In this document: piece by piece, positions 1 to 46,092 of the stretch
Position numbering within the stretch: position 1 is the first letter of the stretch
Layout: every line of letters begins with the position of its first letter
IMG/VR virus record: IMGVR_UViG_3300037153_000150
Span: 1-46,092 of that record
Reading direction: 5' to 3' (one strand)
From: a virus
DNA length: 46,092 nt
Position numbers and translations under genes: made by a program
Notes under the pieces: generated by a model
Told to the model about the DNA's origin: nothing
Database searches by the model: none
The model's input: the letters and a program-made list of their open reading frames with translations, nothing else

Positions 1-394
1 CGCAGCCGGTGATGATCTTCTGAGACTCCAGCGCGTACACGACCGGGCGCGCCACGAACTCGCGCACGCCCTCCGCCGCCCGCTCGCCGGACCAGCAGGC
101 GACACGGCCGTCGACCTCACGGCCGAGGTCGTGCGCGACGGCGAGGGAGTCGACCCGCTCACGGTGTCGATCGCGCTCAGATGCACGCCGACGTTCGTCC
201 GGCGCTCCCGAGCGGCGAGTGGACGTGACGTCGAGACGGGACGGGCGCTCCCGCCCGACGTGGCGAACGGCACGCCCGTCGAGTTCGCCGCCCGGCTCGT
301 GTCCCACGGCTACTCGCTCAGAGCGGCAGCGTCGATCAGCGGCGTGGCGCGCTCGACGTTGCACGATCGTGTGCGCGCCAGGTGCGTCAGATGA
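1..394 (+). CDS. HTH DNA-binding protein, 5' end cut by the window edge
   Basis: The frame is open from base 2 to the TGA at 392-394 and has no ATG or GTG before 131. Similarity to the leftward gene at 7865-8395 starts well upstream of 131, so the true start lies off the left edge. If the molecule is circular the frame continues back to a GTG at 45983. The two proteins share a DGEGVD segment followed by the block RCTPTFVRR and a C-terminal helix-turn-helix ending in a RSTLH motif (helix turn around SLRAAASISGVARSTLHDR). This is a duplicated phage DNA-binding protein, with the two copies on opposite strands. It converges tail to tail with the HNH gene at 387-884, and its stop codon lies inside the first of three tandem palindromes. 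Target sites and role are unknown. Confidence 0.72.
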   Translation, partial: AAGDDLLRLQRVHDRARHELAHALRRPLAGPAGDTAVDLTAEVVRDGEGVDPLTVSIALRCTPTFVRRSRAASGRDVETGRALPPDVANGTPVEFAARLVSHGYSLRAAASISGVARSTLHDRVRARCVR

Positions 395-473
395 CGCACC
401 TGATGTTCGACGCCAGGTGGCCGAAATGGGCCACCTGATGCTCGACGCCCAACTGGTCCACATGGACCAGTTG
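379..473. repeat. Three tandem 24-bp palindromes
   Basis: Three inverted repeats of 24 bp each lie at 379-402 (11-bp arms, 2-bp centre, perfect), 414-437 (one mismatched pair) and 450-473 (11-bp arms, perfect). Their starts are 35 and 36 bp apart. The linkers are almost identical (atgttcgacgc and atgctcgacgcc). The arms differ between copies, but the changes are mirrored on both sides, so the symmetry is kept while the sequence varies. The array spans the convergent ends of the HTH and HNH genes. It could be tandem operators, recombination sites or RNA hairpins; the sequence does not decide between them. Confidence 0.85.
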
Positions 474-884
474 AAGGGCGCAGCCGCGATCACACGCGCC
501 GGGCGTAAAGGTCTGATTTCCGAGCCTTTTTCGCGGTGCGCCGCGTGCGCCTGCCGTCATCCGGCCGGTCGGGGCTGCTACCCCGGGTCCCGGAGCGCCG
601 ATGCGGCCGTCGTGGCGCCGTCTGTGGCAGCGTTCGCACAGGGCCACGAGGTTGTCGGCCATGTCCGTGCCGCCATGCTGTCGTTCGATCACGTGGTGCG
701 CCACGGTGGCCGGTGCGCCGCAGTCGACGCACCGGCCTCGTGTGCGGCGCAGGGCCTTGGCTCGCTGGGTTCGGGCAGCGCGCGTCGTCTTGCGCCACGG
801 GTGCAGTCCGCATCGCCCTCGACTCACGGCGAACGCCGCACAGCCGGGATAGCTACACACGGTCTTGGTCACGTTGCTGTTCAC
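387..884 (-). CDS. HNH endonuclease
   Basis: This is a 165-residue protein with an N-terminal Cys-rich knuckle (CSYPGC) and then the HNH core: CVDCG near residue 53, the HH pair in VAHHVIERQHGG, the Asn in DNLVALC and CERCHRRRH near residue 88. HNH nucleases encoded near terminase genes are common in siphophages and myophages, where they can assist packaging. On a circular map this gene lies just upstream of the terminase region. The GTG start at 884 overlaps the upstream 45-aa gene by 32 bases; an in-frame GTG at 872 is possible. The C-terminal 60 residues run through the palindrome array and look unlike a folded domain, so the functional end may be nearer position 490. Confidence 0.8.
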   Translation of the reverse strand: MNSNVTKTVCSYPGCAAFAVSRGRCGLHPWRKTTRAARTQRAKALRRTRGRCVDCGAPATVAHHVIERQHGGTDMADNLVALCERCHRRRHDGRIGAPGPGVAAPTGRMTAGARGAPRKRLGNQTFTPGACDRGCALQLVHVDQLGVEHQVAHFGHLASNIRCVI

Positions 885-990
885 GCACTCGCACGATGCG
901 ATAGCGGGAGGCGAGGCCCAGGCCCACGATCACGCCGACCAGGAAGGCCCACGGCGCCGTCTGCACCCAGTCGGGAAGCGCAGCGATCAT
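853..990 (-). CDS. 45-aa single-span membrane protein
   Basis: ATG at 990, stop at 853. The protein has a short N-terminus with two Trp, one hydrophobic span (WAFLVGVIVGLGLASRY, residues 14-30) and a charged Arg/Gln/Asp tail. This is an N-out, C-in small membrane protein typical of phage lysis or superinfection modules. It follows the 71-aa two-span protein by 12 bases and overlaps the HNH start by 32 bases. A spacer purine stretch (gagcggtgg) before the ATG could act as a weak ribosome site. It may be an antiholin or holin partner; this is inferred from position and topology only. Confidence 0.6.
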   Translation of the reverse strand: MIAALPDWVQTAPWAFLVGVIVGLGLASRYRIVRVREQQRDQDRV

Positions 991-1002
991 GCATGCCACC
1001 GC

Positions 1003-1218
1003 TCACTGCTTGCCGCTCGCTTGGTCGTCGTCGTCGTCTTGCTTGCGACGTGGCCATTCTGCCGTGACTTCCAGCGCGATCCACGCGCCGAGCACGATCA
1101 ATCCCGCCGCCATGAGCATCGAGCCCACCACGCGGTCGTCGGCCATGACGGCCGTTTCGGCACCCGCGAACAACAACAGCACGGCAGAGAACAGCGAGAC
1201 CAGGCGCGAGCGGTTCAC
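1003..1218 (-). CDS. Two-span small membrane protein, holin candidate
   Basis: 71 residues from a GTG at 1218. There are two hydrophobic segments (about residues 5-23 and 33-51) separated by a short turn carrying charged residues (DDR). The C-terminal tail is strongly charged: an Arg/Lys patch, then five consecutive Asp. Size, topology and charged tail match class II holins. A secreted Rpf-like muralytic enzyme lies about 800 bp upstream in the same operon and a second tiny membrane protein follows directly, which supports a lysis role. No sequence family is recognised, so the holin call rests on topology and context. Confidence 0.65.
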   Translation of the reverse strand: MNRSRLVSLFSAVLLLFAGAETAVMADDRVVGSMLMAAGLIVLGAWIALEVTAEWPRRKQDDDDDQASGKQ

Positions 1219-1233
1219 GATGGGCGCAAGCGG

Positions 1234-1443
1234 TCACAGCACGACGAGTAGGCCACGGTCAAGTGCGTGGTGCAGTCGGCAGGCGATGTGAATGGCTGTG
1301 GCGTCGATCGTGACGTCGAGGGCGATCACGGCCAGGTGATCGTCGTAGGTCACGCATCGCCACGAGCCGACGTCGCGCAGCAGCGGGGCGAGCATCTGCT
1401 GTGCGGTCGGCCGTTCAAGGTCGAGCGGGAAGCCGAAACGCAT
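1234..1443 (-). CDS. Hypothetical 69-aa protein
   Basis: ATG at 1443 overlaps the preceding gene (1415-1648) by 29 bases, which is usual spacing in this operon. The protein begins MRFGFPLDLERPTAQQ, has a central stretch rich in Asp/Val/Ile (VIALDVTIDATAIHIA) and ends in hydrophobic residues. The frame extends further upstream to 1638, but that part is read by the better supported neighbour in another frame. No family or function is recognised. Confidence 0.55.
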   Translation of the reverse strand: MRFGFPLDLERPTAQQMLAPLLRDVGSWRCVTYDDHLAVIALDVTIDATAIHIACRLHHALDRGLLVVL

Positions 1444-1648
1444 GAGCGTGCCGAGCGGCGAACTCGGGTTCGGTGGGGTCGGGTTCGGTGCCGTAGTCGA
1501 AGCCGCTGCCGCCGTGTGGCTCCTCAACCAGTGCACGCACCGCCAGACCGCCCATGAACCCGGGTCGACGGTAGACCTCAATGTCGACGCCGCCCGCCCG
1601 CCGAGCGCGTGCGATGCCGTCTGCGCGCCAGCCCACATCGAAGCTCAT
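1415..1648 (-). CDS. Hypothetical 77-aa protein
   Basis: ATG at 1648 overlaps the stop of the upstream HNH gene in an ATGA, the standard coupling in this phage, which fixes the start. The protein begins MSFDVGWRADGIARAR, has a mixed-charge middle and a Pro/Glu-rich stretch (GTEPDPTEPEF) near the C-terminus. There are no Cys pairs, membrane spans or motifs that point to a function. Confidence 0.6.
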   Translation of the reverse strand: MSFDVGWRADGIARARRAGGVDIEVYRRPGFMGGLAVRALVEEPHGGSGFDYGTEPDPTEPEFAARHAHAFRLPARP

Positions 1649-2007
1649 GGGTGCATGGCGTCGTGGCACGGGCGACACAGGACGAGCACGTCGTCGGGCA
1701 GTTCGCAGCCGAGACGTTCATACGTCTGGTGGTGCACGTCGAGCACGAGTAGCCGCGACTCGTCCTCACGTAGGCCGCAGCGTTCGCACGTGCCGTCGAC
1801 GAGATCGAGCATGGCCGCGCGGAACTGCCGCCAGCGGTTCGAGCGCAGGTAGACCTCATAGGCCACGTGCGACCGCATCCGCAGGAAGCGCACGACGGCG
1901 GTCGTGTTGGCGTCGTCGAACGGGTTGGGCGACGGGCGCGCGTGGCCGTAGTGCATGGCTCGCCAGTAGGCATAGACGTCGGCGATGTTCAGTTGCGACG
2001 TCAGCAT
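1645..2007 (-). CDS. HNH endonuclease, second copy
   Basis: 120 residues from ATG 2007, which lies three bases after the stop of the Rpf-like gene. The C-terminal half carries the HNH core: CERCG, then LDVHHQTYERLG, LPDDVLVLC and the terminal CRPCHDAMH. The N-terminal half is helical and rich in aromatic residues (YAYWRAMHYGH). It differs from the HNH protein at 387-884 in arrangement and length, so the two are separate acquisitions rather than a recent duplication. It may be a homing-type or packaging-associated nuclease. The catalytic His pair and the metal-binding Cys residues are all present. Confidence 0.85.
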   Translation of the reverse strand: MLTSQLNIADVYAYWRAMHYGHARPSPNPFDDANTTAVVRFLRMRSHVAYEVYLRSNRWRQFRAAMLDLVDGTCERCGLREDESRLLVLDVHHQTYERLGCELPDDVLVLCRPCHDAMHP

Positions 2008-2009
2008 GG

Positions 2010-2339
2010 TCACCGCCACGCGCACACCGGCCAGGCGTTCCATCCCTGCATCCGCATCAGCCGCACGGCGCGGTACATCTGTTCCAGGCGCGTGTGCCAG
2101 TGCGGCAGGCCGCGCCCGCCGACGGCGCGCCACGATGACGCCGTGAACTGCAACCCGCCGTAGAAGCCGTTGCCGGTGGCAATGTGCCAGCGCGACCCCG
2201 ACTCGCAGCGGGCGATGCGCAGCAGGCGCACCCGGTACGGGCGCACGACGGCGGGACGCGGGTCGATGGGCACGTGTCCGACGCCCGTCGCCACGTTCGG
2301 GGCGGGCAGTAGCGCCAGCGTGACCAGCAGCGCGCTCAC
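2010..2339 (-). CDS. Secreted Rpf-like transglycosylase
   Basis: 109 residues from a GTG at 2339. A hydrophobic N-terminus (SALLVTLALLPAPNVATG) looks like a signal peptide or export anchor. The remainder matches the resuscitation-promoting-factor/transglycosylase-like domain: the catalytic Glu in IARCESGSRW, the conserved GNGFYGGLQF block, a TASSW motif, a Gln in LEQMYRAV and a closing W-P-V-C with the second Cys of the family disulfide. These enzymes cleave the glycan backbone of actinobacterial peptidoglycan. With holin-like proteins downstream it is probably the glycan-cutting lysin of the phage, complementing the CHAP protein at 23885-24979. It is short but covers the whole catalytic core. 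Confidence 0.85.
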   Translation of the reverse strand: MSALLVTLALLPAPNVATGVGHVPIDPRPAVVRPYRVRLLRIARCESGSRWHIATGNGFYGGLQFTASSWRAVGGRGLPHWHTRLEQMYRAVRLMRMQGWNAWPVCAWR

Positions 2340-2345
2340 GGCCGT

Positions 2346-2798
2346 TTAGTGCTGCTCGGGTGTCGGCACGTCGAACGTCACCTCGCCGCTGACCGTCACG
2401 TCGGACGCCTGCACGGTGAGCGTGCCCTCACAGTGGATGGTGTCGCCCGTCTCGGATTCGGTCGTCTCGACGGCGACCACGGCAGCACCCGCCTTGCCCA
2501 CGACCGTGACGGTGGCGCTCAGTCCGTCCTCGTCGGCCTCGACGGTGGCGACCGTCTCGTCGCTCGACGCCCACGTCGGTGTCGTGTCGGGTGTCGTTTC
2601 GTTGCCGCCCGCGTCGAGGAAGCGCACGTGCGCCTCGATCGTTCCCACGTCGGCGCTGACGATCGTCTCAGCCACAGCGAGCCTGCCCTTCCGGTCGGTG
2701 AACAGCAACAGCCCAGCCACGGACGGGCCGGGCGACAGCGACTCGACGAGTCGCGCCAGCGCGGTCAGCGTGCGCACGTGCGATGGTGAGAACGTCAC
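2346..2798 (-). CDS. Ig-like (Big_2-type) structural protein
   Basis: 150 residues from GTG 2798, four bases after the stop of a putative 28-aa membrane peptide. Residues about 55-145 show the bacterial Ig-like pattern: ETTPDTTPTWASSDETVATV followed by a Gly/Ala/Val strand and a closing beta pair. It is very acidic and rich in Thr/Val, as expected for an all-beta surface domain. Such domains decorate phage virions and help adsorption. Here it lies in the leftward accessory operon away from the tail genes, so decoration of the head or tail is an inference. Confidence 0.7.
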   Translation of the reverse strand: MTFSPSHVRTLTALARLVESLSPGPSVAGLLLFTDRKGRLAVAETIVSADVGTIEAHVRFLDAGGNETTPDTTPTWASSDETVATVEADEDGLSATVTVVGKAGAAVVAVETTESETGDTIHCEGTLTVQASDVTVSGEVTFDVPTPEQH

Positions 2799-2801
2799 GG
2801 C

Positions 2802-2888
2802 TCACGGCTTCAGCACGATCACGACGCCGATCGCCACGAGCGCAACGGCGCAGACCAGGCAGACGAGGAGTACGCCTTCGCCGCTCAG
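2802..2888 (-). CDS. Possible 28-aa membrane peptide starting at CTG
   Basis: Between the DUF6582-like gene and the Ig-like gene one frame encodes a 28-residue peptide that is nearly all membrane span (LLVCLVCAVALVAIGVVIVL) and ends in KP. No ATG, GTG or TTG is available in frame. A CTG at 2888 overlaps the upstream TGA as CTGA, the same geometry as the ATGA and GTGA couplings throughout this genome, and the stop lies four bases before the next start. Non-canonical initiation is an inference. Confidence 0.4.
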   Translation of the reverse strand: MSGEGVLLVCLVCAVALVAIGVVIVLKP

Positions 2889-3154
2889 CGGCGTGTCGTC
2901 TTGCGGGCGGTGCCGCGCCGCGTCGAGCGCGTCACGCTGCCCTTGGCGGGACGCGTCGTGCCCGCCGTCGCCTTGAGCGACGGGTAACGCTTGAGCACGG
3001 CGCGTCGGACGGTCGAGTACGACCCGCGAGTCGATGGACGAGCCGCGTAGGCCAGCGCAGCACGGGCACGGCGCTTGGTGTTGATCGGGTATAGGCGTTT
3101 GCTCGGGATGGCGAACGCCGATTTGGCCAGTTTGCTACGACGTTTGACCGCCAT
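2885..3154 (-). CDS. Basic DUF6582-like protein
   Basis: 89 residues, very rich in Arg/Lys. The N-terminal half has the pattern KSAFAIPSKRLYPINTKRRA followed by a helix and a terminal RYPSL. This resembles the small domain found in phage and bacterial proteins (SAFA..P..R.YPI....ARAAL...VRR.V..RYP), which I recall as DUF6582. The C-terminal third is low-complexity Thr/Arg. It overlaps the upstream Pro/Asp-rich gene by 20 bases. A role in binding nucleic acid or the virion interior is plausible from charge only. Confidence 0.7.
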   Translation of the reverse strand: MAVKRRSKLAKSAFAIPSKRLYPINTKRRARAALAYAARPSTRGSYSTVRRAVLKRYPSLKATAGTTRPAKGSVTRSTRRGTARKTTRR

Positions 3155-3293
3155 CGTCCTCGCCGTTCTCGTCGTCGTCGGGCCGTTCGGGCACCGGCTC
3201 GGCCGTGTCGGGCGGCTGGTAGCGCTCGGGTTCGTCGGGCGCGTCGGGCCGCTGCGGCGGATCGGGTTGCGGCTGCGTCTCGGGTTGCGTCAT
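3135..3293 (-). CDS. 52-aa Pro/Glu/Asp-rich protein
   Basis: ATG at 3293. The product is low-complexity: Pro/Gln repeats at the N-terminus and an Asp/Glu-rich end (RPDDDENGEDDGG). It is probably unstructured. Its acidic character contrasts with the basic protein encoded next, so a charge-based pairing is possible but unproven. Confidence 0.5.
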   Translation of the reverse strand: MTQPETQPQPDPPQRPDAPDEPERYQPPDTAEPVPERPDDDENGEDDGGQTS

Positions 3294-3418
3294 GGGGCGT
3301 CCGCCTCCGGGCAGGGGTCGACCAGCGGGTGTCCGAGGTGTAGCACGCAGGCCACGTGTGCGCAACGTGCACACGTCAGGACACCGCCTCGACGCGTTTC
3401 CCGTGCACCTCCCGTCAC
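3290..3418 (-). CDS. Possible 42-aa Cys/His knuckle protein
   Basis: GTG at 3418 and a stop overlapping the next ATG as ATGA. The protein contains CARCAHVACVLHLGHP and a later DPCPEAD, giving four Cys and several His that could bind zinc. The competing frame also has Cys pairs (MCARCG...), so the reading frame is not certain. The coupling geometry favours this one. Confidence 0.4.
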   Translation of the reverse strand: MTGGARETRRGGVLTCARCAHVACVLHLGHPLVDPCPEADAP

Positions 3419-3476
3419 GCCCGCAACGTGCGCACATCTTGTGTCACATCGACACGTACTCCTGCGAGGCGACGCC

Positions 3477-3734
3477 TCAGTTCCAGCGCGCCACGCGACG
3501 TTGATCGTCGAGCCATTGCTCGGGCGTGATCACCGGGTGACGACGTTTCCAGACCTCCCAGCGCAACACCGCGCCGAACCCCAGCACGAAACTGAGCAGC
3601 AACACCAGCCACAGCGCACGCACGTGCGTCAGCTGCAGCACCAGAACATCGAGCGTTGCCGTGATCGCCGCGAACGGCCACAGACGCGGCGACCACGCAC
3701 GTCGATGGCGAAAGTAGCGTCTACCGACGCTCAT
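3477..3734 (-). CDS. Two-span membrane protein
   Basis: 85 residues from ATG 3734. A basic N-terminus (RRYFRHRR) is followed by two hydrophobic spans, about residues 19-36 (WPFAAITATLDVLVLQL) and 41-58 (LWLVLLLSFVLGFGAVL), then a charged cytoplasmic tail. It has the topology of a phage holin or other small inner-membrane protein and overlaps the upstream gene by 14 bases. It is a second holin candidate besides 1003-1218. Confidence 0.65.
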   Translation of the reverse strand: MSVGRRYFRHRRAWSPRLWPFAAITATLDVLVLQLTHVRALWLVLLLSFVLGFGAVLRWEVWKRRHPVITPEQWLDDQRRVARWN

Positions 3735-3927
3735 CGCGCCAGCGTTTGACGAGTTGCCGGTAGACGATCTCGGAGCGGCTGCCGTAGTGCGTGCCCTGGT
3801 GCCCGTACGCGCCGCTCTCGCAGTACAACCGGCGCGTGACGCCGCGCACTTCCGTGTCGACCCGCGCCCGACCGGCAGGCAGGCGCGGGTCGATCACGAT
3901 GTAGGCGTCGCATGGTCGCTCAGCCAC
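3721..3927 (-). CDS. Hypothetical 68-aa protein
   Basis: ATG at 3927. The protein has regular composition with many Arg, Tyr and Gly, a segment VTRRLYCESGAYGHQGTHYG and a basic end (KRWRDERR). It overlaps both neighbours slightly, as is typical for this operon. No domain is recognised. Confidence 0.6.
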   Translation of the reverse strand: MAERPCDAYIVIDPRLPAGRARVDTEVRGVTRRLYCESGAYGHQGTHYGSRSEIVYRQLVKRWRDERR

Positions 3928-4177
3928 CGGACGTCATCCTCATGGCCTCGTCGATCGCCTCGCCGCGCGTGCGCAGCCACTGCGACATGCACTCCCACCG
4001 GCCCCAGTCGTCCAGGTGCTCGAAGATCGCTTCGCTCAACTCGTCGGCCCAGCGCCACACCGACCAGCCCTCGCGTTCGTCGCGGGCGATGCGCCACAGC
4101 GTCTGCGCGTCGTTGGACGGCAGTAGGTAGTCGCCCGCCTTGATCTTGGTCAGGACGTAACGACGTCGCTCAGTCAT
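3920..4177 (-). CDS. Hypothetical 85-aa protein
   Basis: ATG 4177 overlaps the upstream gene by 8 bases. The product is helical, Trp-rich and acidic in its second half (WSVWRWADELSEAIFEHLDD; then WGRWECMSQWL). The Trp spacing suggests a compact helical bundle. A longer upstream extension of the frame exists but would overlap the zinc-knuckle gene extensively. Function unknown. Confidence 0.65.
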   Translation of the reverse strand: MTERRRYVLTKIKAGDYLLPSNDAQTLWRIARDEREGWSVWRWADELSEAIFEHLDDWGRWECMSQWLRTRGEAIDEAMRMTSGG

Positions 4178-4409
4178 CAGCCCGCAGCCGTTGCAGCGCG
4201 TCACGCAGCGCCCGGTCGACGGCGCGACGCGCGAGCCGTTCACGCGCAAGCTCGTTCTCCAGGTGGCGCACGCGCACGGCGAGCGCCAGTCCAACCGCGT
4301 TCGGTTCGTACACGACGCTGGCTTGGCACCCCGGCACCGAGCAGTTCATCGTACGGATGCGGTCGACACGATGCCCGTTGGGACAAGTGAAGTGGTCACG
4401 TTCGCTCAC
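4170..4409 (-). CDS. Small zinc-knuckle/coiled-coil protein
   Basis: 79 residues from a GTG. The N-terminus has CPNGH and CSVPGC about 14 residues apart, consistent with a four-ligand zinc site. The C-terminal half (from about residue 42) is a charged helix with heptad-like Leu spacing (VRVRHLENELARERLARRAV). It directly abuts the 97-aa gene upstream. It may be a small adaptor or DNA-binding protein. Confidence 0.65.
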   Translation of the reverse strand: MSERDHFTCPNGHRVDRIRTMNCSVPGCQASVVYEPNAVGLALAVRVRHLENELARERLARRAVDRALRDALQRLRADD

Positions 4410-4703
4410 CTACTGCCCCCGCTCGGGGGCGACGGCCTGCCACGCCTCCACCGCCTGCCACAGCGCGGACGGGTCGGGCTCGTCATTCGTCCGGCGTAGC
4501 TCGGTGATGACCGCGTCATTCAGCGCCCAGGCAGCCGATACGGCCCCCGCGAGTTGTGCTTCGAGCGTCCTGATTCGATCCCACCACGCATCCTCCGACT
4601 CACCGTAGGCTGCTTCGGCTGCCTCGGCACGACGGCGCTGCTGCTCGGCCTCGGTCATCACGGCCGCGTACTGCTCGTCCGTCCAGCGCTTGATAAGACT
4701 CAT
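4410..4703 (-). CDS. 97-aa coiled-coil protein
   Basis: ATG 4703. The first half is a long charged helix (TEAEQQRRRAEAAEAAYGES) and the second half is Trp/Ala-rich. There are no Cys pairs or membrane spans. It directly precedes the zinc-knuckle gene with no intergenic bases. Function unknown. Confidence 0.65.
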   Translation of the reverse strand: MSLIKRWTDEQYAAVMTEAEQQRRRAEAAEAAYGESEDAWWDRIRTLEAQLAGAVSAAWALNDAVITELRRTNDEPDPSALWQAVEAWQAVAPERGQ

Positions 4704-4708
4704 GGCCG

Positions 4709-4981
4709 CTACTGCCCCCCGTGAGCGTCAAGCCACGCTTCGATCTTGTCCACCGCGATAGGGACGGCGCTCGGATCGTCTACCTCGGGCGGGGCAAGGA
4801 TGCCGTGAAGCTCGCGGATCAGGTCTACGGCCCCCCGGTGGTCGACGGCTAGGGCCTCAACCGACTCAGCCGCACCGCGAATCTGCTCGGGCCATTGCAC
4901 GCTGTCATCGTCGCCCAGCGTGTCCTCGATGATCCCGGCCACGCGGCGCAGGTACTCGGCCAATGCCTCATAACGTGTCAT
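4709..4981 (-). CDS. Hypothetical 90-aa acidic protein
   Basis: ATG 4981 shares one base with the upstream stop (TAATG), which fixes the start. The product is helical and acidic (YEALAEYLRRVAGIIEDTLG) and has a Pro-rich loop (LAPPEVDDPSAVPIA) before a last helix. This looks like a small accessory protein. No family is recognised. Confidence 0.65.
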   Translation of the reverse strand: MTRYEALAEYLRRVAGIIEDTLGDDDSVQWPEQIRGAAESVEALAVDHRGAVDLIRELHGILAPPEVDDPSAVPIAVDKIEAWLDAHGGQ

Positions 4982-5262
4982 TACGTGCGCCACCGTTGCC
5001 ACGCCTGCCGCCTCTCGTGTTGCGCGTTGACGGCGTGTTCCCACTGCGGGTCGTGTACGCGCAGTTGCACGAGTTCCTCGCCCCACCGCGTGATGGCGTC
5101 GTGCAGACGCTCGTGCTCGCCGCCCGCGTTGACGTCGCCCACGCCGAAGCGCTCAAGCTCGGTCATCACGTCGCGCCACGCTTGCCACTCGATCTGTTGC
5201 AACTCCAGGAACGCCAGCTGGCGTTCGCCCGGCTGCAGTCGTTCCCATAGCGGGTCGATCAT
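4981..5262 (-). CDS. Hypothetical 93-aa protein
   Basis: ATG 5262 overlaps the preceding stop by four bases. The protein is rich in Trp, Gln, Glu and Arg with helical periodicity (ERLQPGERQLAFLELQQIEW). No motif or membrane segment is visible. Position and codon use match its neighbours, so it is a genuine operon member. Confidence 0.65.
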   Translation of the reverse strand: MIDPLWERLQPGERQLAFLELQQIEWQAWRDVMTELERFGVGDVNAGGEHERLHDAITRWGEELVQLRVHDPQWEHAVNAQHERRQAWQRWRT

Positions 5263-5621
5263 CCGCCGTCGCCTTTCGTGAACACGCGCAACCCGCCCTG
5301 CCCGTCAAGATTGCCGATCCGGTAGCGCGCGACGAGGCCGAAGTCCGCGCCTTCTAGTTCCGGCTCGTCGGTCGGCATGCAGTACGTGATCGTGCCTTCC
5401 CACGAGTCGCCCGCGTGCACGCGGCTGACCACGTCGAGCAGTGTGCGCACGAGTTCGCTCGTCGAGGCGGGCGCGGGCCGGTTCCAGCCTGCGGGCATGG
5501 CGTCGCGTTCGACGAATTGCGCGACGTCACGTTTGACGAGGTCACGCGCCGTGGCGTCCGCCGGGTTGTCGAGCAGCACGCGGATCAGCGCGAGCAGATG
5601 CTCCTCGCGCGGCGTGATCAC
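5259..5621 (-). CDS. Hypothetical 120-aa protein
   Basis: GTG 5621 overlaps the upstream TGA as GTGA. The N-terminal half is helical (EEHLLALIRVLLDNPADATA), the middle has conserved-looking hydrophobics (LVRTLLDVVSRVHAGDSWEG), and the C-terminal third is beta-like. No known domain is recognised. Confidence 0.65.
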   Translation of the reverse strand: MITPREEHLLALIRVLLDNPADATARDLVKRDVAQFVERDAMPAGWNRPAPASTSELVRTLLDVVSRVHAGDSWEGTITYCMPTDEPELEGADFGLVARYRIGNLDGQGGLRVFTKGDGG

Positions 5622-5836
5622 GTGATGCTCGGTTCGACGAACATCGGGTCGCCCATGTGCGGCTCGGGTTGCGGCGGCAGACCCGCCGCCTTGAGATGGC
5701 ACTCCCAGCAGCGCCCGTTGCTGGTGCTTGGCTCCTGCGGCGACGTCGGGTCGTGGTAGTAGTCGGTGTTCGGGGTGCAGCGGTATGTGCGCCCGCACAT
5801 GGCGCACTCGACGCGCTGCCAGCGTAGGTCGATCAC
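5618..5836 (-). CDS. 72-aa zinc-ribbon protein
   Basis: GTG 5836 is coupled to the upstream stop (GTGA). The protein has two Cys pairs, CAMCGRTYRC near residue 11 and CWEC near residue 43, spaced as in a small zinc ribbon, followed by a Pro-rich tail. A nucleic-acid-binding role is likely from the fold but not specific. Confidence 0.65.
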   Translation of the reverse strand: MIDLRWQRVECAMCGRTYRCTPNTDYYHDPTSPQEPSTSNGRCWECHLKAAGLPPQPEPHMGDPMFVEPSIT

Positions 5837-6147
5837 AGCAGGTCCTCCCGTCTCAGTTGATCGTCCAACTCGCGTGCCGCCTTGCGGTGTCGGGAACTGA
5901 CAGGGATGCCGCCCTGGCGCATGTCCTCGACGATGCCCTCGTGCGTGCGCCCGTAGGCGATAGCCAGGTGCAGCGGCCCGCGCATCCACGTGGGGTTGTC
6001 GTGCCCCGTCTCGTCGGCCTGCACGAGCAGCTTCCCGAGGTCGACGCTGATCGGCTGCCCGTCGCGCAGCCGGTCGATGTTCGTGTCGACGATCCCCAGC
6101 ATGATCAGCACGCCGCCGCCGCGCGTCTGCGCGACTATGCGGATCAC
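5833..6147 (-). CDS. Hypothetical 104-aa protein
   Basis: GTG 6147 overlaps the upstream TGA as GTGA. The first 60 residues are regular beta/alpha (VLIMLGIVDTNIDRLRDGQP, then ISVDLGKLLVQAD). The C-terminal part is helical and charged. It resembles small phage proteins of unknown function, with no catalytic motif visible. Confidence 0.65.
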   Translation of the reverse strand: MIRIVAQTRGGGVLIMLGIVDTNIDRLRDGQPISVDLGKLLVQADETGHDNPTWMRGPLHLAIAYGRTHEGIVEDMRQGGIPVSSRHRKAARELDDQLRREDLL

Positions 6148-6575
6148 GGGTTGCTCGCTTCGCAGCCGCGCATGTAACTCGACGTCTCGGGGTCCCACAC
6201 GTACCAGCAGATGACGTGGTCGAGCGCCGTGTGCTCGACGTCCTGCATGAACCCGGTCGGCTTACCGCAGTGCGCGCACTGCTCGCCGTCAATCACGTCG
6301 TCGCACAGCGCGAACAGCGCGCTCAGCGGGTCAAACTCGGCCGCCACGCGGTATGACAGGTGCGGCGAGGCGGCGTCGCTGGCCGTGGCCACGGGACGGC
6401 CGTCGCGCCCGCGATACCAGCCCGCCACGGCAAACCACACGATCGGCTGTTCGTCGTCGGAGTAGCGCATCTGGAACTGCCGCATGCCGGTGCGGCGCAG
6501 CAGGTCGATCGCGCCACCTAGGCGCGGGTCATCCGGTCGCGCTGGATGTTTCGTCTTGGCCCCCACTCGTGTCAC
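6144..6575 (-). CDS. Hypothetical 143-aa protein with a Cys pair
   Basis: GTG 6575. It contains a CAHCGKPTGF motif near residue 104 and a final Cys, which could form a zinc site, and aromatic-rich strands in the middle (VWFAVAGWYRGRDG). It overlaps the upstream gene by 47 bases; a shorter start at the ATG near codon 31 is possible. No known family. Confidence 0.6.
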   Translation of the reverse strand: MTRVGAKTKHPARPDDPRLGGAIDLLRRTGMRQFQMRYSDDEQPIVWFAVAGWYRGRDGRPVATASDAASPHLSYRVAAEFDPLSALFALCDDVIDGEQCAHCGKPTGFMQDVEHTALDHVICWYVWDPETSSYMRGCEASNP

Positions 6576-6726
6576 CTCTTGCTGGTCGGTCCCGCTCGCG
6601 CAGCATGCGCACGATCACGTCATCCTCAGCCACGCCGCCGCGCACGAGTTCGTCGGCGTAGTCGACGTCGCTCACCTGCCCCAGCTGCCAGAGCGCATGC
6701 AACGCCCAGTCCGTGTCAGCGCCCAC
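6529..6726 (-). CDS. Hypothetical 65-aa acidic protein
   Basis: I prefer the GTG at 6726 because a GGTGGAGG ribosome site lies seven bases upstream; a longer form from 6759 lacks one. The product is acidic, with a helical core (WALHALWQLGQVSDVDYADE) and a Gly/Ser/Asp-rich tail. Function unknown. Confidence 0.55.
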   Translation of the reverse strand: MGADTDWALHALWQLGQVSDVDYADELVRGGVAEDDVIVRMLRERDRPARGDTSGGQDETSSATG

Positions 6727-6796
6727 GACGTTGCCTCCACCAGCGACGCAGGCGCTCACCCAGCGTGCGCCGCACCTCCCCGTAGAGCGGCGTCAT
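6716..6796 (-). CDS. Possible 26-aa basic Trp-rich peptide
   Basis: ATG 6796 overlaps the upstream stop as ATGA and the stop lies 11 bases inside the next gene. The peptide is mostly Arg and Trp (GERLRRWWRQRRGR at the end). It fills the only gap in this stretch of operon, which supports translation, but it is too short for homology. Confidence 0.45.
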   Translation of the reverse strand: MTPLYGEVRRTLGERLRRWWRQRRGR

Positions 6797-7251
6797 GCCA
6801 CGCGCCGTTGCTTTGCGTGCCCGAAACGCCATTCGCGTTGCACCAGTTTCGACGTCGTGCCGTCGTCGAGCGTGCGTTGACTCAGCCAGCGCGTGACCAG
6901 CAGCATCTGCTCGTCACCCATCCCACCGAGCGCCGTCTCATCCTTCTTACGCAGCCGCCCGTGAGCGAGCGTCTTGCCCGCTTGCGTGAGCCGCCAGCGT
7001 TGCGTGTGGATCGGCTTGCCGGTCCCCGTGTAACGCAGCACGCCGTGCTCGTCGCGTTCGTGTTCCCGTTCGACCGCACCGAAGCGCTTGAGCCAGGACA
7101 GGCGCGACGAGGCGATTCTACGCTGAGCCAGGTCGAGCCGGTCGGCGACGTCTTGCGCGTCCGCCCAGCCGTCGCCGTCCGCGACGTCCTCCAGCACGAG
7201 CAGTAGCTCGCGGTCGGAGTAGTCGTCGATGGTCAGCCGCTCAAGCGGCAT
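6793..7251 (-). CDS. Winged-helix regulator-like protein
   Basis: 152 residues from ATG 7251. The N-terminal 75 residues look like a winged helix: an acidic leader, then DAQDVADRLDLAQRRIASSR as the helix-turn-helix and a wing in the EREHERDEHGVLRYTGTG segment. The C-terminal half is basic. It overlaps the 200-aa gene upstream by 11 bases. It may regulate phage genes or act in replication as a DNA-binding adaptor. Confidence 0.6.
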   Translation of the reverse strand: MPLERLTIDDYSDRELLLVLEDVADGDGWADAQDVADRLDLAQRRIASSRLSWLKRFGAVEREHERDEHGVLRYTGTGKPIHTQRWRLTQAGKTLAHGRLRKKDETALGGMGDEQMLLVTRWLSQRTLDDGTTSKLVQREWRFGHAKQRRVA

Positions 7252-7843
7252 CGTCAGCCGCCCCGGGCATCAGCGCCCACAGGATGCCGCCGCCGCGTGT
7301 CACGCCCGCTTTGCGCACGATTTCGCGTTCGCGCAGCACGTCGAACACACGGGCGATCGTCTCGTCGCCGATGCGTTCGTGATACTGCTCGCGCAGCACG
7401 CGAGCGAACTGCATCTTGGTGATCGACTCGACGCCGTCGTGCCCGGTCGTCCACCAGTGCACGAATGCTCGACGTACCGACTCGACGCGCGCTTCGCTCA
7501 CCGTCCAGTGCTTCTTGCTCGTCGTCGACGTGCGCGCCGTCATGCGTTCGGCGGATTGCGCCTTGGGCGGTCTGCTGAGTTTGCTGTCGTCGCTCTCCAG
7601 CGCGTTGATCGCGCGAGCGATGCGCCGCTCGGTGCTTTTGGCCACGGCGAGCAGGCGTTCTAGGTCCATGCGCGCGTTGGACGCGTTGACCAACTCGGCG
7701 CGCAGGCTGTGCGCGTGGTCGTCGATGCGTCGGCGCATCGCGCGCTCAGCCTCGGCGATCGGGTCAAACGGCTGCCCGTCGACGACGTCGTCGGGGGCGA
7801 CAACGTCGGCGTCGTGCCCGTTGGGTGCCCACAGGGCGGTCAT
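7241..7843 (-). CDS. 200-aa protein with coiled-coil and C-terminal winged-helix-like region
   Basis: ATG 7843 is preceded directly by AAGGAGCCATCC, the start-associated motif otherwise used by the rightward genes, and this is its clearest leftward copy. The N-terminal 25 residues are acidic. Residues about 30-85 form a charged helix (ERAMRRRIDDHAHSLRAELV onward). The C-terminal 80 residues alternate helices and a short beta pair, resembling a winged helix (ITKMQFARVLREQY; then GDETIARVFDVLRE). Probably DNA-binding; function unknown. Confidence 0.65.
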   Translation of the reverse strand: MTALWAPNGHDADVVAPDDVVDGQPFDPIAEAERAMRRRIDDHAHSLRAELVNASNARMDLERLLAVAKSTERRIARAINALESDDSKLSRPPKAQSAERMTARTSTTSKKHWTVSEARVESVRRAFVHWWTTGHDGVESITKMQFARVLREQYHERIGDETIARVFDVLREREIVRKAGVTRGGGILWALMPGAADDAA

Positions 7844-7855
7844 GGATGGCTCCTT
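7844..7855 (-). promoter_or_regulatory. Start-associated motif and ribosome site
   Basis: On the minus strand AAGGAGCCATCC ends directly before the ATG at 7843. It matches at all 12 bases the motif used at 10468-10479 on the other strand. Confidence 0.75.
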
Positions 7856-7864
7856 GATTCGGGG

Positions 7865-8395
7865 TCAGACAGCGGCTGCACGAGCACGCTCGTGCAACGT
7901 CGAGCGCGGCAGCCCGAGCACGGCCGCCGCTTGGCGCACGCTGAGTCCTGCGTCCAGCAGGGCGCGCGGTTCGAGCGCGTCGAGATCAACGACACGTCCG
8001 TGTTCGGGGTCGCGGCCTCGCGCGATCCGCGCGCGCCGCACGAACGTCGGCGTGCAGCGCATGGCGATGGCCACGCGTAGCGCGTCGACGCCTTCGCCGT
8101 CGCTGATGATCCGCTCGGCGAGTTCGTCGGCCGTCTCGTAGCGCAGGGGCGCGAACGGGCGACGTCGGATGGCGCGAACCTCGGCGCGCGCCTGCGCGAC
8201 GAGTGAGCGCAGCTCGTCGACGCTGCGCGCGTCGGCGAATCGCAGCCGCCAGTACGTGGCGGGCGTGTCGTCGCCGCTGGGGGCAGCTGACGATGGCGGG
8301 GAGCACGACACGACGGGCACGCACGCATGTGCCCGAGCCGTCGACGTAAGCTCCAGGTCGAGCAGCACCTGCCGCTGCTCCTGGGTGCGCAGCAT
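7865..8395 (-). CDS. HTH DNA-binding protein, paralogue of the gene at the left edge
   Basis: 176 residues from ATG 8395. The N-terminal 50 residues are variable. From about residue 65 the protein aligns with the partial gene at 1-394: a helical ELRSLVAQARAEVRAIRR segment, DGEGVD, the almost identical RCTPTFVRR block and a C-terminal helix-turn-helix (VRQAAAVLGLPRSTLHERAR). The C-terminal fold resembles the recognition domain of resolvase-type or small-terminase-like HTH proteins. Two copies in opposite orientation suggest an old duplication or recombination between related phages. Binding targets are unknown. Confidence 0.75.
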   Translation of the reverse strand: MLRTQEQRQVLLDLELTSTARAHACVPVVSCSPPSSAAPSGDDTPATYWRLRFADARSVDELRSLVAQARAEVRAIRRRPFAPLRYETADELAERIISDGEGVDALRVAIAMRCTPTFVRRARIARGRDPEHGRVVDLDALEPRALLDAGLSVRQAAAVLGLPRSTLHERARAAAV

Positions 8396-8420
8396 GCGCG
8401 CAGTCTATGCACCATCCCGG

Positions 8421-8684
8421 TCATGGTGGCGGGTGTGCGTCGCGATGGTCCGGATTGAGCGCGTAGAAGTGCTCCAGGCCGCCCCGGTGGCGGTGTTGGC
8501 GCACGAGCCGCACGACGCCCTTGTCGCGCAGCTGGCGCACGTGAAAGGACACGTTGGCCTGTGGGTGCCCGATGATGCGCGCCAAATCGCTGGGCGAGCG
8601 CACGTGCCCGTCGAGCAGTTCCACGATGCGCACTTGGATCGGGTGCATCGTCGCGGTGGCGACCTCTCTCCAGTCGACCGTCAC
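8421..8684 (-). CDS. ArsR-like winged-helix transcription factor
   Basis: 87 residues from a GTG at 8684. It has the compact ArsR/HTH_20 architecture: TATMHPIQVRIVELLDGHVR, then the recognition segment SPSDLARIIGHPQANVSFHV and a wing (GVVRLVRQHRHRGGLEHFYAL). No Cys metal-sensing site is visible, so it is not a metalloregulator of the classic type. It may repress early genes; the divergent control region at 9396-10163 is a plausible target. Confidence 0.8.
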   Translation of the reverse strand: MTVDWREVATATMHPIQVRIVELLDGHVRSPSDLARIIGHPQANVSFHVRQLRDKGVVRLVRQHRHRGGLEHFYALNPDHRDAHPPP

Positions 8685-8685
8685 G

Positions 8686-8979
8686 TCACCCGGCCTCCGC
8701 TGTGACGTAGGCCACCTCGCGCCCGTCGAGTTCGCGCTCGGACGTGCCGCCCGTGACGACGTGCAACGTCACGCTGCGACGGTCTACGGGCACGGCGGCG
8801 TAGACGGCGGCATACGGCCCGGTGTGCGCCTCGATCTGTTCGATCGCTCGCTGCGCGAGCAGGCGCTCGACGCACTCGCTGATCACGAATCCCGAGACGC
8901 CGAGTTCCCACGCGGCGAAGGGGATCGTGAACGATGGTTCGGCGACGAGGTGAGCGCGGATGCGCTCGATCGTCTCCAT
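8686..8979 (-). CDS. Hypothetical 97-aa protein, winged-helix-like
   Basis: ATG 8979 is preferred; a TTG at 8994 overlapping the upstream TGA (TTGA) would add five residues. The sequence FAAWELGVSGFVISECVERL followed by a helix and a beta segment (TGPYAAVYAAVP) suggests a winged helix. It lies between an ArsR-like gene and the first gene of the operon. Function unknown. Confidence 0.6.
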   Translation of the reverse strand: METIERIRAHLVAEPSFTIPFAAWELGVSGFVISECVERLLAQRAIEQIEAHTGPYAAVYAAVPVDRRSVTLHVVTGGTSERELDGREVAYVTAEAG

Positions 8980-8990
8980 GCTGACACGGC

Positions 8991-9395
8991 TCAAGGGTCC
9001 TCCTGGGGGCGGTAGAACGGATCGTCGGCTACGGCCCCATCGGAGCCGACGACGTACACGGCCAGGGTGTAGCGCCACAGCGCGAGCCGGTGCGGCGCGT
9101 CCGCCCACGCCGATGGCCACTCGGCCTCGGTCGCGGGGACGGGCACGGCGTCGACCTCCAGCCACGGGGAGCCGTCGCGGTGTGTGATGAGCACTTGCGC
9201 GTGCTTGAGCCCAAGACTGCGCAATGCCGACACGGCGGCGTCGAGTTCGTCGAGTGACGCGACGAGGCGCAGATCGTTGCCGACGATGACCGTCTCGTCG
9301 TCGACCTCGACCAGTCGTGGGCGTAGATGCGCGGGCAAGGGGTACGGGGGGTCTTTCTCCCCACCACGTCGAGAATCCTGCATCGCCTTGCGCAC
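8991..9395 (-). CDS. Hypothetical 134-aa protein, first gene of the leftward accessory operon
   Basis: The GTG at 9395 or the ATG at 9383 could start it; neither has a strong ribosome site. The protein is alpha/beta (LVEVDDETVIVGNDLRLVAS, then a helix, then LKHAQVLITHRDGSPWLEV) and acidic at its end. It lies directly beside the large divergent control region and is the promoter-proximal gene of about 30 leftward genes. No family recognised. Confidence 0.6.
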   Translation of the reverse strand: MRKAMQDSRRGGEKDPPYPLPAHLRPRLVEVDDETVIVGNDLRLVASLDELDAAVSALRSLGLKHAQVLITHRDGSPWLEVDAVPVPATEAEWPSAWADAPHRLALWRYTLAVYVVGSDGAVADDPFYRPQEDP

Positions 9396-10101
9396 TCTAG
9401 ACGTCTCGACGGCGGGAATGCAGACCAGTCAAGGGCACGCGCGCAACTCGGGTTCGCATGCAGACCTCGATCCCGCCCCTCTCGCGCGCACGCGCGCGCG
9501 CGCGTCCCAGGCCGTTAGGAAGTTCTATAGAAGGTCAAGACTCTCCGACGTATATGTGTGACACCTTGCAGCCTTGCCTCGATATCCGTGCAGCCATGCG
9601 GGATCGCACGATGCAGACCCCCGTGCAGCCTTGACCGGGCGTGCGTCCCGGGGTGCCCCCTCGCGTGAGCGCGCGTAGGGACGTCGTGCGCGCGAGTGGG
9701 CAGGCGTCAACTTGGGCGGTGAGGGATCGACGCCCTAGCGCGGAACCGTCCTAGACCTGTTCTGCAACCACGCTTGGGAGCTTGCGAAAGCGGTCGACCG
9801 CGTCGATACTGCGCTTGCAGCGCAGACGACCCGCCCGCCCGAGAGACAACGGAATCCGCGAGCCGAAGTCGTCGCCGCAGTCCACTAGTGCGCCGCGCGA
9901 AGTCCTCGCGCCCGACACGACCGACACCGCCGCGTGAGTCCCCCGCCGCCCGGAAGCTGCCGCCGCCTGACACCGCCCTCAGATGAGCACGCCAGACCCA
10001 CACGAGCGTCACACGCGATCAGCAGCCGCGTCGACCCGCTCGTGCCGCGTGCGCCCTCGCGGGGGCCGTGACGACGAACAGCACGAGCCGCGAGGGTGGG
10101 A

Positions 10102-10150
10102 GGCGTCGCCGAGGATGGGACCTCGGCCCTGATGAGAACCCCGAAACGCC
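10102..10150 (+). ncRNA. Hammerhead-like ribozyme candidate (type III arrangement)
   Basis: In order: GGCG-T-C with the cleavage triplet GTC ending at 10107; a 7-bp stem I hairpin (10108-10114 with 10121-10127); core CTGATGA at 10129-10135; a very short stem II region (10136-10142, only one G-C pair); GAAA at 10143-10146; and CGCC pairing with GGCG to close stem III. Departures from consensus are one extra C (10128) between stem I and the core and the minimal stem II. The expected cut is 56 bases upstream of the ATG at 10164. Confidence 0.35.
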
Positions 10151-10160
10151 AAGGAGCCAC
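10151..10160 (+). promoter_or_regulatory. Start-associated motif and ribosome site
   Basis: AAGGAGCCAC lies three bases before the ATG at 10164. It is the first of seven rightward copies of the GGAGCCATCC motif and directly follows the hammerhead-like fold. Confidence 0.75.
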
Positions 10161-10163
10161 CGC

Positions 10164-10331
10164 ATGATCTACACCGACGTCTATCTGTTCGACCTCGCCA
10201 CCGGCAAGATCGACGCGGGCGAGAACACGATCCACGTCGCCGACTACCTCGTCCGCGTCTGCGGCATCACCCGCGAGCACGCCGCGCGCATCGTCAGCGT
10301 CGCGTTCGACCCCAGCCAGGGCGCGCGCTAA
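10164..10331 (+). CDS. Hypothetical 55-aa protein
   Basis: ATG 10164 follows the start-associated motif. The product begins MIYTDVYLFDLATGKIDAGE and has a helical C-terminus (ITREHAARIVSVAFD). It is the first gene of the rightward operon and is followed by a long GC-rich hairpin, so it may be expressed separately from the genes downstream. No family recognised. Confidence 0.7.
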   Translation: MIYTDVYLFDLATGKIDAGENTIHVADYLVRVCGITREHAARIVSVAFDPSQGAR

Positions 10332-10353
10332 AGACGGAACACTGCAACATACC

Positions 10354-10389
10354 CCCATCCCCTGCGCGCGCACGCGCGTGCGCGGGGGA
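10354..10389 (+). terminator. Long GC-rich hairpin, possible terminator or attenuator
   Basis: CATCCCC at 10354-10360 pairs with GGGGATG at 10383-10389, and the CG-rich middle continues pairing with G-U wobbles to give a stem of about 16 pairs. No T-tract follows. It lies between the 55-aa gene and the next start. Confidence 0.5.
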
Positions 10390-10481
10390 TGCCAGCAGCC
10401 TTGCAGCCTTGCCCGAATCCCCTGCATCCACGCCAGATCACTACTGCACCCAACACTGCAACCACCCAAGGAGCCATCCGC

Positions 10482-10544
10482 ATGACCTTTGCAGCCTCCA
10501 GCAACGCCACCATCGTGTCCGCGCCCGACGCGCCCGTCGCATGA
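10482..10544 (+). CDS. 20-aa leader peptide
   Basis: ATG 10482 has the full AAGGAGCCATCC motif (10468-10479) upstream, while the next gene's own ATG at 10541 has no ribosome site but overlaps this stop as ATGA. The peptide (MTFAASSNATIVSAPDAPVA) is small and neutral. Its main role may be to deliver ribosomes to the downstream gene. Confidence 0.6.
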   Translation: MTFAASSNATIVSAPDAPVA

Positions 10545-10828
10545 GCGCCTACACGCTGCGCGTCTCCGAGGGCATCTGGTACGACGCTCTCGACCCGCGC
10601 GCCACGGACATGCAGTCCGGGCTTGAGCTTCCCGAGCCGCGTCGCTCGGGGCGCTCCATGCTCTATGACGACGTCTCGCGCGACGTCGCCCTGGACCTCG
10701 CCAGCTATCTCGCCGATCGCGGGGACCTGCTGCTCGCCAACAGCGACCCCGAGTTCGACAAGCGAGAGCGCGACCTGTACCGCCGCATGATCACGACCGC
10801 CGAGCGCATTCGCGCGCTCGTCGCCTAA
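10541..10828 (+). CDS. Hypothetical 95-aa protein
   Basis: Translation is coupled to the 20-aa leader through ATGA. The protein starts MSAYTLRVSEGIWYDALDPR, has an acidic middle (LYDDVSRDVALDLASYLADR) and a basic C-terminal helix. No domain recognised. It is part of the rightward accessory block. Confidence 0.65.
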   Translation: MSAYTLRVSEGIWYDALDPRATDMQSGLELPEPRRSGRSMLYDDVSRDVALDLASYLADRGDLLLANSDPEFDKRERDLYRRMITTAERIRALVA

Positions 10829-10856
10829 CCCTCAACCCCAACCGGAGCCATCCCCC

Positions 10857-11300
10857 ATGACCAAGATCATCACCTGCCCCACTGTGCACACGTTCGACTC
10901 GACCGTCGACGCCTACGACGCCGTCAACAGCGACGACTCGATCCGCGACGGCGACGTCCTGATCGTCGCCGACGAGCGCGTCGTCGGCATCGCCGTGAGC
11001 GCGTGGCCGACCGCCGTCACGCCCGAGCACGGCGCGTTCCACACGCTCGCCGAGGGCGTCGAGTGGTCGTGCGTCGGCAAGCGCGACGAGGACCGCACCG
11101 ACTACACGATCGCCGAGGGGCCGCACGCGGGCCAGCACACGTACGTGATCCCCGCCGACCCGGGCACCGACTACACGGCCAGCGTCGAGGTCGCCCGTCT
11201 GCACGCCCGCGCCGTCGTGATCGCCGACGAGGGCGGGTGCATCTACGCCGACGCCGTCGCTCGCGCGCAGTGGGAGTCCGATCACAACCTGTTGCCGTGA
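10857..11300 (+). CDS. Hypothetical 147-aa acidic protein
   Basis: ATG 10857 follows the GGAGCCATCC motif at 10844-10853. The protein is alternating beta/alpha with strong acidity (SDDSIRDGDVLIVADERVVG near residue 25; DPGTDYTASVEVARLHARAV later). The stop overlaps the next GTG as GTGA. No family recognised. Confidence 0.7.
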   Translation: MTKIITCPTVHTFDSTVDAYDAVNSDDSIRDGDVLIVADERVVGIAVSAWPTAVTPEHGAFHTLAEGVEWSCVGKRDEDRTDYTIAEGPHAGQHTYVIPADPGTDYTASVEVARLHARAVVIADEGGCIYADAVARAQWESDHNLLP

Positions 11301-11479
11301 CCGCGCCCGTGATCGTGCGCGGCCCGTTCGACCAGGAGGCCCGCGACGGGCGGTCGATCGTCGTCGTCGTCAGACGCGGCGATCACGTCGACCGCCATCG
11401 CTACTTCCCGCACCAGCGCGACGAGGCCGACCGTCTCGTCGCGCGTCTGCTCGACGAGGGCGCACAGCGCCCCGTCTGA
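11297..11479 (+). CDS. Hypothetical 60-aa protein
   Basis: GTG 11297 is coupled to the upstream TGA (GTGA). The product is basic with a Val run (GRSIVVVVRRGDHVDRHRYF) and a helical end. It is followed by GAGCCGTTTCCC, a word seen at two further places in the window, and then the next start-associated motif. Confidence 0.6.
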   Translation: MTAPVIVRGPFDQEARDGRSIVVVVRRGDHVDRHRYFPHQRDEADRLVARLLDEGAQRPV

Positions 11480-11517
11480 GCCGTTTCCCGTACACCTCAG
11501 ACCATCGGAGCCATCCC

Positions 11518-11802
11518 ATGACCCCCAACATTCGCAAGTCGCGCTACGCCCCAGGCGACCGCGTCGAGTTGTACCCCGAGCCAACGCATGAGGGGCCGCA
11601 CGCCGACGATCAGTACGTCGAACGTCGTTACGCCCGCGTGCTCGACGTGCACGTGCACCCCAACAACGACGAGTACGTGCTCGGCTACACGGTTGCCGAG
11701 CACGAGCCGATGCACGACCCCGAGCAGCCCGAGGCGATCGAGGTCCATCGGATCAAGCCGGGCGCCATCGCGCGCCTTGCCCCGTTCGCCCCTACCAACT
11801 GA
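11518..11802 (+). CDS. Hypothetical 94-aa protein
   Basis: ATG 11518 follows GGAGCCATCC at 11507-11516. The protein contains a beta-rich stretch typical of small SH3-like folds (YAPGDRVELYPEPTHEG, then RYARVLDVHVHPNNDEYVLG) and an acidic end. A binding function is plausible from the fold but not identified. Confidence 0.65.
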   Translation: MTPNIRKSRYAPGDRVELYPEPTHEGPHADDQYVERRYARVLDVHVHPNNDEYVLGYTVAEHEPMHDPEQPEAIEVHRIKPGAIARLAPFAPTN

Positions 11803-11814
11803 GGAGCCATCCCC

Positions 11815-11997
11815 ATGAATCAGAATCCCGAAGCCCTCGCCGAGCAGCACGCCGCCGAGGCGACACGCCTGATCGCCGAGGTCGACGAACACCTCGCCAA
11901 GCGCGGGCGCAAGATGGGGCTTGAGCAGAACGGCCTCGCCGCGCTCGCCAACGCCCACGCCACGCTCGCCGTCTACCACGCCGGACGGGTGCGCTGA
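11815..11997 (+). CDS. Hypothetical 60-aa helical protein
   Basis: ATG 11815 follows GAGGAGCCATCCCC. The product is almost all helix (AEQHAAEATRLIAEVDEHLA; then LAALANAHATLAVYHAGRV) with a small basic linker. Its stop shares one base with the next ATG (TGATG). Function unknown. Confidence 0.65.
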   Translation: MNQNPEALAEQHAAEATRLIAEVDEHLAKRGRKMGLEQNGLAALANAHATLAVYHAGRVR

Positions 11998-12452
11998 TGA
12001 TCGCGCTCGTCATCCCCGCCGCCCCCGAGCACCCGATGCGTTACGTGCGCATCGACCAACGCGACGAGTTGCGCGCGTTGCAGACGATCGTCGGCGGCAA
12101 CATTGAGGCGGTGCCGCTGCCCGAGTTCGTCGACCGCGACGAGCGCGCCACCGCGTACGTGCACGAGGAGGGCAAGTTCGTGCAGCCGTGCGTGCCGAAC
12201 ATGCGCGCGACCGACTACATGGTCCCCGGCGTCGGCCTGTTCATGGGCGACTACATCGCGGGCGCGTTCGTGCTGATGGGGTTCCGCCCGTCGACGGGCA
12301 CGCACACGCCCGAGCCGCCGCCCCCCGTGGTCGACCGTGCCCGCTTGATCGAGCGTGAGGCCACCTCGCGCGACCTCCCGCGCGTTGCCGACGCCGACGT
12401 CGTCGACGTCGAGACGTTGATCGCCGAGTGGGAGGCGACGCCCGATGCCTGA
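11997..12452 (+). CDS. DUF3846-like protein
   Basis: 151 residues. The N-terminal 85 residues match the pattern of the DUF3846 family: LQTIVGGNIEAVPLPEF, an acidic AYVHEEGKF segment, and a PNMRATDYM block followed by GLFMGDYIAGAFVLMG. These proteins occur in many actinophages and plasmids and their role is unknown. The C-terminal 50 residues are a linker and acidic helix. Translation is coupled to both neighbours. Confidence 0.75.
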   Translation: MIALVIPAAPEHPMRYVRIDQRDELRALQTIVGGNIEAVPLPEFVDRDERATAYVHEEGKFVQPCVPNMRATDYMVPGVGLFMGDYIAGAFVLMGFRPSTGTHTPEPPPPVVDRARLIEREATSRDLPRVADADVVDVETLIAEWEATPDA

Positions 12453-12621
12453 GCCTGAGCGCATGGTCCCGCATCACTTCAGCGTGACGCGCGAAGGTCC
12501 CGACTCGATCCGCGTCGACGGCTGGAACGAGGACGGCACAGGCGAAGGCCCGGCGATCGGCCTCACCGACGCGTCTGCGCTTGATCTGTTGGCGAGTCTC
12601 GCCGTGGCGCTGAACAGCTGA
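12445..12621 (+). CDS. Hypothetical 58-aa protein
   Basis: ATG 12445 lies eight bases inside the DUF3846-like gene and the stop is at 12619-12621. The product is acidic at its centre (DGWNEDGTGEGPAIGL) and ends in a hydrophobic helix (ASALDLLASLAVALNS). It is directly followed by the second hammerhead-like fold. No family recognised. Confidence 0.6.
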   Translation: MPEPERMVPHHFSVTREGPDSIRVDGWNEDGTGEGPAIGLTDASALDLLASLAVALNS

Positions 12622-12626
12622 CCCGA

Positions 12627-12691
12627 GGCCGAAACGCACCACCGACCGTATAGTGGTGCGTTGCGACGTGAGACGTCGCCTGACGATGGCC
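12627..12691 (+). ncRNA. Hammerhead ribozyme candidate (type II arrangement)
   Basis: The order is exactly that of a hammerhead opened at stem II. GGCC (12627-12630) is followed by GAAA (12631-12634), then a perfect 8-bp stem III (12635-12642 with 12653-12660) extended by the core A-T pair to 12661. Next come H17 as T at 12662 (triplet GTT), a perfect 7-bp stem I with GAG loop (12663-12679), the core CTGACGA (12680-12686) and GGCC (12688-12691) closing stem II. Both stems abut the core with no gap. Departures are a bulged T at 12687 and GUU rather than GUC. The expected cut after 12662 lies between two genes, 59 bases before the next ATG. Confidence 0.62.
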
Positions 12692-12709
12692 GTCAGACCC
12701 AACAACACA

Positions 12710-12719
12710 GGAGCCATCC
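12710..12719 (+). promoter_or_regulatory. Start-associated motif and ribosome site
   Basis: GGAGCCATCC two bases before the ATG at 12722, identical to the copies before 10857, 11518 and 11815. It directly follows the hammerhead candidate. Confidence 0.75.
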
Positions 12720-12721
12720 CC

Positions 12722-13051
12722 ATGCCCAGCAATACCAACGCCGCGCCCACGATGACCGACGAGCAGCTGCTCGCCGCGATCGACGCGCGTCTCGTCGACG
12801 CCGAGGCCAAGCTCGCCGAACTCGACGCGACGCGACAGCCGCTCGTCGACGCCGTCGAGCGTCTGCGCAACACGCGCGCCATGCTCGCGGGCGACGCGCC
12901 CGCCAGCACGCCCACGCGTGCCCGCAGCGCCCGCAAGCCCGTCGACGAGGCGACCCGTCTCGCCCGCGCCGCCAAGGCGAAGGAGCGCCGCGAGGCGCGC
13001 AAGGCCGCCGAAGCGGCGGCGGCGCAGTCTGCCGCCCCCGCGCAGTCCTAG
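12722..13051 (+). CDS. 109-aa coiled-coil, Ala/Arg-rich protein
   Basis: ATG 12722 is fixed by the GGAGCCATCC motif. The first half is a regular coiled coil (DARLVDAEAKLAELDATRQP, then LVDAVERLRNTRAML). The second half is a low-complexity Ala/Lys/Arg/Glu helix resembling histone-like tails. It may bind nucleic acid. It is followed by a strong hairpin that probably separates it from the integrase transcript. Confidence 0.65.
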   Translation: MPSNTNAAPTMTDEQLLAAIDARLVDAEAKLAELDATRQPLVDAVERLRNTRAMLAGDAPASTPTRARSARKPVDEATRLARAAKAKERREARKAAEAAAAQSAAPAQS

Positions 13052-13080
13052 ACCCCCAACCCAACCCACGACCCACGCAA

Positions 13081-13106
13081 TGAGGCCCGCCTTTCGGCGG
13101 GCCTCA
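13081..13106 (+). terminator. 11-bp hairpin terminator
   Basis: TGAGGCCCGCC and GGCGGGCCTCA form a perfect 11-bp stem around a TTTC loop between the coiled-coil gene and the integrase. No T-tract follows, as is usual in very GC-rich phages; it could act in both directions. Confidence 0.7.
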
Positions 13107-13132
13107 CGTGGTCTACAAAGGAGCCATCCCTC

Positions 13133-14692
13133 GTGACCGATGCACACACTAGCGCGCGGCTCGGCCTGTACGAGCGCGTCAGCCGCCGCAACGGCCGAGA
13201 CGCCGCCCTGCTGGAACGCACCACGCTCGACGAGCAGCAGCGCCTCGCTCGCGCCGCCCTGCGCGGCGATCAGCAACTCGTCGCCGACCCCGACCGCTGG
13301 CGGGACGTCGACGTCTCGGGCACTCACTCCGACCGTCCCGGCTTCCAGCGCCTGCTCGACGACGTCGAGTCCAAGCGGATCGACGGGGTGATCGTCGGCT
13401 ACCTGAGTCGCTTCGGCCGCAACATGCGGGAGATTCTGGCCAACGTCGAACGCATCACCGACGCGGGCGGGATCGTCGTCTTTGCCCGCGAGGACCTGAC
13501 GATCAAGCCCGGCAAGCAGGGGCCGAGCGCCGTCATCCTCGCCGTGTTCGCCGCCGTCGCGCAGATGGACGTCGAGCGTCTGCGCGAGGGCTTGGAACTC
13601 GCCAACGCCAACGCCGTCGCGCGCGGCGTCAGCATCCAAGTTCCGTACGGCTACCGGCGCGCCGACGGGCCGGGCACCCCGCTCGACCGTGACGTCGAGT
13701 TCGACGCTGACACGAGCCACAGCCTGTCCCCCGCCGAGGTGGTGACGATGATCTTCGCCGCCCGTCTGCGCGGCGAGGGAGCCAGCGCCATCGCCGACGA
13801 ACTCAACGGGCGCGGCGTGCTCACCCCGACCGCGCTGGAACACGCGCGCGGCCAGCGCACGCGACCGGGCGCGCAGCAGTGGAAGCACAACACGGTCGTG
13901 GGGATCGTCGAGACGCGCACGTACACGGGCGTGATCCCGCGCGCGTCCAAGTGGCAGGGCAAGGGGCGCGATCGCCGCCCGATCGCGTGGGAGTATCTGC
14001 CGGGCAAGCATCCCGAACTCGTCGACGACGGCGTCTGGCAGGCCGCGCAGTTCCACGGGCGCGCCGTGCGCAACGGCACGACCGGCGACTCGCTGTTGCA
14101 GGGACTCGTGCGCTGCGCGTCGTGCTCGCGCACGATGCGGCCCAGCCGCACCAAGCAGACGTTGACCTACGTGTGCCCCAACAAAGACTGCGCGCGACGT
14201 GCGCGCATCACCCGCGCCGCCGCCGACGCGTACGTCGTCGAGCAGCTGCTCGCTCATCACGACGCGACCGAGACGACCGTCGACCGGCACGCCGAACTCG
14301 ACGGCGCCCGCGACGCGCTCGATCGCGCCGAGACGCAACTCGACCGCTGGCTGGAAGCCGATATCGACGACGTCGAACGCTTCCGCACCGGCTATCAGCA
14401 GCGCCAAGCCCGCGTCGACGACGCGCGCGACCGCGTGCAGAAGCTGGAGCAGCACGACCGCGAGCACGTCACTCGCGTGCTGCGATCGTTCGACGAGTAC
14501 CCGCTCGCCGATCAGCGCGCCGCTCTACGGGGCGAACTCGACGCCGTCGTCGTTCTGCCCGCCCCCGGTCGCGGCCAGGCGGGTGACGTCGCCGAGCGCG
14601 TCCTGCTCGTCGGTCAGGGACGCGCCCCGTTCGCTCTCAGCGGCAGCGGGCGCATCGTCGAGCCGCGCGCGTGGCCGCTGCCACGCGATTGA
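13133..14692 (+). CDS. Large serine integrase
   Basis: 519 residues from GTG 13133, preceded by AAAGGAGCCATCCCTC. The N-terminal catalytic domain shows the serine nucleophile in GLYERVSRRN (Ser about residue 17), then DVDVSGTHSDRPGFQRLLDD and IVGYLSRFGRNMREIL. This is followed by a recombinase domain (VPYGYRRADG) and a zinc ribbon with CASCSRTMRPS and CPNKDCARR near residues 325-355, then a coiled-coil C-terminus. Length and order match large serine integrases, which insert temperate phages without host supercoiling. The gene shows the phage can lysogenise. No small recombination-directionality gene was recognised. Its last 168 bases overlap a small leftward gene. Confidence 0.95.
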   Translation: MTDAHTSARLGLYERVSRRNGRDAALLERTTLDEQQRLARAALRGDQQLVADPDRWRDVDVSGTHSDRPGFQRLLDDVESKRIDGVIVGYLSRFGRNMREILANVERITDAGGIVVFAREDLTIKPGKQGPSAVILAVFAAVAQMDVERLREGLELANANAVARGVSIQVPYGYRRADGPGTPLDRDVEFDADTSHSLSPAEVVTMIFAARLRGEGASAIADELNGRGVLTPTALEHARGQRTRPGAQQWKHNTVVGIVETRTYTGVIPRASKWQGKGRDRRPIAWEYLPGKHPELVDDGVWQAAQFHGRAVRNGTTGDSLLQGLVRCASCSRTMRPSRTKQTLTYVCPNKDCARRARITRAAADAYVVEQLLAHHDATETTVDRHAELDGARDALDRAETQLDRWLEADIDDVERFRTGYQQRQARVDDARDRVQKLEQHDREHVTRVLRSFDEYPLADQRAALRGELDAVVVLPAPGRGQAGDVAERVLLVGQGRAPFALSGSGRIVEPRAWPLPRD

Positions 14693-14782
14693 CACCGTCT
14701 CGCCCCGCGCCCGCGCGCACCGCTCCAGCGTGCGCGCGATCGACGCGAGCCGGACCTCCAATGGCGGCAGATCATGCCGCAC
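14525..14782 (-). CDS. Possible 85-aa protein overlapping the integrase end
   Basis: GTG 14782 lies three bases after the stop of the 59-aa gene and the frame runs to 14525, 168 bases into the oppositely transcribed integrase. The N-terminal 45 residues (PPLEVRLASIARTLERCARA) look helical and real, while the C-terminal part is low complexity as expected for an antisense overlap. It may be shorter in reality. Confidence 0.45.
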   Translation of the reverse strand: MRHDLPPLEVRLASIARTLERCARARGETVSIAWQRPRARLDDAPAAAESERGASLTDEQDALGDVTRLAATGGGQNDDGVEFAP

Positions 14783-14785
14783 GTC

Positions 14786-14965
14786 TCACGCCTCCCGCCC
14801 TCGCAACGCGCCCTCGATCAACTCCAGGCGCTTGCTGATCGCCAGCAGCACGTTCACGAGGGCATCGAACCGATCATCGCCGGTCGTCTTGCTCTCGCTC
14901 TGGCGCTCGTACGCCTGCGCCTCCAGTCGCACCGTATGCTCATGCTGTCGGTTGATCACGCTCAC
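14786..14965 (-). CDS. 59-aa helical protein
   Basis: GTG 14965 overlaps the stop of the primase-helicase as GTGA. The product is charged and helical (LEAQAYERQSESKTTGDDRF; then ALVNVLLAISKRLELIEGAL). The coupling supports it as the next gene of the replication operon. Function unknown. Confidence 0.6.
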   Translation of the reverse strand: MSVINRQHEHTVRLEAQAYERQSESKTTGDDRFDALVNVLLAISKRLELIEGALRGREA

Positions 14966-16947
14966 GTGCTCGTTCCTCTCTGCCAGTACCAGCCGTCCGG
15001 TTCTCGCACGCTGCGCACCCGCAACGCGCGCTTGGCCTTGCGCAACGTCCGCTCGCTGAAGTCGCCGCGCTCACGCGCCGCCGCGAGCAGTCGCTTGGCG
15101 GGCTTCGCCCCGTCGATCAGTTCGCGTTGCAGCCACTCGACGGCGTCGCCGAACGCGCCCGCCTCGTCGGGATCGGTTACCGCGAGCACCGACTCGGGCG
15201 CGATCTGCTCGACACCCACGAACCGCAGCGTCGGCGTGTCGAGTTCGTGCCCCGAGTCCTCGACGATCACCTGCTCGCGCCGGAACACCATCGCCGGGTG
15301 GCGCGGCCCCTCGCTCGCCTTGACGTGCACCAGCACCTGGCGGCGTTCGTTCTCCGGCTTGGCGACGTCGTCGGGGTGCGCGCCGAGCAGCAGCGCGAAG
15401 CGCGCCGTTGCGCCGAACCCGCCCGTGCCGCTGATGCGCGAGAGCGCGTCCGCGCCCTGCGACTTGTTGAGGTGCATCACGCACAGCACGGTGCACCCCG
15501 TGTCGCTGGCGAACTTGAGCAGCGGCGCGAGCACGAGCGCGCGCACCTCCTGGTCCTTCCACACGTTCACGTCGGCCAGGTGCGCCGACAGCGGGTCGAT
15601 CAACAGCAGCGAGTGCCCGCGCATCGCCTCACGCATCAGCAGCAGATCACGCGGCAACAGCAGCCCCGTCTCGCCGTACGTCGCGCGCGTCGCCACCAGC
15701 GTGACGCGCGACAGATCAGCCCCCGCCGCGATCAGGCGCGGCCGGATCGTCGTGCGCGGATCATCCTCAGCCGAGGCGACGAGCACGCGCCCACCGTGCG
15801 ACGTCACCGCCGCGATGATCGTCGCCAACAACGTCGACTTGCCCTGACCGGGCGGGCCGAACAGGATGCCCAGCCGCCCGACGCTGACACGCGACTCCCA
15901 CAGCCAGCGCACCGGCTCGCTCTCCACGGACGCCATCCCGTGAAACACCAGCGCGTGCCCCGTCTCCGGTTGCTCGGGCAGATCGTCGACGACGACAGCG
16001 TCGACGACGTCTCCCTCGTTCGCGCTCACCCGCTCGGGCGGCACGTACACGGGCGCGCCGAGGCCCATCGCCACGAGCCGGTCGCGCGCGCGCCCCGGCT
16101 CGTCGCGCAACTCGCGCACGAGTTCGCCCACGTCGTACTTGTCCGGCGTGTCATCCGCCCACGCCACGACGCGCACGCTGGCCGCGCCCTGCTCGTGCGC
16201 GACACGCGCCCAGCGCTGCGCCGCCTTGCGCCCCGCGTCGTCGTGATCCATGCAGACGATCACGTCGCGCCCCTGCACGACGTCGAGCCATTCGGGCCGG
16301 GCCTTTGCCGTCGCGCCGGGAGCGCCGATCACGCTCAGCCCGACGTTGGCCACGCTGATCGCGTCGGCCTCGCCCTCGACGATCCACACCGGCACCGACT
16401 CGTCGGGCAGCAGCAGGTACAACGGCAGGCGCGGGTAGCCCTGCTCGGCCAGCATCTTCGGCCCCTTGGCGTGGCCGTTGGGCGAGTAGCGCAGAAAGTT
16501 CCGCAGCGTGCCGTCGACGTCGCGCACGGGGATCGTGATGCGTTCGCCCACCAGCCCGAGTTCCAGCACGGCGCACGTGCCCGCCCGCCAGCCCTTGGCG
16601 TCGAACACCATCCGCAGGGCGTCGCTGCTGCGTTGCAGACGCTCGCTGTAGTGGGTTATCTCGCGCTCGGTGGGGAGTGCGGCAGCCGCAAGGGAAATGC
16701 GTGCAGACGGCGCGCTGAGCGCGCGGTCTGACTGCGTGGGGAACAGATCACGCACGCTGCACCCGACCGCGCGCACGATCGCGTCGAGGTCGCACCCCGC
16801 CCAGCACGTGACGAGTATCTGACCGTCGCGGCCGATCGACACCGTGAGCGACGCCTGCCGATCCTCGTGCGCGGGGCAACGGGCGTGCCACTGCCCGTTG
16901 CCGCCGCTCACGCCTTCCAGCCGGTCGAGCAGTTCCTCGACGCGCAC
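14962..16947 (-). CDS. Primase-helicase (CHC2 zinc, TOPRIM, RepA/RecA-type ATPase)
   Basis: 661 residues from GTG 16947, with AGGGG nine bases upstream. The N-terminus carries a CHC2-type zinc site: CPAHE near residue 24 and CWAGC near residue 48. A TOPRIM domain follows with IVEGEADAISVAN and the metal-binding DHDDAGRKAA. The C-terminal half is a RecA-like ATPase of the phage/plasmid RepA type: Walker A GPPGQGKST, a Walker B-like LLLIDPLSAHL, and a conserved MHLNK. Such fusions make primers and unwind DNA at the phage fork. No DNA polymerase was found, so host polymerase is probably recruited. Confidence 0.93.
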   Translation of the reverse strand: MRVEELLDRLEGVSGGNGQWHARCPAHEDRQASLTVSIGRDGQILVTCWAGCDLDAIVRAVGCSVRDLFPTQSDRALSAPSARISLAAAALPTEREITHYSERLQRSSDALRMVFDAKGWRAGTCAVLELGLVGERITIPVRDVDGTLRNFLRYSPNGHAKGPKMLAEQGYPRLPLYLLLPDESVPVWIVEGEADAISVANVGLSVIGAPGATAKARPEWLDVVQGRDVIVCMDHDDAGRKAAQRWARVAHEQGAASVRVVAWADDTPDKYDVGELVRELRDEPGRARDRLVAMGLGAPVYVPPERVSANEGDVVDAVVVDDLPEQPETGHALVFHGMASVESEPVRWLWESRVSVGRLGILFGPPGQGKSTLLATIIAAVTSHGGRVLVASAEDDPRTTIRPRLIAAGADLSRVTLVATRATYGETGLLLPRDLLLMREAMRGHSLLLIDPLSAHLADVNVWKDQEVRALVLAPLLKFASDTGCTVLCVMHLNKSQGADALSRISGTGGFGATARFALLLGAHPDDVAKPENERRQVLVHVKASEGPRHPAMVFRREQVIVEDSGHELDTPTLRFVGVEQIAPESVLAVTDPDEAGAFGDAVEWLQRELIDGAKPAKRLLAAARERGDFSERTLRKAKRALRVRSVREPDGWYWQRGTST

Positions 16948-17066
16948 TGATCATCCCCTGCCCGGCCTTGCCACGTGATGACGCGCCCAGCCGAGGCGTA
17001 CGTGGTCCAGACCTGGCGTGCCGCTGCCCAGACTCGGGGAGCCTAGCCATGCCCAGACCGTCCACA
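16948..17066. other. Non-coding gap with one isolated repeat-array unit
   Basis: The 119 bases between two leftward genes contain GGGGAGCC near 17035 followed by CATGCCCAG. This resembles one unit of the array at 17925-18446 in the same orientation. Confidence 0.5.
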
Positions 17067-17249
17067 TTACGCGAGCGTCCGCTCGAACTCGCGCACAACG
17101 TGCTCTAGCCGTGCGACCAGCGATTCCAGCGCGCCATCGTCGACGCCATCACGCGCCGCGCGCGACGCGTCCTGCTCCCGCGAACGCACGATGCTCGTGC
17201 TGGCCGCGAGACGGTCGAGCACCGCCGCGAAGCGATCGTGCAAACTCAT
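17067..17249 (-). CDS. 60-aa helical protein
   Basis: ATG 17249 overlaps the stop of the upstream gene as ATGA. The product is two helices (DRFAAVLDRLAASTSIVRSR and SLVARLEHVVREFERTLA) with an acidic linker. The open frame extends far upstream through the repeat array but that part is non-coding in character. Function unknown. Confidence 0.6.
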   Translation of the reverse strand: MSLHDRFAAVLDRLAASTSIVRSREQDASRAARDGVDDGALESLVARLEHVVREFERTLA

Positions 17250-17881
17250 GCCGTCGCCTCCACGATCGTGCCGTCGAACCGCCCATACACCGGACGCATG
17301 TCGCCGATCCCGCAGTAGACGCCCGCGTCGTGCCAGATCATGCGCAGCGTGTGCACGTCGAATACCGACATGTCGACCTCGACGTCGAGCGACGCCTGCC
17401 AGTCGGTGAAGATCGGCCGCGTGCGCACCGTGCGCGCGCGTTGCACGCCCACCGTCTTGCGCAGCGCGAACGCGCCCGACTTCCACAACTCGTGCGGCTG
17501 ACGCGGCCCGTCGTACTCCAGCGGCGGCGTGTTCGCGCCGATCGGGTAGACGCCGCGCAGCACGTCCGGGCCGCGCTTGTGGCGCTTCGCGCCGTCCTGC
17601 AAGCACCGCAGCACGTTCCACGCCGGGAGGCAGACCGCGAACGTCTGCCCGTTGGGCGTCATGTAGCCGTCGAGCGTGAGCGGCGGGTCGGTGTACAGGC
17701 CGCCGCCGAACTCGCCGAACCCCATCGCCTCGTGGTCGGCGATCGTCTTGCCGCGCTTGCGCGACCGTTCGCCGATCCACTGCGTGAACGGGTCGAGCGG
17801 GTCGGCCAACCGCTCGTTGTGCATGATCAGCGGCGCGCCGCCGTGGTCGGTGCGGCCGTCCAGCTTGAGGGTGATCTGCAT
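17246..17881 (-). CDS. Conserved phage protein of unknown function, SSB-associated
   Basis: 211 residues. ATG 17881 is chosen because AAGGAGTTCCC lies directly upstream. The protein opens with a short strand and the block APLIMHNERLADPLDPF, then GEFGGGLYTDPPLTLDGYM, AWNVLRCLQDGAKRHKRGPD and a C-terminal RTRPIFTDWQASLDVEVDM. I recognise this pattern (a 'PL.MHN..LADPL' family) from other phage genomes, where it sits beside SSB and annealing genes, but no function is established. A role in recombination or replication is inferred from position. Confidence 0.75.
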   Translation of the reverse strand: MQITLKLDGRTDHGGAPLIMHNERLADPLDPFTQWIGERSRKRGKTIADHEAMGFGEFGGGLYTDPPLTLDGYMTPNGQTFAVCLPAWNVLRCLQDGAKRHKRGPDVLRGVYPIGANTPPLEYDGPRQPHELWKSGAFALRKTVGVQRARTVRTRPIFTDWQASLDVEVDMSVFDVHTLRMIWHDAGVYCGIGDMRPVYGRFDGTIVEATA

Positions 17882-17924
17882 GGGAACTCCTTGGATCGTG
17901 CGCACGTTGTGCGCTGGATGTAGA

Positions 17925-18446
17925 TGCTTCGGGAGCCTCGTCCGGCCTAGCCTTGACCCGCCACGCCAATCGCAACTTGACCCGCCCAGGCAGGGGGAGC
18001 CTTGTCTCGCCTCGCCGGGTCATGCCAGGGCGGTGTGACCGCGCCTCGCCCCGCCCGGTCGAGTAACGCCATGACTTGCATTGCCAAGGGGAGCAACGCC
18101 CCGTCACGGCTTGCCGTGCCAGGCACGGACGCGTCAGGTCGCGCCGCGCCGCGCCGGGGGGAGCCATGTCGAATCTCGCCACGTATCGCGCGGCCCGACC
18201 TCGCCTAGTGCTGCGAGGGGAGCCATGCCGCGCCCGGTCGCGCCTTGCCCCGACGTGTCCGGCCAGGGCCAGCCGCGCCCGATCGCGCTGCGTGTAGGGG
18301 AGCCATGACTTGCCGCGTCTCGACGCGCATTGCCCGATCGGGCCTCGCCTTGCCAGATCGCGGCTGGTCGCGCCGGGCCTGGTGCTGCCACGGGGAGCCG
18401 TGCCACGCATCGCCCTGACTCGTCCCGACGTGTACGGACTCGCCAC
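17925..18446 (+). repeat. Non-coding degenerate repeat array with GGGGAGCC(A/T)TG units
   Basis: About 570 bases between two leftward genes (17882-18455) hold no credible gene. On the plus strand the motif GGGGAGCC followed by (A/T/G)TG occurs near 17993, 18158, 18218, 18298 and 18394, with degenerate copies near 17927 and 18091, at spacings of about 60-95 bases. Each is followed by irregular runs built from CTTGCC, CTCGCC and CGCGCC words. The core GGAGCCAT is the same as in the start-associated motif of the rightward genes, yet no genes follow. Similar GGCAAGGC-type arrays next to recombination genes occur in some other phages, as far as I recall. Confidence 0.7.
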
Positions 18447-18455
18447 GCCTCGACC

Positions 18456-19148
18456 TCAGAAGGGAATCGGCTGGCCGGTTTCTGGATCAATGTCCCCTTT
18501 CTGCACCGGCTCGCGCGTCGTGAACGCTTCGACGTCGGTGGGCGTGGTGACGTCGCTCACGTTCGGGTCACGCTCGACGTCGCGCGTGATCGGCGCGCCC
18601 GCCTGCCCGAGCGTCTGCGGCGGCGCGCTCGTGCCGCCGTCGTCGCGGCCCATGATCGCGTTCGCGGGCGCGGCGCGCTGCTGCCCGTAGGCGGGCGTGT
18701 CGCCGCCCGAGCCGGGCAGGCTCGGCGCGTACGTCTCCAGCACGCCTTTCGGGTACGTGTTCACGAACCCGCCCGAGCGCTTGACCTCGACCGTGTAGCC
18801 CTTGCCCTCCAGCGTGCGCAGCGCGTCCTCAAGCTCGCGGTCGGAGTTGTACGGCGTGTTGTCGACGTCGAGGCCCATCGCGCGCAGCGCCTGCACGGTG
18901 AACACCAGCCCGGGGTTGCGCTCGCCATCCGGCTTGAAGCGCTCCAACGTGTGCAGGCTCTCCCAGCGCGAGTCGCGTTGCGGCCCGGCCACCACCTTCC
19001 AGGCGAACTTGGCCCACTGCGCGCCGTCCGAGCGGCGCGTGATGATCTGCGACTCGACGAGTTCGGTTTCGTAGATGGCGTCGGGCGGCGCCTCGTCGGT
19101 CTTGCTCTCGTCGACGGCCTCGCGGAAGCCACTCGGGTCGAACGGCAT
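18456..19148 (-). CDS. Single-stranded DNA-binding protein (DUF669-like)
   Basis: 230 residues from ATG 19148, which shares a base with the upstream stop (TGATG). The N-terminal 110 residues match phage DUF669/SSB-like proteins: YETELVESQIITRRSDG, WAKFAWKVVAGPQRDSRW and LHTLERFKPDGERN. A long disordered Gly/Pro/Thr/Asp linker follows. The last residues are GQPIPF, like the acidic PF tip by which SSB proteins bind partner proteins. It directly follows the candidate annealing protein, a common pair in phage recombination modules. Confidence 0.82.
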   Translation of the reverse strand: MPFDPSGFREAVDESKTDEAPPDAIYETELVESQIITRRSDGAQWAKFAWKVVAGPQRDSRWESLHTLERFKPDGERNPGLVFTVQALRAMGLDVDNTPYNSDRELEDALRTLEGKGYTVEVKRSGGFVNTYPKGVLETYAPSLPGSGGDTPAYGQQRAAPANAIMGRDDGGTSAPPQTLGQAGAPITRDVERDPNVSDVTTPTDVEAFTTREPVQKGDIDPETGQPIPF

Positions 19149-19912
19149 CACTCGCCCCCTTCCGGTTGGCCCACGGGACCGGGCGGCTTGCCCGTGAGCA
19201 TGCTGTGCACGGCGTTGATCACGCCGACCACGACGTTGGGCACGCCGTCGTAACGCTTGTTGATCGCCCCGATCAGCACGCCGCCGCGCTGCTCGCCGAC
19301 GAGTTCGACGAGCCGCGCGCGCGTCGCGTCATAGTCCGCGCCCGAGCTTGGCAACGCCCACGCGGGGAGCATCGGCTCGACCTCGGCCTCGACCTCCTCG
19401 GCCGTGACCTCGCCCATGCCCACGAGGTTCGACGTCGCGCGGTTGAGCGCGCGCGTCGTCGCCGTGGCGACGAGGTCGTGATCGGGCTTGCTGAAGCGGC
19501 GTTCGGTGATCGCGCACGCGCCGACGTCCTCGGCCTTGCGCCCGTTGGGCGCGACCACCGACGCCACGACCGTGGCGCGCAGAGGATCACCCTCGGCGCC
19601 CTGCTCGGTGTACACGTGCCCGCACGACGGGCACACGTGACGCTCGACGCGGTCGACGCGGATGCTGCGCACGAGCATGTCCAGGCCGAACCACGTGCCG
19701 ACCTTGCGCCAGCCGCTGCGCTTGACGAACCTGCGGTCGCGGCCGTCGCGGTCGCGGAACACTTGCCAGTCGCCGTCGACCAGCAGGCTCTGCAAGCCCT
19801 GCTGGTACTCGGCCATCGCCGACGACACCTGGTGCACGGGCATCGGGCGCAGCGGCTCCAGGCGCGCTAGTGCGCCGTTGTCGACGGATGAGGGGACGGG
19901 TGCAGTGGGCAC
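19148..19912 (-). CDS. Candidate DNA annealing/recombination protein with zinc ribbon
   Basis: 254 residues from GTG 19912, with a GGAGG site upstream. Features in order: a helical N-terminus, KRSGWRKVGTWFGLDM near residue 75, a zinc pair CPSCGHVY near residue 105, the block CAITERRFSKPDHDLVATAT then TRALNRATSNLVGMGEVTAEE, and a C-terminal helical region. Proteins with K-GWR-(F)GL and H-D-TRA-NRA-(L)VG-GE motifs occur in archaeal viruses and phages, next to SSB genes. A single-strand annealing role is likely from context, but the family name is uncertain. Confidence 0.65.
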   Translation of the reverse strand: MPTAPVPSSVDNGALARLEPLRPMPVHQVSSAMAEYQQGLQSLLVDGDWQVFRDRDGRDRRFVKRSGWRKVGTWFGLDMLVRSIRVDRVERHVCPSCGHVYTEQGAEGDPLRATVVASVVAPNGRKAEDVGACAITERRFSKPDHDLVATATTRALNRATSNLVGMGEVTAEEVEAEVEPMLPAWALPSSGADYDATRARLVELVGEQRGGVLIGAINKRYDGVPNVVVGVINAVHSMLTGKPPGPVGQPEGGE

Positions 19913-19939
19913 GACGGGGGAACCTCCAGCAGTTGGGTG

Positions 19940-20494
19940 TCAGCGCTCAGGGATGAGCGGCTGTGACCGCACGACGTCGAGCGACGCGCGCGGAGACTTG
20001 CGCCACGTGCAGCACGCCTTGACCAGGCGCTGCGGGCGACCGGCGAGACGATTGACCAGCCGTTGCGCCTCGCGCCGCGACACCGTCGTCTCGTGCTTGA
20101 TCAACTCCGTAACCTCGCGGGCGTCGACGACGCCCTCGTCGATCAACTCGCGGACGACGCGCTCAAGCTCGTCCGCGTCCCACACACTTTCGTTGCGCGC
20201 CTCGACGCTCACGTCGAACTCGCCGACCAGCATGCGCGAGCGCCCGCGCACGTCGAGCCGACGACGCAACTCGGCGTCGATCGCAGCCTGCATCCTGCGT
20301 AGCCGTGTCGTCTGTTCGCGCAGAGCGACGTACGCGTCGGCCAGCCATTCGCCGGGCACGCCGTCGAGGCCGATCACGGGACAGCACTCGCCCGTGATCG
20401 GGTGCACGACGAGTTCCGCGCCAGGGCCCGTCTCTGAGCCGTTTCCCTGCGTCCTCCCGCCCCCGGCGCGTTCACCCTGCGTGTTCGTACTCAT
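19940..20494 (-). CDS. Hypothetical 184-aa protein
   Basis: ATG 20494 overlaps the upstream stop as ATGA. The N-terminus is disordered. Residues about 45-75 hold a helix start (GEWLADAYVALREQTTRLRR), the middle is charged coil (ELERVVRELIDEGVVDAREV) and the end has a CCTWRK element. It resembles small helical phage proteins that act near SSB and recombinases, but no motif establishes this. Confidence 0.6.
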   Translation of the reverse strand: MSTNTQGERAGGGRTQGNGSETGPGAELVVHPITGECCPVIGLDGVPGEWLADAYVALREQTTRLRRMQAAIDAELRRRLDVRGRSRMLVGEFDVSVEARNESVWDADELERVVRELIDEGVVDAREVTELIKHETTVSRREAQRLVNRLAGRPQRLVKACCTWRKSPRASLDVVRSQPLIPER

Positions 20495-20982
20495 GTCGTC
20501 TCCCGACCGGCAAATCGACCGCGAGCGCCCCGCGTGGTGTAGCGCACATGCGGCGTGAGGTTGACCCCGACCGGCCGCAGACGCACGCCGTTGCGGCGCA
20601 ACGTGTCGGCCACGCTGCTCGGGCAGCGCCCGACGATCGCCGCGACACCCGCGAGCGAGTGACCTTGGCCGTACAGCTGCGTCCGCAGCAGCTGCTCGTC
20701 GACGGCGAGCCGGGGCGTGCCGTAGTGGCCACGCGGGCGCACGTCGACGCCGTGAATCTCCAGGACGCGCGACACGCTGCCCTGCGACACGTAGAACTCG
20801 GCGGCGACGCCGCGCAACGTCGCGCGCGGGCGGTTGTACGCACGCACGATCGCCGCCTGCACGTCGGGCGGCACGCTCGGCACGTGCAGCTTGCTCGCGC
20901 ACGTCGCGCAGTAGCGCTCCCCGCGCCCGGGTCCCTTCGGCCCGCCGCAGTCCTGGCACGGCTTGCGCACGCGCACGCTCAC
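20491..20982 (-). CDS. Zinc-ribbon/HTH DNA-binding protein
   Basis: 163 residues from GTG 20982, coupled by GTGA. The N-terminus has CQDCGG and CATCASK, forming a four-Cys ribbon. Two helix-turn-helix segments follow: about residues 45-75 (TLRGVAAEFYVSQGSVSRVL) and 98-128 (SLAGVAAIVGRCPSSVADTL). This pattern suits a transposase/resolvase-like or replication-initiator DNA-binding protein. No catalytic residues are seen, so regulation or origin binding is the best guess. Confidence 0.7.
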   Translation of the reverse strand: MSVRVRKPCQDCGGPKGPGRGERYCATCASKLHVPSVPPDVQAAIVRAYNRPRATLRGVAAEFYVSQGSVSRVLEIHGVDVRPRGHYGTPRLAVDEQLLRTQLYGQGHSLAGVAAIVGRCPSSVADTLRRNGVRLRPVGVNLTPHVRYTTRGARGRFAGRETT

Positions 20983-21173
20983 GACTCGGCCTCGGTCAAC
21001 AGCGCGTAGCAGCGCGAGCACATGCCGCCCTCCTGCTCGGTCAGCAACGTGCCGCACTCGCGGCAGTGACGATCACCGCAGCGCGGGCACTCGGCGATCT
21101 CACGCTCGGACGGGTTGATCCAGCGGCCCGCGTTGTAGACGGGCGCGCCATGACAGAACGAGCAGTCGCTCAT
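20979..21173 (-). CDS. 64-aa double zinc-ribbon protein
   Basis: ATG 21173 overlaps the upstream stop as ATGA. Cys/His positions are CSFCHG at the N-terminus, CPRCGDRHCREC in the middle and CSRCYALL near the end, enough for two zinc sites. Such small ribbons in phage replication operons usually bind nucleic acid or host polymerase. The specific partner is unknown. Confidence 0.65.
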   Translation of the reverse strand: MSDCSFCHGAPVYNAGRWINPSEREIAECPRCGDRHCRECGTLLTEQEGGMCSRCYALLTEAES

Positions 21174-21487
21174 GGCCCCGGCCAATCCTCAACGGCCACC
21201 GTGGGGCACCAGAACCCACGCCGCTCGCGCACGACCAGCCCGCGCCGCTCCAGACGCCGCAGCGCGTCGTACCCGTCACTCGACGCGTGTCGGCAGTGCA
21301 GCCCCATGCGCGTGCACTCGCGGCAGGGACGATCACGACCCGCGTGCATCAGCTTGCCGACGTCGAGTGGGCGCACCGGGTAGGTGACGCGCACGTACGC
21401 CAGCACTTCCCGTTGGCGTCGGGACAGCGGCGTCGGTCGACGCACCGGGTGCGGCGTCTCGTGCCCGTCGAGGCCGATCTGTGTCAC
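21170..21487 (-). CDS. 105-aa winged-helix-like protein with Cys knuckle
   Basis: GTG 21487 is chosen over 21493 because GGAGGG lies nine bases upstream and the GTGA overlaps the previous stop. The protein holds LSRRQREVLAYVRVTYPVRP, a CRECTRMGLHC metal-site candidate, and SDGYDALRRLERRGLVVRE, whose arrangement suggests a winged helix with an inserted zinc knuckle. Probably DNA-binding. Confidence 0.6.
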   Translation of the reverse strand: MTQIGLDGHETPHPVRRPTPLSRRQREVLAYVRVTYPVRPLDVGKLMHAGRDRPCRECTRMGLHCRHASSDGYDALRRLERRGLVVRERRGFWCPTVAVEDWPGP

Positions 21488-21714
21488 GGACACGTGCCCT
21501 CCTCGTGGGGCATCGGCTTGCCGAAGTCGCGCGCGGTCACGCACTCGGGGCAGCGGTAGGGCGCGTTGATCACGGCCGGGTGATTGACGGTCGTCCGCGT
21601 ATGCGCCGACTCGGCGAGCCCGCACAGCGCGCAGCACGTCCACCATTCGTTCTCGGGCACGAACGCGTGGTTGGTGATCGTCGACGAGGCGGGCGTGTCG
21701 GGCGCGTCGATCAC
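21484..21714 (-). CDS. 76-aa zinc-binding protein
   Basis: The ATG at 21714 overlaps the nuclease stop as ATGA. It has CCALCGLAESAH, an HP.V.N element and CPEC near residue 54, plus a terminal Cys. This is similar to small treble-clef or zinc-ribbon phage proteins. Function unknown. Confidence 0.65.
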   Translation of the reverse strand: MIDAPDTPASSTITNHAFVPENEWWTCCALCGLAESAHTRTTVNHPAVINAPYRCPECVTARDFGKPMPHEEGTCP

Positions 21715-22067
21715 GACGCCACCTCGGCGACGTCACCTGCCAGCACTTCCGCCGCCCACGCGGGCGTCGGCGGCCACGCCTCGGACGCGATGATCGTCAG
21801 CGACCGGTTGGGCGGCCACCAGGCGAGCGCGGCTTGCGCGCCCGCCGCGCGCGCCTCGATCAGCAGCAGCGCGCGGGCACGTGGCCCGAACCGTTCGAAC
21901 GCGCCGCCCGCCGTCGACTTGACTTGCACGAGCAGCGGCGACTGGCCCGCCTTGAGGGCGACGACGTCGGCGTTGCCCCACGCGAGCCGGTATGCGACGC
22001 ACCCCTGCTCGCGGTAGTGGCGCATGACGTCGAGTTCACGTCCGCGCCCTCGCCGTTCGCCCGACAT
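21711..22067 (-). CDS. Hjc-like PD-(D/E)XK nuclease (Holliday-junction resolvase candidate)
   Basis: 118 residues. The order matches archaeal Hjc/VRR-type nucleases: an N-terminal basic GRGRELDVMRHYREQGCVAY with Glu, then the central NADVVALK with Asp, and PLLVQVKSTAGG with the Q-V-K catalytic signature. A C-terminal strand/helix follows (AALAWWPPNRSLTII). These enzymes cut four-way junctions or flaps and allow phage DNA to be resolved before packaging. It is first in the replication operon after the HTH regulator. Confidence 0.75.
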   Translation of the reverse strand: MSGERRGRGRELDVMRHYREQGCVAYRLAWGNADVVALKAGQSPLLVQVKSTAGGAFERFGPRARALLLIEARAAGAQAALAWWPPNRSLTIIASEAWPPTPAWAAEVLAGDVAEVAS

Positions 22068-22070
22068 GGC

Positions 22071-22472
22071 TCACTCGCCCTCGTCGTCCTCGTGCGTGTC
22101 GGCCCACAGCGCGGCCACCTCGACGGCTGCCTTGGCGATATCGGCCTGGTAGGTCGCCTCGACCTCGGCCAGCGATTCGCGTACCGACTCGACGCGCCGC
22201 TGCGCGGCTTCGGCCTCCAGTTCGGCCCGTACCAGCGCCCCGCGCGCCTCGCCGACGCGCCCGAACTCGGCGCGCTGCAGCAGCATCGACAGGGCCTCAC
22301 CGATCGCGCGCTGCGAGCCACGGTCGATGGTCTTGCCGTGCTCGGCGTTGAGCACGGTGTTCGGCGCGACACCCGCCTGGCGAGCGAGTTCGGCGGCTGA
22401 GATACGCAGCCGCTGGCGAAGCTCGCGCAGACGGCTCACGGCGTCCTCCGATGGTTGTACCGTCGCGGTCAT
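22071..22472 (-). CDS. XRE-family HTH regulator (Cro-like candidate)
   Basis: ATG 22472 is used; a GTG at 22484 would add four residues. The N-terminal 60 residues form an XRE helix-turn-helix: SRLRELRQRLRISAAELARQ, then AGVAPNTVLNAEHG and QRAIGEALSML. A long coiled coil follows (residues about 75-115) and an acidic end. It is the first gene of the leftward replication operon and diverges from 22653-23114, so it occupies the Cro/early-activator position of a lysogeny switch. No strong ribosome site is present. Confidence 0.75.
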   Translation of the reverse strand: MTATVQPSEDAVSRLRELRQRLRISAAELARQAGVAPNTVLNAEHGKTIDRGSQRAIGEALSMLLQRAEFGRVGEARGALVRAELEAEAAQRRVESVRESLAEVEATYQADIAKAAVEVAALWADTHEDDEGE

Positions 22473-22652
22473 CGTGGCCAGCACGGTACACCGCGCACAG
22501 CTTTGGCTACCAGAGGGGTCGGACGGATTTCCCGCTCGGAGCGCTACTTGCTTGCGCGCTCACCAGTTGCGTGGTCTTGCTCGTCATCAGACGACGAGGT
22601 CTCAACCACTAGTTAGGTGACGCTTGCGGTGACTTGCGCGATACTGCGCAAC
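22473..22652. promoter_or_regulatory. Divergent operator/promoter region of the lysogeny switch
   Basis: The 180 bases between two divergent HTH genes are less GC-rich than their surroundings. A palindrome TTGCGC-6-GCGCAA (22634-22651) ends one base before the ATG of the rightward gene, and further TTGCG words occur near 22555, 22566, 22624 and on the other strand near 22657. CTCGTC-7-GACGAG lies near 22577-22595. These are likely operators. Clear -35/-10 hexamers could not be fixed. Confidence 0.65.
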
Positions 22653-23114
22653 ATGACGCAAGCATCATCCGAAGGTGCTAAGTCGCTCAACGGCACAGTC
22701 GATCGCCAGGAACTAGCGAGTCGAGTTCGCGCCGCGATGGCCTACGCAGGTCTAAGTCGCCACGAGGTGGCCGATCGTTGCGAGCTTCTTAGCGAGGCGA
22801 AAGTTCGGCGCACGCTCGACGCCATGCGCGACACGTCGCCGCTCGAACTGGCGCAACTAGCGAACGCCTGCGACGTCCCACTGAGTTGGTTCCAGCGTGG
22901 CGAGTGGTCGGTCGATGATCACGCCAGCCGCGACGCGCCGCCTCTCGTGTTTGGTCAGGGAAGCCTCGACGACCGGATGCGTGTCGTCGAGCATTATCTC
23001 GCCCTGCTGCTCAACGAGGCAGCGCGCCAGTCAGCCAGTCGGCCGCTGCCCGTGCACGACGCAGACGGCTCCGGTGATCGAGGTCGTCGAGCAGGTCGGC
23101 AAGTTCGGCGGTGA
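22653..23114 (+). CDS. HTH repressor candidate
   Basis: 153 residues from ATG 22653; a GTG at 22617 would place the operator palindrome inside the gene and is less likely. Residues about 15-70 show an XRE-like helix-turn-helix (RAAMAYAGLSRHEVADRCEL; then LAQLANACDVPLSWF), followed by an acidic middle and a helical MRVVEHYLALLLNEAARQ. It is the only rightward gene between 14.7 and 43.7 kb, divergent from the leftward operon, as expected for an immunity repressor. Codon use is less GC-skewed than its neighbours. No protease-sensitive dimer domain is seen. Its end overlaps the opposite gene by about 100 bases. Confidence 0.7.
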   Translation: MTQASSEGAKSLNGTVDRQELASRVRAAMAYAGLSRHEVADRCELLSEAKVRRTLDAMRDTSPLELAQLANACDVPLSWFQRGEWSVDDHASRDAPPLVFGQGSLDDRMRVVEHYLALLLNEAARQSASRPLPVHDADGSGDRGRRAGRQVRR

Positions 23115-23331
23115 CCGCATCGCTCGGCGCTTGGTCGGCGTCGAGTTTGGCGTGGGCGGCGGCGAGCATGGCGTCGATCACGTCGGCGACGTAGTCGCTC
23201 GGCTCGACGAGCATGCGCTCGACGAGGCCGTCGTCGGTGTGGAACGTCACGGCGCGCGAGTGCAGGCTCGCCAACTCGTGCGCCGTTTCGTGCGCGTGGA
23301 AGAAACGCGGCGCAGACCCGTGCTCACTCAT
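23011..23331 (-). CDS. Hypothetical 106-aa acidic protein
   Basis: ATG 23331. The product is helical and Asp/Ala-rich, with a His-containing N-terminus (HAHETAHELASLHSRAVTFH) and VLVEPSD-like strands before two helices ending WLTGALPR. It converges with the repressor gene. No family recognised; the His-rich N-terminus could bind metal. Confidence 0.6.
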   Translation of the reverse strand: MSEHGSAPRFFHAHETAHELASLHSRAVTFHTDDGLVERMLVEPSDYVADVIDAMLAAAHAKLDADQAPSDAVTAELADLLDDLDHRSRLRRARAAADWLTGALPR

Positions 23332-23525
23332 GCGCGCGACCCTACGCCGCTGTCTTGCGCGTGACAAGGGCGTGAACATGCGTTCCGTGACGGGGGCCAG
23401 CCCTCCGCGCAAGTCGCGCGTTCGTATGCGGACGTTGCGAGCGGCGACGCGCCACGACTCGTCACACGCAACCGCGTAGCGGCTCGTCTCCCGCCCGCAG
23501 ACGCGCAGACGACTAGAACGACGCA

Positions 23526-23545
23526 GCCGCCCCATCCGGGGCGGC
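23526..23545. terminator. 8-bp hairpin terminator
   Basis: GCCGCCCC and GGGGCGGC form a perfect stem with loop ATCC in the gap downstream of the late operon (23332-23628). No gene is seen in that gap. The hairpin would terminate leftward late transcripts before the 106-aa gene. Confidence 0.65.
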
Positions 23546-23628
23546 AGGGGGCAGGGAAACGCGCCACAGACGCATCAGCGCGTGTGTGCGTCCCCCCGCG
23601 TGTCGGGCGTTCGGGCGTCTCGACGCGC

Positions 23629-23712
23629 TCAGGGGCGCGTCAGCCAGAACGCGATACAGACCACGACGATGCCGCAGACGACGAGAAACGCCGCCCACGT
23701 GTCGGTGCTCAC
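23629..23712 (-). CDS. 27-aa single-span membrane peptide
   Basis: GTG 23712 overlaps the upstream stop as GTGA. The peptide is almost entirely a membrane span (FLVVCGIVVVCIAFWL) with a short polar N-terminus and RP end. As the last gene after endolysin it could assist lysis. It is the same class as the peptide at 2802-2888. Confidence 0.55.
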   Translation of the reverse strand: MSTDTWAAFLVVCGIVVVCIAFWLTRP

Positions 23713-23876
23713 CCGTCGACGCCGTCCGGCTCGTCGACGGCGTCGGTCGTCTCGGGTAGCTCGTCGACGTCGCGTTCGATCAGCGCGCGCGCCTCGTCGC
23801 TCAGGCGTTCGTCGGAGCCGGGCTCGTCGAGCGGGGCAAGCTCGCCACCGTCGACACGATCGTCTAGTTGCGCCAT
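23709..23876 (-). CDS. 55-aa acidic protein
   Basis: ATG 23876 lies eight bases after the endolysin stop. The product is dominated by Asp/Glu (RVDGGELAPLDEPGSDERLS; ERDVDELPETTDAVDE) and is probably unstructured. Function unknown; its position suggests lysis or late morphogenesis. Confidence 0.5.
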   Translation of the reverse strand: MAQLDDRVDGGELAPLDEPGSDERLSDEARALIERDVDELPETTDAVDEPDGVDG

Positions 23877-23884
23877 CCCATGCC

Positions 23885-24979
23885 TCAGTCCCTCACCAAC
23901 GCGTAGCCGTACGTTTCGCTCGACCGACTGCGTGAGCGCTTGTAGGAGCCGCCACCGTTGCTCTGCGACCCGCTCGACCCGCTCGACGTGTTGCCTTCCC
24001 ACGTGTAGGCGTAGTTGGCGTCGACGCTGCGGATCGTGCCGACGTGCACGCCGCGCCCGAACAGGATCACCAGATCACCCGTCTTGGCTTTGCTGCCGTC
24101 CGTCGTCCAGCCGCGAAACGGTCCCTTACCCGCCTTGGCGTAATCCTCGATCGACGCGACGCTGGCCAGCCACGAGTCGTTCCCCGACTTGACCTTGCCG
24201 CTCTGGTAGAGCCCCATGAACGCCCACACGCCGCACCACGGCTGGTAGCGCAGCCACGTGCCGTTGGCGCACGTGTCCTGCGCGTTGCGAATGCCGTCTT
24301 TGCGATCGTCACAGTTGCTGTCGGCCGGGTTCTCGGTGATCCCGAGATGCTTCTCGTGCCACGACTTGGACTTGTCGCGCCAGCTGGTCGTCGGCTTGGG
24401 GTGAAACTTGGGGTCGGGGTCAGGGAACGTGTACGTGCCCGCCTTCCACGCCTCCCACGCCGAGCCGTAGTGCGTGGCGATCTGGAGGTTGTCGTAGCGC
24501 TGGCGGCGATGATCGGAGTCCCAGCCGTGATCTTGGGCGTAGCGCCACACCGCCTGGCGCTCGTTCTGCAGCCAGTACAGATTGTCGAGCTTGCGTTGCT
24601 TCTGCGCGTCGTACTGCGTCTGGAAGCTCAGCCAGTAGCAGCGTTCCTTGACATAGACGTTCTGGTCGTCGTGCCCGCCCGGCATCCAGTCGCGCGGATA
24701 GCTCGCCTGCGCGTAGTGCAGCACGTCGTACCCGCGATTGATCACCGCATCGATGTAGTCGGCGCGTTGGCTGGCGTTCGCCCACGACGCGCAGTCGCTG
24801 CCCTTGGTCGCGTAGCAGTCGAGACGATCGTCGAGCCAGTGCCAGGCATCCTTGCGCCGTTGCGTCTGCGCGTCGTCGTAGCCCGCCCAATCCATCAGAC
24901 GACGCAGGAACGTGTACTCCTCGCACGTCGTTTTTTCGGCGTCGCCGAGATGCTTCCAATAGTCGGCGACGTTGGTCAC
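23885..24979 (-). CDS. CHAP-domain endolysin or tail-associated amidase/peptidase
   Basis: 364 residues from ATG 24979. The C-terminal 150 residues show the CHAP amidase/peptidase triad: Cys in PWCGVWAFMG, His in GRGVHVGTIRSV and Glu in YTWEGNTS. GDLVILFG supplies the strand before His. The N-terminal 200 residues are rich in Trp, Tyr, Asp and Gln with repeated WLQN/YAQD-type helices and no known domain; they may bind the cell wall. There is no signal peptide, so release needs a holin. It lies at the end of the tail operon, where a lysin is expected. Confidence 0.82.
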   Translation of the reverse strand: MTNVADYWKHLGDAEKTTCEEYTFLRRLMDWAGYDDAQTQRRKDAWHWLDDRLDCYATKGSDCASWANASQRADYIDAVINRGYDVLHYAQASYPRDWMPGGHDDQNVYVKERCYWLSFQTQYDAQKQRKLDNLYWLQNERQAVWRYAQDHGWDSDHRRQRYDNLQIATHYGSAWEAWKAGTYTFPDPDPKFHPKPTTSWRDKSKSWHEKHLGITENPADSNCDDRKDGIRNAQDTCANGTWLRYQPWCGVWAFMGLYQSGKVKSGNDSWLASVASIEDYAKAGKGPFRGWTTDGSKAKTGDLVILFGRGVHVGTIRSVDANYAYTWEGNTSSGSSGSQSNGGGSYKRSRSRSSETYGYALVRD

Positions 24980-25320
24980 GACTCGGGCTCCGCTGCCGCC
25001 TGCGGCGACCCGCCGAGCGCCTGCACCGTGGAGAGGATCATGCCGTCCGTGATGACAGCCGGGTCCTTACCCGGCTCGTAGTCGGGCTCGTCGGGGTGCC
25101 CGGCCAGCGCCGAGTCCCACGCCGCGCCCCAGCCGGGCGATGCCGCCCACACGTAGCGGTTGTTGGCCACCCAATCGAGCACGGCGAGCCCCTGCGGCGT
25201 GCTGCCGTTGCCCAGGTTCACCGTGCCGAGATAGTCCTGCTGCGTGGCGGCGGCGCGCATGCGTTCGGTCATGTTCACGTCGTTGGCGATCTCCGAGATC
25301 GCCAGATAGGCGTCAGCCAT
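24976..25320 (-). CDS. Conserved small late protein
   Basis: 114 residues from ATG 25320. It contains AISEIANDVNMTERMRAAAT, then VANNRYVWAASPGWGAAWDS and DPAVITDGMILSTVQALGG. I recognise this arrangement from actinophage late operons, where it lies between fibre and lysin genes without assigned function. It overlaps the endolysin start as ATGA-type coupling. Confidence 0.7.
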   Translation of the reverse strand: MADAYLAISEIANDVNMTERMRAAATQQDYLGTVNLGNGSTPQGLAVLDWVANNRYVWAASPGWGAAWDSALAGHPDEPDYEPGKDPAVITDGMILSTVQALGGSPQAAAEPES

Positions 25321-25332
25321 TGCGGTGTCCTC

Positions 25333-25614
25333 TCATGCGGCGACGACGGCGACAAACGAGAACGGTCGATCGGTCCCGGTACCAGTGCTGGCCGTCTGCG
25401 TGACCACGCGGAACGTGTTCCCGATGAAGTTGGACGCGTTGGCCATATACGCGCTCGTTCCTGCCTCGGTGACCGTTGCGCCCAGCAGCCGGTCGGTCGT
25501 GGTCACGGTGTAATCCCCGCTCGCGGTGCGGCGTGCCGTGTACGGGCCGGGCAGGGCGATTGTGCCGTCCGAGTTGACGCGCCCGGTAATGACGCGCGTG
25601 GTCTGCGATCTCAT
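25333..25614 (-). CDS. Small tail/fibre-associated protein
   Basis: 93 residues, GTG/ATG start region at 25614 beside the LamG protein. All-beta composition with Thr/Gly/Ala repeats (SGDYTVTTTDRLLGATVTEA) and no helices. Such proteins after the fibre gene are usually fibre tips or chaperones. The exact role is not known. Confidence 0.6.
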   Translation of the reverse strand: MRSQTTRVITGRVNSDGTIALPGPYTARRTASGDYTVTTTDRLLGATVTEAGTSAYMANASNFIGNTFRVVTQTASTGTGTDRPFSFVAVVAA

Positions 25615-25615
25615 C

Positions 25616-27289
25616 TCATGCCACCGTCAGGTCGATGTAGTGCTGCGCTTCCAGCGTGTCCGCGATGATCAGCAGGGACCCGGAGTCGAACGCCTCCACG
25701 TGATCGCCTGCGTTCTTCGGGCTCGACGCGAGCGGCTGCGTGGCCTTGTTGTAGATGCGCGTGACCTCTTCCTGCGTCATCGCGTAGTTGCAGACGAAGG
25801 CGCTGTCGATCTGGCCGGTGAACGCGCTGGAGCCATCCGAATTAGCGCCGACGCGGAAGCGATTCGCCCCGGCCAGCGTGAGGCTGTTGAGCACCGTAGA
25901 CGTGGCGACGAGACGGCCGTCCATGTAGAGCTTGCGCTTGACGCCGTCCGCTGCCGTGTTGTCCTCCACAGCCACGGCGAAATGCCAGATACCGTCCGCC
26001 GCCCACGGCCCGGCTGCGTCATCCGCGCCCGACGCGAACCGGATAAAGCCCTGGTAGACGTAGAGAAGCTGTGTGTTGACCGCCGCCCAGGAGATCAGCG
26101 AGCCAACCGCCCCCGTCGCGGTCGTCTTGAACCAGCAGCCGTAGGTGCGGGCCAGCAGTGCGCTCGGCAGTCCGGCGTCGGTCGCCGCCAGCGAGCCCGC
26201 GCCGCCGAACGAGTACCCGGCCCCAAGCGTCCCGTCCGCCCCGGCCACGCTCACCGGAGCGGTGCCCTGCGCCGTGACCGGCGTGGCGTTGGAGCCCTGG
26301 TCGTTCAAGCTCCCGGCGGTGAAGTTGTACAGCCGCACCGGCTGCGTGCTGAAGTCGGTCGTGGCCAGCGCCGCGCCCTTGCGCTGACGGCGCACCTGGA
26401 GGTTCACGCTCTTGGGCTGCGCGCCGAGCGTGTGCACCAGCCGCGCGGCGTAGAGCAGCCTGATCTGATCCTCGGTGAGCACGTCGGCGGTGACGAACGC
26501 CTCATCGACGCGGCCGAAGTGCGGGCTCCCAGCGCTGGTCCCGGCGTCCGCAACGGCGGCACCGATATCCAGCGGCCCCGCCGACGCGAAGATCGTGCCG
26601 GGCGCGTTCGCTATCGCCTCCAGCGTACCGTCTACGTAGACGCGCACCGTCGTGCCGTCGTGCGTGGTCACGGCGAAGTGCCAGCGGTCGTCGCACACGT
26701 CGGAGGTCCCCGAGCCCTGCAACGCCGCCGCCCCGTCGGTCGAGACGCCGCCGAGCAGGTAGTTGCCCGCCGCGACCATGAGCCAGTAGCCGTTGTTGTT
26801 TCCCGCCGCCGCCTTACACAGTACGTATTGATTCGTCGCCCGCTTGGCCGTGCGGAACCAGCAGCCCCAGCTTCCCGTGGTGATGCGGAACGGGTCGGCC
26901 GCGCCGGTGTCCGCGATGTACAACGCCTGCCCGGTCGAGCCGGTGAACTGCGCCGCCGTCTGCGCCGCGCCGTTGACGCCGCTGGCGAAGCCCACGCCGC
27001 CCTTGTTGGTCAGGCTGCGCGCGTTGCCCGACGCGTCGGTCAGGTCGCTCAGGTTCCACAGGCCGCGCGGCGCGCTCAGGCCCAGGCTGGTGAAGTCCGA
27101 CGACGCGAGTTGCCGTCCGGCGCGGCACTGGTTGACCTGGCCGACGTCGCTCACCAGGCTGCTGAGCGTGACACCGCCAACCACGGTGTCCAGCCGGTCG
27201 GCGAGTTGCTGCATGTCGGCCGGGACGTCGGCCGGGTCGTCGATGTCCGGGTACGGCAGCGCGAGCCGCGTGGTGAAGTGGTCAGGCAT
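25616..27289 (-). CDS. Tail fibre/adhesin with two LamG-like domains
   Basis: 557 residues. Two concanavalin-like jelly-roll repeats are visible, each ending in the W-H-F-A-V signature: WHFAVTTHDGTTVRVYVDG near residue 232 and WHFAVAVEDN followed by KLYMDGRLVATS near residue 480. Each has a preceding GCWF element. The N-terminus (LALPYPDIDDPADVPADMQQ) is the attachment region that commonly precedes fibre proteins. LamG domains bind glycans, so this is the probable receptor-binding protein. It follows the gpI-like gene, as in P2-type baseplate operons. Confidence 0.82.
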   Translation of the reverse strand: MPDHFTTRLALPYPDIDDPADVPADMQQLADRLDTVVGGVTLSSLVSDVGQVNQCRAGRQLASSDFTSLGLSAPRGLWNLSDLTDASGNARSLTNKGGVGFASGVNGAAQTAAQFTGSTGQALYIADTGAADPFRITTGSWGCWFRTAKRATNQYVLCKAAAGNNNGYWLMVAAGNYLLGGVSTDGAAALQGSGTSDVCDDRWHFAVTTHDGTTVRVYVDGTLEAIANAPGTIFASAGPLDIGAAVADAGTSAGSPHFGRVDEAFVTADVLTEDQIRLLYAARLVHTLGAQPKSVNLQVRRQRKGAALATTDFSTQPVRLYNFTAGSLNDQGSNATPVTAQGTAPVSVAGADGTLGAGYSFGGAGSLAATDAGLPSALLARTYGCWFKTTATGAVGSLISWAAVNTQLLYVYQGFIRFASGADDAAGPWAADGIWHFAVAVEDNTAADGVKRKLYMDGRLVATSTVLNSLTLAGANRFRVGANSDGSSAFTGQIDSAFVCNYAMTQEEVTRIYNKATQPLASSPKNAGDHVEAFDSGSLLIIADTLEAQHYIDLTVA

Positions 27290-27914
27290 CGGTCCTCGGC
27301 AGGTTGTCGCGCATCGCGCGATAGGTGGGCCACGTCGAGCGCGCCTCGCGATAGGAGTCGACCTCGGTCAGTACGGCGCGGTAGGTCTGCCCGGCGATGG
27401 CCGCGTAACTGAGCAGAATCCCGCCCGGCTTCTGCGCGAGAATCGCCGCCTCCACGAGCGTCGCGTCCGGCGTCTCGGACCCGAGCGTGACCACGCCGAG
27501 CCGGTACGCGTCGTTCGCCAAGCGCTCGTTGAAAAACACGGTCTTGCTGCCGGTGAGGAAGAAGCCCGCCGCCGCCCGGATCGCGGCGGGCGTGCCGCGC
27601 TTGAATCCCGACACGTCTTTGATCATCGCGCGCGCCGTCGCATCGTCGACACCCTTGGGCAGCGTCACGCCGAGCAGCTGCGCCAGCCACGGCAACGCCC
27701 ACGTCGGGCACAGATCGGGCGAGAGGATCGGCGCGAGCGGCGGGACGTCGCCCTCCGGGTCGAACACCTCCGCGACTTGCGCGAGCATACGCCCGATCGC
27801 CTCGCACAGGTAGGCGTGCGCCCAGCCGTACGCCTCGTCGTCGGGCGCGAGCGGTTGTGTGCGTTCGCGCAGACGCGCGCCGATCGGCGTGTGTTCGGGT
27901 GGTGCGACGGGCAT
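27282..27914 (-). CDS. Baseplate wedge protein, P2 gpI-like
   Basis: 210 residues. The pattern of phage tail protein I is clear: LCPTWALPWLAQLLGVTLPK, DDATARAMIKDVSGFKRGTP, AAIRAAAGFF and the closing strand/helix regions. gpI follows gpJ in P2-type baseplates and anchors the fibre. The gene overlaps the baseplate J-like gene end and the fibre start, consistent with translational coupling. Confidence 0.8.
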   Translation of the reverse strand: MPVAPPEHTPIGARLRERTQPLAPDDEAYGWAHAYLCEAIGRMLAQVAEVFDPEGDVPPLAPILSPDLCPTWALPWLAQLLGVTLPKGVDDATARAMIKDVSGFKRGTPAAIRAAAGFFLTGSKTVFFNERLANDAYRLGVVTLGSETPDATLVEAAILAQKPGGILLSYAAIAGQTYRAVLTEVDSYREARSTWPTYRAMRDNLPRTDA

Positions 27915-29161
27915 CAGGGTGTGTGGTCGACGGTGATGGTGAAGTCGCCCGGCGTGGGTAGCACGACGACGCCGGGCAGCGGCACGTCGACGTTCGACCA
28001 GGCGGCGTCGCCGTGCTTACGCAGCTGCACGATCTTGACGTAGTACACGCCGACGGCGCGGTTGAGCCAGTCGACCGCCTCGTAGATGCGTGCGACGTTG
28101 TCGGCCGTCCACGTGTCGCCGGGGTCGCCGGTTGACGTGGCCTGCGAGCCCCACACGCCAGGGTCGAGCCATTGCGCGAGCATCGCCTCGGCGGCGGCGA
28201 TCACGTCGGCGTCGAGATAGCCGGGGTACGGGTGCACGGTGGCCTGCACGTCAATCGCCGTGTAGCGCGGTGCGATCACGTAGGCCAGGAAGTTGACCTC
28301 TCGGGCGGCATCGATCGTCGCCCACACGGTGTGCATCAGCGTCTGCGACGGCGGCTGGCCGTCGTCGGCGGTGATCGCGGTGGTGACGCAGCGCGGCACG
28401 TTGTTGACGCCCGCGCCCGCGTTGACGGGTGCGCCCTCGACGACGAGCGGCCCGCCTGGCTGCCCCGCCGCGATGTTGTCGTCGGTCCCCGGCTGGTAGA
28501 GGTCGAGCGCCACGGCGCGCCCCACCCCCGGGACTTGCCGCGCCATCACGGCGAAGTCGTTGGGCAGGATCGGGCGCGGCGCGAGAATGGTCAGCGCGTC
28601 GGCCAGCCGGTCGAGATAGTCCTCGTCTGACTCGGCGTCGACGCCGCCCGTGGTGGTGGTGACGTCGATCGACTCGACGCCGTCGATCGTGTCGACAAGT
28701 TCGGCCGCGCCGAACGCGCCGTTCGCGTCCGCGCCCTCGTCGAGCGCGGTCACGCCGACGCTCACGTCGCCGCCGCCCTCGGGTGCGACGACGTCGTCGT
28801 CGACGGTCATCACGACGCGATCCCCGGACGGGTGCGGGACGCTGATCAGCGCCTGCGCGGGGATCATCACGGCGGGCGTGTCAGCGGCGAACGTGAACGT
28901 GGCGGTCGCCGTGGCGGGGGTCGCGGCGTGCGGCGCGATGCCGTACAGCGCTTGGCCTGCGTAGGCGAACGCTACGGGCGGCGACGTTGCGGCCTGTTGC
29001 ACGACCTCGGCGGCGATCTGCCCGTTGCCCTCGATCAGCACCGTCTCGACGTTGCCGGGGCGCGCCACGAACCCGTCTATGGACGCCTCCATGTAGTCGA
29101 CGGCCGTCTCGATCAGCGCGTCGGGATCGTCGACGAGGGCAAGCTCGGTGTAGTCGGCCAT
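27914..29161 (-). CDS. Baseplate J-like protein
   Basis: 415 residues from ATG 29161 (TGATG overlap). Features: an N-terminal helical segment, a beta domain with ATATFTFAADTPAVMIPAQA, the conserved GGVDAESDEDYLDRLADALT block, LPNDFAVMARQVPGVGRAVA and later ALDVQ/AIDVQATVHPYPGY strands. This matches the baseplate assembly protein J family (P2 gpJ, T4 gp6), the wedge ring protein. It is direct evidence of a contractile tail. Confidence 0.87.
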   Translation of the reverse strand: MADYTELALVDDPDALIETAVDYMEASIDGFVARPGNVETVLIEGNGQIAAEVVQQAATSPPVAFAYAGQALYGIAPHAATPATATATFTFAADTPAVMIPAQALISVPHPSGDRVVMTVDDDVVAPEGGGDVSVGVTALDEGADANGAFGAAELVDTIDGVESIDVTTTTGGVDAESDEDYLDRLADALTILAPRPILPNDFAVMARQVPGVGRAVALDLYQPGTDDNIAAGQPGGPLVVEGAPVNAGAGVNNVPRCVTTAITADDGQPPSQTLMHTVWATIDAAREVNFLAYVIAPRYTAIDVQATVHPYPGYLDADVIAAAEAMLAQWLDPGVWGSQATSTGDPGDTWTADNVARIYEAVDWLNRAVGVYYVKIVQLRKHGDAAWSNVDVPLPGVVVLPTPGDFTITVDHTP

Positions 29162-29493
29162 CAGTCGGACTCCTGCGCGTTGGGCATCGTGACCTCGACG
29201 TTGACTCGCGACGCGCCGGGGTCGGTGCGGTCGAACGGCAGTTCGCTGACGCGCACGTCGGCGCGCGGCTCCCACGCCTCGATCGCCTGCTCAACGTCGA
29301 GCACGGGCAGCGGGCGCGCGTCGAACTCCATCGGCACGACGCCGAAGTCGGGCCGCTCGACGCGATAGCCGAGCGGAAACAGCGTGATCGCGCCGACGCA
29401 CGTCACGAGTTCGTCGATCGTGTCCTGCTGCACGGTGACGTAGCGGTCGCCGACGATGCGCAGCGGCAGCGCGAGATGTGGGACGTCGTCCAT
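29161..29493 (-). CDS. gp25/gpW-like baseplate wedge protein
   Basis: 110 residues from ATG 29493. It contains QQDTIDELVTCVGAITLFPL, then RVERPDFGVVPMEFD and the helix DVEQAIEAWEPRADV, the order found in T4 gp25/P2 gpW-type wedge proteins. A short C-terminal strand (RVNVEVTM) closes the fold. It directly precedes gpJ, the standard order. Confidence 0.82.
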   Translation of the reverse strand: MDDVPHLALPLRIVGDRYVTVQQDTIDELVTCVGAITLFPLGYRVERPDFGVVPMEFDARPLPVLDVEQAIEAWEPRADVRVSELPFDRTDPGASRVNVEVTMPNAQESD

Positions 29494-29720
29494 CAGGCGG
29501 GCGGGAAGATCACGTACGGGGTGCCGGACTGCGCGATAGCGACGACGATCGTCTCGCCGTCGTCGACGTTTTCGCCGCCGACCAGCGGGCCCCACAACGC
29601 GGCCGAGTCGTCGATGCGCGCGTAACGGTCGCCGCGTCGCGTGACGAGCACGCCCTCCAGCACCTGCCGGTCGCCCGGGGACGGCGCGGGCGGCGCGAGC
29701 ACTTGGTCAAGGTCGGGCAC
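29493..29720 (-). CDS. Small baseplate protein
   Basis: 75 residues from a GTG. All-beta with a Gly/Asp-rich loop (LWGPLVGGENVDDGETIVVA), similar in size and position to OB-fold spike fragments. It lies between a membrane protein and gp25. Probably a small hub or spike component; not assigned. Confidence 0.55.
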   Translation of the reverse strand: MPDLDQVLAPPAPSPGDRQVLEGVLVTRRGDRYARIDDSAALWGPLVGGENVDDGETIVVAIAQSGTPYVIFPPA

Positions 29721-29985
29721 GTCGTTCGCTGTTCTGGTCGCTCTCGCGGCGGTTGTCGTCTGCGCGTCGAGCGCCGCGTCCGTGCGCGCCGATGTAGGTG
29801 CCGATCACGCCGATGGCGGCGCCGGTCATCGTGGCCAACAGGTTCGCTTTCTCCGAGGTGATCGGCTGGTTGGACACCATCGTGCTGATTACCGCTGCCG
29901 CCATCGACACGGCCACGCCGAGCGCCAACACCAGCGCGATCAACCCGGCCCACTCGCCGTGAATCCACGACCCTCGGCGACGCAT
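29707..29985 (-). CDS. Two-span membrane protein, holin-like
   Basis: 92 residues. Two hydrophobic spans (GLIALVLALGVAVSMAAAVI near residue 14; GAAIGVIGTYIGAH near residue 55) with a basic N-terminus and a charged Arg/Asp/Glu tail. Size and topology suit a holin. It directly follows the hub protein with peptidoglycan-cutting domains and overlaps the next gene by 14 bases. A membrane protein inside a baseplate operon is unusual. Confidence 0.6.
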   Translation of the reverse strand: MRRRGSWIHGEWAGLIALVLALGVAVSMAAAVISTMVSNQPITSEKANLLATMTGAAIGVIGTYIGAHGRGARRADDNRRESDQNSERRARP

Positions 29986-32019
29986 CTAGCACCCGGGCCA
30001 GCGACGGGGAGTGAACCCATCAGTGGGGCGCGGTGTCGCGCGCAGACGCGGGCCACGCCCGCCAGAGCCGTACGGGCTGGTGTCGAACCGCCACGCGTTG
30101 CCCACGCCGTGCAGTTGCGTCCACACGTGCCCGCTGTTCGCCCACACGGTGAACCGCTCACCGCGTCCCGGCTGCCCCCACGATTGCGCGAACTCGCCCG
30201 ACGTGATCGCTACGTTGCCGGGGAACATGCCCGCGCGCCACAGCGCCAGCGACGTCGACGACGAGCAGTCGAGTCCCTGCCCGCTGTTGAGCGACGACAA
30301 CGGCGGCCCGTGCCCGCCGCCGTACACGTAGGAGCCGCCCGCGTCGCTGATGCGTTTGGCCTCGGCGTACAGCTTCGCCGCCTTGGAGCCGTCGTCGATC
30401 GACGTCTCACCGAACGGTGACGTGCCCGCCGCGTTCGCTGCGCGCGTGACGCGTTCGTTGGCTGGCTCCAGCAGTTCCTTGCCGGGTTGCTTGAGCGTGA
30501 CGGTGGCGTTAGGCGCGAAGTAGTCGCGCGACACGTTGGTGACCAGCCAGCGGCCGTCCGGGGGGCCGAAGCCGTCGACGATGATCACCGAGCCGGGTGG
30601 CGCGCTCCAGCGTTCCAGCACGACGTCGAGAGAAAGTTCGCTGGTGGCCTTGCCCCAGTCGACGTCCCACGACGCGTCGAGCACGGCCGGATCGTCGGGC
30701 GTGACCTGATAGCGCGCGCGGCGAGCGAACAGCTGCTGATCGCTCATGTAGTACACGGTGTTGCCGACCACGAAGCACCGCCAGCCGACCTCAGCGGCCA
30801 ACCGTTGCATCGCCTCCCACGAGTTCTCGCCCGCGTTGCGAGTGAACTGGTAGCTCTTGGTGTACGTGCCGGTGGCGACGTCGCCCTCGGCGCTGGAGCC
30901 GCCCCACGCGCGCACGATGCGCGTCGCCTCGTTCTCGTGCTGCTGGTAGCCGCCGACGCTGATCTGCACGCGCGTGACAGCGCGCTCGATCCCGCCCGGG
31001 ACGCGTTGCAATGAGCCGTTGGCTTGCTGCCAGCCCTTCTGACCGCCGCGCCCACCCGTGAGGAACATCGCCGTTGAGCCGCGCGGGTCGAGACGCACGC
31101 TGAGCGGACCCCACGGCGCGCGTTGTTGAAACAGACCGCGCGAGTCGGGACCGGCGACGTCGCCGTAGCCGAGCCGCTTGGCCGTCGACTCCTGGATGAC
31201 GCAGCACACGGCGGCGATCATCACGTCGCGCGAGCAGCCCCGCGCCTGGCATTCGGTCAGCACGAGATTGAGGTTGCGCCGCTGATCGGGGGTCGCCTTG
31301 ACGCCCTTGACGGTGATCTGCACGTTGGCCGGGAAGCCGCCCGCCGTGGCGTCGTCGGCGGTGGTGCGCGCAGCCACGGCGGTGGTGGTGCGTGCACCCG
31401 TGTCGATCGGCTGGCGGTCGTGTAGCTCGGGGCAGACGAACCGGTAGCGCCCGCGTGCCGCCTGCACCTCCTGCAACAGCGACAGGATGAACTCGGCCCG
31501 CGTGCACGACCCGCGCGACGCGCGGCGGGCGCCGCGTTTGCGCTTGAGCCAGTACACGATGCGATCCTCAAACGTCAGGTCGACGGTCTGCGCGGCCGTC
31601 GACGCGCGCATCTTCACCAGCCGGAACACGACGCCGTCGAGTTCGACCTCCATCGCGCGGTTGATCACGTCGGGCGCAAGGATTGGCTCCCACCCCTCGT
31701 CGACGGGGACGGGGTTCTGCCGGTACAGCGCCTTGGCTGAGCGCCGCTCGGCGCGCATGTCGCGCACGCGCCTGCCTCGGAACAGCTGCTCGTTGGGGTC
31801 TGACAGCGTGAGCGTGACGGTCGAGCCGCCCTCGATCGTGCGCTCAACGCCCACTGCCGTGACCGCGCCGCGCGCCTCCAGGTCGGTCACGCCCGGGTTG
31901 ACCCAGTTGAGCACCAACTCGTCGAGGCCGAGCGTGGGCTTGAGCCCGACCTGTTCCCAGCGTGCCCACCGCGCGGCGCCCTGGCGCTTGCGTTCGTCGA
32001 CGACGGCGATCCGTGCCAC
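29986..32019 (-). CDS. Baseplate hub protein with lysozyme-like and NlpC/P60-like domains
   Basis: 677 residues. The N-terminal 170 residues are beta-rich and hub-like, like phage late control gene D or SPP1 Tal. Residues about 225-380 resemble a lytic domain: a Glu in VCCVIQESTAKRLGYGD and the DSRGLFQQRAPWGP block found in tail peptidoglycan hydrolases. Residues about 430-540 are hub-like beta. The C-terminus is NlpC/P60-like: the Cys in GLDCSSSTSLALWRAG, His in ANSGHVWTQL and an end strand. Such proteins cut the cell wall at infection. Confidence 0.78.
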   Translation of the reverse strand: MARIAVVDERKRQGAARWARWEQVGLKPTLGLDELVLNWVNPGVTDLEARGAVTAVGVERTIEGGSTVTLTLSDPNEQLFRGRRVRDMRAERRSAKALYRQNPVPVDEGWEPILAPDVINRAMEVELDGVVFRLVKMRASTAAQTVDLTFEDRIVYWLKRKRGARRASRGSCTRAEFILSLLQEVQAARGRYRFVCPELHDRQPIDTGARTTTAVAARTTADDATAGGFPANVQITVKGVKATPDQRRNLNLVLTECQARGCSRDVMIAAVCCVIQESTAKRLGYGDVAGPDSRGLFQQRAPWGPLSVRLDPRGSTAMFLTGGRGGQKGWQQANGSLQRVPGGIERAVTRVQISVGGYQQHENEATRIVRAWGGSSAEGDVATGTYTKSYQFTRNAGENSWEAMQRLAAEVGWRCFVVGNTVYYMSDQQLFARRARYQVTPDDPAVLDASWDVDWGKATSELSLDVVLERWSAPPGSVIIVDGFGPPDGRWLVTNVSRDYFAPNATVTLKQPGKELLEPANERVTRAANAAGTSPFGETSIDDGSKAAKLYAEAKRISDAGGSYVYGGGHGPPLSSLNSGQGLDCSSSTSLALWRAGMFPGNVAITSGEFAQSWGQPGRGERFTVWANSGHVWTQLHGVGNAWRFDTSPYGSGGRGPRLRATPRPTDGFTPRRWPGC

Positions 32020-32669
32020 TACTTGGCCTTGGTCTTGACCGTGGCCGCGATCGGCGCGCGCAGCTTAGTCGCGGTCTTGAGCGTCTGGTTCGCCTTGCGC
32101 ACCAGCGTGGGGTTGAGCGTGCGCAGATCGGTCCACTTGCATTGCGCGCGATGCGCCACCTTCGCGGGCGTGTCGCCCTTACGCGACGTGAGCACGCGCG
32201 TCTTGCTGCGCCCGCCCTGCAACGCGCGCTTGCGCAGCTGTAGGTACGACGGCGGCACGTACTCGCGCAGCGTCACGGTGAGCGCCTGCCGCAGCCGCTG
32301 CATCGACGTGTTGAGGATCACGTCGCCGTAGTCGACGCTCTCGATCACCCAGCGTTTGGCGGGCAAGGGGATGCCGGTCACGCGCACGATCCCGGGCGGT
32401 GACTCGTCATCGCCGCGTGCCACGGTGAGCAGGCGTCGCAGCGTCGTCTCTTGCGACGTGTCCGCGCCCCAGCCGTCGAACATCAGCGGCAACGTGACCT
32501 GAAACGGCTCGCTGCCCGTCCATGTCGTCATGCCGATTTGGCGCGGGCGTGTCGTGACGTCCCAGCCGCCGAGTCCCGCCGTGATCGTCACGGGCTCGTC
32601 GCCGAGCAGCACCGTGCAGTCGAGGCGCGGGTCGTTGCACGTCAGACGCACGTAGCCGGGGGCGGTCAT
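32019..32669 (-). CDS. LysM-containing baseplate protein (gp53-like)
   Basis: 216 residues from ATG 32669, coupled to the tape measure stop by ATGA. The first 140 residues are beta-rich. The C-terminus has a LysM-like segment: SRKGDTPAKVAHRAQCKWTD then LNPTLVRKANQTLK. Tail proteins with a C-terminal LysM follow the tape measure in many contractile-tailed phages (T4 gp53-like) and link the tail tube to the hub. The basic end could contact peptidoglycan. Confidence 0.78.
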   Translation of the reverse strand: MTAPGYVRLTCNDPRLDCTVLLGDEPVTITAGLGGWDVTTRPRQIGMTTWTGSEPFQVTLPLMFDGWGADTSQETTLRRLLTVARGDDESPPGIVRVTGIPLPAKRWVIESVDYGDVILNTSMQRLRQALTVTLREYVPPSYLQLRKRALQGGRSKTRVLTSRKGDTPAKVAHRAQCKWTDLRTLNPTLVRKANQTLKTATKLRAPIAATVKTKAK

Positions 32670-34240
32670 CGGCGCGCCTTGCGATCGGCTGTGTCCTCGG
32701 CCACGGCGGTGGCGATCATGCGCCGGTCGAGCCACACCTGCGTGACGATCGGCGGCAACGCGGCCGACGCGCCCGCCAGCGCGGGCGTCGGGCCGAGACG
32801 TGACGGCAGCGGCGTGATCCGCGCGCCGCCCGGTAGTTGCACGAGTTCGGGGCCGCGTTCGCCGACGACGCTGTAGCCGCGATGCGCCATCACGCCACCG
32901 AACGCGTGGCCCGGCAGGTGCAGGAAACCGGCGATCTTGCCGCCGAGCTTGCCTCCCGGCAGCAGCGATTTGATCGCGTCGAGGATCGCGCCCGGGGCGG
33001 AGCGGATGCCGTCGACGATCGTCGACACGAGATGCTTGCCGAAGCCCTTGAACCAGTCGAGCACGCCGCTTGCGCCGCGCTTGATCGAGTCCCAGTGTTT
33101 GCGGATCATCACCACGGCGAACGCCCACGGCGCGACGAGCGCCAGGCCGATCAGCTTCCAGTTGGCCTTGACCCACGACCAGAACGCCTTGAGCGCGTTC
33201 CACACGGCGTTGACGCCCGACCGGAACCAGCCGACCTTCTTGTAGGCGATGATCAATGCGGCGACGATCGCCGCGACGGCGAGCGGGATCAGCAGCCACG
33301 CGGCGTTGAGGCCCATCGTCGCCACGGCCGCCGCGATCGCCGCGACCTTGTAGGCGATCAGGGCGATGGTCAGCGGCGCGACGACCGCCAGCACGGCCGT
33401 CATGTTCTGCGCCATCGACGACAGCACGCGCGCGCCCAGCGTGAGCGCCGGGAGCAGGTTCTTGCCGAGCGTGGCGGCGGCGTTGGTGTACTGCGCTTTG
33501 AGGATGCGCTGCTGGTTGGCCAGCGACCCGCTCGTGCGTCGAAAGTCGCCCTGTGCGTCCTTGCTGTCCTTCAACATCAGCGCATAGCTCAGTTGCGCTT
33601 TGGTGGCCGCGTCGAGCGGCCCCTTGGCGAGTTTCATGCCGCGATTGAGCGCCTCTTGGCGCAGGCGCGCGTCGCTGAGGAAGATGCCGAATTTGCGCAG
33701 CGGCTCCGTCTCGCCCGCGAGGCCCGAGCGCAACGCTTCGAGCGTGTCCTCGGGCGACGCGTTGTTGAACGACGCGAGGTCGGCGGCCAGCTTGACCATG
33801 TTGCCGCTCATCTGCGCCGCGCGTTTGCGCGCGAACCCCATCGGCACGAGCATGTTCCCGAACGTGCCCGCCGCCGCGAGCGCCTGCTGCTGGCTCATGC
33901 CGAGCGCCGTCGCGGAGTCCTTGGACCAGTTGATCAGAGCGCGGCCGTTGCGTCGGAACACCACGCCCGTTTTGTTGACCTCCTCGTTCAGGTCGACGGC
34001 GCCGCCGACCGCGTCGCGGATGCCCTTCTGCGCGACGGCGATAGCGCCCACCGACGCCATCGTCTTGAGCATGCCGCCCCACGCCGCGCCCGTCGCCTTG
34101 GTGGACTTCTTGACCTTGTCCTCGGTGTCCTGCGATGCCGTACCGACCTTCTCGACGCTGCCCGCCGCCGAGTCCATCGCCAGCGTGAATTGCGCCTGCC
34201 CGGAGGCGCGCAGCCGGATGATGACGTCCTGTGCCGACAC
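32666..34240 (-). CDS. Tape measure protein
   Basis: 524 residues from GTG 34240. The N-terminal part is helical, with GTFGNMLVPMGFARKRAAQM and DTLEALRSGLAGETEPLRKF, typical of tape measures. The centre has two hydrophobic stretches (about residues 265-320: VVAPLTIALIAYKVAAIAAA; LIPLAVAAIVAALIIAYKKV). A Gly-rich PGHAFGGVMAHRG near the end precedes a WGERGPELVQ-like motif (VGERGPELV). It is short for the class, so the tail should be short, as tape length sets tail length. Confidence 0.9.
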   Translation of the reverse strand: MSAQDVIIRLRASGQAQFTLAMDSAAGSVEKVGTASQDTEDKVKKSTKATGAAWGGMLKTMASVGAIAVAQKGIRDAVGGAVDLNEEVNKTGVVFRRNGRALINWSKDSATALGMSQQQALAAAGTFGNMLVPMGFARKRAAQMSGNMVKLAADLASFNNASPEDTLEALRSGLAGETEPLRKFGIFLSDARLRQEALNRGMKLAKGPLDAATKAQLSYALMLKDSKDAQGDFRRTSGSLANQQRILKAQYTNAAATLGKNLLPALTLGARVLSSMAQNMTAVLAVVAPLTIALIAYKVAAIAAAVATMGLNAAWLLIPLAVAAIVAALIIAYKKVGWFRSGVNAVWNALKAFWSWVKANWKLIGLALVAPWAFAVVMIRKHWDSIKRGASGVLDWFKGFGKHLVSTIVDGIRSAPGAILDAIKSLLPGGKLGGKIAGFLHLPGHAFGGVMAHRGYSVVGERGPELVQLPGGARITPLPSRLGPTPALAGASAALPPIVTQVWLDRRMIATAVAEDTADRKARR

Positions 34241-34244
34241 GGAG

Positions 34245-34963
34245 TCAGCGCTTGCGGCGTAGAGCGGCGGCGAGTTCGCTGATGATCATGCGAGCGAGCG
34301 CGTGGTCGCGTTGGGATTGGTACTCGGCGGCGGCGTGCACGACGCGCGAGAGCACATCGAACTCGTCGGGGTCAGCGCGCAGTAGGTGCGCGGGTGCTAC
34401 GCCGTGCGTGGCGGCTGCCCCCGCGAACTGGATCAGTTCGCGGGGGAGGCTTCCCCCGGCGCGTCACCGCCCGGGTTGCGCATCCACGTCGACAACTGCT
34501 CAAGATGCTCGGCCAGCGCGATGCCGTTGCCGCCGAACAGATGACGCACGACGTCGGCCGGGGTGAGTTCGTCGACGTCGTCGATGCCCTCGGGCAGCGG
34601 CCAGTCGAGCAGCTGCCAGAGCGCGGTGTCCAGGCGCACGTGCAGGTCGGTGTCGACGTCGTGCTCGTGCCAGATCAACGTCTGGCACGAGGCGATGGCC
34701 ATGTCGATGGCCAGCCCGAGTTCACGCATCGCGCCCGCCGCCGCGAGCGTGACGTAGCGCTCCAACTCGTCGACGGGCAACACGCCATACACGACGATCA
34801 GCCGCTCGCCGAACTCGCCGCCCACCGCGAGTCGCAGCGTCTTGGTTCGGCGTTGCGCGGCTGCCGCCGCGCGCACATGCGCGAGCACGCTCCCCGGGGC
34901 GGCGTCTGCGGCGGGCGGTTCCCCTGCGCCCGCCGCAACCACCCGGATACCCGGGACGCTCAT
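34245..34963 (-). CDS. Tail assembly chaperone, -1 frameshifted form
   Basis: Reading starts at ATG 34963, slips -1 at GGGGGAA (34457-34451) and continues in the other frame to the stop at 34247-34245, giving about 239 residues. The extension (RELIQFAGAAATHGVAPAHL, then DPDEFDVLSRVVHAAAEYQ) has no good start of its own and looks like the second half of tail chaperones (P2 E', lambda T). The short and long forms together guide tube polymerisation on the tape measure protein encoded directly downstream. Confidence 0.75.
34418..34446 (-). promoter_or_regulatory. 13-bp stem-loop at the frameshift site
   Basis: On the minus strand CCCCCGCGAACTG and CAGTTCGCGGGGG form a perfect 13-bp stem with a 3-base loop. 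It starts four bases after the slippery heptamer GGGGGAA, the usual distance for a -1 frameshift stimulator. The stop codon of the unshifted gene lies at the loop. An upstream hairpin (GGGGGA with TCCCCC) competes for the same C-run. Confidence 0.8.
34433..34963 (-). CDS. Tail assembly chaperone, short form
   Basis: 176 residues from ATG 34963 (ATGA coupling to the tube gene). The protein is helical and acidic, with GEFGERLIVVYGVLPVDELE and DVVRHLFGGNGIALAEHLEQ. Its position between the tail tube gene and the tape measure gene is the standard place for lambda G/P2 E-type chaperones. Ribosomes that do not slip end at the TGA at 34435-34433. The ratio of forms is set by the slip site described separately. 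Confidence 0.78.
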   Translation of the reverse strand: MSVPGIRVVAAGAGEPPAADAAPGSVLAHVRAAAAAQRRTKTLRLAVGGEFGERLIVVYGVLPVDELERYVTLAAAGAMRELGLAIDMAIASCQTLIWHEHDVDTDLHVRLDTALWQLLDWPLPEGIDDVDELTPADVVRHLFGGNGIALAEHLEQLSTWMRNPGGDAPGEASPAN

Positions 34964-35379
34964 GCGACACCGTCGATGGTGAACTCCAGCGTCAGAATCG
35001 CCGCGTCGGTGCCGGTCGAGTCCAGATCGGGCGGCGTCGTCGTCTTGAGCGTGCCCGAGTAGGTGAGCGGGTCGCCTGCGCGCTCGCCGTTGACGTTGAG
35101 CGGCGTGAGGCCGATCGCGCCGCGCCCCGCGCCCACGCGTGACGCCAGCCATTTGATCACCGGCCAGTCGCGCACGTAGTCGCAATAGCGGGCGATCGTC
35201 AGGTTGCCGAACGTGCGCGAGCCGCCGAGCGATATCTCGCCCGCCATGCCGCCCGGCTTGTACTTGGCTTCCTCGGAGTCGAGTTCGCCACCGCTCTTGG
35301 TGTCGAACACGCCGAGGTCGCGGCCGTCGACCGCGCACGTGATCAGCCACGTGTCCTCCCGCGTTGGCGCAGGCGGCAT
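34960..35379 (-). CDS. Tail tube protein
   Basis: 139 residues. The pattern is that of myovirus tube proteins: LITCAVDGRDLGVFDTKSGG, SEEAKYKPGGMAGEISLGG and NLTIARYCDYVRDWPVIKWL, followed by a beta region ending in LTLEFTIDGVA. It follows the sheath gene, as in P2 and many contractile tails. Stacked rings of this protein form the inner tube. Confidence 0.85.
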   Translation of the reverse strand: MPPAPTREDTWLITCAVDGRDLGVFDTKSGGELDSEEAKYKPGGMAGEISLGGSRTFGNLTIARYCDYVRDWPVIKWLASRVGAGRGAIGLTPLNVNGERAGDPLTYSGTLKTTTPPDLDSTGTDAAILTLEFTIDGVA

Positions 35380-35407
35380 GAGTGCTTCCTTTCAGTGAGG
35401 GCGGGGA

Positions 35408-35450
35408 GCGCGCTAGGCGCGCGGGAAACGGGCCTGAGCCGTGCTCAGGC
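35408..35450. terminator. Two hairpins after the sheath gene
   Basis: GCCTGAGC-CGT-GCTCAGGC (35432-35450) is a perfect 8-bp stem that overlaps the sheath stop codon, and GCGCGC-TAG-GCGCGC lies at about 35408-35422. They could separate or attenuate sheath and tube transcripts, a common way to raise one product over the other. Confidence 0.55.
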
Positions 35451-36566
35451 GGCGATCGGCACGTCGAGCGGGACCTTGACCACCTCGATGACCACCCACT
35501 CGGCGCTCGGGGAGGTCTTGAGGCGGATCACGGCGTGCACCTCGCCCGCCATGATCGTCTCGGTCGTGTTCACCTGCGGGCCGGTGTCGACGTTGAACGC
35601 GTCGGCGGGCGTCGCGCCGTACAGCGCGTTGATCTGGTACAGGTCGAGCAGCATGGCGGTGAGTTCCGCTTCCAGTGCTGCGAACAGCTGCCGTCGCCCG
35701 TCGATCTGGCGAAAGAGATAGTTCTGCGCGATGGCGTCGGCGCGATGCGCGACGGTCATCACGACGCGCGAGTTGGGGAACCACAGCCAGTTGCTGTCGT
35801 CCGGTCCCGCCGCCGTGCGCGCGCCGTAGGTGCGCACGTCGCCGTAGACCATCTTGGCCAGCGTCACGCCCGCGTCGTTCAGCGTCTCGCGCTCGTCGTC
35901 GGTGTAGTCCTGCGACAGGCCGACGCTGAGCCGGTGCACGCCGTTGATCCCCGCCGCCGCCTGATTGGGGTTGCCGAGTAGATCGGCCTTGGCGATCAAG
36001 CCCGCCTGGATGCCGCTGAACGACACGCTCACGCTCGCGCCGACGTCGGGCACGGGGTAGCTGATGGCCGGTGCGAGTGCCGCCGCGAAACGCACGCCGG
36101 GGAGGTCGTACAGCGCTTCGACGGCGGCTTGCACCGCTGCGGCGTCGCCCGCCGCCAGGTCGAGCAGCGCGCAACGGTGCGTCTTGTCGACGTGCGCCAG
36201 CACGGCCGTCTGCACGTCGAGCGCGGTCAGCCCGGGTGCGCACACCTGCCCGGGGCCGAGTTCGTAGGTGAACAGGTCGAGCGCCGTCTCGACGGTCGTG
36301 GCGTCCGGCGCGGTGTCACCGCTGCTGGCCACGTACGCCGTGCCGCCGCCCTCCTGGAAGAAGCCCGCGACGGCGTCGCTCATCGACTGCCCGCCCGCGC
36401 GTGCCCCATACGTGGCGGCGTACTGCTTGAGCGACGTGACCTTGTTGTACTCGTCGGCCGGTCCCGTCGCGGTTTGGCCGACAAAGAATGCCTGCCCCGT
36501 GTTGAGGGACGGACCCCCCGGGGTGGCGACGTCACTGATCACTACATCGGTGCCGGGTCGCGGCAT
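35445..36566 (-). CDS. Tail sheath protein
   Basis: 373 residues from ATG 36566 (TGATG overlap). It contains the sheath-like N-terminal segment PGGPSLNTGQAFFVGQTATG, the middle KADLLGNPNQAAAGINGVHR and the conserved C-terminal pattern SNWLWFPNSRVVMTVAHRAD, AIAQNYLFRQIDGRRQL. This is the contractile sheath, and with gpJ and gp25 it establishes a myovirus tail. Its strong stop hairpin and isolated position suggest high expression. Confidence 0.88.
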   Translation of the reverse strand: MPRPGTDVVISDVATPGGPSLNTGQAFFVGQTATGPADEYNKVTSLKQYAATYGARAGGQSMSDAVAGFFQEGGGTAYVASSGDTAPDATTVETALDLFTYELGPGQVCAPGLTALDVQTAVLAHVDKTHRCALLDLAAGDAAAVQAAVEALYDLPGVRFAAALAPAISYPVPDVGASVSVSFSGIQAGLIAKADLLGNPNQAAAGINGVHRLSVGLSQDYTDDERETLNDAGVTLAKMVYGDVRTYGARTAAGPDDSNWLWFPNSRVVMTVAHRADAIAQNYLFRQIDGRRQLFAALEAELTAMLLDLYQINALYGATPADAFNVDTGPQVNTTETIMAGEVHAVIRLKTSPSAEWVVIEVVKVPLDVPIAA

Positions 36567-37267
36567 CACTCCCCCTCGGGGTCGATGGGTTCCTTGTCGA
36601 TGGCGACGTCGGCCGTCTGCGCGGTCGGCCATTCGGGCGACTCGGGCGTCGGCGGCGTGTTCGCGTCGGTGGGCGGCAGGATCGGCGCGAGCGGCCCGGC
36701 GTGGCGTGTCGTGACGTCGGCTATCTCGACGGCGAACTCGACGACGGCCGTGCACACGCTGCGGTCGTCGATCGACGGCAACGTGTCGTAACGCTCGTCC
36801 TGCCATTCGATGCGTCGCACGTCGAGCCCGTCGAGCAGCTGCTGCTGCACGTAGAGGGCGCGCACGGCCAGGGCATACAGGCGCGCGTTGCGCAGGGCGT
36901 ACGTGTTGCCCGCCGCGCTCAGATGCACGGCGACGTTGACGCGCCAGCGGGCAACGTAGATGCCGCGCCCGTCCGCGCGCGGCGGATCGGTCAGGCCGGG
37001 GGAGGCGACCAGCACGGCGGGCGTCTGGTCCTCGGGCATCTTCTCCACCTCGGACGAGACGACCCACGAGCGCGGCAACGGCAACGTGCCGACGACGAAC
37101 GCGTGGAAACGTTCGACCTCGGCCAGGTAGTCGGGCAGCCACTTGCGGCCCTGCGCGACGATCGCCTGCTCGACGTCGACAGCCGCCACGAGCGCGCCGA
37201 ACGCACTTTCCCTGGCGTCTGCCGCCCTCGGCGCGTGTCGCGCGACTAGGACGTCGGGTTTGGTCAT
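36566..37267 (-). CDS. Tail completion/neck-type protein
   Basis: 233 residues. N-terminus DARESAFGALVAAVDVEQAI, a middle with SEVEKMPEDQTPAVLVASPG and GRGIYVARWRVNVAVHLS, and an acidic Pro-rich tail (NTPPTPESPEWPT). Position between the gp10-like gene and the sheath suggests a tail terminator or neck protein. No unique motif, so the assignment is by place. Confidence 0.55.
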   Translation of the reverse strand: MTKPDVLVARHAPRAADARESAFGALVAAVDVEQAIVAQGRKWLPDYLAEVERFHAFVVGTLPLPRSWVVSSEVEKMPEDQTPAVLVASPGLTDPPRADGRGIYVARWRVNVAVHLSAAGNTYALRNARLYALAVRALYVQQQLLDGLDVRRIEWQDERYDTLPSIDDRSVCTAVVEFAVEIADVTTRHAGPLAPILPPTDANTPPTPESPEWPTAQTADVAIDKEPIDPEGE

Positions 37268-37617
37268 GCGCGTCTTAGATCGGCCCCTACGCCCTGCGCG
37301 GCGCGGGTGCCCAGGTCGGTGGGGATGCGCGGCGGGCGGGCGCGCATCGTCTTGGTGCCGCCGAACACGAACCGCGCGTACGGCACCATCGTGGCCAGCG
37401 TGTAGCCGTCGTCGCGCACGTTGACGATCGACTCCGCGCCGCCCTTGACGCCGCGTTCCAGCCGCCCGGTGGCGACAGGGATGCCGCTGATGCGCCGTTG
37501 CGCGTCGTGCGCTTCACGGTCGAACGTGGCGCTCTGGTGCAGCGCCCGGTAGCCGACGTTGCGCAGCATGCGCCCGGCCTCGCGGGCGCCCGTGCACGAG
37601 ACGTCGAGTTGGGTCAC
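37264..37617 (-). CDS. HK97 gp10-like tail-completion protein
   Basis: 117 residues. It has RNVGYRALHQSATFDREAHD, the conserved ISGIPVATGRLERGVKGGAE and VPYARFVFGGTKTMRARPP-type block. This matches the small neck/tail-completion class encoded after the connector. It binds at the head-tail joint. The start overlaps the connector stop. Confidence 0.7.
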   Translation of the reverse strand: MTQLDVSCTGAREAGRMLRNVGYRALHQSATFDREAHDAQRRISGIPVATGRLERGVKGGAESIVNVRDDGYTLATMVPYARFVFGGTKTMRARPPRIPTDLGTRAAQGVGADLRRA

Positions 37618-38249
37618 GTGTCGTCGGTGATGATCGGCGGCAGCCCGCGCTCGGGGTCGCCCTCGCCCGGATAGCCGATCTGCACGTCAGGCAGCGGCTC
37701 CGGGGGCGGCTCGGGGATCAGCACGCGCGCGGGCGTGTCGGGCGTCGGCGCGACGCACGCCTGCTGCCACGTCGCCGGGTACTCGGGATAGCGCCAGCCG
37801 TCCGGGTAGTACGTGGCCAGCGTCGCGGGGACAACGGGCAGGCTGTGATAGCCGAAGCCTTCGCCGCCGCCCTGCCCGTCCGTCGAGCCGGACGTAACGC
37901 ACGCGTGCAGCGCCTCGACAGCCTGGTCGAGCAGGTCTTTCAGTTCGCTGTACGGCGAGCGATCCGACCGGATTTGCTCCGGGAAGTAGGAAAGTTCGAT
38001 CAGGCACGCCGCCTGGTAGGCGATGGCGCTGCGGCAGATCGGCGCGCACGTGTCGCCGGGACCGTCCGGGCCGGTGATCTGGCCCGCCGCCAGCGCGATC
38101 AGCGTCTCTACCTCGGCCAGTGTCGGGCGGGTGGCGTTCGTCCATGCGCCAAGTTCGACACCGTTGGTGTCCTTGGTGCGCGCGCGCAGAAGCGCGGCGA
38201 CGTCGTCGGGCGTCGCTTCCCACGCGACAGGATCGTCGGGAATGCTCAT
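37614..38249 (-). CDS. Head-tail connector protein
   Basis: 211 residues from ATG 38249. The N-terminus carries the connector helix pattern (TPDDVAALLRARTKDTNGVE, EVETLIALAAGQITG, then CRSAIAYQAACLIELSYFPE), followed by a Pro-rich disordered end. These proteins (SPP1 gp15-like) attach to the portal after packaging. It is preceded by a strong hairpin at 38262-38289. Confidence 0.65.
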   Translation of the reverse strand: MSIPDDPVAWEATPDDVAALLRARTKDTNGVELGAWTNATRPTLAEVETLIALAAGQITGPDGPGDTCAPICRSAIAYQAACLIELSYFPEQIRSDRSPYSELKDLLDQAVEALHACVTSGSTDGQGGGEGFGYHSLPVVPATLATYYPDGWRYPEYPATWQQACVAPTPDTPARVLIPEPPPEPLPDVQIGYPGEGDPERGLPPIITDDT

Positions 38250-38261
38250 AGCGTGTGGTGG

Positions 38262-38289
38262 GCGCGCCCCGGCCCCCTCCGGGGCGCGC
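38262..38289. terminator. 11-bp hairpin between head and connector genes
   Basis: GCGCGCCCCGG and CCGGGGCGCGC form a perfect stem with a CCCCCT loop in the short gap between the 125-aa gene and the connector gene. It may reduce transcription past the capsid genes. Confidence 0.65.
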
Positions 38290-38294
38290 GGCCG

Positions 38295-38672
38295 TCAGGC
38301 GGCGATCGTCAGCTGCTGCGGGTCGGTGTCGACGCCGTTTTGCGTGTGCACGTATACGTCGATCACGTCCGGCCCTTGCCAGACCGCCGAGTTGATCCAC
38401 GTGGTCAGCTGGTAGGGCGAGACGTACGTGGTGCGCTCGACGTTGTCGGCCACCACGAGCCGGTCGCCGCGTTCCCACGGCCCGCCGAACGCGCTCAGTG
38501 GCGTGTCGGGCGAGCCGATGGTGAACGTGTCGGGGTAGATGGCCTCCAACGTCGGTTCGGGCGGCGGTTTGACCGCCTCGGTCAGCGTGTAGCGGTCGCC
38601 GTCGAGCGCGGGCGCGCTGTTATCGACGACGATGCGCCCGTCAGTCGTGCCCAGGTCGACGGGGTAGCTCAC
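38295..38672 (-). CDS. Small head protein, 125 aa
   Basis: ATG 38672 overlaps the stop of the Ser-rich gene by four bases. All-beta: SYPVDLGTTDGRIVVDNSAP, EAIYPDTFTIGSPDTPLSAF and VVADNVERTTYVSPYQLTTW. It follows the capsid genes and may be a decoration or head-completion protein. No family recognised. Confidence 0.6.
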   Translation of the reverse strand: MSYPVDLGTTDGRIVVDNSAPALDGDRYTLTEAVKPPPEPTLEAIYPDTFTIGSPDTPLSAFGGPWERGDRLVVADNVERTTYVSPYQLTTWINSAVWQGPDVIDVYVHTQNGVDTDPQQLTIAA

Positions 38673-38962
38673 GACGACGAACTCGACGACGACGACGAGG
38701 ACGTCGACTTGGACGTCGACGACTTGCTGCTCGACGGCTTGCTCGACGACGTCGACGACGACGACTTGCCGTAGTCGGGGTCGCGCGACGCGGCGAGCCG
38801 ATCGGCGCGCAGCTGGTCGTGCACCTCGCGCTCACGCTGCGCCGTCTCGGGACCCTGTCCCTGCAGCGTGAACGCGTCGTTCTCGATCGCACTCGGCGGA
38901 CCCATGCGGCCCGTCTCGTACGCCTCGGCGTGCATGCTCTCGCCTCGGTCCTTGTCGGCCAT
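38669..38962 (-). CDS. 97-aa protein with Ser/Lys/Thr homopolymer tail
   Basis: ATG 38962, directly after the capsid gene. The first 65 residues are charged and helical (ETAQREREVHDQLRADRLAA). The last 30 are almost only Ser, with Lys and Thr, encoded by TCG/AGC repeats. Such tails occur in head or decoration proteins of some actinophages. Function unknown. Confidence 0.65.
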   Translation of the reverse strand: MADKDRGESMHAEAYETGRMGPPSAIENDAFTLQGQGPETAQREREVHDQLRADRLAASRDPDYGKSSSSTSSSKPSSSKSSTSKSTSSSSSSSSSS

Positions 38963-38973
38963 GTCGTCGCCTC

Positions 38974-39912
38974 CTACGGCGTCGCGTTCTGCATCACGGC
39001 CCACGGGTAGCGGGTCGCGTCGTTGGTGTTCTCCCAGGTCATGGCGTTGGCCACCTGGAAGCCGTAGCGCGCGACGACGCGTAGCGCGACCATGTCCTGC
39101 TGCGGCAGGTTGTAGATCACGAGGCCCGTGTCGTCGGTGATCACGGCCTGGTCGAGCACCTTGTACGTCAGGTCCTGACGGATGCCGAGAATGCCCTGGC
39201 TGAAGTCGCCCGCGATGCCTTCGGCGGTTGCCGGGGCGGGCCACAGCCCGGTCATGGCGTACCGGATCGGCACGCCATAGATCGTGCCGCCCGACACCTC
39301 GGACAGCAGCACGCCGTTGGCGTCGCGCGCGTTGCGCAGCAGCCCCTTGTAGATGCCGGTAGTCACGAACCCGTCGACGACGAACCCGTCGGCCTCCACG
39401 ACGCTGAACAGGCCCGACACGTCGGCGCTGATGCCGCCCGCCGCCGCGTTGTTGGTGCCGCGCTCGTACAGATTGCCCGCCGCGATGGCAGCGGGCACGA
39501 TCGCCTGCGGCCACGTCGCGGGCTTGTTGGTGCCCAGAAAGATGGCCGCGTCGAGCGTACGCCCGACCGCTTCGGCGAGTCGCGGCTGCACCTGGCCCCA
39601 CAGGTCAAAGTCGGCGTCGTCGATCACCGCCTCGGGGACGGGCACGATGACGGCGATCTCCTCGGCCTCCAGGTACTTGCCGCCCCACGCCATTTCCGTG
39701 GTCTGCTTGAGGCCGGTGTCGCCGTTGACGAAATACGCCACCGGCAGCGCCGACAGCACCGGCATGCGGCGCGTCTTGGTCGACATGGTCACGCTGGGGA
39801 ACAGCGAGAGCGCCGCGCTCGACTGCACGGCGGCTTGCAGCACCTCGGTGGCGACGTCCTCGGGAATGAAGGCGTCGACGTCGGCGCGGCTGATGATGTT
39901 GTTGTAAGGCAC
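38974..39912 (-). CDS. Major capsid protein (HK97 fold expected)
   Basis: 312 residues from GTG 39912 with a GGAGACACC-type ribosome site. It lacks a long N-terminal delta domain, consistent with the separate scaffold protein encoded before it. The pattern matches HK97-type capsids: VLQAAVQSSAALSLFPSVTM, PVLSALPVAYFVNGDTGLKQ, the E-loop region TEMAWGGKYLEAEEIAVIVP, then AVIDDADFDLWGQVQPRLAE, GRTLDAAIFLGTNKPATWPQ and GIYKGLLRNARDANGVLLSE. It is in the usual place after portal and scaffold. Confidence 0.9.
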   Translation of the reverse strand: MPYNNIISRADVDAFIPEDVATEVLQAAVQSSAALSLFPSVTMSTKTRRMPVLSALPVAYFVNGDTGLKQTTEMAWGGKYLEAEEIAVIVPVPEAVIDDADFDLWGQVQPRLAEAVGRTLDAAIFLGTNKPATWPQAIVPAAIAAGNLYERGTNNAAAGGISADVSGLFSVVEADGFVVDGFVTTGIYKGLLRNARDANGVLLSEVSGGTIYGVPIRYAMTGLWPAPATAEGIAGDFSQGILGIRQDLTYKVLDQAVITDDTGLVIYNLPQQDMVALRVVARYGFQVANAMTWENTNDATRYPWAVMQNATP

Positions 39913-39980
39913 GGTGTCTCCGTGTCAGCGATGGATGAGGTTCGCCATCGCGGCGTCGGGCGCGTCGCACGCCCGAGACG

Positions 39981-40505
39981 TCAGCGACGCACGCGTGAGC
40001 GGATCGCTGCGTTGAAGCCGTCGCGTCCCGTCGCGGGCGCGGGGCGGGCACCGGCACCGAGGTCGGCGGGCGTCGCGCCCGACGTCGCCTCGTTGGCGGC
40101 TTCCTGCTGTACCTCCTTGGCGAACGCCTTGGCGTCCGCCGCCAACTCGTCGGCCGTCGTGCCGTCGAGCCGCTTCCACTGCTTCGGGATGCCCGCCTCG
40201 ATCGCGGCCTGCATCTTCAGCACCTGAAGCTCAAGCGTCCCCACCCGCCCCGTGGCCTCGTCACGGGCAGCGGTGAGCTTCTCAAGCTCCGACTTCTCCG
40301 CGTCCTCACGGGCGCGGGCCTGCTCGGCGAGCGTGTCGCGCTCGCCCTTGATCGTGCGCAACTCGCGCCGCAACGCGGCGAGCGTCGCCTTGCCGCCCTC
40401 GCCCAACTCGTCGTCGGTGGGGGCGGGCACTGCATCAGCAACCCCAGCAGGCGGCGTCGCGCCACCTTCGGGCGTCGCGCCCGACGTGGGGGTGGGGTCA
40501 GCCAT
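39981..40505 (-). CDS. Scaffolding protein
   Basis: 174 residues from ATG 40505. Disordered Pro/Gly-rich N-terminus, a central coiled coil from about residue 33 (ALRRELRTIKGERDTLAEQA, EDAEKSELEKLTAARDEA) and a short basic C-terminus (FNAAIRSRVRR) that should bind capsid subunits. This is the classic scaffold layout of tailed phages with no delta domain. It precedes the capsid gene. Confidence 0.83.
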   Translation of the reverse strand: MADPTPTSGATPEGGATPPAGVADAVPAPTDDELGEGGKATLAALRRELRTIKGERDTLAEQARAREDAEKSELEKLTAARDEATGRVGTLELQVLKMQAAIEAGIPKQWKRLDGTTADELAADAKAFAKEVQQEAANEATSGATPADLGAGARPAPATGRDGFNAAIRSRVRR

Positions 40506-41889
40506 CGCGGCTCACTCCTTGATCGATGGGTGGTGTCGTGTTCTGGTCAGGGGGCGGCTGTGAGCCGTTTCCCTGCCCCCTCCCGTCACCGGAACGGTCG
40601 GGCAGAGACTTCAGTCGACGCATACGCTCGATCTGCTGTGGCGACTCCCCGTGCATCGCCCACAGCACCTCCAGCGGGTAGCCGATCGTCTGCAGCTTGA
40701 TCAGCGCGTCGACGAGTTCGCCCTCGCTGCGCGACTCCGGGTCCTGCCACAGCGTCTCGGCGTTCGCCGCCGCGCCGCGCACCGTGTCCCCGCGATACAG
40801 GAAGGCGAGGCGCATGCTCTCCTCCCACGTCTCGCCGAACGTGATCTGCTTGCGCTTGGCCTTAGCCACGAGGCCCGTCTCGGTCGCCTTCAGCGACTCG
40901 CCGGACGGGAACGACCCCGACTGGCCGAGCAGGTAGTGCGGCGGCGTGCGCGTCTGCGCCGCCACGTGCTGGATCAGCACCTCCACCTGTTTGACGTACG
41001 CCGCGCCGTCTGACTCGGCCAGCTGCCCGAAGCGCACCTTGTCGTCCTCGGCCACCCACATGCGTGACACGCTGGACAGGAACTGCTCGCGGTCGAGCGG
41101 GCGCCCCGTCTCGGGGTCGGTAGGAATCTCCAGGCCGGTGGCGTAGCGTTGCGGGAAGGCGATGTACTCGCTGTTGACCAGCATGTCGGCCAGCAGCTTG
41201 TTGACCGCGTCTTGCAGCGGGATAACCACGTTGAGGTCGCTGATGCCGTCCGCCAGCATCGTCGGGTTGTTCAGCATCGGCACCATCGGCACGATCCCGA
41301 TGGCGTTCCCGTAGCCCGCGCCGTCGCTCACCCACTCGCGCGACGACTTGCGCCGCACGTACGGGTAGAACCGCTCGGGCGTGTAGAGGATCGAGCGCGC
41401 CGTCTCGCCGTCGTCGTCCTGCCAGCGCTTGAGCCCCGCCAGGCGCTTGCGACGGTCGTCGGGCGCGGTCCACACGATGCACTGCGCGGGCGTCTCGACG
41501 GTGATTCGCGGCGTGTCGGCGTCGTCAACGTTGGGCACCACCAGCACGTAGGCGATCCCGCTGCGCACCGCCTCGGTGTGCGCCAGCGTCGAGTCGGCGT
41601 CGAGATAGTTGGCCTGCCACAGGTCCCACGCCGCGTCGTCGGCCGTCTCGTCGCCCGAGCCGAAGCGGAACCCGATCACCTTCAGGCGTTCGACCGACGC
41701 GTCGACCACCAGTTGGCACCAGTTGTCGGACAGTTCGGCGAACAACGCGCCGAACGTCTCGCGCCACTTGCTGGTGGCGAACGCGATCCGATGCTGCCCC
41801 TGGTAGTAGGCGGCATAGCGTTCGATCGCGGGCAGCCGCTCGTCGAGCTTGTCGGCCAGCGTCTGCGCGACAGCGTTTGGTGCGGCCAT
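40498..41889 (-). CDS. Portal protein (SPP1 gp6-like)
   Basis: 463 residues. Matches the SPP1 gp6 portal class: N-terminal YAAYYQGQHRIAFATSKWRE, the clip/stem region ALFAELSDNWCQLVVDASVE, RLKVIGFRFG, PLQDAVNKLLADMLVNSEYI, then TRTPPHYLLGQSGSFPSGES and LKATETGLVAKAKRKQITFG. It forms the dodecameric DNA gate at one capsid vertex. Its stop overlaps the scaffold start and its ATG touches the terminase stop. Confidence 0.92.
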   Translation of the reverse strand: MAAPNAVAQTLADKLDERLPAIERYAAYYQGQHRIAFATSKWRETFGALFAELSDNWCQLVVDASVERLKVIGFRFGSGDETADDAAWDLWQANYLDADSTLAHTEAVRSGIAYVLVVPNVDDADTPRITVETPAQCIVWTAPDDRRKRLAGLKRWQDDDGETARSILYTPERFYPYVRRKSSREWVSDGAGYGNAIGIVPMVPMLNNPTMLADGISDLNVVIPLQDAVNKLLADMLVNSEYIAFPQRYATGLEIPTDPETGRPLDREQFLSSVSRMWVAEDDKVRFGQLAESDGAAYVKQVEVLIQHVAAQTRTPPHYLLGQSGSFPSGESLKATETGLVAKAKRKQITFGETWEESMRLAFLYRGDTVRGAAANAETLWQDPESRSEGELVDALIKLQTIGYPLEVLWAMHGESPQQIERMRRLKSLPDRSGDGRGQGNGSQPPPDQNTTPPIDQGVSRDG

Positions 41890-43322
41890 CAGAAGCTCAT
41901 CACCCGGTTGCGGCGCTGCACGAGCGCGCCATCCGCGACGGCATCGCAGCGCGCCTCATACGCGAGCACGGCCGCGACGGCGGCGTCGATCTTGGATGCG
42001 TCGCGGTCCTTGGTCAGCCAGTAGCCGCCGCGCACCTCGCGCATGCGAGCGTTGAGCACGTGCTCGCTCAGCACGGCGTCGCCCGTGTGCGTGCACGTCT
42101 GCGACACGACGTCGGTGCGGAACCGCTCGACGGCGTGAATCATGCGCGACGTGTTGGTGGCCCACGGCGTGACGGCGGGCTGCCCGTACTCCATCGCCCA
42201 GCCGTCGAGTTCGGACTGCCACAGTGGCGGGTCGAAGTAGCCGCGCACGACGTCGTAATGCTCGAACGTCCGCGCGATCGCCGCGTCGACTTGCGAGGTG
42301 TGCACCTGCCACGCGCCCGCGTTCTCGCCGTCCGGTGCGCCCCACACGGCCAGCGGCTGCACGAGACCGTCGTGCAGACGCGACGCGACCAGTGCCGTGC
42401 AGTCGCCCGAGCGCGAGCCGTCGAACCCCAAACAGATGCGGTCGCCCGGCATGATGCGTTCCTGACGGCGCGCGGCGGCGTGCCACTGCTCGCCCGTGAT
42501 CCACCACGTCTCGGACGCCATCCACAGCCCGCAGGCGAAGCGCGCCCACTGCCACGACAGCATCGACGGCGAGTCGTGGCGTTGCGCGAGCGCTTCCAGC
42601 GTCTGCCACGACGCGGGGTTGGCCAGCTTGACAGTGTGCAGGTCGTCAACGTTGTCGTCGCGCGTCAGCGCCCACTCGTGCATCACGTAGCCGCCGTCAT
42701 CCGACCGGGCGCGCAGGTAGCGCCCCTCACGCGCGACGTCGACCAGCCGGTAGGCGTGCTGGCGCATGATGCCCAGCGGCGAGGATTCGCTGTCGCCCGC
42801 CGTGCTAATCGTGATCATGCGCCCGTCGCGCGGGCCGAGGCCGTCGCGGAAGATGCCGTACAGGCCCGCGCTCTTGTGCCGGTGCAACTCGTCGACCAGC
42901 GCCAGCGTGGGGATCACGCCATCGGCGGTGTCGACGTCGGCGGCCAGCACGCGAATGCGCCCGGAGTCCTTCAGCGACTGAATCTCGCGGTAGCCGCGCT
43001 TGACCTTGACGCGCGTGTCCAGGCCGGGTGTGCGACGCACGAATCCCGCCGCCTGGTCGTACAGGATCGTCGCCTGGTCGCGTGAGGCGGCGCCGACGAC
43101 ACATTCTGCATCGGGCGTGACGATCAGGTGGTAGAGCGCGAGCGCCGCCAGCAACGTGCTCTTGCCGTTCTTCTTCGGGATCAGGATGAGCGTCTCGACC
43201 GCCCCGCCGAAGTGATCGGCCAGCATGTTGCGCTGGAACGGCTCCAGCGTCATCGGGTCGCCGTTCTCCAGCACGAGCGCGCCGCAGAAACGCGCGAACG
43301 CGCCTAGTTCGTCAACTGCCAT
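41889..43322 (-). CDS. terL: Terminase large subunit
   Basis: 477 residues. ATPase: Walker A-like PKKNGKSTLLAALA near residue 48 and Walker B-like TLALVDELHRHKSAG near residue 125, followed by a GRMITISTAGD coupling segment. Nuclease: CLGFDGSRSGDCTALVAS near residue 290, the DVVRGYFDPPLWQSELDG block and a final DRDASKIDAAVAAVLAYEA with catalytic acids. It packages DNA through the portal. The gene touches both terS and portal genes. Confidence 0.94.
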   Translation of the reverse strand: MAVDELGAFARFCGALVLENGDPMTLEPFQRNMLADHFGGAVETLILIPKKNGKSTLLAALALYHLIVTPDAECVVGAASRDQATILYDQAAGFVRRTPGLDTRVKVKRGYREIQSLKDSGRIRVLAADVDTADGVIPTLALVDELHRHKSAGLYGIFRDGLGPRDGRMITISTAGDSESSPLGIMRQHAYRLVDVAREGRYLRARSDDGGYVMHEWALTRDDNVDDLHTVKLANPASWQTLEALAQRHDSPSMLSWQWARFACGLWMASETWWITGEQWHAAARRQERIMPGDRICLGFDGSRSGDCTALVASRLHDGLVQPLAVWGAPDGENAGAWQVHTSQVDAAIARTFEHYDVVRGYFDPPLWQSELDGWAMEYGQPAVTPWATNTSRMIHAVERFRTDVVSQTCTHTGDAVLSEHVLNARMREVRGGYWLTKDRDASKIDAAVAAVLAYEARCDAVADGALVQRRNRVMSF

Positions 43323-43779
43323 GACCGCGCCTGCGTTCCGCGAGTTCGTCGACCTCGGCGAACGGGTCGCTCGGCTTGCTGGCCTGCGTCACGTCGGCCG
43401 CGCGGTCGCGCTGGCTGATGCGCGCCCATCGTTCGGGGTAGCCGCGTTCCAGCAGCCACGCCGCCGCCTGCCAGCTGCCGTCACTCGCCGCCTTGGCCAC
43501 GATCGCCACGTTGCGCGACTCGGCGCGCGCCTCGGCCTGGTCGACGTCGAGCCGGAACGCGGCGAACGGCGCGTCGGCGTCGTCGCCCGCGCCCTGGTCG
43601 TACCACCAGCGGGCGTGCGTCTCGCGCACGCCGATCGCCTTGCTGGCGGTGGCGAACGTGTTGCCCGCACGCATGATCGCCACGAACTCGGCGTGGCGTT
43701 CGGGCGTGAGCTTGGCGCGGCGTCCGCGACCGCGCGGCGGCGTGCCATCCTGGGCGGGTGGTTCTGCGCTTTCGCTCAT
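43312..43779 (-). CDS. terS: Terminase small subunit
   Basis: 155 residues from ATG 43779. A basic, Arg-rich N-terminus (PPRGRGRRAKLTPERHAEF) is followed by the HTH-like AIMRAGNTFATASKAIGVRE and THARWWYDQG that recognises the packaging site. The central helix (AEARAESRNVAIVAKAASDG) forms the oligomerisation region, and WQAAAWLLERGYPERWARIS is a hallmark of small terminases. Its N-terminal end overlaps the ASCH gene on the other strand by 22 bases. Confidence 0.88.
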   Translation of the reverse strand: MSESAEPPAQDGTPPRGRGRRAKLTPERHAEFVAIMRAGNTFATASKAIGVRETHARWWYDQGAGDDADAPFAAFRLDVDQAEARAESRNVAIVAKAASDGSWQAAAWLLERGYPERWARISQRDRAADVTQASKPSDPFAEVDELAERRRGHGS

Positions 43780-44114
43780 CGTGGATCGAGCCGATTCGCT
43801 CGGGTGACAAGACGCAGACGCTGCGTCGGGCGGTGGGGCGGCTGCGCCCGGGTGACGTCGTCGCGGCGGTCTGCCGCTACGATCGCGAGCCGTTCGCGTC
43901 GCTGGCCGTCGACGTCGTCGAGGCCGTGCTCGTGCGGGACTTGTCCGACGACGACGCCGCCCGCGAGGGCGTCGCCTCGCGCACGCTGCTCGTCGCCTCC
44001 CTGCGTTCGTTGTATCCCCGCACGGATGCACTCGTGCGCGTGCGTTTCCGCGTGGTCGAGACGGGACCGGTGAGCGCGCTCGCCGTCTCGACGTCGAGCG
44101 GCGCGCCCCGGTAG
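43758..44114 (+). CDS. ASCH-domain protein
   Basis: 118 residues from GTG 43758. The ASCH pattern is clear: the N-terminal I-x-x-G-x-KT-Q-T-x-R signature in EPIRSGDKTQTLRRAVG, a GD element (LRPGDVVAAVC), strands FASLAVDVVEAVLVRDLS, and a final LYPRTDALVRVRFRVVE. ASCH folds bind RNA or modified nucleotides and occur in base-modification islands. It is the only rightward gene inside the leftward late operon, overlapping terS by 22 bases and the GNAT C-terminus by 238 bases. Possibly a moron. Confidence 0.75.
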   Translation: MVLRFRSSWIEPIRSGDKTQTLRRAVGRLRPGDVVAAVCRYDREPFASLAVDVVEAVLVRDLSDDDAAREGVASRTLLVASLRSLYPRTDALVRVRFRVVETGPVSALAVSTSSGAPR

Positions 44115-45217
44115 CGGAACACGGCGTTGGGTCGGCGTCCCTGCTTCCACGGCTTGGTCGCGCCCTTGCGCGCCGCCGCCCACGCTTGGCGCGCCTGCAT
44201 GCTGTTCGGCCCGTGCTGGACAGCGAACGTACCGGGGCGGTGTCGCAACTCCCACATGCGGGAACGGTCGAACGAGCGGATCAACGCGGGATGAGCGGGG
44301 TAGGTGTGCACGTCGTAACCAAGCGCCATGTAGGCCGCAGCGACACGATCGACCAGCGCGAAGGCCAGGCCGAGGCCCTGCCAGTCGGGGAGCGTGACCA
44401 GTCGCGAGACGGCTTTGATCGCCCGGTTACGCGGGTGCGGCCGGTGCAGCACGCCGCAGAACGCGGCCGGGGTCGCACCGATCGAGAGGACGTAGCACTG
44501 CGCCGAGTGATTGAGGTCCGACGTCAGATAGTGAAACGGAGCGAACCGCGCCCATGAGGCGTACGGCTCGCGGCTGATCGTGCAGTCGAGCGCTGGCCGG
44601 GGTTGAAGATGCCTCCAGGTGAACTCAAGCGTCGCCGGTTCCAGCGTCCAGTCGGGCTGCAGCCAGTCGACGACGTCGTAGTGGCACGTCGCCACCACCA
44701 ACCGCATCTTGCGCTTGCGCACGTACCTGCTCACGGCGTGCGCGCCGATCTTCGCCACTTGACGGTCGACCACCGACGTGAACTCGTCGAGCACGATCGT
44801 GCGGTCGGGTTGCGCCTCCGCCAGCGCGCGCGCCAGACCGACACGGAACTGCTCGCCCGTGCTCAACACGTCGTGCGGTCGCAGCCACGCCGGAATCGTG
44901 TTGAACCCCACCGCCTGGCAGACGGCGGCAAGATCGTCGACGCGCATGGCGGCCGGGAAGTCATCGACGACGGCCAGCCCGCTCCACTCGTGCTCGATCG
45001 GCTGCCCGAACGCGTGCGTCAGGATCGTCGTCTTGCCCGAGCCGGACGGGCCGACGATCAGGCCGACGTTCCAGTCGCGGTCGTCGAGCGGAAGCTCACC
45101 GCGCCAGCGCAGCGTCTCGCGGTCACGCAGGGGCACGTCGAACGCCGCGCTCAGCTGCTGCGCGCGCACGGTGCGCGACGGCGCGCCGCCCACCTCAATG
45201 TCGAACGTGACGCTCAT
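43877..45217 (-). CDS. ABC-type ATPase fused to a GNAT acyltransferase domain (Mom-like candidate)
   Basis: 446 residues from ATG 45217, overlapping the ParB-like stop as ATGA. The first 200 residues are an ABC ATPase: Walker A VGPSGSGKTTILTHAFG, a signature-like LSTGEQFRVGLARALAEA, Walker B IVLDEFTSVVDR and the H-loop VATCHYDV. The second half is GNAT-like: RFAPFHYLTSDLNHSAQCYV, SIGATPAAFCGVLH, then the acyl-CoA loop RLVTLPDWQGLGLAFALVD and a closing HPALIRSFDRSRMWELR. The last 60 residues are low complexity where the gene crosses the ASCH gene. ABC-GNAT fusions beside ParB-like genes resemble predicted Mom-type DNA modification systems; the target base is not known. Confidence 0.8.
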   Translation of the reverse strand: MSVTFDIEVGGAPSRTVRAQQLSAAFDVPLRDRETLRWRGELPLDDRDWNVGLIVGPSGSGKTTILTHAFGQPIEHEWSGLAVVDDFPAAMRVDDLAAVCQAVGFNTIPAWLRPHDVLSTGEQFRVGLARALAEAQPDRTIVLDEFTSVVDRQVAKIGAHAVSRYVRKRKMRLVVATCHYDVVDWLQPDWTLEPATLEFTWRHLQPRPALDCTISREPYASWARFAPFHYLTSDLNHSAQCYVLSIGATPAAFCGVLHRPHPRNRAIKAVSRLVTLPDWQGLGLAFALVDRVAAAYMALGYDVHTYPAHPALIRSFDRSRMWELRHRPGTFAVQHGPNSMQARQAWAAARKGATKPWKQGRRPNAVFRYRGAPLDVETASALTGPVSTTRKRTRTSASVRGYNERREATSSVREATPSRAASSSDKSRTSTASTTSTASDANGSRS

Positions 45218-45774
45218 CCGCTGATCGCCCGCACGTTCAAGCCCTCGGCTTGCAGACGCTCCAGCCACGTGGCCTGTTCGACCTCGTCCTCGCACTCGAT
45301 CACCAGCCGGTACTCGACGTCGCCCAGCTGCGGGGTGGTGTCGGCGGGGTCGCCGCCCTCCGCGCCGCTCAGCTGGTCGAGCAGCTGCCGCAGATCGTCG
45401 TCGCCGTAGCCGGTGCCGTCGAGGCCCGCCTCGGAGTCCGCGAGGTGCGAGAGCAGCGCGGCCAATTCGTCGTCGTCGTCGGTGGCCAGATCGGACGCGC
45501 GGTTGTCGACCAGCACGATCCGCGCCGCCGTGTCGTCGTCGACGTCGACGAACGTGGCGGCAAGCTCACTCCAGCCGAGTTCGCGCGCCGCCATCATCGT
45601 GTGGTTGCCCGCCAGCACCTGCATCGTGCGCGAGTTCACGACGATGGGGCGGTACTGCCCGTGGCGCTCCAGCGACGCCTTGAGCACGTCGAGACGCCCG
45701 CGACGCGGGTTGCCCGGGTAAACGTGCAGGCCGTCGATGGGAACGACCAGCGCGTTGAGCGTGTCGGGGATCAC
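45214..45774 (-). CDS. ParB/sulfiredoxin-like protein
   Basis: 186 residues from ATG 45774. The N-terminal 110 residues match the ParB/Srx fold: IDGLHVYPGNPRRGRLDVLK, SLERHGQYRPIVVNSRTMQV, AGNHTMMAARELGW and the Asp-rich IVLVDNRASDLATDDDDELA. The G-N-H-T/R nucleotide loop is present. The rest is acidic with a helical C-terminus. ParB-fold proteins in phages are CTP/ATP-binding and often sit beside GNAT-like modification genes; a partition role is less likely because the phage integrates. Confidence 0.85.
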   Translation of the reverse strand: MIPDTLNALVVPIDGLHVYPGNPRRGRLDVLKASLERHGQYRPIVVNSRTMQVLAGNHTMMAARELGWSELAATFVDVDDDTAARIVLVDNRASDLATDDDDELAALLSHLADSEAGLDGTGYGDDDLRQLLDQLSGAEGGDPADTTPQLGDVEYRLVIECEDEVEQATWLERLQAEGLNVRAISG

Positions 45775-45777
45775 GGG

Positions 45778-45957
45778 TCAGTAGAGCGCGGCGTCGATCT
45801 GCGCACGCACGTCGTACACGCGCCAGTCGACCCCGGGCAGTCGCTGCGGGCGGTACGTGCGCCGCAGATTGCGGCGTCGCGCGTGGCGCAGAACGGTCCC
45901 CGTGGGGTCTGGGGGTGTCGCGTGGTGTCCTGCGGTGGCATGATTTGTCCACGGCAC
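45778..45957 (-). CDS. 59-aa basic protein, first gene of the late operon
   Basis: GTG 45957 has AGAGGAG seven bases upstream; a TTG at 45999 lacks a site. The stop is three bases before the ParB-like start. It is His/Arg-rich (HATAGHHATPPDPTG; LRHARRRNLRRTYRPQRL) and ends in VYDVRAQIDAALY. No Cys pairs, so it is not like the Com zinc protein of phage Mu. It may serve the modification operon. Confidence 0.6.
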   Translation of the reverse strand: MPWTNHATAGHHATPPDPTGTVLRHARRRNLRRTYRPQRLPGVDWRVYDVRAQIDAALY

Positions 45958-46092
45958 CGGGTGCTCCTCTCGTGGGTGAGCGGTGTCGAGCAGTGCCAAC
46001 GCCTCGGTCGGTAGCCGGGGCGCTGGCGTCTCTAGGGTCGAGGTTCGCTTACGTGCGGTAAGTCGGTTTTCCGGGCGTTTTTCGCGGCGCGC
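45958..46092. promoter_or_regulatory. Upstream region of the late operon at the right edge
   Basis: The last 135 bases carry CTTAC-GTGCG-GTAAG (46048-46062) and, up to the edge, a segment about 29/34 identical to 516-549. If the ends join, the plus-strand HTH gene starts here (GTG 45983). A late promoter for the leftward operon should lie in or beyond this region. Confidence 0.4.

Follow-up and report, generated by a model that had tools for sequence, protein, structure and literature searches.

Mom of phage Mu, a methylcarbamoylase with the structure PDB 8bv8, is one of the systems closest to the locus described here. In Dpd 7-deazaguanine DNA modification, a ParB-like NTPase (DpdB) works with a base-modifying enzyme (PMC12839542). 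The ASCH fold is represented by the E. coli N4-acetylcytidine amidohydrolase YqfB, whose mutants have pointed out residues important for catalysis (PMC6972931). DNA-base acylation has already been predicted for the family of GNATs coupled to ABC ATPases by Aravind's group (Iyer et al. 2013, as cited in PMC7824862). The protein named in that prediction, QAX98348.1, is a homologue from Aeromonas AsFcp_2 that aligns end to end with the ABC-GNAT protein of this work, and both therefore belong to the same protein family. Experiments on any member of this family were not found in the literature. As far as Iyer et al. 2013 is represented in the citing article PMC7824862, no published mention was found of the ParB C-terminal adaptor, the inverted ASCH slot, the exchange with mom, or the PanD/CoA-transferase and formyltransferase neighbours described below.

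The window, that is, the whole stretch of DNA analysed, is the complete IMG/VR record IMGVR_UViG_3300037153_000150 (46,092 bp). A module of ParB-like, ABC-GNAT and ASCH genes is placed at the end of this record, so that a late promoter can only be presumed. The features of the locus are as follows.

45778..45957, minus strand: 59-aa basic ORF with GTG start and a Shine-Dalgarno-like GAGGAG upstream; possible leader gene, doubtful module member
45214..45774, minus strand: ParB/Srx-fold protein, 186 aa (PF02195; PHROG 723, E 2e-47; AlphaFold2 pLDDT 90.5)
45217..45315, minus strand: C-terminal mini-domain of the ParB-like protein, ~33-45 aa (HMM matches); proposed ABC-GNAT adaptor
43877..45217, minus strand: ABC-GNAT fusion, 446 aa (PHROG 11143, E 3e-91; AlphaFold2 model; translation)
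44603..45217, minus strand: ABC ATPase domain, residues 1-205 (invariant alignment columns; structural matches)
45026-45052, minus strand: Walker A GPSGSGKT, ABC domain
44852-44866, minus strand: signature LSTGE, ABC domain
about 44783-44800, minus strand: Walker B LDE, ABC domain
44681-44683, minus strand: H-loop His179, ABC domain
44102..44596, minus strand: GNAT domain, residues 208-372 (alignment; structural matches)
44528-44533, minus strand: invariant His229-Tyr230, GNAT domain
44375-44404, minus strand: acyl-CoA loop RLVTLPDWQG, R272-G281, GNAT domain
43877..44101, minus strand: C-terminal tail of the ABC-GNAT frame, antisense to ASCH (alignment and codon-position GC)
43758..44114, plus strand: ASCH protein, 118 aa (PF04266; codon statistics; alignment to YqfB)
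43312..43779, minus strand: terminase small subunit, TerS (PHROG 4102, E 5e-24); first late packaging gene downstream
41889..43322, minus strand: terminase large subunit, TerL (PF03354, PF20441)

The ABC-GNAT start codon (ATG, 45217) overlaps the end of the ParB-like gene (45214) by ATGA, both on the minus strand, and to judge from this ATGA the ABC-GNAT is translationally coupled to ParB. TerL and the portal gene follow downstream on the same strand, with TerS in between. A first-pass annotation had described a single island at the head of the late operon, but ASCH lies on the opposite (plus) strand and so outside the ParB/ABC-GNAT operon. ASCH is convergent with ABC-GNAT, tail-to-tail and antisense to its 3′ end; it shares 22 nt with the start of TerS and about 235 nt with the ABC-GNAT reading frame. 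The 59-aa basic gene listed in the same island does exist as an ORF with a plausible ribosome-binding site, but phmmer found no relatives of it (45957-45778) in 177 related loci, and it was dropped as a part of the module.

The ABC-GNAT protein contains the domains ABC_tran (PF00005, 27.4 bits against a Pfam cutoff of 25) and Acetyltransf_1 (PF00583, 24.1 bits against 20.7). Its membership in PHROG 11143 is given by a full-length profile match (E 3.3e-91) covering residues 41-399 of a 472-aa ORF and profile positions 11-352 of 357. The catalytic motifs of the ABC domain, where a D-loop was also found, and the acyl-CoA loop of the GNAT domain are intact, and an alignment of 73 relatives shows no or almost no variation at the key residues. 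In the AlphaFold2 model (mean pLDDT 93), structural comparison matched the ABC half (1-205) to ABC domains with Z 14-15 and the GNAT half (208-372) to acetyltransferases with Z up to 15.1 (1y9k). Pfam, alignment and model thus agree with the initial description of an ABC ATPase with complete motifs fused to a GNAT with RLVTLPDWQG, and the structure check proposed for the C-terminal half placed it within the GNAT fold. The tail of the frame has no homologue among the aligned relatives, and codon statistics in the overlap favour ASCH as the coding strand. Because the GC content by codon position in the tail is abnormal (0.53/0.76/0.91), the last ~74 aa look like read-through into the antisense ASCH.

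At least 595 viral loci and at least 425 loci in bacterial genomes encode members of this family. The fusion is the normal state of PHROG 11143, which contradicts the earlier remark that it is unusual. The 177 related loci compared were mostly the closest 160 and are biased towards the clade of the studied phage. In 117 of 175 ABC-GNAT loci, TerL follows on the same strand at a distance of no more than 3.5 kb; 157 of the 175 have at least 2.5 kb of downstream sequence. Other locations of ABC-GNAT, remote from terminase, are the right end of Mu-like genomes and the neighbourhood of replication genes. PHROG 11143 is annotated as "unknown function", and ABC-GNAT genes go under this label or that of "ABC transporter". 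A transporter function was rejected, a permease gene not being seen nearby in annotated relatives.

The ParB-like protein belongs to the ParB/Srx superfamily by its fold and by a ParB_N match (PF02195, 27.8 bits against a cutoff of 26.3), as had been proposed. It consists of a ParB-like domain (about residues 5-142), a disordered linker (142-152) and the C-terminal mini-domain. The top structural matches of its AlphaFold2 model are the CTP-binding ParBs 6sdk (Z 14.7) and 7bnr (Z 14.3), so that residues 5-142 share the fold of CTP-dependent clamps such as M. xanthus ParB and Noc (Z 14-15). In contrast to these clamps, it scores below the cutoff for canonical ParB partition proteins (TIGR00180, 22.7 against 58.45 bits) and carries AGNHTMMAA in place of the P-motif GERRxRA; because the arginines of this motif are missing, NTP binding is uncertain. 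Where the clamps have a dimerisation domain, this protein ends in the mini-domain. HMMs of the mini-domain (~40 aa) matched in 163 of 177 ABC-GNAT loci and in none of 24 control ParBs, which were drawn from bacterial genomes reached through the loci and from mom loci. It is free-standing in Mu-like phages (homologues L007 and L009; PHROG 28816), while several large phages have an ABC-GNAT and no recognisable adaptor. From this distribution, the mini-domain is likely a dedicated ABC-GNAT adaptor.

The locus had been interpreted as a Mom-type system, which is supported as regards the probable role and not as regards the family. The Mom profile PF25680, on which Mu Mom scores 253 bits, had no match in the studied phage at E values up to 1, and the profile-profile comparison of ABC-GNAT with Mom, which had been suggested as a check, reached just E 0.05; membership in the Mom family by sequence was therefore rejected. 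Among the conserved Mom residues (HYS, ELNR, SFAD..G..Y), those with a counterpart by eye in ABC-GNAT are just HY and one Arg, namely the His-Tyr pair after helix 1 and the Arg at the acyl-CoA strand, while the SFAD and Tyr motifs are missing. The GNAT fold of the Mom family is shared by residues 208-372, as are the late gene position and an exchangeable place in the genome; the ABC domain and the ParB adaptor are additional here. The absence of the Mom structure 8bv8 from the matches listed for the model is uninformative, since generic GNATs and ABC cassettes fill that list.

The Porphyromonas phages phage011a and phage012a share 88% identity along the 3.6 kb that lead up to one site, with 81% in the last 91 nt; at this site, phage011a carries the mini-domain, ABC-GNAT and a formyltransferase and phage012a a Mom homologue. 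An ABC-GNAT thus sits at the mom locus in sister phages, as expected for a Mom-like function, although this was seen in a relative of the studied phage. This pair is the one clear allelic swap, and its ABC-GNAT phage has neither a ParB domain next to the mini-domain nor an ASCH gene. In locus L262, mom and ABC-GNAT form a gene pair overlapping by ATGA; Aeromonas phage PX29 has both genes; and in Appa, L234, L235 and L240 the gene immediately ahead of mom encodes a ParB of the same family. Gene position and replacement show that mom and ABC-GNAT are exchangeable and do not show the chemistry. A Mom-like role is nevertheless best supported, because of the allelic replacement, the mom/ABC-GNAT pair, the ParB common to mom loci and the earlier prediction (PMC7824862). 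The original observation is in this way partly confirmed, and its interpretation partly supported.

ASCH belongs to PF04266 (29.9 bits against a cutoff of 21.2) and falls below the cutoff of the YqfB family NF003443 (28.5 against 93 bits). In a single low-scoring pairwise alignment, its K18, T21, R23, E70 and Y86 line up with K21, T24, R26, E74 and Y89 of YqfB, positions important for catalysis there, so that the Thr-Lys-Glu triad (T21, K18, E70) and the Arg (R23) are kept, while YqfB His70 and Asp27 are missing. At 44 of 175 loci, an ASCH gene from one of five HMM groups is found no more than 700 nt downstream of ABC-GNAT, and at 39 of the 44 it is inverted. The corresponding figure for mom loci is 0 of 80, a count that may be somewhat low because the HMMs were trained on ABC-GNAT neighbours. 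This recurrence agrees with the suggestion that ASCH reads or handles a modified base, though not from within the same operon. Three other ASCH families in the same slot (HMM groups A, B and D) have Glu instead of the catalytic Thr. A YqfB-like hydrolase as the general role was therefore rejected, and binding is the more likely shared function; hydrolysis by the predicted ASCH of the studied phage itself is possible.

We propose that the module is probably a system for acyl modification of DNA bases in situ, acting late and around packaging. The ParB-fold protein would engage DNA and hold the ABC-GNAT through its flexible C-terminal mini-domain. The ABC domain, probably dimeric and with intact ATPase motifs, would bind and hydrolyse ATP to clamp or open DNA, so that a base is presented. 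The GNAT domain, judging from its fold, acyl-CoA loop and invariant His-Tyr, would transfer an acyl group from acyl-CoA to an exocyclic amine of the base; a GNAT subfamily distinct from that of Mom would then be doing the work that Mom does in phage Mu. ASCH would be expressed on its own from the opposite strand and may read or remove the acylated base or nucleoside. Like Dpd, the module would pair a ParB-like protein with a (here candidate) DNA-base-modifying enzyme, but Dpd has neither GNAT nor ABC and exchanges the base by a TGT homologue.

Proteins or small amines are the substrates of most GNATs, the folds nearest to this one are those of generic and ribosomal-protein acetyltransferases (RimI, for instance), and phages are known to take over a host by means of a GNAT (Rac, PMC7824862). 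The substrate could thus be a protein, such as host RNA polymerase or one involved in restriction or packaging, or else RNA/aminoacyl-tRNA, with ABC and ParB steering the enzyme to a nucleoprotein target. We consider this unlikely, as it leaves unexplained the replacement of mom at the same site, the pairing with mom in L262, the ParB common to mom loci and the ASCH neighbours.

The position just ahead of TerS/TerL in most loci, together with a ParB fold nearest to CTP-dependent clamps, would suit a packaging machine in which a ParB clamp and an SMC-like ABC head load by the terminase genes and acylation of TerS/TerL regulates cutting. This seems quite improbable, however, given the loci remote from terminase and an ABC domain without coiled coil that best matches transporter-type cassettes. 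Least probable, and hardly to be expected, is a unit for superinfection exclusion or defence, or a toxin-antitoxin pair, in which ASCH would be the antidote. The inverted ASCH neighbour and weak PADLOC matches (mad3, E 2e-13; MTase_II, E 5e-13) would fit it, but the matches are confined to the ATPase motifs and the ParB domain and were rejected as motif-level, about three quarters of the loci are without ASCH, and the genes are in a late position in the phage.

DNA-base acylation may also be set out in a fuller form, which we offer tentatively and regard as doubtful. The module would be the core of a self-contained writer-donor-reader system, in which ABC-GNAT, recruited by the dedicated mini-domain, puts an aminoacyl group (e.g. 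beta-alanyl or glycyl) on the base. In some phages PanD, which turns aspartate into beta-alanine, would supply the donor together with a CoA-transferase of family III, elsewhere the amine would be capped by a PurN-like formyltransferase, and the convergent, separately expressed ASCH would read or erase the mark, sparing host or prophage DNA. If DNA-base acylation is correct, phage DNA acylation would have a second, mechanistically distinct class that is coupled to ATP and relies on a ParB-type adaptor for recruitment, present in hundreds of phages and prophages of actinobacteria, firmicutes, proteobacteria, spirochaetes and planctomycetes. It also offers a candidate function for inverted ASCH genes of phages, and the mom/ABC-GNAT swap is a ready-made natural experiment.

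PanD and/or CoA-transferase III were found at six related ABC-GNAT loci and a formyltransferase at three. The addition of these genes in a few relatives suggests an amino-acyl donor and provides a concrete chemical hypothesis. In MismyG and Pmp13, tRNA genes adjoin the module; the idea that a charged tRNA donates the acyl group was set aside, since the tRNAs beside these two modules differ.

The module lies at the right end of the window, a complete IMG/VR viral record of 46,092 bp with a G+C content of 69.7%.

Window right end, minus strand: ParB-like gene and ABC-GNAT gene (an ABC ATPase fused to a GNAT domain), then terminase small subunit, terminase large subunit and portal
43758-44114, plus strand: ASCH gene, tail-to-tail with ABC-GNAT

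Matches above the Pfam cutoffs (ParB_N, ABC_tran, Acetyltransf_1 and ASCH) uphold the corresponding genes of the first-pass annotation; the operon in which it had placed them together does not extend to ASCH, which is on the opposite strand. The ParB protein has 186 aa and ends in ..AISG-TGA, and the ATG of ABC-GNAT, at 45217, overlaps this stop (ATGA), so the two genes are probably translationally coupled. Across 43758-44114, codon statistics speak for the ASCH frame as coding, and the base pattern of the ABC-GNAT frame is abnormal. The F-x-Y-x-G motif, which forms the C-terminal end of aligned ABC-GNAT relatives, coincides in the window with the end of the ASCH gene; given this placement, translation running into antisense ASCH best accounts for the last ~74 residues of ABC-GNAT. 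The two frames share about 235 nt on opposite strands, and the starts of ASCH and the terminase small subunit gene overlap by 22 nt, which leaves no non-coding room for an ASCH promoter.

Alignments with 11 and with 73 relatives showed that the ABC half of ABC-GNAT, a short cassette, conserves the residues of Walker A, signature, Walker B, D-loop and H-loop, and that the GNAT half conserves the acyl-CoA loop R-x-V-x-x-P-D-x-Q-G together with a His-Tyr pair that is invariant. The AlphaFold2 model has two confident domains (pLDDT 93), the first (residues 1-205) similar to ABC cassettes with Z 14-15 and the second (residues 208-372) to GNAT enzymes with Z up to 15.1, as had been proposed for the C-terminal half. 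PHROG 11143, labelled as of unknown function, spans the whole protein; the family is present in at least 595 viral and at least 425 genome loci, and Streptococcus and Lactococcus phages encode its two halves side by side, as separate or frame-split genes. According to PMC7824862, which cites QAX98348.1, Aravind and co-workers had predicted that an ABC-ATPase-coupled GNAT modifies a DNA base with an acyl group of uncharacterised kind. Since this Aeromonas AsFcp_2 protein aligns end to end with the window protein, the core idea is already theirs. The gene module is real, and its DNA-modification reading was largely right in direction. The literature search found no experiment on the family; the original 2013 prediction paper was not among its sources. 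As far as that search reached, what is new in the description below is the adaptor, the exchange with mom, the slot with an inverted ASCH gene and the genes for donor supply.

The assignment of the GNAT half to the family of Mom, the DNA-modifying protein of phage Mu, was not sustained: the Pfam search gave no PF25680 match in ABC-GNAT, and profile-profile comparison reached E 0.05, over exactly the His-Tyr region. The two do replace each other, as seen in two closely related transposable-type Porphyromonas phages.

L007:3633-5571 (phage011a) versus L180:4896-5710 (phage012a): allelic exchange of mini-domain (42-aa protein), ABC-GNAT and formyltransferase for a mom homologue

These phages share 88% identity across the 3.6 kb leading to the site and 81% across the final 91 nt of their records; the exchanged genes lie between these stretches. 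Both genes occur together in Aeromonas phage PX29 and in viral contig L262 (2974-4772), where they share a four-base overlap (ATGA). ABC-GNAT is not Mom by family but, judged by gene replacement, is Mom-like in behaviour. A ParB of the same family precedes mom in Microbacterium phage Appa and three further loci (L234, L235 and L240). The Appa ParB (L181:3469-4002) lacks the mini-domain described next and ends in a CPSC motif, perhaps a zinc ribbon with the same adaptor part for Mom.

In the structure model, the window ParB ends in a small domain of ~40 residues, set off by a disordered linker. This mini-domain lies upstream of ABC-GNAT in 163 of 177 loci, most fetched without reference to ParB, at a median of 11 nt from the ABC-GNAT HMM start. 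It was found in none of 24 ParB-fold genes not adjoining ABC-GNAT (19 from bacterial genomes, five from mom loci), many of them strong ParB HMM matches (E down to 1e-41). In Mu-like phages it is a stand-alone protein of 42-49 aa immediately 5′ of ABC-GNAT (PHROG 28816). From these sequence patterns we infer that ABC-GNAT has its obligate partner in the mini-domain and not in the ParB domain.

Genes for tRNA (Tyr, Asn) lie slightly upstream of ParB in Streptococcus phage MismyG (L004:4314-4392) and Pasteurella phage Pmp13 (L013:880-955). The planctomycete genome that contains locus L144 (G002) has about 16 PHROG 723 ParB-like genes, most of them ORFs of 459-576 aa that reach well past the ParB domain.

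With HMMs of five ASCH groups, an ASCH gene was detected downstream of ABC-GNAT, no more than 700 nt away, in 44 of 175 loci (one locus being listed twice), 39 times on the opposite strand; the 80 mom loci and 20 control regions had none. A tree of 153 ABC-GNAT proteins requires at least 19 changes in the presence of ASCH, 12 of them forced by supported branches, and only two in its strand; in the nearest relatives of the window the same inverted slot holds a different ASCH family. Pfam backs the assignment for families A, C and the MismyG type, family D falls slightly below the cutoff, and family B, with no Pfam match, is assigned on its G-x-K-x-x-E-x-R motif. Where YqfB, an E. coli N4-acetylcytidine amidohydrolase, has the K, T, R, E and Y whose mutants are inactive or weakened (PMC6972931), the window ASCH has the same residues, but it lacks those corresponding to YqfB His70 and Asp27. 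In the other ASCH families Glu takes the place of the catalytic Thr, which makes a reader the safer common role; hydrolysis by the window type is possible.

Relatives carry further genes beside ABC-GNAT.

L059:1796-2823, L069:1916-2967, L001:5185-6296 (Jace) and L129: PanD-type aspartate decarboxylase, then truncated CoA-transferase family III, immediately 3′ of ABC-GNAT
L003:1799-2446 (Gordonia phage Mariokart), L007:5020-5493 (Porphyromonas phage011a) and L009:5074-5691 (Pseudomonas phage Komp_PAO1_1): PurN-like formyltransferase (PF00551), directly downstream of ABC-GNAT

CoA-transferase is also present in L108 and L112, the former with PanD elsewhere in the locus; the window has no PanD, CoA-transferase or formyltransferase gene. 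Such neighbours would fit a route from aspartate through beta-alanine and beta-alanyl-CoA to the base or, alternatively, a glycinamide-like group on the base, open to formylation.

In 117 loci the strand of the module also encodes the terminase large subunit, no more than 3.5 kb downstream (157 of 175 have at least 2.5 kb of downstream sequence), so the module usually precedes the packaging genes, a position that fits late expression like that of mom.
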